IMG/VR virus record: IMGVR_UViG_3300021474_000026
Coordinates: 1 to 27,660 of that record
Length of the DNA: 27,660 bases
Source of the DNA: a virus
Strand: one strand, 5' to 3'
The notes below the pieces were generated by a model. That model had not been told where the DNA came from, did not search any database, and saw only the letters and a program-made list of their open reading frames with translations. Shown here one piece after another: positions 1 to 27,660 of the stretch (its first letter is position 1; each line of letters starts with the position of its first letter). A program made the position numbers and the translations under genes.

Positions 1-1
1 G

Positions 2-238
2 GAATATAGACAACTAAGAGACGGCGGATCAGCTTTTCCAGTAACTCATATGGTTGATCTACCAAGGCCAATGGCGGATCTTGTTATTAAAGGCGGCATG
101 TCCCTCCGCGATTGGTTTGCGGGGAAATTTGCGCCAGGAATATTAAGAATTATGGGAGAAGCAAAGAACGAAGATATTGCACGCCAATGCTATTCATTGG
201 CCGACGCCATGCTGGCTGAGAGGAAGAAAGAGAAATGA
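2..238 (+). CDS. Small phage protein, 5' end outside the window
   Basis: The frame is open from base 2 to the TGA at 236-238, so the ATG at 50 is probably internal and the true start lies upstream. Residues encoded before that ATG read RDGGSAFPV, followed downstream by GGMSLRDWFAG and ADAMLAERKK. This DGGxAFP ... GMSLRDWFAG ... ADAMLAER layout is common in short uncharacterised phage proteins found near replication genes. No catalytic residues are visible and the function is unknown. The stop overlaps the start of the next small gene as ATGA, consistent with translational coupling. Identification as this family comes from motif recall, not from a search. Confidence 0.75.
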   Translation, partial: EYRQLRDGGSAFPVTHMVDLPRPMADLVIKGGMSLRDWFAGKFAPGILRIMGEAKNEDIARQCYSLADAMLAERKKEK

Positions 239-342
239 AAGCAGGAGATGTCTTTTTATTATCCGTCTTCGTGATGATCTTCATTTATTTTGGTGGGCTA
301 TTTATTTGGGAAGGACTTTTTAAAAAGAGGAAAAGAGATTGA
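235..342 (+). CDS. Tiny single-span membrane protein (35 aa)
   Basis: ATG at 235 overlaps the previous stop (ATGA), and the frame ends with TGA at 340-342. The product begins MKAGDVFLLSVFVMIFIYFG, continues hydrophobic to about residue 26, and ends in a basic tail (KKRKRD). This is one transmembrane helix with a probably cytoplasmic positive C-terminus. Such micro-proteins occur in phage early regions and can act as holin-like, exclusion or membrane-targeting factors, but nothing here chooses between these. It has no paralogue in the window, although the 38-aa protein at 1818 has a similar build. The last bases of the gene form the -35 box of the promoter at 339-368. Confidence 0.5.
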   Translation: MKAGDVFLLSVFVMIFIYFGGLFIWEGLFKKRKRD

Positions 343-368
343 CAAATTTAATGAATTTGCGGTAAATT
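339..368 (+). promoter_or_regulatory. Sigma70-like promoter upstream of the replication initiator
   Basis: A perfect TTGACA at 339-344 is followed after 18 bp of AT-rich spacer by TAAATT at 363-368. The transcription start would fall near 375, about 120 bases before the initiator ATG at 496. The -35 box overlaps the stop codon of the 35-aa membrane protein. This places an independent promoter in front of the replication genes. Confidence 0.55.
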
Positions 369-374
369 AAATTA

Positions 375-495
375 ATGCGAGGCTCAAAAACATCTTTAAA
401 AATCGACAGGGTTAATTCCTTGCCAGTCTTTTTTTGCCCTCGCGGCGCTATCGGGCCTCGCAGTTCGTTCGCGCATAAGTCGGGGGCATCTTTTT
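375..495 (+). promoter_or_regulatory. Candidate structured 5' leader of the replication operon
   Basis: No convincing gene occupies this stretch. TGCGAGGC at 376-383 is perfectly complementary to GCCTCGCA at 455-462, so the start of the predicted transcript can pair with a site 71 bases downstream. Inside this closing stem are a small hairpin, CAGGG-TTAATT-CCTTG at about 407-422 with one G-U pair, and a T-rich run before GC-rich sequence at 436-462. The GC-rich patch contrasts with the AT-rich surroundings. A GGGGG at 482-486 is the likely ribosome-binding site for the ATG at 496. The structure is inferred by eye and not energy-tested. Confidence 0.35.
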
Positions 496-1278
496 ATGTG
501 GATTGAATCACACGCTGATCTGGGAGAACATCCTAAATTGGCAGAATTATGTTTTAATTTAGCGATTAAAAAGCATGAAGCTATTGGGTATTTACATCTT
601 CTTTGGCACTTCACTTTGAAGTACGCTTGGCGTGACGGCGATTTACGCCGTTTTACGGCGCGCGTCATTTGTGAGGCCGTTGGATGGGATAAAGATCATG
701 ATACATTCATCAATACTTTGATGCGATGTGGTTGGATTGATGAAAGCACAATGATGGTACATGATTGGTTGGACTACGCGGGAAAATTGGTGAAAGACAG
801 GCTTTATAATGAAAAACGCCGTAATACGCCGTTAAACGACGTTTTACGCCGTAAAAGTGCCGCTACCATACCTAACCATACCATACCTAACAGAAAGACA
901 ACTACATCTTCATCAACTGACGTTGATGGATTTGAAGAGTTTTGGAAAGCGTACCCGAAAAAAGTGGGGAAAGGGGCGGCTGTTAAAGCTTGGAAACGAG
1001 CTATAGGTTCTGGGGGCATCGAACTTTCAGCCGTTTTAAATGCTATTGCTTCTCAAAAGCGGTGTGAGCAGTGGCAGCGTGATGGAGGGCAGTTTATCCC
1101 GCATCCGGCGACTTGGCTCAATCAATCACGCTGGCTTGATGAGATGCCGATAGCTAATCATTCCGCGCATTTAAATGGGTTTGTTGAAAATTTCGCTGAG
1201 AAATTGGCTCAAAAAAAGCAGGAATTAGATATGATCAGGGAAAAAGAATATACGCGGAGGAAGATAACAAATGGATAA
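496..1278 (+). CDS. Phage replication initiator / helicase-loader-like protein (260 aa)
   Basis: The N-terminal part (about residues 1-110) is helical and winged-helix-like. A low-complexity linker follows (TIPNHTIPN, then TTTSSST, residues 124-141). The C-terminal domain begins with FEEFWKAYPKKVGKG (146-160) and ends with FIPHPATWLNQSRWLDE (200-216). FxxFWxxYPKK together with IPHPATWLNQxRW is a hallmark of phage O/DnaT/DnaD-type proteins that bind the origin and recruit the replicative helicase. The gene contains tandem 10-bp repeats at 813-852, as expected if the origin lies within the initiator gene, as in lambda O. The start ATG is preceded by GGGGG. The next gene overlaps its end. The replication role is confident; the exact subfamily is not. 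Confidence 0.8.
   Translation: MWIESHADLGEHPKLAELCFNLAIKKHEAIGYLHLLWHFTLKYAWRDGDLRRFTARVICEAVGWDKDHDTFINTLMRCGWIDESTMMVHDWLDYAGKLVKDRLYNEKRRNTPLNDVLRRKSAATIPNHTIPNRKTTTSSSTDVDGFEEFWKAYPKKVGKGAAVKAWKRAIGSGGIELSAVLNAIASQKRCEQWQRDGGQFIPHPATWLNQSRWLDEMPIANHSAHLNGFVENFAEKLAQKKQELDMIREKEYTRRKITNG
813..852 (+). repeat. Four tandem 10-bp repeats, candidate origin iterons
   Basis: Units start at 813, 823, 833 and 843: AAAACGCCGT, AATACGCCGT, TAAACGACGT, TTTACGCCGT. The core ACGCCGT recurs every 10 bp exactly, about one helical turn, with one C-to-A change in unit 3. The same 10-mer TTTACGCCGT also occurs at 642-651, where it is followed by ACGGCG to form a perfect 6-bp palindromic hairpin with a TTT loop (646-660). 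A second ACGGCG sits at 635-640. The repeats lie inside the initiator gene between its N- and C-terminal domains. Encoded residues are unremarkable, so the periodicity looks DNA-driven. Confidence 0.5.
865..891 (+). repeat. Direct repeat ACCATACCTAAC in the initiator linker
   Basis: ACCATACCTAAC occurs at 865-876 and again at 880-891, giving the peptide TIPNHTIPN. Similar ACCATACC-type repeats encoding Thr-Ile-Pro runs are frequent in linkers of phage replication proteins. Their position just after the 10-bp repeats makes them a possible accessory part of an origin, or just a slippage-prone linker. Confidence 0.45.
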
Positions 1279-1468
1279 AATTTTTACTTGGAAAGGGAAA
1301 TCGTCATCCGAATGTTCACGCGAAGAACTTTTGGAATTAATCGATCAAATGACTATTAATATAAATCAATTACAGCAAGTTTATGAATCACATGAAATTA
1401 AAAAACTACAACATGAAATTGAAAAACGTGATGCGGTGATCGAATTTGCGAAATCGTTAAAACGATGA
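1271..1468 (+). CDS. Small coiled-coil protein, unknown function (65 aa)
   Basis: ATG at 1271 is preceded by a strong GGAGG at 1256-1260 and overlaps the end of the initiator gene by 8 bases. The product is charged and helical. Heptad-like Leu/Ile spacing from about residue 20 to 60 (ELLELIDQMTININQLQQVY, then a Lys/Glu-rich helix) suggests a coiled coil, so it probably oligomerises or binds another replication protein. No catalytic motif is visible. The stop overlaps the RusA-like gene (ATGA). I do not recognise the family. Confidence 0.7.
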   Translation: MDKIFTWKGKSSSECSREELLELIDQMTININQLQQVYESHEIKKLQHEIEKRDAVIEFAKSLKR

Positions 1469-1821
1469 AAACGCTGGCGTTTGTGGTTGAAGGGAAGCCA
1501 AAAAGCTGGAAAAGAGTATCAACTAACAAATATAGGGCTAAATTTGATCCAAATGCGCCGTATAAACGTTATATCGGGCAAATTGCGTTGGCTCAACGTA
1601 ACGGGATGGGCTTTAAACTCACTAGGATGCCCGTAGAGGCACGATTAGGGTTCTTTGGTGTAAATATGCGGTCGGACGTTGATAACCTCGCAAAAACGAT
1701 CCTGGATGCCTTAAACGGAGTCGTGTGGTTTGATGATTCGCAAGTTAAAAGCTTGATTGCCACAAAAACAGCGTTCGGACCGCCTAAAACTGAAATTGAA
1801 ATCACTTGGGATGAAGAATGA
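1465..1821 (+). CDS. rusA: RusA-type Holliday junction resolvase
   Basis: The 118-residue product has the usual length of RusA nucleases, which cut four-way DNA junctions in the cytoplasm as metal-dependent dimers. The signature RSDVDNLAKTILDALNGV (69-86) followed by DD (90-91) supplies Asp71, Asp73, Lys77 and Asp91. These correspond to the catalytic Asp70, Asp72, Lys76 and Asp91 of E. coli RusA. The N-terminal basic stretch KPKSWKRVS also fits. In phages such enzymes resolve recombination intermediates or debranch DNA before packaging. The start overlaps the preceding stop (ATGA) in a replication/recombination cluster. All key residues are intact, so it should be active. Confidence 0.92.
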   Translation: MKTLAFVVEGKPKSWKRVSTNKYRAKFDPNAPYKRYIGQIALAQRNGMGFKLTRMPVEARLGFFGVNMRSDVDNLAKTILDALNGVVWFDDSQVKSLIATKTAFGPPKTEIEITWDEE

Positions 1822-1934
1822 GTAGCGACGGAAAACAATGGATGGTTTTAATTGCTGTCATCGGAGGTATAATTTTGATTACTGTTATTGGGTCAATTAT
1901 ATTTACCAAATTGCTTATGTTAATATCCTGTTGA
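1818..1934 (+). CDS. Tiny single-span membrane protein (38 aa)
   Basis: ATG at 1818 overlaps the rusA stop (ATGA) and the frame ends at TGA 1932-1934. The product starts MSSDGKQWMVLIAVIGGIIL and stays hydrophobic to its last residues (LLMLISC). A short polar N-terminus precedes one long hydrophobic helix with two Gly residues near its middle. It resembles other phage micro-membrane proteins in size but has no diagnostic motif. It could be a holin-like or host-membrane effector; the role is unknown. Confidence 0.5.
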   Translation: MSSDGKQWMVLIAVIGGIILITVIGSIIFTKLLMLISC

Positions 1935-1947
1935 CAAGATAACCGAT

Positions 1948-2052
1948 ATGTGCAAAACTTGCTTGGAACTTTATCAGCTTGACTTGCATCCACAAACATG
2001 CACATGCGAATGCCATTTTGAAGATTTGCCTATTTTTGGTAATGTTGCGTAA
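1948..2052 (+). CDS. Tiny Cys-rich, probably metal-binding protein (34 aa)
   Basis: This frame runs MCKTCLELYQLDLHPQTCTC and then ECHFEDLPIFGNVA. It has Cys at 2, 5, 18, 20 and 22 and His at 14 and 23. CxxC separated by 12 residues from CxCxCH is compatible with one zinc site. The pattern is too ordered for chance in 34 codons, which supports translation despite a weak ribosome-binding site. It fills the gap between the membrane protein and the next ORF, overlapping the latter by a few bases. Function unknown. Confidence 0.45.
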   Translation: MCKTCLELYQLDLHPQTCTCECHFEDLPIFGNVA

Positions 2053-2161
2053 TATGTGGACATTTGATGATTTTAGAGCGCCAACAGAATGGGAAATGGA
2101 TGAATACGCTTATCCGGAGCCTTTAATGACTTTTAGAGAATGGGAATCGATATTTCGTTAA
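2042..2161 (+). CDS. Small acidic/aromatic protein, unknown (about 39 aa)
   Basis: The frame extends upstream to 1979, but that part overlaps the Cys-rich ORF. A start at ATG 2042 or ATG 2054 is more sensible and gives a product beginning MWTFDDFRAPTEWEMDEYAY. It is rich in Trp, Glu, Asp and Phe with no membrane segment. Small acidic phage proteins of this kind can mimic DNA or bind host enzymes, but that is speculation. No clear ribosome-binding site precedes either start, and coupling to the upstream stop is possible. Confidence 0.4.
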   Translation: MLRNMWTFDDFRAPTEWEMDEYAYPEPLMTFREWESIFR

Positions 2162-2164
2162 ATC

Positions 2165-2347
2165 ATGAAGCCACCAAGGAAATGTTTATGGTGTCATGCT
2201 AAAGTCAAAAATAGAAAATGCATTAAATGCAACACAGAATATTCTCAAAGCTCAACTCACCCGAATTATACCGCACGCAAGAAACCAAACCAAGATCTAC
2301 GCAATACTTCAGGACGGTGGGTTGACAAAATAAGGTACATAGACTAA
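2165..2347 (+). CDS. Small zinc-ribbon-like protein (60 aa)
   Basis: Cys7, Cys10, Cys19 and Cys22 form a compact CxxC-x8-CxxC zinc ribbon (KCLWCHAKVKNRKCIKCNTEY without spacing changes), followed by a basic, polar tail. The fold would suit nucleic-acid or protein binding. It starts four bases after the previous stop and no good ribosome-binding site is visible, so coupled translation is likely. Its 3' end carries the -35 and spacer of the promoter at 2322-2350. Specific function unknown. Confidence 0.6.
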   Translation: MKPPRKCLWCHAKVKNRKCIKCNTEYSQSSTHPNYTARKKPNQDLRNTSGRWVDKIRYID

Positions 2348-2350
2348 AAT
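2322..2350 (+). promoter_or_regulatory. Near-consensus sigma70 promoter ahead of the small-terminase-like gene
   Basis: TTGACA at 2322-2327, a 17-bp spacer and TAAAAT at 2345-2350 make the best promoter match in the window, with one mismatch in twelve positions. A second TTGACA at 2357-2362 is followed by a poor -10 (TAAGAG at 2380). The transcript would start near 2357 and its leader contains an imperfect inverted repeat, GTCTC at 2385-2389 with GAGAC at 2405-2409, plus AGG/CCT inside. It reads into the gene at 2429 and probably the whole packaging and head block. Confidence 0.65.
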
Positions 2351-2428
2351 GCGTACTTGACAAACTAAAATTAAAATGGTAAGAGTCTCGCTTAGGTCAA
2401 TCCTGAGACGCACCTACTAGAGCTAACT

Positions 2429-2950
2429 ATGGATAATGTTGAACCAGAAAACATAACATCAAATCCAAATCAATTCACAGATTTATCAACACAATCCACA
2501 TCAATTCCATCAAAACCTAAACGTAATTACGACAAGAAAGTCCATGGAAAGCGATACAATCTAGCAACAAAGATCGCTATTGCTGCAATGCAAGGAACAG
2601 GATTGAGTGCGACTCAAGCTGCTGCCGCTACTGGCGCTCACATTTCGACAATAAGTAGAGCATGGGATAATCCAGAGCTTGCAGAGCTTACACCTCAAGT
2701 AGTGCAAAAGACTAAAAGTGGATTAGGTGGACTTTTTTACAAACGTGCATTAGGAAGCTTACTTGAGCTTACACATGAAAAGCTTAGAGAATCAAGCGCT
2801 TTACAGCTTGCAACCACAGCCGGAATCATGGTTGACAAGGCAAGATTGATGGAAGGATTGAGCACAGAAAATGTGTCGTTCCGTGGTGTCACAGAAGCTA
2901 TTGAAAGCGACCGAGAGAAGCTTATGAAGCGCATTGAGGAACTTGGTTAG
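2429..2950 (+). CDS. Helix-turn-helix protein, probable terminase small subunit
   Basis: After a polar N-terminal tail (1-40) there is a helix-turn-helix at about 57-80 (GLSATQAAAATGAHISTISRAW), then a helical C-terminal half. That half contains SALQLATTAGIMVDKARLMEG (123-143) and a charged final helix. HTH plus an ALxxxxGIxxDKxxLxxG segment is typical of small phage DNA-binding proteins annotated as terminase small subunits, which recognise the packaging site and stimulate the large subunit. It lies 2.2 kb upstream of the large terminase, separated by small genes rather than adjacent. It follows the strong promoter at 2322-2350. A general HTH regulator is the main alternative. Confidence 0.6.
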   Translation: MDNVEPENITSNPNQFTDLSTQSTSIPSKPKRNYDKKVHGKRYNLATKIAIAAMQGTGLSATQAAAATGAHISTISRAWDNPELAELTPQVVQKTKSGLGGLFYKRALGSLLELTHEKLRESSALQLATTAGIMVDKARLMEGLSTENVSFRGVTEAIESDREKLMKRIEELG

Positions 2951-3002
2951 CTTCTGATAATAACAATTATGTTCTAAAATATGAGAAGTTCACGTAAGCT
3001 TC

Positions 3003-3308
3003 ATGTTTAAGCGAAAGGGAAAAGCCAAAAAACCATCCCTCACTTCCACCCCAGGTGGGGAGGGTCGGGGGCATGGGGGTAGGGGTAATTTTAATATACC
3101 CCCCTCTTCCAACGCACTAAACAAAAAGATTCGTCCATATAAGGAACCTATTTGTTCCTGTTCCCATAATTATGGGATTCTTGGGGTTGGTTGTATCTGT
3201 GTTTTCAGGACGGCAGGATTCATTCCTGAGTGCCACTTTCGCAATGGTGAATCGTTCTCCTTGGTTCGCAGTAAGATAGATGAGATGCGCTCGAAGATTA
3301 AGGTGTGA
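3003..3308 (+). CDS. Cys-rich protein with basic Gly-rich N-terminus, unknown (101 aa)
   Basis: The first 30 residues are basic and Gly/Arg-rich (MFKRKGKAKK, then GGEGRGHGGRGNF). They are followed by a segment with Cys51, Cys53, His55, Cys64, Cys66, Cys77 and His78. CxCxH followed by CxC and CH is consistent with one or two metal sites. The C-terminus is a charged helix. No ribosome-binding site stands out. A TAAAAT at 2975-2980 lies just upstream but lacks a good -35. The reading frame is plausible given the Cys spacing, but it could be fortuitous. Function unknown. Confidence 0.45.
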   Translation: MFKRKGKAKKPSLTSTPGGEGRGHGGRGNFNIPPSSNALNKKIRPYKEPICSCSHNYGILGVGCICVFRTAGFIPECHFRNGESFSLVRSKIDEMRSKIKV

Positions 3309-3342
3309 ATTTTTTGCAAAAAACAAAAAACAAAGGAATAAT

Positions 3343-3372
3343 ATGAAGCCGAAGAAAAAGCCGAAGTATTGA
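3343..3372 (+). CDS. Nine-codon mini-ORF with a strong ribosome-binding site
   Basis: AAAGGA at 3332-3337 lies a standard distance before ATG 3343, and the frame encodes MKPKKKPKY then TGA. The quality of the initiation region is out of proportion to the length of the peptide. It may be a leader peptide, a tiny basic effector, or a remnant of a longer gene. No longer in-frame extension exists. Confidence 0.25.
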   Translation: MKPKKKPKY

Positions 3373-3394
3373 GCTAATGCGAATATTTTATAAT
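3366..3394 (+). promoter_or_regulatory. Possible promoter with perfect -10 box before the small-gene cluster
   Basis: TATAAT at 3389-3394 is a perfect -10 box in an AT-rich stretch (TATTTTATAATG). The 17-bp-spaced -35 position reads GTATTG, which is poor. A TTGAGC at 3369 would leave only 14 bp. Activity would therefore depend on an activator or on the phage's own factor. It would drive the genes from 3460 onward. Confidence 0.3.
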
Positions 3395-3459
3395 GTGGTA
3401 GAAAAGCGGGACGGCTACAATTTTGTCTAGCTTACTATGTTTCATGTGAGGATAAGGGA

Positions 3460-3657
3460 TTGGCAGAACCTAAAGGCGAAAAGAAAGTAGCGAAGGTGAT
3501 GCATGAGTTTGGTTCCGGGAAGCTTCATTCAGGATCGAAGCATGGTCCGGAGGTAAAATCGCGCAAACAAGCTATTGCGATTGGAATGAGCGAAGCCGGT
3601 CTATCCAAGCATGTGAAAAATTTTCATAAGGAAGCGAGGAGCGAAGGTGGATACTAA
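3460..3657 (+). CDS. Small Lys-rich DUF6496-like phage protein (65 aa)
   Basis: Translation starts at TTG 3460, preceded by GAGG and AAGGGA at 3448-3459. The central signature is KVMHEFGSGKLHSGS followed by GPEVKSRKQAIAIGMSEAGL (about 13-48). This matches the DUF6496 pattern found in many bacteria and phages (KVMHEFxxGxLxSGSxxGxxVxxRKQAIAIxLSEA). The family has no established function. The C-terminus is NFHKEARSEGGY and shares FHKxA and a terminal GGY with the next protein. The next start lies inside its last codons, implying coupling. Confidence 0.8.
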   Translation: MAEPKGEKKVAKVMHEFGSGKLHSGSKHGPEVKSRKQAIAIGMSEAGLSKHVKNFHKEARSEGGY

Positions 3658-3829
3658 ATCAGATTCAGGCGCATCTATTGACTCAGGAGACGATAAGATA
3701 TTGAATGGCGGGGAGTCTCCGGCGCCCGGATCTTATCCTATTGAGGTCCCGGCGATAGTCGGGGATGGTGGTAGTTTGAAGGACAAAGCGAAAGAATTTC
3801 ATAAAGCTGCCAGTTTCGGAGGATATTGA
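3647..3829 (+). CDS. Small low-complexity protein ending in GGY (60 aa)
   Basis: GTG at 3647 has CGAGGA at 3635-3640 with good spacing and overlaps the previous stop. The first 45 residues are acidic and rich in Ser, Gly and Pro (DTKSDSGASIDSGDD, then GGESPAPGSYP). The end is KDKAKEFHKAASFGGY, closely resembling the tail of the preceding DUF6496-like protein. It appears to be a disordered small protein carrying a shared C-terminal tag. Function unknown. Confidence 0.65.
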   Translation: MDTKSDSGASIDSGDDKILNGGESPAPGSYPIEVPAIVGDGGSLKDKAKEFHKAASFGGY

Positions 3830-3830
3830 T

Positions 3831-4025
3831 ATGGCCGAGAAATGGATACAGAGCGCTATCAAACATCCCGGAGCGCTACATAAGGAATTGGGCGTGCCTG
3901 TAGGCGATAAGATCCCGCTTAAAAAGCTGCATAAGGCTGCTGGGATGGGTGGGGTTGAGGGTAAACGAGCAAGATTAGCTGAAACGTTGAAGCATATCAA
4001 TAGCTCTCATAAAGGGGAGAAATAG
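3831..4025 (+). CDS. Small Lys/His-rich phage protein (64 aa)
   Basis: ATG at 3831 follows CGGAGG at about 3819-3824. The product contains IQSAIKHPGALHKELGVPVG (6-25) and ends GVEGKRARLAETLKHIN plus a basic tail. A KHPGAL start combined with a KRARLAxTL segment is recurrent in short phage and prophage proteins of unknown role. The middle KLHKAAGMGG echoes the FHKAA...GG motif at the ends of the two preceding proteins. It is probably small and helical, with possible nucleic-acid contact through its basic surface. Confidence 0.7.
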   Translation: MAEKWIQSAIKHPGALHKELGVPVGDKIPLKKLHKAAGMGGVEGKRARLAETLKHINSSHKGEK

Positions 4026-4195
4026 TGCATCCTTTGGTTAAGAAAGCGATGCGTGGTCCAGAGTCAAAAGTACCGTTCCCATTCAACAAATCAATTTCAC
4101 TCAAAGATCACAAAAAGGAACTTCCGAAAGGCGAGCCGATTTCAGTTAAGAAGGGAGTTAAGGAAGTTTCAAAGGGGAGGCGTGATGGTTACTGA
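4025..4195 (+). CDS. Small basic protein ending in DGY (56 aa)
   Basis: GTG at 4025 overlaps the preceding TAG (TAGTG), and a strong AAGGGGAG lies at 4012-4019. The frame runs to TGA 4193-4195. The product is Lys-rich and Pro-containing, with segments such as HPLVKKAMRGPESKVPFPF and PKGEPISVKKGVKEVSKG, ending GRRDGY. Other frames here give longer ORFs, but the GTG with its ribosome-binding site and the shared -GY terminus support this one. Function unknown. Confidence 0.6.
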   Translation: MHPLVKKAMRGPESKVPFPFNKSISLKDHKKELPKGEPISVKKGVKEVSKGRRDGY

Positions 4196-4376
4196 TAAGC
4201 TATTTTTTAGCGCGGTTGAATCTCAGGGCAAGAAAGCGCGTGAAGCGTATATGCGGGCGAGGGGTGCGCATAATATTAAGGATACAGGCGAGAAAGATTT
4301 GAGAAAAGAGACGAAAGAGAAGCCGGTCGAAGGATCACGCGATCCCCAGCGGCAAAATACAGTAGGAGGTTATTAA
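4185..4376 (+). CDS. Small charged protein ending in GGY (63 aa)
   Basis: The likely start is ATG 4185 (or GTG 4182), downstream of AGGGGAGG at 4173-4180 and overlapping the previous gene by 11 bases. The frame is open further upstream to 4053, but that part overlaps another gene and lacks a ribosome-binding site. The product starts MVTDKLFFSAVESQGKKARE, is helical and charged, and ends RQNTVGGY. The terminal GGY matches neighbours at 3460 and 3647. Function unknown. Confidence 0.65.
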   Translation: MVTDKLFFSAVESQGKKAREAYMRARGAHNIKDTGEKDLRKETKEKPVEGSRDPQRQNTVGGY

Positions 4377-4377
4377 G

Positions 4378-4641
4378 ATGGACGGAGAAAAGATCAGTAT
4401 CACAGGCAACAAGCCCGGCATCACGTCTTTTGAGGATTTCGATGTTTTTTCAGGTAAGGACGGGTTGAGCCGTGACGAATACAAAGCCTCAACCTTCCGG
4501 AACGGAAGCCAGGACGATTCCGACCCGCAGTTCGAAAAGATGTCGGACCTAATGGAATCGACGGGTGGAACCGAGCATGGCGAAGAGAAGGTAGGTCGCA
4601 CAGCCACCGAAACCGAAGAGGAGTCCAAGCTTGAACCCTAA
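4378..4641 (+). CDS. Small acidic protein, unknown (87 aa)
   Basis: ATG at 4378 has a perfect AGGAGG at about 4363-4368. The product is acidic and hydrophilic (ITSFEDFDVFSGKDGLSRDE; then QDDSDPQFEKMSD; then GEEKVGRTATETEEESKLEP). No Cys, membrane helix or enzyme motif is present. Its charge is opposite to the basic proteins encoded just upstream, so an interaction between them is conceivable but unsupported. Its end overlaps the start of the next gene. Confidence 0.7.
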   Translation: MDGEKISITGNKPGITSFEDFDVFSGKDGLSRDEYKASTFRNGSQDDSDPQFEKMSDLMESTGGTEHGEEKVGRTATETEEESKLEP

Positions 4642-4936
4642 AGCGGTAGTAGGTAAAATCCCGCTTAACGACGATACTCCTCCGTCAGAGCTTCCCGTCC
4701 GGGATGAAATGGACGAAGGTCGTCGATGTTTCAAGAAAGGACGTTTGGAGTTTATGGGCGGACCCGTTTATTTCGAGCAAGCGCACGACTATGAAGTCAA
4801 AGGAATGAATATGGAAACCCTAGCCATGGAAACCGAACGAATCATGGACAATAATCGGAAGATGGGCTATGGTCCGATGAGCGCTAACAATGATGACATA
4901 GCCAAAGACCTGGGCGTAGATATAACGGAGCAATAG
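4631..4936 (+). CDS. Small hypothetical phage protein (101 aa)
   Basis: TTG at 4631 lies about 8 bases after GAGGAG (4617-4622) and inside the end of the preceding gene. The N-terminus is Pro-rich (KIPLNDDTPPSELPV). The middle has RRCFKKGRLEFMGGPVYFEQ and the C-terminal half is a Met- and Asp-rich helix (MNMETLAMETERIMDNNRKM). I do not recognise a family. It is the last clear gene before the stretch that leads to the large terminase. Confidence 0.65.
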   Translation: MNPKAVVGKIPLNDDTPPSELPVRDEMDEGRRCFKKGRLEFMGGPVYFEQAHDYEVKGMNMETLAMETERIMDNNRKMGYGPMSANNDDIAKDLGVDITEQ

Positions 4937-4938
4937 CG

Positions 4939-5037
4939 GTGGAACATTCCTGTATTGTGCGTTCTATGGTTAGCCTTATCAAATCTTTGGGCATTGAGTT
5001 GGAAATTATCCAGATCCTAACGCATCAGAAGTCATAA
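4939..5037 (+). CDS. Possible 32-aa ORF before the terminase
   Basis: GTG at 4939 sits about 9 bases after GGAG (4926-4929). The product begins VEHSCIVRSMVSLIKSLGIE and ends at TAA 5035-5037. It is hydrophobic/helical with no motif. A different frame from 4998 to beyond 5080 also looks protein-like (ASEVIRSTPTIPEGVIGDAR), so this ORF could equally be one piece of an interrupted gene. Low confidence. Confidence 0.3.
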   Translation: MEHSCIVRSMVSLIKSLGIELEIIQILTHQKS

Positions 5038-5070
5038 GAAGTACTCCCACCATCCCGGAAGGGGTTATCG

Positions 5071-5097
5071 GAGACGCTAGATTCAAGGCGGCGTCTC
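5071..5097 (+). other. Perfect 7-bp hairpin upstream of the large terminase
   Basis: GAGACGC at 5071-5077 pairs with GCGTCTC at 5091-5097 around a 13-base loop. No T-run follows, so it is not a standard terminator. It lies in the gap before the terminase frame and could regulate terminase translation, be part of a packaging signal, or be incidental. Confidence 0.4.
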
Positions 5098-5191
5098 TAT
5101 CATTCAGCTTTCCAAAGAAACAAATAAGATTCTTCATAAGGAGCCTATCAACCGCTCCCCGGAAGAAAAGGCCAAAGCGAAAGCTGAGCTA

Positions 5192-6787
5192 ATGGAAGCG
5201 CTAAAAGCGCTTGATGAGCTTGACGCGCGGAACCGCGCAGCCAACCCTTTTTGGCATTACACTCCCGTTACCGGCGAAATTGCGGGCGAGCGCCGTAGTT
5301 TCCTCAAGGAATTCCTGAAAGATGATGATATCCCGCCCAAACTCCATGGCGCGATAGACGTTCACCTATCAACCGCCTCAATCCGTGGCGCGTCCGGTGG
5401 CAACCAGAGCAGTAAAACCACCATTGGTTGCATCGAAGCCTTTATTAAGGCTACCGGCAGTCTCCCTTTCTGTTTTGATCCAACCCGAAAAGACTTCAAA
5501 TACACTTATCCTTCCCATCGACTTATTAGGAGCGGTCCTCAGCATGTCCGGGTCATAGGCGAGGACTACCAAAACGGTGTTTTGCGTAATTTGATTCCAA
5601 CTTATAGGAAATGGGCGCCGCGCGAGCATCTTATTGACGGGAATTGGGAGAAATCCTACTCAGCCGGTGAACAAACCTTGCGTTTGATCGATCCCAAGAC
5701 CAAACAAATCTGCGGAACTATCGAGTTTATGTCCAATAAGCAGGATTTAGGCACTTTCCAAGGCCCTCCGCGCCATATGCTTATTTTTGATGAAGAACCT
5801 GACCATGAGGTGTACAAAGAAAACCTCATGCGCTTCACAACTGCTAGCAGTCTTGATGTTTTATTTTGCATGACGCCCACCAAAGGCCTAAGTTGGACAT
5901 TTGACCTATTCACACGCGGTACTGATGAGATCGGCAACAATATCGATTGGTTTCAAATCGCCAGCGTATGCAACCCTTATGCCAATATCAAGGTTCTTCG
6001 CGAGATCCTTAAAGAGATGGAAAGCTATGAAGAGCTAAAAATGCGTCTCCTAGGCGAGTTCGTCTCTCTCTCCGGGCTTGTCTATGGCAAACTTTTCCAG
6101 CATTCAACCCATGTGATTAAGCCTTTTGAAACCGGATGCACTTGTGGCGCCGCCCGCGATACCCATACCGAATCCTGCCCCTACAATCAGTACATGGGCT
6201 TCATTGGAATCGATCCTCATATGGTCAAAGACTCCTGCGCTGTCATGTGTTTCATCGACCGGGAAGATAATTTCTATGTAGACACCTGCTACAAGCGCGG
6301 CGTTACCGTGGAAGAACTTAAACGTGACCTAACCCTTTTGAGCCAGGATCACCGTATCGTTAAGAATATAGCCGATCCTTCCAGCGATTCAAGTCTCACG
6401 ATCCATGACAACGTAAACATTTTCGAATTGATGAAACGTGGCAAGAACGCTCTGCGGAACCTAACCAAAGCCGATAAATTCCAAGGTTCGATAGCGGCCG
6501 GAATCTCAAATATCAAAGAACGCCTCAAACTTACCCGGACCGGCAAGCCCCGTTTATTTATCTTTGACCGACCAGAAAACAAACTTTTAATCAAAAGCTT
6601 TAAAACCCTACAACGTGAAACATGGGTTGATGAAGGTGAACGCGGCCAGAAAGACAAAATAGCCGAAGGTCTTCACGATCATCACGCTTGCGTCCGCTAT
6701 ATCCTTCAGCGCCGTTTCTCATGGCGCACAACCGAAGATCCAGTGATTAAGAACGAAATTCCCGATGACGAGTTGATCCTTGTTTAA
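5192..6787 (+). CDS. Terminase large subunit (packaging ATPase and nuclease)
   Basis: This is the DNA-packaging motor. The ATPase domain has a Walker A GGNQSSKT at 69-76 and a Walker B LIFDEEP with Asp200, Glu201 and Glu202, followed by a coupling CMTPTKG motif. The RNase H-like nuclease carries Asp341 in FIGIDPH, Asp395 in IADPSSD and Asp496 in GLHDHH, the three expected metal ligands. Between the domains Cys316, Cys318, His325 and Cys329 form a small zinc-knuckle-like insertion. The length, 531 residues, is normal. ATG 5192 has no good ribosome-binding site, and the same frame is open and coding-like back to a TAG at 5078-5080. The true N-terminus may therefore be longer, using an unusual start. 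Portal follows after a short AT-rich gap. Confidence 0.95.
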   Translation: MEALKALDELDARNRAANPFWHYTPVTGEIAGERRSFLKEFLKDDDIPPKLHGAIDVHLSTASIRGASGGNQSSKTTIGCIEAFIKATGSLPFCFDPTRKDFKYTYPSHRLIRSGPQHVRVIGEDYQNGVLRNLIPTYRKWAPREHLIDGNWEKSYSAGEQTLRLIDPKTKQICGTIEFMSNKQDLGTFQGPPRHMLIFDEEPDHEVYKENLMRFTTASSLDVLFCMTPTKGLSWTFDLFTRGTDEIGNNIDWFQIASVCNPYANIKVLREILKEMESYEELKMRLLGEFVSLSGLVYGKLFQHSTHVIKPFETGCTCGAARDTHTESCPYNQYMGFIGIDPHMVKDSCAVMCFIDREDNFYVDTCYKRGVTVEELKRDLTLLSQDHRIVKNIADPSSDSSLTIHDNVNIFELMKRGKNALRNLTKADKFQGSIAAGISNIKERLKLTRTGKPRLFIFDRPENKLLIKSFKTLQRETWVDEGERGQKDKIAEGLHDHHACVRYILQRRFSWRTTEDPVIKNEIPDDELILV

Positions 6788-6855
6788 TTTATATACATTT
6801 GCCTGTATATATGTATACAAAACGGTAAATTTTATACATATCTTAGGTGGTTCTC

Positions 6856-8814
6856 TTGTCTAGATCAGGCGAAAATTCAGGAACCGCTACTCCCCCTCCC
6901 GATAATCCGAGGAGTTCAAATGATATCAGGATCACGAAAAAGAGCCAGATCACTGACGCTTTATTGCTTGGACAGGGTCGTTTACTCTTCGACAATGCGA
7001 AAACAGGTCATCAATTATTCTTTGAGCGGATGCGCAAAGACATGGACCAATACGACGGGAAGTTCCAATCCGATGAGCGCAAGTATTCCGATATCCTCGG
7101 CGTTCCGCGCCTCTTCATCCCTAAAACTTTCGTCAATACACAGCGTATCGCCGTCGATGTCCTCGAATCGATCTTCTTCGAACCGAAAGGAATCGTCGAT
7201 GTGGAAGTCAACAAAGCGATCCCACTAGAGCATGTCAACCTCGTCAAGGTCCTTCTTAACCATAGACTGAGCGGACACCCTATCGATTTCTATCAGGAAG
7301 CCTATGAAGCCACAATCAACGCTGTTAGGAACATGATTTGTGTTTTCAAGGTTTGGCCTCAAGTTGAAACAGAAACCGTAACTGAGCAGAGAATTCAGAA
7401 TAACCAACTTGAGGATGGAACCAAATACCAAACCTACGTTGACGCGAAAGTAAAGAAAATAAAGTATTTCGAGCCTCGAATCGAATGCGTCCCTCCCGAA
7501 GATTTGTATTTCTCAAAACGCGCTACTTGGAAGAATTATTATAAGTATCCATTGATTCATAGGTACAAACGGACCAGGGCAGAATGCAGACTTTTAGGCT
7601 ACAAAAACATTGATTTTGTAGCAGAAGTACACATGGAAGACCAGCTAAACGATGTGGTCAAGTATCAGCGCAGGCAGGATTATCAAACACTTTTTAACGA
7701 TGCCACCGAAGTGCAGGACCAGGAGGAAGTTTGGGTATTTGAAGTCTGGGATTTCATGCCGGACGAGGACGGTAAACTTAAAAGCGGCTCCTACATACTC
7801 CTAGGGGACCAGCTCAACGCAACGGTGGTGGGTCGCGGCTGGGTGGAGAACGATCTACCCTACCGCTTCTCGCCTTTTGAACATAATCGTCCGCCAATCA
7901 TTTTGGGCGAAGCTTACCCTGAGCCGCATAGGCTTGAAGGTAAGTCTTATCCGCAAATTACAGAAGCATTACAGAAGGAAACCAATGCGCAGAGAAACCA
8001 GGAAAGAGAGGCGATTGCTAGGGACCTTAGGCGAACCATGTACATCAATCGTGATAGTAACGTTGACCTTCTCGCTCTTACTAATCGCCGTATTGGTTCT
8101 TACGTTCTAGGGGACGGACCGGCCAGTGAAGCGATGCAGGAGATCCCTACCAACAACTCAGCGGCGATCCTTTCACGTACTCAGGCTCGCACGGATAATG
8201 ATTACGCGGAGACGGGCCTACCGCCCTTACTCCAAGGCCAGGACACCAACTCCGAAAGCGCCACCGAATCGAGCAACCAGCTAACCAACGCCAACAAGAA
8301 AATAGCCTTTGTTATAAAAAATCTTGCTTATTCAGCTTTCCTACCCGTATTCCGATTCCTTCTCCGATTGGAGCAAGCCTATGAAACCGAAGAATACATT
8401 CGTGACGTTGCTGGAAAATATTTTGGTCCGCTTATTTGGGATAGTGGAATTCCTCCTCGTACTGCTATTCAGGGCGATTTTGATTTGCAAGTCAATATCG
8501 GGGTCAACAAACAGGCGCAAATGAACCAGTTTTTGCTTATGATGGATCGGGCAACGCAAGCCAATCAAGCGACCGGCCAACTTCTACAGATGCGCGTCCT
8601 TCCTCCCCAGAAAGCTACTTTTATCGATCCCGTTAAAATCTTCAAGCAAGTTTTGCCTCTTGTCGGCGTTCAGAAGCCCGACGAGTTCGATTTACCGGGG
8701 ATGGCTCCTCCCATCGAGCAGGGAGCGCCTCAAGGGGGGCAAGCTTCCCCTCCTGCCCCGATTTTGAATACAGCAGCCCAGAACGGGAACATGATTCCCA
8801 CGGCACCGGCTTAA
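6856..8814 (+). CDS. Portal protein
   Basis: The product forms the dodecameric ring at the capsid vertex through which DNA passes. The family shows in the RMRKDMDQYDGKF/KFVNTQRI-type N-terminal region, the central PRIEC.PPEDLYF-like segment and the long SESATESSNQLTNANKKIAF helix. The latter is the conserved portal stem region of podoviruses. The C-terminal 60 residues are Pro/Gln/Ala-rich. The reading frame is open from GTG 6847, but AGGTGG at 6845-6850 places initiation at TTG 6856, giving about 652 residues. It lies directly after the terminase and before scaffold and capsid genes, the standard order. The downstream gene starts 19 bases after its stop. Confidence 0.9.
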   Translation: MSRSGENSGTATPPPDNPRSSNDIRITKKSQITDALLLGQGRLLFDNAKTGHQLFFERMRKDMDQYDGKFQSDERKYSDILGVPRLFIPKTFVNTQRIAVDVLESIFFEPKGIVDVEVNKAIPLEHVNLVKVLLNHRLSGHPIDFYQEAYEATINAVRNMICVFKVWPQVETETVTEQRIQNNQLEDGTKYQTYVDAKVKKIKYFEPRIECVPPEDLYFSKRATWKNYYKYPLIHRYKRTRAECRLLGYKNIDFVAEVHMEDQLNDVVKYQRRQDYQTLFNDATEVQDQEEVWVFEVWDFMPDEDGKLKSGSYILLGDQLNATVVGRGWVENDLPYRFSPFEHNRPPIILGEAYPEPHRLEGKSYPQITEALQKETNAQRNQEREAIARDLRRTMYINRDSNVDLLALTNRRIGSYVLGDGPASEAMQEIPTNNSAAILSRTQARTDNDYAETGLPPLLQGQDTNSESATESSNQLTNANKKIAFVIKNLAYSAFLPVFRFLLRLEQAYETEEYIRDVAGKYFGPLIWDSGIPPRTAIQGDFDLQVNIGVNKQAQMNQFLLMMDRATQANQATGQLLQMRVLPPQKATFIDPVKIFKQVLPLVGVQKPDEFDLPGMAPPIEQGAPQGGQASPPAPILNTAAQNGNMIPTAPA

Positions 8815-8832
8815 GATCAATCGATTGACTCT

Positions 8833-9174
8833 ATGATTAATTTCCCAGACAAGGATATTAAAGTCTTAGAAGCTCAAGCATTTGCTGGCGATAAAGCAAA
8901 GAGCGTAAGAGATTCTAAGGAATGGGCATGGATCAAACAATTTATTTTGGGGGCCTTGCATGATCAGGCCGTCAACACTTTAAAGAACGCCAAGACCGAT
9001 GAAGACCGAATGAGAGCGCAGCAGATGTTTTTGGCGGCAGACAAGCCCGAAGGGCTTCTAGATTTTTTAATTTCCCAGGGAGACGCGGCTATCGCATCCC
9101 TCAAGGAACTAGAGAGTCAGGCATCGAACGATGCTAATCCGACCCTAGATAATCAGGAGGACATATATGCCTAG
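8833..9174 (+). CDS. Hypothetical head-region protein (113 aa)
   Basis: The product is a soluble, mainly helical protein starting MINFPDKDIKVLEAQAFAGD, with a long charged helix (VNTLKNAKTDEDRMRAQQMF). The acidic C-terminus ends near DNQEDIYA. No ribosome-binding site of note precedes ATG 8833. Its position between portal and scaffold is often taken by small accessory head or scaffold-partner proteins. The last bases contain the strong AGGAGG used by the next gene, so the two are coupled. I do not recognise a family. Confidence 0.7.
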   Translation: MINFPDKDIKVLEAQAFAGDKAKSVRDSKEWAWIKQFILGALHDQAVNTLKNAKTDEDRMRAQQMFLAADKPEGLLDFLISQGDAAIASLKELESQASNDANPTLDNQEDIYA

Positions 9175-10360
9175 AGGTAGACCAGTAGGAAGCAAGAATG
9201 TATCAAAAATTGAAATCCCAGTGATTCATCCTATTAATTCCAATCCCGGAGATACAAGAGCAATTAGTCTTGGAGTTCGTACCGCCATTGTTGATAAGCC
9301 ACCACAAGCGGGAGTAGCGAATGAGGGTATTTTCGCGGTTAAACAAACCCCTGGCGATGAGGATATGAGTACAACACAAAAACTATTCGGTGATGTCAGG
9401 GCAGCATTTGAGGAAGGAGATGCAAGCGAAGTCAGCCAATCACCCGCTGAATTGCCACCGTTGCCTCCCGTCCAGCATGTCCAGCAGACACCAGAAGAAC
9501 CGATTTCAGAAGAAACGCCAGAAGTCCCGGCACCGACGAAACCAAACGCCCAAACTGAGGGAGATGATTTCATCGATTGGGATAAGCTGGCGGGCAAGAA
9601 AGTAAGACTCAAAGTTGATGGAAAAGAAGTCATTGCCACCGCCGAAGACCTTAAAAAGTATTCGGATCAGGAGCAAATCAAAAGGCACTTGGCAGAGGCA
9701 GCGGATAAAGTAGGTGACGAACGCAGGAAATTAGCAGAAGAACGACGGCAAATTCAGGAATTGAGGAATCAACGGCAAGACCAATACCAGGCACCATTGC
9801 AGAATGGTCAACCTTATCAACAGACTTATCAAGGTCTTCCACAAGGACTACCGAATCAAATTCCTCAGCCTGATTATTCAAATCCGGTTCTTCAACGCAT
9901 TCAATTTCTTGAGCAGCAACTACAGCAGATGTCAAACAATACTGCGCCCGTCATTTATCAATCAAACCGCATTGCATTGGATCAGAGTTTAAAAGCTAGA
10001 GGATTCAATGATTTCAATGATCTATGGCCTGAGATAGTAGCCAATACCAGCCCGCAACTTATCCAAGAAATGAATGGAAATGAGATGCGAGCAGCGGAAT
10101 TGACCTATTTCCAGATAAAGGCGAAACAAGGAACAAGGCCACAACAGGTACAGCAAGCGCCTCAAATTGTTCCACGTAGAATAGAAACCCCAGTTCCTAT
10201 TCCCGCCGTTCAAATTGACGGAGGCTCAGGAAGCATGGGCGCAAACAATGATGATTCCGCAGGGAATTATCGACAGGCATTCCGTAGGGCCGTGGCTTTG
10301 GTTGACGACCGGGAAGCCTGGAATGAGGTTTTAAGACAGAAAGGCGTTTTGCCTTCCTGA
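9167..10360 (+). CDS. Capsid assembly scaffolding protein (probable)
   Basis: AGGAGG at 9156-9161 precedes ATG 9167. The 397-residue product is almost wholly hydrophilic. It has an AT-hook-like N-terminus (PRGRPVGSKN), an acidic/Pro-rich stretch (100-130) and a small KVRLKVDGKEV motif near 143-160. A coiled coil at about 165-205 (EERRQIQELRNQR) leads into a Gln/Pro-rich tract (205-260). This disordered, coiled-coil make-up and position just upstream of the major capsid gene are typical of podovirus scaffolds, which guide capsid assembly and then leave. The short VDGKEVIATAEDLKKY segment recurs in many phage scaffolds. Function is inferred from position and composition. Confidence 0.75.
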   Translation: MPRGRPVGSKNVSKIEIPVIHPINSNPGDTRAISLGVRTAIVDKPPQAGVANEGIFAVKQTPGDEDMSTTQKLFGDVRAAFEEGDASEVSQSPAELPPLPPVQHVQQTPEEPISEETPEVPAPTKPNAQTEGDDFIDWDKLAGKKVRLKVDGKEVIATAEDLKKYSDQEQIKRHLAEAADKVGDERRKLAEERRQIQELRNQRQDQYQAPLQNGQPYQQTYQGLPQGLPNQIPQPDYSNPVLQRIQFLEQQLQQMSNNTAPVIYQSNRIALDQSLKARGFNDFNDLWPEIVANTSPQLIQEMNGNEMRAAELTYFQIKAKQGTRPQQVQQAPQIVPRRIETPVPIPAVQIDGGSGSMGANNDDSAGNYRQAFRRAVALVDDREAWNEVLRQKGVLPS

Positions 10361-10384
10361 AATTCAGATAAGAGGTAAATTAAA

Positions 10385-11281
10385 ATGGCAGCTCCCACAA
10401 ATACATATCAGACGTACCAGGCGAAAGGTATTCGCGAGGATTTGATCGATATTATCGTCAATATTTCTCCGACGAAAACGCCGGTCCTTTCGATGACTGA
10501 ATCCGTTCGCGCCTTCTCGACTCTTCACGAATGGCAGACGGATGCTTTGAACGCTCCTTCCGCGAATGCATCTATTGAAGGAAATGATAGCTCGGCCACC
10601 GCAGTAACGCCGACGACCCGTCTTAATAATGATACTCAGATCCTAACCAAGAACTTTATTATCTCTGGTACGGAAGAGATCGTTCGTAAAGCCGGACGCG
10701 CCTCTGAAATCGGGTACCAAGTTCAGAAATTGACCAAAGAGCTTGCAACCGATATCGAGTATGCGCTTGTCATCAATACGGCAGCGGTTACCGGAGCATC
10801 CGCGACCGCTCGGCAGATGGAAGGTATTGCTGGATGGGTGACGACTAATGTCAATTCAGCGACGGCGAATCGAGCTTTGACGACTTCAATCCTTGATTCT
10901 CTCCTGGAAACCATTTGGCTTGCTGGCGGTGATCCGGACGTGATCCTGGTCGGTGGAACCGAGAAAATAGCGATTGCTGGATTTACGTCCAACACTCGTT
11001 ACATTTCGGCAGAAGCGGCGAAAGTTGTGAATGCGGTCGATATTTATCAATCGAGCTTCGGAACGCTCAAAACCGTTCTTTCGCATGTGATCCAAAATAA
11101 CTTGGCGAATACCTTGTTCTGTTTGGATATGAGCTATTGGCGTAAAGCATGGCTTCGTCCAGTCGGATTGGCAGAACTAGCCCGGACTGGAGACGCTCGT
11201 AAATTCCAGCTTGTAGCGGAATTGACTCTCGAAAGCCTGAATCAAGCGGCTTCGGGAACGGCGACACAGCTACTTAATTAA
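10385..11281 (+). CDS. Major capsid protein, SU10/DUF5309 type
   Basis: The 298-residue protein starts with TYQAKGIREDLIDIIVNISPTKTPVLSM (11-38) and continues with STLHEWQTDALNAPSANASIEG. This is the highly conserved N-terminal region of the DUF5309 / SU10-type major head protein family (HK97 fold). The later sections (AGWVTTNVNSA, DPDVILVGG, RKFQLVAELTLESLNQAA) fit the family core and C-terminal strand. A purine-rich AGAGG site precedes ATG 10385. It is codon-adapted with higher GC than the genes after it and is followed at once by a hairpin terminator candidate, as expected for the most abundant virion protein. Confidence 0.93.
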   Translation: MAAPTNTYQTYQAKGIREDLIDIIVNISPTKTPVLSMTESVRAFSTLHEWQTDALNAPSANASIEGNDSSATAVTPTTRLNNDTQILTKNFIISGTEEIVRKAGRASEIGYQVQKLTKELATDIEYALVINTAAVTGASATARQMEGIAGWVTTNVNSATANRALTTSILDSLLETIWLAGGDPDVILVGGTEKIAIAGFTSNTRYISAEAAKVVNAVDIYQSSFGTLKTVLSHVIQNNLANTLFCLDMSYWRKAWLRPVGLAELARTGDARKFQLVAELTLESLNQAASGTATQLLN

Positions 11282-11299
11282 GGAATTGAACTAAGGGGG

Positions 11300-11322
11300 G
11301 CGGGAGAGTGTAGGGCTCCCGC
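11300..11322 (+). terminator. Hairpin after the major capsid gene, probable terminator or attenuator
   Basis: GCGGGAG at 11300-11306 pairs perfectly with CTCCCGC at 11316-11322 around a 9-base loop, giving a GC-rich 7-bp stem 18 bases after the capsid stop. The following sequence (TCCCTCATGTTCTTT) has only a broken T-run, so termination may be partial. Partial termination here would give high capsid and lower tail expression. Confidence 0.55.
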
Positions 11323-11342
11323 TCCCTCATGTTCTTTAAAAT

Positions 11343-11660
11343 ATGATTTTACGCTCATCGCGCTTAAAAGAAGAAACGATTATTACTGAAGGAAAAGACG
11401 GTATTACGATGCAAAAGATCGTGAATCTTGAACCCGTTTTAGCGAATAATTATTTGCAGAAAAAAGAATTAAATAATGGATTTACCAAAGATAGATCTAT
11501 GAGAAAGATAGCCTCAATTCCTTTTGAAACATGGCTGAATTTAACTCAGAGATTTCCTGAATTGTTGTTAGGCGATAAAGAGTTAAAAGAAAAGACTTTG
11601 AATAAGTGGCTCCATAGTGAAGAAGGGAAAATGTTTTGGTCAGTGGAAAAAGGCGTCTAG
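11343..11660 (+). CDS. Small neck/virion-associated protein (105 aa)
   Basis: The C-terminal half reads ASIPFETWLNLTQRFPELLL and then NKWLHSEEGKMFWSVEKGV. It matches a recurrent short phage protein with the pattern IPxxxxxDLxxxG...KxWLNDxDNRxFRTRPGxV, encoded just downstream of the capsid gene in many podoviruses. The role is not established; a neck or capsid-accessory function is inferred from position. ATG 11343 lacks a clear ribosome-binding site, and ATG 11409 is an alternative start. The stop overlaps the next gene's GTG (TAGTG). Confidence 0.65.
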   Translation: MILRSSRLKEETIITEGKDGITMQKIVNLEPVLANNYLQKKELNNGFTKDRSMRKIASIPFETWLNLTQRFPELLLGDKELKEKTLNKWLHSEEGKMFWSVEKGV

Positions 11661-12337
11661 TGAATATAAAAGATATCGATATCGATATCCTTCTGCCTAC
11701 TTCGAAAAAGTTGGATAGGTTAGATAATTTGCTTTGCCAAATTTATGCATGCCTGAATTCAGGGCTTAAGACACGTGTAACTATTGGCATGACAGGCGAT
11801 TACCGAGAACTTTACGCAAGGTTGACGAAAGATCAGATCGATAAAATAAGATTCATAAAAGATTGCCCAGAAGGAGGCGAGGTAGGACATCCGGCTTTAA
11901 AGTATATGCTTGAGAATTTCGATTATTCCGATTGGATTACATTCGTAAATGACGATGATTGCACTCCGTCATGGGCACTTAAGCATCTTTGGGATAAGAG
12001 AGAAGGCGTCTCAATGGTATTGGGCCAAGCTATTGGCGTTTCACGTGAACGGCATTTCAATTTGTCAGCTTGGAAGTTGGGGCCAATGCCGGATATTTCA
12101 ATTAATCACATTTGCGCCGGGAATGGAATTTACAACATGCGATCACTTGAGAAACTTCCCAAGCCATGGTGGAATTTAATTAGAACTGGTGATTATGATT
12201 TTGTTAAACGAATGGAGAAACATTTTCCGTATAAAATCATTCCCAGCGTGGTTCTGATGCTTTCATTCGCTGAGTTATCGAATCTTGGCGTTGAATTCAA
12301 TTTCAATTTTAACAAGGCTTACGGTAAGATTTTGTGA
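11660..12337 (+). CDS. GT-A / family-2-like glycosyltransferase
   Basis: The product starts with DIDIDILLPTSKKLDRLDNL, a nucleotide-binding strand-loop-helix typical of family 2 glycosyltransferases. It then has FVNDDDCTPSWAL with Asp98-Asp100 as the metal- and sugar-nucleotide-binding DxD. Further on are CAGNGIYNMRSLEKL and a TGDYDFVKRM acidic region that could supply the catalytic base. About 225 residues is a minimal GT-A domain without membrane helices, so it acts in the cytoplasm. The start is GTG 11660, overlapping the previous stop; an ATG at 11636 is open but would overlap more. It is paired with a second glycosyltransferase. Acceptor unknown: virion protein, DNA or host glycan. Confidence 0.75.
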   Translation: MNIKDIDIDILLPTSKKLDRLDNLLCQIYACLNSGLKTRVTIGMTGDYRELYARLTKDQIDKIRFIKDCPEGGEVGHPALKYMLENFDYSDWITFVNDDDCTPSWALKHLWDKREGVSMVLGQAIGVSRERHFNLSAWKLGPMPDISINHICAGNGIYNMRSLEKLPKPWWNLIRTGDYDFVKRMEKHFPYKIIPSVVLMLSFAELSNLGVEFNFNFNKAYGKIL

Positions 12338-13503
12338 AGAAAATTTCAGTTTTCAGGAATGAAAATGGCGGCTGTGATTTCTATCGCGCATGGCTTCCTA
12401 TCAATACAGCAATGAAAAATGGCGCTTGGAACATGAAAGAGATTTGGGCGTCCAATCTTCTTTTCGAGATTTCAAATAACACGGATAGATTCCTTGAAGT
12501 GATGAATAGTGATATCTATCTGATTCAGCGTTTGGCCGGGGAAAAATTAATCAAACGCATTCGAAGCTTTGCCGCGGAATGCAAGCTTTCACCTAAAATT
12601 ATTATTGACCATGATGATGACGTTTTCAATGTTTCGCCACTTTCCAATCATTATTGGGAATACGGAACCAAGGAAATAAAAATAGTTCATGACGGTAAAA
12701 TCATTCACGAATGGAAAGATGGCGTTAATATAGACATCAAGAAAAATATAAAAGTGTTGGATGAAGTTAAAACAACGTTAGGCCATGCGGATATGGTGAC
12801 GGTAACTACCGATATTTTGGCCGATGTTTTTCGTCAATATAACGACAATGTGAAAGTTCTTCAAAATTGTCTAGATCTCAATCAGTGGAATCGACTTGAT
12901 GTCAAACGCAAGAATCCTGATGAAGTGAGGATTTGCTGGGCTGGCGGCCATTCCCATTGGGAAGATTTGTATCTTATTCGTGAACCACTTCGAGAGATTG
13001 GCGAAAAATATCAGAACGTAAAAATTATCATGGTCGGATATATGCCTCAGGGAATGAAGAAACATTTTAGAGAAGGTCAAATCGAATTCCATGAATGGGT
13101 TGAAACTCCCGCACATCCATTCCGCATGGCAGCGCTCGATATTGATATTGCCCTGATTCCTTTGGCTGAAACACCTTTCAATAGATCCAAGAGCGCTATC
13201 AAATGGATGGAGTTTGGAGCCTTAGAAATTCCTTCCGTCACTTCTTTTGTTCCACCTTATAGTGAAATAAAATCAGATGAATACCTGAATAATGGAATTT
13301 TCATAGATGGGAATGACAAAAATGGATGGATCAAGGGACTTGAACTTTTAATTGAAAATCATGAATTGAGAAAACAACTTGGAAAGAATGCGCGCGAATT
13401 CGTGAAAAATAATTTCGATATCAACACCCAATATAATCAATGGGTCAAAGCTTATGAGGAGGTCCAATGCCCGTCGTCATCCCACCTAACCCGAACCTCC
13501 TAG
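12334..13503 (+). CDS. GT-B / family-4-like glycosyltransferase
   Basis: GTG 12334 overlaps the preceding stop (GTGA). The N-terminal Rossmann-like domain has GGCDFYRAWLP (12-22), then IIIDHDDDVFNVSP (90-103), a layout seen in phage-encoded GT4 relatives. The C-terminal domain has EVRICWAGGHSHWED and then SAIKWMEFGALEIPSV with Lys290 and Glu293. This is the GT4 sugar-nucleotide-binding KxxEFxAxxxPxV motif. About 389 residues is normal for GT-B enzymes. The last 37 bases overlap the head-tail adaptor gene, whose strong ribosome-binding site lies inside this gene. With the GT-A enzyme it forms a two-gene glycosylation cassette inside the head module. Confidence 0.8.
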   Translation: MKKISVFRNENGGCDFYRAWLPINTAMKNGAWNMKEIWASNLLFEISNNTDRFLEVMNSDIYLIQRLAGEKLIKRIRSFAAECKLSPKIIIDHDDDVFNVSPLSNHYWEYGTKEIKIVHDGKIIHEWKDGVNIDIKKNIKVLDEVKTTLGHADMVTVTTDILADVFRQYNDNVKVLQNCLDLNQWNRLDVKRKNPDEVRICWAGGHSHWEDLYLIREPLREIGEKYQNVKIIMVGYMPQGMKKHFREGQIEFHEWVETPAHPFRMAALDIDIALIPLAETPFNRSKSAIKWMEFGALEIPSVTSFVPPYSEIKSDEYLNNGIFIDGNDKNGWIKGLELLIENHELRKQLGKNAREFVKNNFDINTQYNQWVKAYEEVQCPSSSHLTRTS

Positions 13504-14411
13504 CGCTTGTCACAGAAGGAATCAATCAGGCGGGCGAATATAACCCGTCATCAACTTTATTGAATCGCGCCCAGAATGAATGGATAGAGGAAATAAAAAA
13601 TGAGATTTGGCATCTTTCAAAGAAGCCGAAGATCCTTCATGTAACAGCCTATGCAATTTCAAATAAAGGCCAATCTCGCTATGCCTTCCCGAAGGATTAT
13701 TCAAGCGATCTATTTTTGACTCTACTATGGGGAAGTTTTACGGGAACTTGTCAGGGTGGTTCAACCAATACAATCACATTGGCTACCAATGATGTATCGG
13801 GAGATAACGTTATCGGTAAGGAAATTTTGATGATGAGCGGAGGGAGTGCCGGCAGTTACGCTCAAATCGTTAATATCGATGCAACTATTCCTAGTGCAAA
13901 AGTAGCCAATATGATCCCCAATTTTAATGTCGCTCCGTCTCCTGGCGACACTTATATGATTATCGATGTCGAGTATCCGGTCGAGACACGTCCTATCTGG
14001 GATTGGGAAGCACGTCAAAAACTTGTCGCGCCCGGCCTTCCGCAGTTTCTTTATCCATTGGGAGATGACCAGGAAGGGTATTTTGTTTTTAATTGCCCTC
14101 CTGATTTCACAAGAGGGATGAGGCTCCGTTATTATTCCGATATAAGTCAGTTAGACGTGAACTCAACCTTAATGAGTGTCCTCTACCGTAAATGGCGCAA
14201 TATTTGGATCAAGGGAATAAAGTTTAGAAAGTTGGCCGATGAGAATGATGACTTAGCTCCTGCGGCTCAACAGGATTACAAGATGGAACTTCGGAATCTT
14301 ATTTACCGTGAAATGTACGGAATGGATATCAGTAACCTAACGGATCGGATCATGGATTTCGATTTTGGAGCTTTGGACAATTATGGCGGCGCAGGAGGGA
14401 CCAAGTGGTGA
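13467..14411 (+). CDS. Head-tail adaptor / connector protein
   Basis: AGGAGG at 13457-13462 precedes ATG 13467. The helical N-terminus (LVTEGINQAGEYNPSSTLLNRAQNEWIEEIKNEIW, quoted in parts: INQAGEYNPSS and RAQNEWIEEI) is followed by YAFPKDYSSDLFL. There is a beta insertion at about 90-165 and a C-terminal helical hairpin (KLADENDDLAPAAQQDYKME). The pattern of N-terminal helices, a YxLPxDF motif and a final basic helix near RxWxxY is that of P22 gp4-like adaptors, which attach below the portal and hold the tail. The position between head and tail genes agrees. The central insertion is larger than in most members of this group. Confidence 0.7.
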   Translation: MPVVIPPNPNLLALVTEGINQAGEYNPSSTLLNRAQNEWIEEIKNEIWHLSKKPKILHVTAYAISNKGQSRYAFPKDYSSDLFLTLLWGSFTGTCQGGSTNTITLATNDVSGDNVIGKEILMMSGGSAGSYAQIVNIDATIPSAKVANMIPNFNVAPSPGDTYMIIDVEYPVETRPIWDWEARQKLVAPGLPQFLYPLGDDQEGYFVFNCPPDFTRGMRLRYYSDISQLDVNSTLMSVLYRKWRNIWIKGIKFRKLADENDDLAPAAQQDYKMELRNLIYREMYGMDISNLTDRIMDFDFGALDNYGGAGGTKW

Positions 14412-15349
14412 AGAAACTGATTTGGTGCATATTGGCAGTTGGATCGGTCCTGATTGTGCCGAATCTTTATTCAGCTATTGGAGGAGGTCCAGGCGGGATA
14501 TCCATTAACTTTATAGAAAATCAGGGTTCTACCGTAACTCAGCGCCAATATTTGAATTTTACAGGGACAGGAGTTACAGCAGTTGATAACTCAACCATGT
14601 CGCGGACCGATGTCATTATTAATGGAAGCACAGGGACAGGAGGTGGATTGGTTGTGACTGGAACTCCCCAGATAAATTATGAAGTTGTTTGGAATGGGTC
14701 GGGTGCAGTTTGGGCAGCGGAAGGGACAAGTTTTTCTTTTGGGATAAATTCTTTCTCTGATTCTCAACCGGGAACGATTGAGGAAGGCGTAGGAGTCTGG
14801 AAATCAACCGGGAATATTTCTTTCACTGCAAGTTATAACAATGGCCCAGCAACCGGCGGTTATGTCTCTTTCGGAGGGTGGTCTAATCTTACTCTAACGA
14901 ATACATTCCAGGGTCCTACGGTAACAGTCGCAAATACAAATTTCCCTTCTGTAGGGGGAACCGTTGTTTTTACTCTGAATGCGACGAACGGGACCAGTTC
15001 TCCGACAGCAACAATAACCCACACATTTAACAATGATCGATATTATGGAGTGAGTACTCTTCAAAGCGGATGGACCTCCGGACAGGTTTTGGCTTTCGGT
15101 ACAAACGATTTGGTCAATTCTATACCGAATACGTTTACGGTAAATCCTGGAGCCGGCCAATATATCGTAAATGCCTATCCTTCTCGCCTGGGGACCTCAT
15201 CTTATAGTGTTGGCGGGTTTTCGGGAGGATTCAATTCTCCTCAAACTGTTTCAGTGACGAATGCATCCGGTTTCACAGAAAATTATTACGTCTATTCGAG
15301 TGTTAATTCAAATCTAGGCAGCACCACGGTGGTGGTTACAACTCCATGA
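14408..15349 (+). CDS. Fibre-like beta protein with Sec signal peptide
   Basis: AGGAGGG at 14394-14400 favours GTG 14408 over GTG 14405. The N-terminus KKLIWCILAVGSVLIVPNLYSA is a typical signal peptide with likely cleavage near Tyr-Ser-Ala. The mature part is Gly/Thr/Ser/Asn-rich beta structure. Its C-terminal domain (DRYYGVSTLQSGW ... SYSVGGFSGGF ... VTNASGFTENYYVYSS ... LGSTTVVV) recurs in phage tail-fibre and baseplate-associated proteins. Virion fibres normally fold in the cytoplasm, so the signal is unexpected. It could be an exported surface protein, or the hydrophobic N-terminus may serve as an anchor. It is followed by another signal-bearing gene (ATGA overlap). Confidence 0.7.
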   Translation: MKKLIWCILAVGSVLIVPNLYSAIGGGPGGISINFIENQGSTVTQRQYLNFTGTGVTAVDNSTMSRTDVIINGSTGTGGGLVVTGTPQINYEVVWNGSGAVWAAEGTSFSFGINSFSDSQPGTIEEGVGVWKSTGNISFTASYNNGPATGGYVSFGGWSNLTLTNTFQGPTVTVANTNFPSVGGTVVFTLNATNGTSSPTATITHTFNNDRYYGVSTLQSGWTSGQVLAFGTNDLVNSIPNTFTVNPGAGQYIVNAYPSRLGTSSYSVGGFSGGFNSPQTVSVTNASGFTENYYVYSSVNSNLGSTTVVVTTP

Positions 15350-18300
15350 AAAAATTACTGTTATCCCTTATCGGATTGGCTTTAAGTTCAATAGCCTTCG
15401 GGAATCCCGGAGACGTAACCACAATTAACACGATCAGCCCACAAAACTACCCGAATTCATTTCAATATATCGTTCGCTCAACTGACGTTTTTGTAAGCAC
15501 TTTGACTTTTACGAAGAACCTTGGATCAGCCGATGTCAATCTCCAACATGCCATGAACACGATTGACCAATTAAGTTCAAGCGCAGGGACCATCAGTACC
15601 ATCACGGCTGGAACTGGAATAACTGTGACCAATTCAACCGGACCCATCGTTACTATATCAGCCACAGGAACAGGAAGCGGCAACATCAGCACGATGACCG
15701 CTGGGCCAGGAATCACTTTGACAAACTCAACGGGTCCAGTAACAATCATTCAGGTGACCAGCACTACGGTCTCAGCGGGATCCTACACTAACACAAACCT
15801 GACGGTGAATGCCCAAGGTCAAATAACCGCTGCCTCTAACGGATCGGCGGGAAGTTCAGGATCGATCAGCACGATCACGGCGGGCGTGGGAATCAGTGTT
15901 GTGAATTCAACAGGTCCCAACGTGACCATTTCCGCAACGGGCGCCGGCGGTTCTGGTTCCATCAGTACCATAACAGCAGGAGCCAATATCGTTGTTACCA
16001 ATTCGACAGGCCCAAATGTAACTGTTGCGCTTTCTTCAAATGTATCTATCGCTACAATAACCGTTACAAATTACGGATCATTCACGAATGTTTCTACTAT
16101 GACTTTCTCTTTAGGAACAGATTTGAATCTTGGGTATCTAACTCCAAGCACCTATTTGGGTGTAGATGCTAATGGGAACGTGATAAGTACAACAACTCCA
16201 ACCGGTAGCGGTGGGTCTATTGGAACTATAACGGCAGGATCAAATATTATTGTTACTAATTCAACAGGACCGAATGTAACAGTGTCATTGTCTTCAAACG
16301 TAACCGTATCTACATTAACTGTTACTAGCTACGGTGCTTTTACAAATGTGTCATCTATGACCTTTTCGGCGGGAACTGATCTTATCTTAAATTATTTAAC
16401 CCCAAATAGTTATTTGGCTGTTGATGGGAACGGGAATGTTATCAGCACAACCACGCCGACCGGAGGAGGTGGTGGAGGTGGAAGTGGTGCTTTGAATACT
16501 CAACTCAATGGTTCTGGGGTCGTAACTACATCCACGCTTAATGTTCTGAGCCCATTAACCATGACAAATATTGGTGGCGTTGGAACGTTAGGAGCAAACG
16601 TTATAAATAATCAAAGTTCAAATCAGAGTGGCTCTGTTTTCAATGTTTCAAGTGGAACAGATCAGGGAACGCTTTATGTATCTACATTGGCTCTTATTGG
16701 TTCAACTACATATGGACAGTATGCAATCGATGAAACCGGGACTGGAATAAATCAGCAAATGAATTTTACCCTTGCAGGAACAAATATGGCTTATTTTGAT
16801 AATGGGGGTGGACTAAATTTAATTGGTACCGGGAATGCCTTATCTTTTCGTGATCGAACCTTACCCGTATATACAACCGTTGATTTTACCAATAACAAAA
16901 CTTGGCAAATCTATTCTGTTGGGACTAGCGGCGGTAATTTTGGTCCCATGTTTGATATGGGACTTGATAATGGGCAAGCAACTATCGGATCGGTGGCGTA
17001 TGGTTATGATGGAAATACAGCTGGAGCACAATTATTGATTCTTCCCTACACATCTAGCACGATAGGGCAAATTATAAAAGGACAATCTGGACAGAGCGCA
17101 GATTTGTTGGATTTGGAAACAAATTCGGGACTTGTTTTGGGATCTTTTAACAGTTCCGGATTTTTGACCAACGCTCAGATAAGCACCCAATATATAACAG
17201 ATTACGCGAATGCAGTTGGCTATTGGGCAATGGCTCAGATTTCTGGAACTTCAATCCAAGCTGTCAATAGGGTCGCGACAATGACAGTGGTGGGCGTACA
17301 GGGGGCATCCGGTCAATCTGCGGATTTGCAAGATTGGAAAAATTCATCTAATAGTGTTTTAGCTTCTGTTTCTTCGGTTGGATCTATAACTACGCCAAAT
17401 TTAACCGATAGTGCTTTGACTTCCGGGCAATGTGTACAGGCTGGTAGCGGCGGTCTACTTGAGACAACGGGTTCTCCTTGTGGTTCTGGCGGTGGGGGGT
17501 CTGGTGGAACAACGAATTGGCAATCAAATGGGTCATTCATTGTAAATTCTGCCTCAGCAAATTTTGTTTCTCCTCTTACCCTGACGAGCGTGGGTGGCGT
17601 AGCGACGATCGGAGACAATTCCATTTTCAACCAAACTACACGCCAAGCCGGGGCGGCTCTTTACGTAGATTCAGCGACAGCTGGGATCGGTACAATTCTT
17701 CAGCAAAACGATGAAACCGGGAACGGACCAATATCCATAAATCTTTTTACGACCACCGAAAATGAACCGAATCAATTTATTCATGATGCGGTGATTCATG
17801 CCATCATTCCCAATCCATCGGGGAACGATCCTGAACTTGGCGGTGGTTTTGTTATTAGCGCTGGGACAATGCCATTTAATCAGAATGATATAAATTATCG
17901 CCAACCCTATATGGCTCTTTCGCCAAGTAATACGCCATCAACCAATCCTGGATTTATTTCTTTTTTCAATGGCAGCACAACGCCAGAAGTTGAATTGACC
18001 AGCACAACCGTTCAAGCAACAAAAAAGATTTTGGTTTCACCAACGGGCGCACAGGGTGAAATTGATTTAGGTGCATCCTCCGGAGGAACTTATGTTGGTC
18101 TGAAATCGAGCGCGACCATAGCGACATCGACTGTTTGGACGCTTCCGAATGCCGATGGATCTTCTGGACAAGTGATGGCAACCGATGGGAATAAAAATCT
18201 TTATTTTACAACGATTAGTGGTGGTAGCGGGAGCGGGATTGTTTCTCCGGGAACATTTACATGGATCAATAATTTTGGAATGTCTGTTTCAACATTAGTT

Positions 18301-19332
18301 GCGACTTCTTCCATTACTTTAACAAATGGGAACCTTATCCTACCGTCGGCTACCGCTTCCCCTCCTGGCGCAGGACTATCATTACAGTTTAGCGATGGTG
18401 GAGGTTTCTGGGAAAACACATTAGATTCAAATTCCCTTAATTATTCTTATGATGGGACGATAACAAACAGACTTTTCCGTTTCGGTGGATCGAACGCTAA
18501 TTTCTACAAGCCTCTTTATCTAGATGTTGGTACTCTTTCGATGTCCGGAGGTTATACACCAACGATTAGTTTGCAATCTGACTATACCAGCAATTCGTCT
18601 TCGTATACGGTTCTTTCTCTTAATCATGGCATATCAAATGGGGCCAATGCGTATATGGCTTTAAAAGATTCCGGTCCGAATCCAGCCGGTTCTTCAGTAG
18701 GCCAATATTTTGTTATCGGTACCAATCAAAGCGCAAGACAGAATCAAAGCACTGTCGCGCCCGGAACAGATCTTTTGACTATCGATGTTAGCACTCAATC
18801 GACAAATGGGAATACTCAGATTAACGGTGTGCTTACCGTTGTCAGCGCAAGTACACAACCTTCAACATTAACTACTGGCCTTATCGTGAGTGGCGGCGCT
18901 GCCATTTTGCAAGGAATGAATTCGTCGACGCTATCATCTGCTGGTAATTATGGGGAGAGATTTTCTAGTAGCGTCCTAACTGCTACAAATATCCCAACTA
19001 CAACGCAGTGGGGTGATTTAGCATCTATAAATTTAACAACGGGTGCATGGATTGTTACGCTTCAGGAATGCGAACAATCTGCGGGTGCAACCATAACCAG
19101 TGGCGGATTTATTGCCATTAGCACAACCTCCGGTAACAATTCCGGTGGTCTTAATTATCCAGATAATGAGATTGAATTACCTTTAGCGGCCACAACCGAT
19201 GGATGCGGGACCATATCCGGATACCAACTTAATCTAGCTTCCAATACAACCATATACGCAAAAATGCAAGATGCTTATAGTCTGGGTCAGCCGACAATGA
19301 AAGGGCGGATCTCAGCGAATCGGATCTATTGA
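15346..19332 (+). CDS. Giant repetitive tail-fibre-like protein with signal peptide (1328 aa)
   Basis: The first residues MKKLLLSLIGLALSSIAFG form a clear signal peptide. A repeat region (about 80-370) has five copies of ISTITAGxxIxVTNSTGPNVTV, two of them within 86-residue duplicated units. Gly/Ser linkers occur at 373-381 and 713-721. Two related modules follow each other: SPLTMTNIGGVGTLG/SPLTLTSVGGVATIG, and GQSADLLDLETNSGLVLGSF/GQSADLQDWKNSSNSVLASV. The latter are typical phage fibre shaft motifs. The C-terminus (SLGQPTMKGRISANRIY) is a likely trimerisation or receptor tip. It begins inside the previous gene's stop. A long extracellular adhesin is the alternative reading. Confidence 0.8.
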   Translation: MKKLLLSLIGLALSSIAFGNPGDVTTINTISPQNYPNSFQYIVRSTDVFVSTLTFTKNLGSADVNLQHAMNTIDQLSSSAGTISTITAGTGITVTNSTGPIVTISATGTGSGNISTMTAGPGITLTNSTGPVTIIQVTSTTVSAGSYTNTNLTVNAQGQITAASNGSAGSSGSISTITAGVGISVVNSTGPNVTISATGAGGSGSISTITAGANIVVTNSTGPNVTVALSSNVSIATITVTNYGSFTNVSTMTFSLGTDLNLGYLTPSTYLGVDANGNVISTTTPTGSGGSIGTITAGSNIIVTNSTGPNVTVSLSSNVTVSTLTVTSYGAFTNVSSMTFSAGTDLILNYLTPNSYLAVDGNGNVISTTTPTGGGGGGGSGALNTQLNGSGVVTTSTLNVLSPLTMTNIGGVGTLGANVINNQSSNQSGSVFNVSSGTDQGTLYVSTLALIGSTTYGQYAIDETGTGINQQMNFTLAGTNMAYFDNGGGLNLIGTGNALSFRDRTLPVYTTVDFTNNKTWQIYSVGTSGGNFGPMFDMGLDNGQATIGSVAYGYDGNTAGAQLLILPYTSSTIGQIIKGQSGQSADLLDLETNSGLVLGSFNSSGFLTNAQISTQYITDYANAVGYWAMAQISGTSIQAVNRVATMTVVGVQGASGQSADLQDWKNSSNSVLASVSSVGSITTPNLTDSALTSGQCVQAGSGGLLETTGSPCGSGGGGSGGTTNWQSNGSFIVNSASANFVSPLTLTSVGGVATIGDNSIFNQTTRQAGAALYVDSATAGIGTILQQNDETGNGPISINLFTTTENEPNQFIHDAVIHAIIPNPSGNDPELGGGFVISAGTMPFNQNDINYRQPYMALSPSNTPSTNPGFISFFNGSTTPEVELTSTTVQATKKILVSPTGAQGEIDLGASSGGTYVGLKSSATIATSTVWTLPNADGSSGQVMATDGNKNLYFTTISGGSGSGIVSPGTFTWINNFGMSVSTLVATSSITLTNGNLILPSATASPPGAGLSLQFSDGGGFWENTLDSNSLNYSYDGTITNRLFRFGGSNANFYKPLYLDVGTLSMSGGYTPTISLQSDYTSNSSSYTVLSLNHGISNGANAYMALKDSGPNPAGSSVGQYFVIGTNQSARQNQSTVAPGTDLLTIDVSTQSTNGNTQINGVLTVVSASTQPSTLTTGLIVSGGAAILQGMNSSTLSSAGNYGERFSSSVLTATNIPTTTQWGDLASINLTTGAWIVTLQECEQSAGATITSGGFIAISTTSGNNSGGLNYPDNEIELPLAATTDGCGTISGYQLNLASNTTIYAKMQDAYSLGQPTMKGRISANRIY
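15970..16485 (+). repeat. Two tandem 258-bp units in the fibre gene
   Basis: Unit 1 spans 15970-16227 and unit 2 spans 16228-16485, each encoding 86 residues that start ITAGANIVV or ITAGSNIIV and end near STTTPTG. Protein similarity is high (TNSTGPNVTV, FTNVS, MTFS, GTDL, YLTP, NGNVISTTTPTG all shared) while synonymous bases differ, so the duplication is not recent. Three shorter, related units of the same ITAG...NSTGP motif lie upstream between about 15590 and 15950. Confidence 0.75.
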
Positions 19333-19925
19333 TGAAAAAGTTTATGTATTTTATTTTATTATTATTTTTATCATGCTCCGCATGGTGTACGTCCTATGGT
19401 CCTTTTTTCCCATCGGCATGCACAAATGCGGTTAGTGTAGGTGGTGTAGGGGATTGGGCCAATCCGACCAATGCTGAAGTAGAAGATAGTGTTTATTCTA
19501 CTTTCAATGAAGTTGAATCTTATTATTTATACTGTAGTAATTTTGATTTTTCTAGTATTCCTCCTAATTTTTTTATTACTGGAATTCAAGTAGGTATGAA
19601 AAGAATAGATATAAATGGTAATGGTGTTGTAGATACATTTGTTCAATTATTTGAATCTGGCGGTCCTGTTGGTAATAATTATGGAGACAATGTTGATCCA
19701 TGGCCTACCGTTGATACATGGAATTATTATGGTGGACAGAATGATTTATGGGGATTACCAATAACATTGGCTACCATCAAAGATTCTTCTTTTGGATGCG
19801 GAATAGAAGCTGGTAAAATTAATGGACCACCATTATTTGGCATTGACGCTGAATCGATAACTGTTTTTGGTCAGAATCAGACAACAATTTATAAGGGGAA
19901 TATTGACAATGCGAATATTCGTTGA
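19332..19925 (+). CDS. Secreted beta-sandwich protein (about 197 aa)
   Basis: ATG 19332 overlaps the previous stop (TGATG). MKKFMYFILLLFLSCSAWC is a signal peptide. There is Cys in the h-region end but no standard lipobox. The mature domain reads GDWANPTNAEVEDSVYSTF, then FDFSSIPPNFFITGIQVGMKR and GGQNDLWGLPITLATIKDSSFG, ending in ESITVFGQ. The order GxWxNPTNAxxxDxxYAT ... FxFSIPxxxxIxGIxVxxxR ... LWGxxxTxxxIxxSxFG marks a jelly-roll-like domain common in phage and environmental proteins, probably carbohydrate- or surface-binding. The gene is very AT-rich compared with the head genes, which suggests a different origin. Confidence 0.65.
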   Translation: MKKFMYFILLLFLSCSAWCTSYGPFFPSACTNAVSVGGVGDWANPTNAEVEDSVYSTFNEVESYYLYCSNFDFSSIPPNFFITGIQVGMKRIDINGNGVVDTFVQLFESGGPVGNNYGDNVDPWPTVDTWNYYGGQNDLWGLPITLATIKDSSFGCGIEAGKINGPPLFGIDAESITVFGQNQTTIYKGNIDNANIR

Positions 19926-19948
19926 GTTTAAAATGGTTCAACGTTAAT

Positions 19949-21640
19949 ATGAAAAAGATTTTGTTCTTACTTTTTTTATTAAGTGTTCCATGTTTTGGAT
20001 CAGGAATAACAATTTCCGGTAAAGGTAATGGAACAATATCTATAAATCCATTATCTAATACCTCATTCCCTTCAACACCTATTTATATCCAGAATGCGAT
20101 AACAAGCGGAAGCTCTTTCGTCACAAGTATTTCTGTGTCTTCTACTCAGCCTGTTGTTACTGGGGATTTGATCGTTATCGGAGTTTCATCTCTGATGTCG
20201 CAAGGATCTACTGCAACGATCAGTGTTACAGACGGAGTTAATAATTATCAACGCATCTCCTGTTTGCCAGCTCAGATTATCGGTAACGCTCTCTATGGCA
20301 TAACTTGGTTCTATGCCACTGCATCCAAGAATCAAATTGTAACGGCGACAGCAACACTTAATAATCAGTCTTTTTCAAATATGTGGCTTTCAGAATGGGG
20401 TGGTGGTCCGTTCGCTTTTGATGGCGCGACACCATTCACATCATACCAGTTGAGTTCAACGCCATCTCTAACTCCTTATTTATTTGGATCATCCTCTAAT
20501 CCGGACCTAGTATTGAATATGGCAAATCAGAGCAACGGAATTTCATCATGGACTCCATCGAGCGGATATACAATGCTGGTAAACCAACCTTTTACAGGAG
20601 TGGCGCCAGCAGGGGTAGCATGTGAATATTCCATTGTTGCCGGTACATTTTCAAATTCAGGTTGGACCATGCAATACAGTACATTGCCAGTTCAAATGGG
20701 AACTATCGCATTTACAGCTGGTAAAAAAACGACAGTACAAAAATATATCGCTGAATTTTTTACAAATTCGTCTCCAAATTATTCTTCAACAACATATTGC
20801 GCTCTAGGGATGGCGACAAATTCAGATGGGATTTCAAGGTGGAATCCTCTCCCAGCGGATCTCATAATGAACAATGTGGCTTCCGGGAATATAAGCCTTC
20901 TGCGTGACCCATCAACTATTTTACATTGGAACGGAAAATATTACATGGCCTATACCAATGCTTCTGGGAATACAACTAATACCATATCGGTTTCTTCATC
21001 GTCAGATATGTTCAACTGGTATCATAATTGTGATATAGATTTTTCAGGATTTGTAGGATCTGGTAGTGAGGAAGCCGTTGCCGGACCGCAATGGTTCGTC
21101 GATACCAATAATCAGCTATATTTGTTCGAATTCGGTGGAGTGCATTATTTTGATTTGAATGCAGATAGTATGACCTATGTTACACCAACAGATAATATTG
21201 GATTAACAACATGGGGTTCTCCTTCCATCGTTCATTTCAACAACAGTCTTCCTCCGCCAGCAATTTTTTATGACCCATTCCCAATATTGGTTGGAACAAC
21301 TTATTATATGTATTCTGGAAATTTAACAACAAATTCTTTTAACCATGCGTTGCTGGTTTCGATTTCAAGCTCGGTTGTAGGTCCATATACCGTCTTTTCC
21401 ACGACAACATTTGGGTTTTCTAATTACGAAAGCCCTTGTACAGTAAATACCAGCGGTAATAATTTCACTGTTTATCTTGATGCACTTGGAGATGGTGAAT
21501 ATTACTCCTTATCAACTTCTGGTCCTACTGGTCCGTATACAAATCCAACTCCGCTTCAACCAATTTACGGTAATTCAATCCTTATGCAAGGTTTGAGTGT
21601 TAATCAAACTTCTGTCAATTCGATAATAATAAGTCCATAG
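19949..21640 (+). CDS. Secreted protein with GH43-like five-bladed propeller
   Basis: The frame is open from TTG 19922, which overlaps the previous stop (TTGA), but ATG 19949 begins a clean signal peptide (MKKILFLLFLLSVPCFGSG). Residues about 30-265 form a beta-rich domain (SSTQPVVTGDLIVIGVSS, SGYTMLVNQPF). The C-terminal half resembles the GH43/GH32/GH68 propeller superfamily: RDPSTILHWNGKYYMAYT with Asp320, FYDPFPILVGTTYYMYSG with Asp442, YESPCTVN with Glu494, plus SSDMFNWY and VVGPYTVF. Base, pKa-modulating Asp and acid Glu could be these three residues. The protein may cleave arabinan-, xylan- or fructan-like host glycans as a depolymerase. Activity is inferred. Confidence 0.7.
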   Translation: MKKILFLLFLLSVPCFGSGITISGKGNGTISINPLSNTSFPSTPIYIQNAITSGSSFVTSISVSSTQPVVTGDLIVIGVSSLMSQGSTATISVTDGVNNYQRISCLPAQIIGNALYGITWFYATASKNQIVTATATLNNQSFSNMWLSEWGGGPFAFDGATPFTSYQLSSTPSLTPYLFGSSSNPDLVLNMANQSNGISSWTPSSGYTMLVNQPFTGVAPAGVACEYSIVAGTFSNSGWTMQYSTLPVQMGTIAFTAGKKTTVQKYIAEFFTNSSPNYSSTTYCALGMATNSDGISRWNPLPADLIMNNVASGNISLLRDPSTILHWNGKYYMAYTNASGNTTNTISVSSSSDMFNWYHNCDIDFSGFVGSGSEEAVAGPQWFVDTNNQLYLFEFGGVHYFDLNADSMTYVTPTDNIGLTTWGSPSIVHFNNSLPPPAIFYDPFPILVGTTYYMYSGNLTTNSFNHALLVSISSSVVGPYTVFSTTTFGFSNYESPCTVNTSGNNFTVYLDALGDGEYYSLSTSGPTGPYTNPTPLQPIYGNSILMQGLSVNQTSVNSIIISP

Positions 21641-21643
21641 AAA

Positions 21644-23329
21644 ATGAAAATAAATTATATTTATGGATTAATCATAATGCTTATTTTGATAGTGATTAAA
21701 TTAAGTTATCTATATGCTCTAGATCCAACACGTATTTTGATTGTTTATAATCTTGACTTTACGGACGATCAGGACGGAGATGGAGTGCAAGACTCCTCCG
21801 AAGTTGCCAATTATTATTCCATGAAGAGAGGTATACCGGCTGGGAATATTTTTGGAATTCACGTAGGAGCAGGAACAGCATCTACAACAGAAAATTTTGC
21901 TACTCTAACAGATTTCTTTAATGATCTTGCTACCCCCCTTAATAACTATCTGATTTCCATCGGATCGGAGACTATCGATACCATTGTTCTTTGTTATGGG
22001 GTTCCTTATTTTATAACGGATTGGGGCACATCCGTGGATAACGCGATCATGCAACTTCCAATAACTATTCTTACAGGACCAGATTTTCAGTCAACATTTA
22101 TTTCTTTTGGAGGTGCTAGGATTTATGGCGGGTATACCGCAGCAGGTCCGACATTCGAAACCGATCAACCAAATTTTGCTCACTATAATACGCATATGTC
22201 AACTTATCAGGGCGGCGCATTTATTTATGATGAATATTTGGTCAGTCGTCTAGATGGGCCGTTGGGAGTATTGGGAGCGATGGGACTTGTAGATATGGCC
22301 AAATGGTCAGATGTTTATGTTTCTTCTCAGCCAGGAGGATATTCAGGAAATATCTACATTAACACGAATACAGAGAATGGATTATCTTATTTACAGACAC
22401 TTCCTAATGTACAGTATGGGAATTTTTACGGTGACGGTGATGTGGACAACAATATAAACATGGAACCGTATTATGCAGAAGATGACAATTTTTTTAATTT
22501 CTATACAATACTATGGAATGGAAGCGAAACAGTTCTTCCTAACGCTAATAATTTCACAAATGGATCTCCTTGTACTTCTGCGCCAAAGTGTCTTCTGTAT
22601 GGTGGATGGTATTGGCAGCACACCACTAACATATTCGGATTATTGGCGGGTTCCGTATTCTGTGATTTCAATAGCTTCTCATTGCAAGGATTAAGAGAAA
22701 TTGCAAATGCTCAATATACCTCTGGAAATATAGGGTCTACTCAAGTCGAAGCATTGATGAATGGCGCTGCGGCCGTAACAGGTTCGATGGCAGAACCAGA
22801 AACCACTGGCGCTCCTCGTCCGAACGTTCTTCTTTATTATCTTATGAAAGGATATTCTTTCGGAGAGTCAGCGATGCTTTCAGCTCAGATGCTAGGATGG
22901 ATGCAAGGAAATGTGGGCGATCCTATGTATGCACCTTTCCAAACAAAAACTTTTACTCTAGATACTTCATCCCCCACAATGTCTTCCGGGTACCCACGCG
23001 TTCAATTTGTTTCCACTACATCTGTCAATATTTTAATAGCTGCTAGCGATTCATCTGAGCCGGAAGTTGTAAGAAGTTCAATAAATTTTGGACTGAGTCC
23101 ATCCTACGGATCAAGTATTAATACAGGTCTTCCTTATTTTCGTATAGAAGAGGTTACGTTGACGGGATTAACCTATAATTCAAGATACCATTATAATGTT
23201 GTAATGACCGATCCTGAGGGATTAACTTCAACGAGCCAAGATTTTACGTTCAATCTAGGAACTCCACCACCTTCAGCAAATCCTTCTTCGGTAGGGAAAG
23301 GTAAAATTTACAATGGAATTTTGCAATAG
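21644..23329 (+). CDS. TIGR03790-family protein with signal sequence
   Basis: After a hydrophobic N-terminus (YIYGLIIMLILIVIKLSYLY) comes RILIVYNLDF, a DxDxDG-type calcium-loop-like insert (DDQDGDGVQD, 41-50), then NYYSMKRGIPAGNIFGIHV and TIDTIVLCYGVPYFI. The pattern xVLVVYNxxxxxSxxxAxYYxxKRGIPxxNxxGI with a YGVP strand is that of TIGR03790. That is an uncharacterised family reported almost only in bacteria with exosortase. The rest includes MNGAAAVTGSMAEPETTGAP, a conserved core segment. A fibronectin-III-like C-terminal domain follows (about 450-545, TLTGLTYNSRYHYNVVMTD). No PEP-CTERM tail is present. Presence in a phage tail operon is unexpected. Function unknown. Confidence 0.75.
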   Translation: MKINYIYGLIIMLILIVIKLSYLYALDPTRILIVYNLDFTDDQDGDGVQDSSEVANYYSMKRGIPAGNIFGIHVGAGTASTTENFATLTDFFNDLATPLNNYLISIGSETIDTIVLCYGVPYFITDWGTSVDNAIMQLPITILTGPDFQSTFISFGGARIYGGYTAAGPTFETDQPNFAHYNTHMSTYQGGAFIYDEYLVSRLDGPLGVLGAMGLVDMAKWSDVYVSSQPGGYSGNIYINTNTENGLSYLQTLPNVQYGNFYGDGDVDNNINMEPYYAEDDNFFNFYTILWNGSETVLPNANNFTNGSPCTSAPKCLLYGGWYWQHTTNIFGLLAGSVFCDFNSFSLQGLREIANAQYTSGNIGSTQVEALMNGAAAVTGSMAEPETTGAPRPNVLLYYLMKGYSFGESAMLSAQMLGWMQGNVGDPMYAPFQTKTFTLDTSSPTMSSGYPRVQFVSTTSVNILIAASDSSEPEVVRSSINFGLSPSYGSSINTGLPYFRIEEVTLTGLTYNSRYHYNVVMTDPEGLTSTSQDFTFNLGTPPPSANPSSVGKGKIYNGILQ

Positions 23330-23338
23330 GAGAATAAA

Positions 23339-23872
23339 ATGGCAGCGATAATTTCATCTCAAATGGCCTACAGTGGCGTATCAATTTACGCCATCGTTAG
23401 AGCGCAAGCCGTACCCGGAGTGACATTGGGTAATGTTGCAAATGGATCAGGTCTAGAATCTTATCTTCTAGCTAATTATTCAACCTATAAAATACCAATG
23501 TCAGAACAAGTTCCTACGGGATATTTTCAGGCCGCTTTTCCTACTTATCTTCCAGCGGGGACATATTCTTTCTCGATTCATCAGGGAACAGGAGTTGCGG
23601 GAGATCCTTCTGTTGATAGAGGCATACTGGACTGGAATGGACTTTCTGAAAATTATACAGGAGTCCTTGCAAATACAATCCCTGAATTAACAGCAGTTCC
23701 ATCGGCAACCCCGACAATCGTACAGGCCATCATGTTTCTATATATGGCTCTCCGGAATCTTAGAACAACAAACGCAACCAATGTCAATATTTGCAATGCC
23801 GGTGGGGCCACGATTACAACCGCGATACGTTCCGATGATGGTACTACGGGAACGAAAGGACGCTTTAACTAA
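23339..23872 (+). CDS. Tail-associated virion protein, unknown (177 aa)
   Basis: AGGAG at about 23328-23333 precedes ATG 23339. No signal peptide is present. The N-terminal half is beta-rich (VSIYAIVRAQAVPG, GYFQAAFPTYLPAGTYSF). A short helical part (TIVQAIMFLYMALRNLRTTN) leads to TTAIRSDDGTTGTKGRFN. The final SDDGTTxTxGK/R motif is a common ending of small phage structural proteins located near tail genes. It marks the return from exported to cytoplasmic proteins in the operon. The next gene overlaps it by one base (TAATG). Confidence 0.65.
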   Translation: MAAIISSQMAYSGVSIYAIVRAQAVPGVTLGNVANGSGLESYLLANYSTYKIPMSEQVPTGYFQAAFPTYLPAGTYSFSIHQGTGVAGDPSVDRGILDWNGLSENYTGVLANTIPELTAVPSATPTIVQAIMFLYMALRNLRTTNATNVNICNAGGATITTAIRSDDGTTGTKGRFN

Positions 23873-24102
23873 TGGCCGATAGCGCACAATCACGAATGAC
23901 AGTCCTGGAAGTTCCTGGGCTTATGATGACGCCATTGCCTCATGGCTCCGAGTCTGCGGCAGATAGGGCGCAACTTGACGATATTTACTCCGGTATATTG
24001 GCAAAACCACCGATGTTTCAAAATATGACCTGTTGGGTTAATGAACAAGAAGAACAACAAATATGGGTTCCTGAAATTGAAATTGTTCCGTGTGATGACT
24101 AA
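23872..24102 (+). CDS. Small hypothetical protein (76 aa)
   Basis: The start ATG overlaps the previous stop and the end overlaps the next ATG, so it is translationally coupled on both sides. The product is acidic (VPGLMMTPLPHGSESAADRA, then a segment ending PEIEIVPCDD). No known motif is visible. Its place directly before the tail nozzle-like gene suggests a small tail or assembly protein. Confidence 0.65.
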   Translation: MADSAQSRMTVLEVPGLMMTPLPHGSESAADRAQLDDIYSGILAKPPMFQNMTCWVNEQEEQQIWVPEIEIVPCDD

Positions 24103-25655
24103 TGGGATTTAAATCAAATATTCTCCATGTCCCAATGCCTGACTCTGGCTTTAATTTTAGCCGGAACTTTGAGCTATTGCCCGATGCGGCTCTTATCGAT
24201 CCTTCGACGAATTACAATCTTCATAATTTGGGTGTTGAGTGCAGGGGTGGAACATCGATCATTGAGAATTCAACGGTTAATGATCGAGTCATGGGTGGCT
24301 ATGATTTTCGACAGTCAAACGGTGATCAAAATATGGTTTATGCAAAACAAAATGGTGTTGTGTATGCAAATACCGATTCGAATCCGATAGCGACCGGAAT
24401 GTCGATTAGCAACTTCTTTAGCTTCAGCCAATTTTATGACACTCTTTATATAGCTGATGGCTCAACGACTCCACAGGCTTGGACGGGAGGTGGCCTAGCA
24501 ACGCCTGTGACTCCCGCGTCCGATTGGGCTGTTTCCGGGAATCCTTTCCAGATTGTCTTTCATCCGAGAGGAGCGAACTTTAGGAATTGGGCTATAACAA
24601 AAAATGGTGTTTATGCTTCTGCAAGTAACAATGGTTCTGACTTTGCGGACGCGGATGTAACCTATATTCCAGTTTACAGCAAGTCTGGTTTAATCGGGGG
24701 CTATACCTTTGGGACAGAATTCTTTGTCTGTAGCCTAACTGAAACTTTCAGAATTGATGATTCAAACTCAGATCCAACACAGTGGGGATACGAAAACGCA
24801 ATTTGGAGTGGTGGCGCAGCTCATTGGCGTCTCATGGTTCATGCCGATAATGACATGTACATTATGACAGATGACCTCACGATTTATTCACTTCAAGGTG
24901 TTTTCCAGACGGGAGATTATCGCTCCGCTTCCGTTTCACGTCCGGCTCAGATTGATAGATATCTTCGCGAAAATTCAACTTTTGTGAATATCCAAAATTG
25001 GCACGCAGCCTATGATCCAAAGATTCGAGCGATCAAATGGTTCATTCAGATATCCGGAACCAATACGAATACTGCACTTGTTCAATTCATAGACCGTGCG
25101 CCAGATAAGATGTGGGCAATTCATAACAATCTGAATTTCCCTTCTGGTTATACATGCTCATGTTCTTTTACTGACAGGAAAACAACGAGCGATTGGAGAA
25201 TAAGAACCGGAGATTACTCTGGGAATATATGGGAACTAGAACAGATTTCACGCAATGATAATAATCAGGCCATTCCGTCCGTGATGAAGTTTAAGCCTTG
25301 GGAGTTCACAAATCCAGTGATGCACAAGCGATTTAATAAAGGAGTTCTGCGCGTTCGCTCAAACACAAACATGAATTTCGTTATCAATGTTTGGGTTGAC
25401 AATGTGAGAATACCCGATATTGACGTGACGGTAGCCGGATCGGGAGCGGTATTTGATACAGCGCGATTTGATATCGATGTATTCGCGGCAGATCAGATAA
25501 GCAATACGCCTTTTGATATTAAGACATTCGGAAAGCTAATGCAGTTTCAAATCAATCACAATACTTTAAATGAAGATTTTTTCTTTGCTGAAATACTAAT
25601 CGCTTATAAAGAAAATGGGATAAGGATATACGATGGTCAATTATCTGGTATATGA
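24102..25655 (+). CDS. P22 gp10-like tail protein (beta-rich)
   Basis: The 517-residue product starts MGFKSNILHVPMPDSGFNFS and has repeating beta elements across its length (GGTSIIENSTVND, YAKQNGVVYAN, FFSFSQFYDTLYIADGSTTPQAW, TFGTEFFVCSLTETFRI, YIMTDDLTIYSL, DYSGNIWELEQIS). This long propeller-like beta structure with LYIADG and YxxxGNIW motifs is characteristic of P22 gp10 / T7 gp12-type tail hub or nozzle proteins, which plug the end of the short tail. No signal peptide is present. The length and the order adaptor ... gp10-like ... ejection protein match podovirus tail modules. The next gene begins inside its end. Confidence 0.75.
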   Translation: MGFKSNILHVPMPDSGFNFSRNFELLPDAALIDPSTNYNLHNLGVECRGGTSIIENSTVNDRVMGGYDFRQSNGDQNMVYAKQNGVVYANTDSNPIATGMSISNFFSFSQFYDTLYIADGSTTPQAWTGGGLATPVTPASDWAVSGNPFQIVFHPRGANFRNWAITKNGVYASASNNGSDFADADVTYIPVYSKSGLIGGYTFGTEFFVCSLTETFRIDDSNSDPTQWGYENAIWSGGAAHWRLMVHADNDMYIMTDDLTIYSLQGVFQTGDYRSASVSRPAQIDRYLRENSTFVNIQNWHAAYDPKIRAIKWFIQISGTNTNTALVQFIDRAPDKMWAIHNNLNFPSGYTCSCSFTDRKTTSDWRIRTGDYSGNIWELEQISRNDNNQAIPSVMKFKPWEFTNPVMHKRFNKGVLRVRSNTNMNFVINVWVDNVRIPDIDVTVAGSGAVFDTARFDIDVFAADQISNTPFDIKTFGKLMQFQINHNTLNEDFFFAEILIAYKENGIRIYDGQLSGI

Positions 25656-26022
25656 CGAATTTGGATTGAAAGAAGTTCTCTGTATTAATTGCGGAAAGGC
25701 AATTAAAACACGGATTGAAATCCGCAGTTCTTCCGACGACAAAGTCATTATTCGTGAGATATCAAAACATGCGGATTATCGGGAGATGCCATTTATTTTA
25801 GATACAAATCAAATCGCTTTCATTATGGTTTGCGATGACTGTAAATTTAAAGAAATGGAAATGGAAATAATATCAGAGAGACTTACGAATGCACTTCGTG
25901 AACAGTTGAAATGGGAAGGAAAGATTCCGGAAGTTATTGAGGCGATTGTGGAACAAAAGAAATTTAACGTTCAACGTAGAGCAGAAACGTCAGAAGTAGT
26001 GGAAGCTCTCAAAGGAAGATAA
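25633..26022 (+). CDS. Zinc-ribbon protein with helical C-terminus (129 aa)
   Basis: Cys17 and Cys20 (LCINCGKAI) and Cys67 and Cys70 (VCDDCKF) form a zinc ribbon around a central beta segment (KTRIEIRSSSDDKVIIREIS). A charged helix follows (REQLKWEGKIPEVIEAIVEQ). An AAGGA at about 25622 is the ribosome-binding site, and the gene overlaps the tail gene by 23 bases. Zinc ribbons of this layout are found in small phage proteins near tails and in regulators. Function is not established. Confidence 0.65.
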   Translation: MVNYLVYDEFGLKEVLCINCGKAIKTRIEIRSSSDDKVIIREISKHADYREMPFILDTNQIAFIMVCDDCKFKEMEMEIISERLTNALREQLKWEGKIPEVIEAIVEQKKFNVQRRAETSEVVEALKGR

Positions 26023-26023
26023 C

Positions 26024-26968
26024 ATGCCGGCGCAATTTACAATCCCACTTATCGTCGTTGTTCCAGGGCAGATTATAGCAGCTTCGCTATGGAATAATGA
26101 ATGGAATAATATTTTCGTAAATCTAACTCCATTGGGAGTAGATACCTATTCAAATACAGATTCACAAATGCAAACCGCAACAGATCCATACCCGTCTGGA
26201 TCGACTTCTCGTCCGACTTCATTGGCGGGCGAATTGGAAAGGCTAAGATTTATCATTGATGCTATTACAGGAAACACATACTGGTATCAACATCCAGTTA
26301 TAAGTATTTCTGCGCTAAATGCTCTTTTCCCTCTTGGTCCAACCAATCTTGGTCCTAATTCGGTAACTGACACCCAAATTGCTGCTAGCGCGATTGGGGC
26401 AGGTCTAACTGGTGGTGGAGGATCTCAAATATCGGCAGTTGTTGATAATTCAACAATAGATATAAATGGATCAAACCAAATTGAAGTTAAGGCGAATGGC
26501 ATAACATTATCGCAATTAGCTACAGCATTAGTAGGTTCCGGTCTATCTACGTCAGGATCATCTATCATAGTTTATATAGACAATACGACAATCGATTTAA
26601 ATGGCAGTGGCCGTCTTGAAGTAAAAGCGAATAGTATTGGAACAGCGCAAATTAATACAACTGGACTACCTCCTCTGGTTGGATTGAAATCAATTCAAAC
26701 AGTTAATGCTTCAACGGTAACCGTATCAACCGGACAAACTCAAGGAAATTCAAATACAACCATAGCATCTGTGAATACGGCAAAAGTTGCTTTATGCGTG
26801 GTAGCCGTGACGATTGCATCAAGTGCTAATACCGCCCATATTTCACCCATGGTGTCAGTTTCTTTAACTAATGCGACAACTTTGCATATAGTAATTAATA
26901 CGACAGAGGCCACCGCTGGCGGTGCTATTTCTTATAACGTCACTGTCACAATTCTAGAATTCAATTAA
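26024..26968 (+). CDS. Short tail-fibre protein (314 aa)
   Basis: The N-terminus (TIPLIVVVPGQIIAASLWNN, then EWNNIFVNLTPLG) is a common phage fibre attachment motif in which LWNNEWNNI anchors to the tail. The middle has two similar units: GLTGGGGSQISAVVDNSTID followed by SNQIEVKANGIT, and GLSTSGSSIIVYIDNTTIDL followed by SGRLEVKANSIG. These are typical trimeric shaft repeats. The C-terminus is a beta-rich domain (about 225-314). No signal peptide is present, unlike the larger fibre-like genes upstream. Receptor-binding or structural fibre is likely. Confidence 0.75.
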   Translation: MPAQFTIPLIVVVPGQIIAASLWNNEWNNIFVNLTPLGVDTYSNTDSQMQTATDPYPSGSTSRPTSLAGELERLRFIIDAITGNTYWYQHPVISISALNALFPLGPTNLGPNSVTDTQIAASAIGAGLTGGGGSQISAVVDNSTIDINGSNQIEVKANGITLSQLATALVGSGLSTSGSSIIVYIDNTTIDLNGSGRLEVKANSIGTAQINTTGLPPLVGLKSIQTVNASTVTVSTGQTQGNSNTTIASVNTAKVALCVVAVTIASSANTAHISPMVSVSLTNATTLHIVINTTEATAGGAISYNVTVTILEFN

Positions 26969-26977
26969 GGGGATTTT

Positions 26978-27660
26978 ATGAGCTGGCTATCCAATACTCT
27001 AGGGACATCGCGCCCGAACGCGCCGACGCTTCCACAGGCTCCGACGCTTCAAGCACCGCAGCTTCCACAATATCCGGGATTCACTCCTCAGCAAACTGCA
27101 CTCTTGGGCCAACAACAGCAGACTTTGACGGGGGCGCAGAACGCTTTGAGTGCGTATGGCTCAAATCCCTATTTGCAGCAAAGCCAACAAGCAAGCCAGC
27201 AAGCTTTAACCAATTATCAAAATTCCTTGACGGGCAATATTCCTCAAAACCAAATGATAGCCCAGCAGCAGCAAGAGGCGTGGAACCAAGCTGTGCAGCA
27301 AGCGGCTCAGCAAGGGATTAGGATAACAGGAAGCACTCCCGGGGGTGCCATTTCACAATCAACGGCAGGGAATCAGATTATTTCTGATTTTAATAAGACA
27401 TGGGGAGCTTTGAACCAAAACTATAATTTGGGTCAACAGCAAATTGGATTGCAAGCTCAACAAGCTGGAAATCAACAAGCTAACACACAATTCCAAAATC
27501 AACTAGGTGGCGCTAATACGGTTTCCCAACTGAATCAAAATCTTCAAGCACCATATTTACAACAATCTTTAGGTCAATATGGTCAACAGACGCAACAGGT
27601 ATTAAGTAATACCGATATTGCTAACCAGAATGCTATGAATGCTTACCAGCAACAACTTCA
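26978..27660 (+). CDS. Gln-rich ejection/pilot-type protein, 3' end outside the window
   Basis: AAGGGG at 26967-26972 precedes ATG 26978, and the frame is open to the window end (227 codons seen). The product begins MSWLSNTLGTSRPNAPTLPQ, is about one-quarter Gln, and is dominated by helical segments such as AWNQAVQQAAQQGIRITGST and GLQAQQAGNQQANTQFQNQL. Such Gln/Ala/Asn-rich, low-complexity proteins with a short SWLSxxLG-like start are typical of internal virion proteins ejected with the DNA in podoviruses. The position after the tail genes fits. The remainder of the gene is not visible. Confidence 0.7.
   Translation, partial: MSWLSNTLGTSRPNAPTLPQAPTLQAPQLPQYPGFTPQQTALLGQQQQTLTGAQNALSAYGSNPYLQQSQQASQQALTNYQNSLTGNIPQNQMIAQQQQEAWNQAVQQAAQQGIRITGSTPGGAISQSTAGNQIISDFNKTWGALNQNYNLGQQQIGLQAQQAGNQQANTQFQNQLGGANTVSQLNQNLQAPYLQQSLGQYGQQTQQVLSNTDIANQNAMNAYQQQL

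Follow-up and report, generated by a model that had tools for sequence, protein, structure and literature searches.

Five adjacent genes with predicted signal peptides in a podovirus virion operon: candidates for Sec-exported, fibre-like proteins released at lysis

Analysis of the window, the whole 27,660-base stretch of phage DNA considered here, revealed five adjacent genes within a virion operon that all encode a predicted Sec-type signal peptide. Export of their products is well supported by the sequences. In the reading that we favour, at a probability of about 0.5, the block encodes Sec-exported, non-virion proteins that would be released at lysis and would bind or cleave glycans and receptors outside the particle. 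A first-pass annotation of the same DNA had offered surface display, released glycan-active proteins or attachment after lysis, and among these options release is favoured. What the sequences show are the signal peptides, the variable slot in which the genes lie, their late-operon position, a class-wide association of signal peptides with related proteins, and fibre tips shared with other phages. We infer that the proteins are actually exported and cleaved, are absent from virions and have a receptor-masking or glycan-clearing role.

The window is a fragment of a podovirus of about 38 kb and encodes a replication initiator, terminase, portal, major capsid protein, SU10-type adaptor and downstream virion genes. 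The major capsid protein is of the LUZ24/HTVC podovirus type (phrog_1328) and shares about 41% identity with that of Pelagibacter phage HTVC106P. A sibling contig (G001, 38,221 b) is near-identical to the window and contains the same five-gene block; the remainder of the genome, seen in this sibling, terminates in an M15-peptidase-like gene and a holin-like gene, as judged by eye. Two glycosyltransferase-like genes occupy the interval from capsid to adaptor (11636-13503), a position conserved clade-wide, and one of them matches a glycosyltransferase PHROG. The possibility that the contigs are host DNA was rejected for the clade, as the block lies among phage core genes in several contigs. The block, its borders and a nearby fibre gene are arranged as follows.

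13467..14411, + strand: adaptor (SU10_adaptor family, Pfam PF24175), without signal peptide; left border of the slot
14408..15349, + strand: s1, putative exported fibre-like protein, 313 aa; signal peptide at about 14408-14482, C-terminal module of about 220 aa
15346..19332, + strand: s2, putative exported large fibre-like protein, 1328 aa; signal peptide at about 15346-15402
17428..17484, + strand: cysteine-pair motif of s2, QCVQAGSGGLLETTGSPCG, common to fibres of G002 and G004
19332..19925, + strand: s3, putative exported small module protein, 197 aa; signal peptide at about 19332-19388
19949..21640, + strand: s4, putative exported protein of 563 aa; GH32/GH43-like propeller in the C-terminal half, signal peptide at about 19949-20005
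21644..23329, + strand: s5, TIGR03790 family protein of 561 aa, putatively exported or anchored; signal peptide or anchor at about 21644-21718
23339..23872, + strand: right-border gene, without signal peptide; homologues in L003, L004, L007, L008, L009, L010, L028 and L030
26024..26968, + strand: signal-free fibre gene; residues 1-100 conserved, remainder divergent

A rule-based predictor called a Sec-type signal peptide in 5 of the 31 window genes read, exactly those starting at 14408, 15346, 19332, 19949 and 21644, while the remaining 26 were all negative. The first-pass annotation had named these five genes, had described the flanking structural genes as lacking such signals and had considered export signals in a virion operon odd; it was right in each respect. 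All five share the same architecture, a short Lys-containing N-terminus, an uncharged hydrophobic core of 10-18 residues and a small-x-small cleavage site. The predicted signal peptides, each followed by the cleavage point (^), are MKKLIWCILAVGSVLIVPNLYSAIG^ for 14408, MKKLLLSLIGLALSSIAFG^ for 15346, MKKFMYFILLLFLSCSAWC^ for 19332, MKKILFLLFLLSVPCFGSG^ for 19949 and MKINYIYGLIIMLILIVIKLSYLYA^ for 21644. The permutation probability of five adjacent positives among 31 genes is 27/169911 = 1.6e-4. Calibration of the predictor on a stretch of E. coli K-12 gave a true call for 9 of 11 known Sec substrates; false positives were 1 of 24 cytosolic proteins, with a score of 3.85, and 1 of 6 proteins of the inner membrane. 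The block proteins score 4.84-5.5, and a score of at least 4 was reached by 2 of 212 ORFs in six reference relatives. The start codons of 19332 and 19949 are internal to slightly longer frames, and 19949 is without a clear ribosome-binding site.

Lys+Arg content is 2-3.4% in four of the block proteins and 4.1% in 19332, and 8-14% in terminase, portal, scaffold, capsid, glycosyltransferases and adaptor. At 2.5%, signal-free 26024 is as poor in these residues as the block proteins, and low Lys+Arg content therefore mirrors fibre-type composition as much as export. No consensus lipobox was found in the five N-termini read from the sequence, 19332 having a Cys near its cleavage site, and no second membrane-like segment was found in the mature parts. 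Neither an outer-membrane barrel nor an anchor was seen in the block proteins; the gene at 21644 may nevertheless encode an uncleaved anchor rather than a signal peptide.

Behind their signal peptides the five proteins are unlike one another, s1 and s2 being fibre-like, s3 a small module, s4 a GH32/43-like propeller and s5 a TIGR03790 protein. The C-terminal part of s1 is 61% identical to the C-terminal 227 residues of a signal-peptide protein encoded in the L009 slot, and a viral scan recovered s1 homologues in the sibling and in L009's contig only. For s3, weak matches to tail-tube-annotated proteins from uncultured phages were obtained. Among Pfam profiles, s4 passed the cut-off for GH32N (27.1 bits, cut-off 22.1) and remained below that for GH43 (25.4 vs 32.2); these weak profile matches suggest a possible glycan activity. 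The AlphaFold model of s4 was unusable at pLDDT 31, as was the structure prediction of s5 at the same value. Homology between the N-terminal domain of s4 and a 241 aa protein of G004 was not supported. The match of s5 to NCBIfam TIGR03790 reached 72.2 bits (cut-off 67); no TIGR03790 relatives were found in 50,697 phage records, and searches of cultured phages gave no matches for s4 or s5.

The slot between the adaptor and 23339 holds five genes in the window and one in L009 and is empty in some relatives. In L003, L004, L007, L008 and L030 the adaptor directly abuts the 23339 homologue, usually by an ATGA overlap, and the slot is empty even in L004 and L008, whose capsid identity is about 80%. 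Genomes whose slot is empty have signal-peptide fibre genes at other positions. G002 contains one (1271 aa) adjoining the lysis genes; G004 contains three in tandem by the lysis genes (1276, 241 and 628 aa, the last GH123-like) and one upstream of the terminase; G006 contains one upstream of the terminase. As no near-complete clade genome is without a signal-peptide fibre, and position and copy number vary, the trait is clade-wide and the array is variable cargo. The 23339-23872 gene and its homologues keep both ends, with a middle that is variable in length and sequence. Both ends of G002 (38,849 b; L036 2-433 and L037 19323-19871) consist of long Val/Ala/Gly low-complexity repeats. The virion region of a distant relative (L029 3088-8896) contains, by eye, sialic/nonulosonic acid synthesis-like genes (NeuB-like at 5924, CMP-transferase-like at 6738), and radical SAM-like and sulfotransferase-like genes as well.

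A different pattern was seen for 26024. Its residues 1-100 are about 56-68% identical across five relatives, the rest being mostly below 45%, and the L008 homologue of this gene has a match to a tail fibre PHROG. A conserved N-terminus followed by a divergent remainder is the usual pattern for a virion-docked receptor-binding protein, and 26024 is likely the real virion fibre. Given the variable insertion and the presence nearby of a signal-free fibre with a docking-type N-terminus, the five block proteins are probably not core virion fibres.

Three DNA motif searches of IMG/VR, in which a signal peptide was not a criterion, retrieved about 90 contigs. The first motif, a two-cysteine motif common to the clade's three large exported fibres (s2, G002 and G004), was found in 18 contigs, and 16 of the 16 motif genes with an intact start encode a signal peptide. 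The second, QxGATFYVSSG, has no cysteines and gave 17 contigs with 13 positives among 13 intact starts. The third, derived from cultured phages, gave 57 stretches; here 41 of 43 non-redundant intact genes were positive (35 initially, 41 once start sites were corrected), the last two being signal-peptide-like by eye. The sets overlap slightly (L070 is in two of them) and include the sibling and clade members. A search with a cysteine motif may be biased towards secreted proteins; QxGATFYVSSG is free of this effect, although signal-bearing proteins were where it was first noticed. As controls, the same any-start search found a signal peptide in 0 of 104 ORFs of at least 200 aa from the six reference relatives, and composition-matched fibre-like ORFs (from these relatives, Mulvp2 and the C6B spike) gave zero positives. 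At least two adjacent signal-peptide genes were present at 33 of 91 motif loci, in runs of up to six, and at 0 of 13 reference or distant loci.

At its C-terminus s2 has a tip of about 130 aa that is related to those of the exported fibres of L092, L095 and L101. Enterobacter phage Mulvp2 gp69 (tail fiber protein) and a fibre of Pectobacterium phage Rambam, neither of which has a signal peptide, match the L095 tip, as does Xanthomonas phage PBR31 gp35, in which a signal peptide is present. Related tips are thus mounted behind either an ordinary N-terminal region or a signal peptide. The s2 tip alone gave no match in cultured phages; it is by way of L092 and L095, the latter matching annotated tail fibres, that s2 can be assigned a receptor-binding tip. 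PBR31 gp35 has a homologue in gp19 of Burkholderia phage BcepC6B, a protein with its own signal peptide and a cysteine pair. Both genes, annotated as 'putative structural protein' (gp35) and 'tail fiber protein' (gp19), are located between a signal-free spike and the holin, are single, and belong to phages with integrase genes; the PBR31 paper does not discuss gp35. The first-pass interpretation, partly supported, is refined on this point: such export signals are not confined to the window's phage and recur in about 90 contigs and in two cultured phages.

The QxGATFYVSSG module also gave a lead on the host. Of 13 stretches found in a bacterial genome collection, 11 are from Elusimicrobia MAGs, several of them within signal-peptide-bearing or fibre-like surface-type proteins, which suggests, as a lead only, that the clade infects Elusimicrobiota. 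A search with the major capsid protein gave no match in the genome contig collection or in 341 genomes of these MAGs' phylum; with no phage core gene found there, the host assignment is tentative. Some of the Elusimicrobia module proteins (L049-L059, L061) begin with 'NYQGRL...' and resemble a bacterial fibre-adhesin repertoire. The proposal that s5 is a captured host gene was rejected, TIGR03790 being present in just 1 of 248 genomes of the phylum.

In the mechanism that we propose, an array built from tail-fibre and carbohydrate-active modules would be expressed late, alongside the virion genes. The host Sec machinery would translocate the proteins by means of their own signal peptides, and they would fold outside the cytoplasm; conserved cysteine pairs occur in many relatives. 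They would then be retained, periplasmic or at the cell surface, until lysis by holin and endolysin frees them together with the progeny. Once released, they may bind or cleave the glycans and receptors targeted by the fibres, and so keep progeny off debris and already infected cells; alternatively, they may loosen the surrounding polysaccharide. Glycan enzymes are found within the arrays, GH32/43-like in s4 and GH123-like in G004.

The block proteins might instead be virion fibres that mature in the periplasm, being exported for folding and disulfide formation and attached to particles during or after lysis. This would agree with the real fibre tips, with an S74 chaperone domain in L075, with the adjoining spike and lysis genes, and with the occurrence of at least one signal-peptide fibre in all near-complete clade genomes, as would fit an essential virion part. 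It is doubtful, however, in that copy number is variable, enzymes are among the members, and the mature N-termini vary, with no conservation like that of the docking-type N-terminus of about 100 aa kept by 26024. Surface display before lysis, in which the infected cell would expose the fibres for superinfection exclusion or as adhesins, appears unlikely. It has precedents in the secreted or fibre-like Elusimicrobia proteins with the QxGATFYVSSG module and in the Bdellovibrio MAT fibres, which are phage-fibre-like, have signal peptides and are found on the predator surface (PMC10769870). The lipobox, anchor or barrel that would speak for it were nevertheless not seen, and the genes belong to a late operon. 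Promoter- and terminator-like sites flanking the block were not above shuffles, a result that lends no support to the block as a moron with its own promoter. We consider it very unlikely that the hydrophobic N-termini are uncleaved anchors or docking peptides instead of signal peptides. The long core of 21644 could be an anchor, but a docking peptide should conserve its sequence, and over about 90 contigs the pattern of n-region charge, core and cleavage site is kept while sequences differ freely.

Tailed-phage fibres are taken to fold and assemble in the cytoplasm, and widespread fibre-like proteins with export signals would mean that assembly can follow a new route or that a large class of phage proteins acts outside both particle and cytoplasm. 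Within the open-licence literature, we found no account of tailed phages with tail-fibre-like proteins that bear signal peptides. Tentatively, many tailed phages may have a second, non-virion receptor-binding branch of Sec-exported, disulfide-stabilised tandem fibres that are released in soluble form and shape the surroundings of the lysing cell. If true, this would be a general, unrecognised layer of late-stage phage biology, with BcepC6B as its cultured model. Host range is inferred from receptor-binding predictions based on fibre domains, and exported fibres may be absent from the particle. The cultured members, BcepC6B and PBR31, render the question testable now.

Compared with known systems, podovirus tail fibres and tailspikes (Mulvp2 gp69, the T7-like fibres of Pectobacterium phages) resemble the block in their related, s2-type tip, Ser/Thr/Gly/Asn-rich composition and late-operon position, and differ from it in having their own N-terminal region and no signal peptide. 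A conserved N-terminal docking domain without signal peptide, as in a virion fibre, is present in 26024 and absent from the block proteins. BcepC6B gp19 and PBR31 gp35 share signal peptide, fibre tip and cysteine pair with the block, but are single genes and not an array. Superinfection-exclusion lipoproteins (Llp of T5, Cor) are small exported proteins made by phages and are thought to protect progeny from useless receptors; unlike them, the block proteins are without a consensus lipobox. For a GH32-related enzyme encoded by Bacillus phages, action outside the cell was proposed (PMC4595243); unlike s4, it has no signal peptide and is not in a fibre array. The Bdellovibrio MAT (mosaic adhesive trimer) fibres, which serve prey contact, have modular tips, some with S74 domains, and all have a conserved beta-rich domain of about 130 aa directly after the signal peptide (PMC10769870). 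They are like the block in being phage-fibre-like proteins with a Sec signal peptide and unlike it in being encoded by a bacterium. The nearest analogues of the block are these bacterial MAT fibres and the phage superinfection-exclusion lipoproteins.
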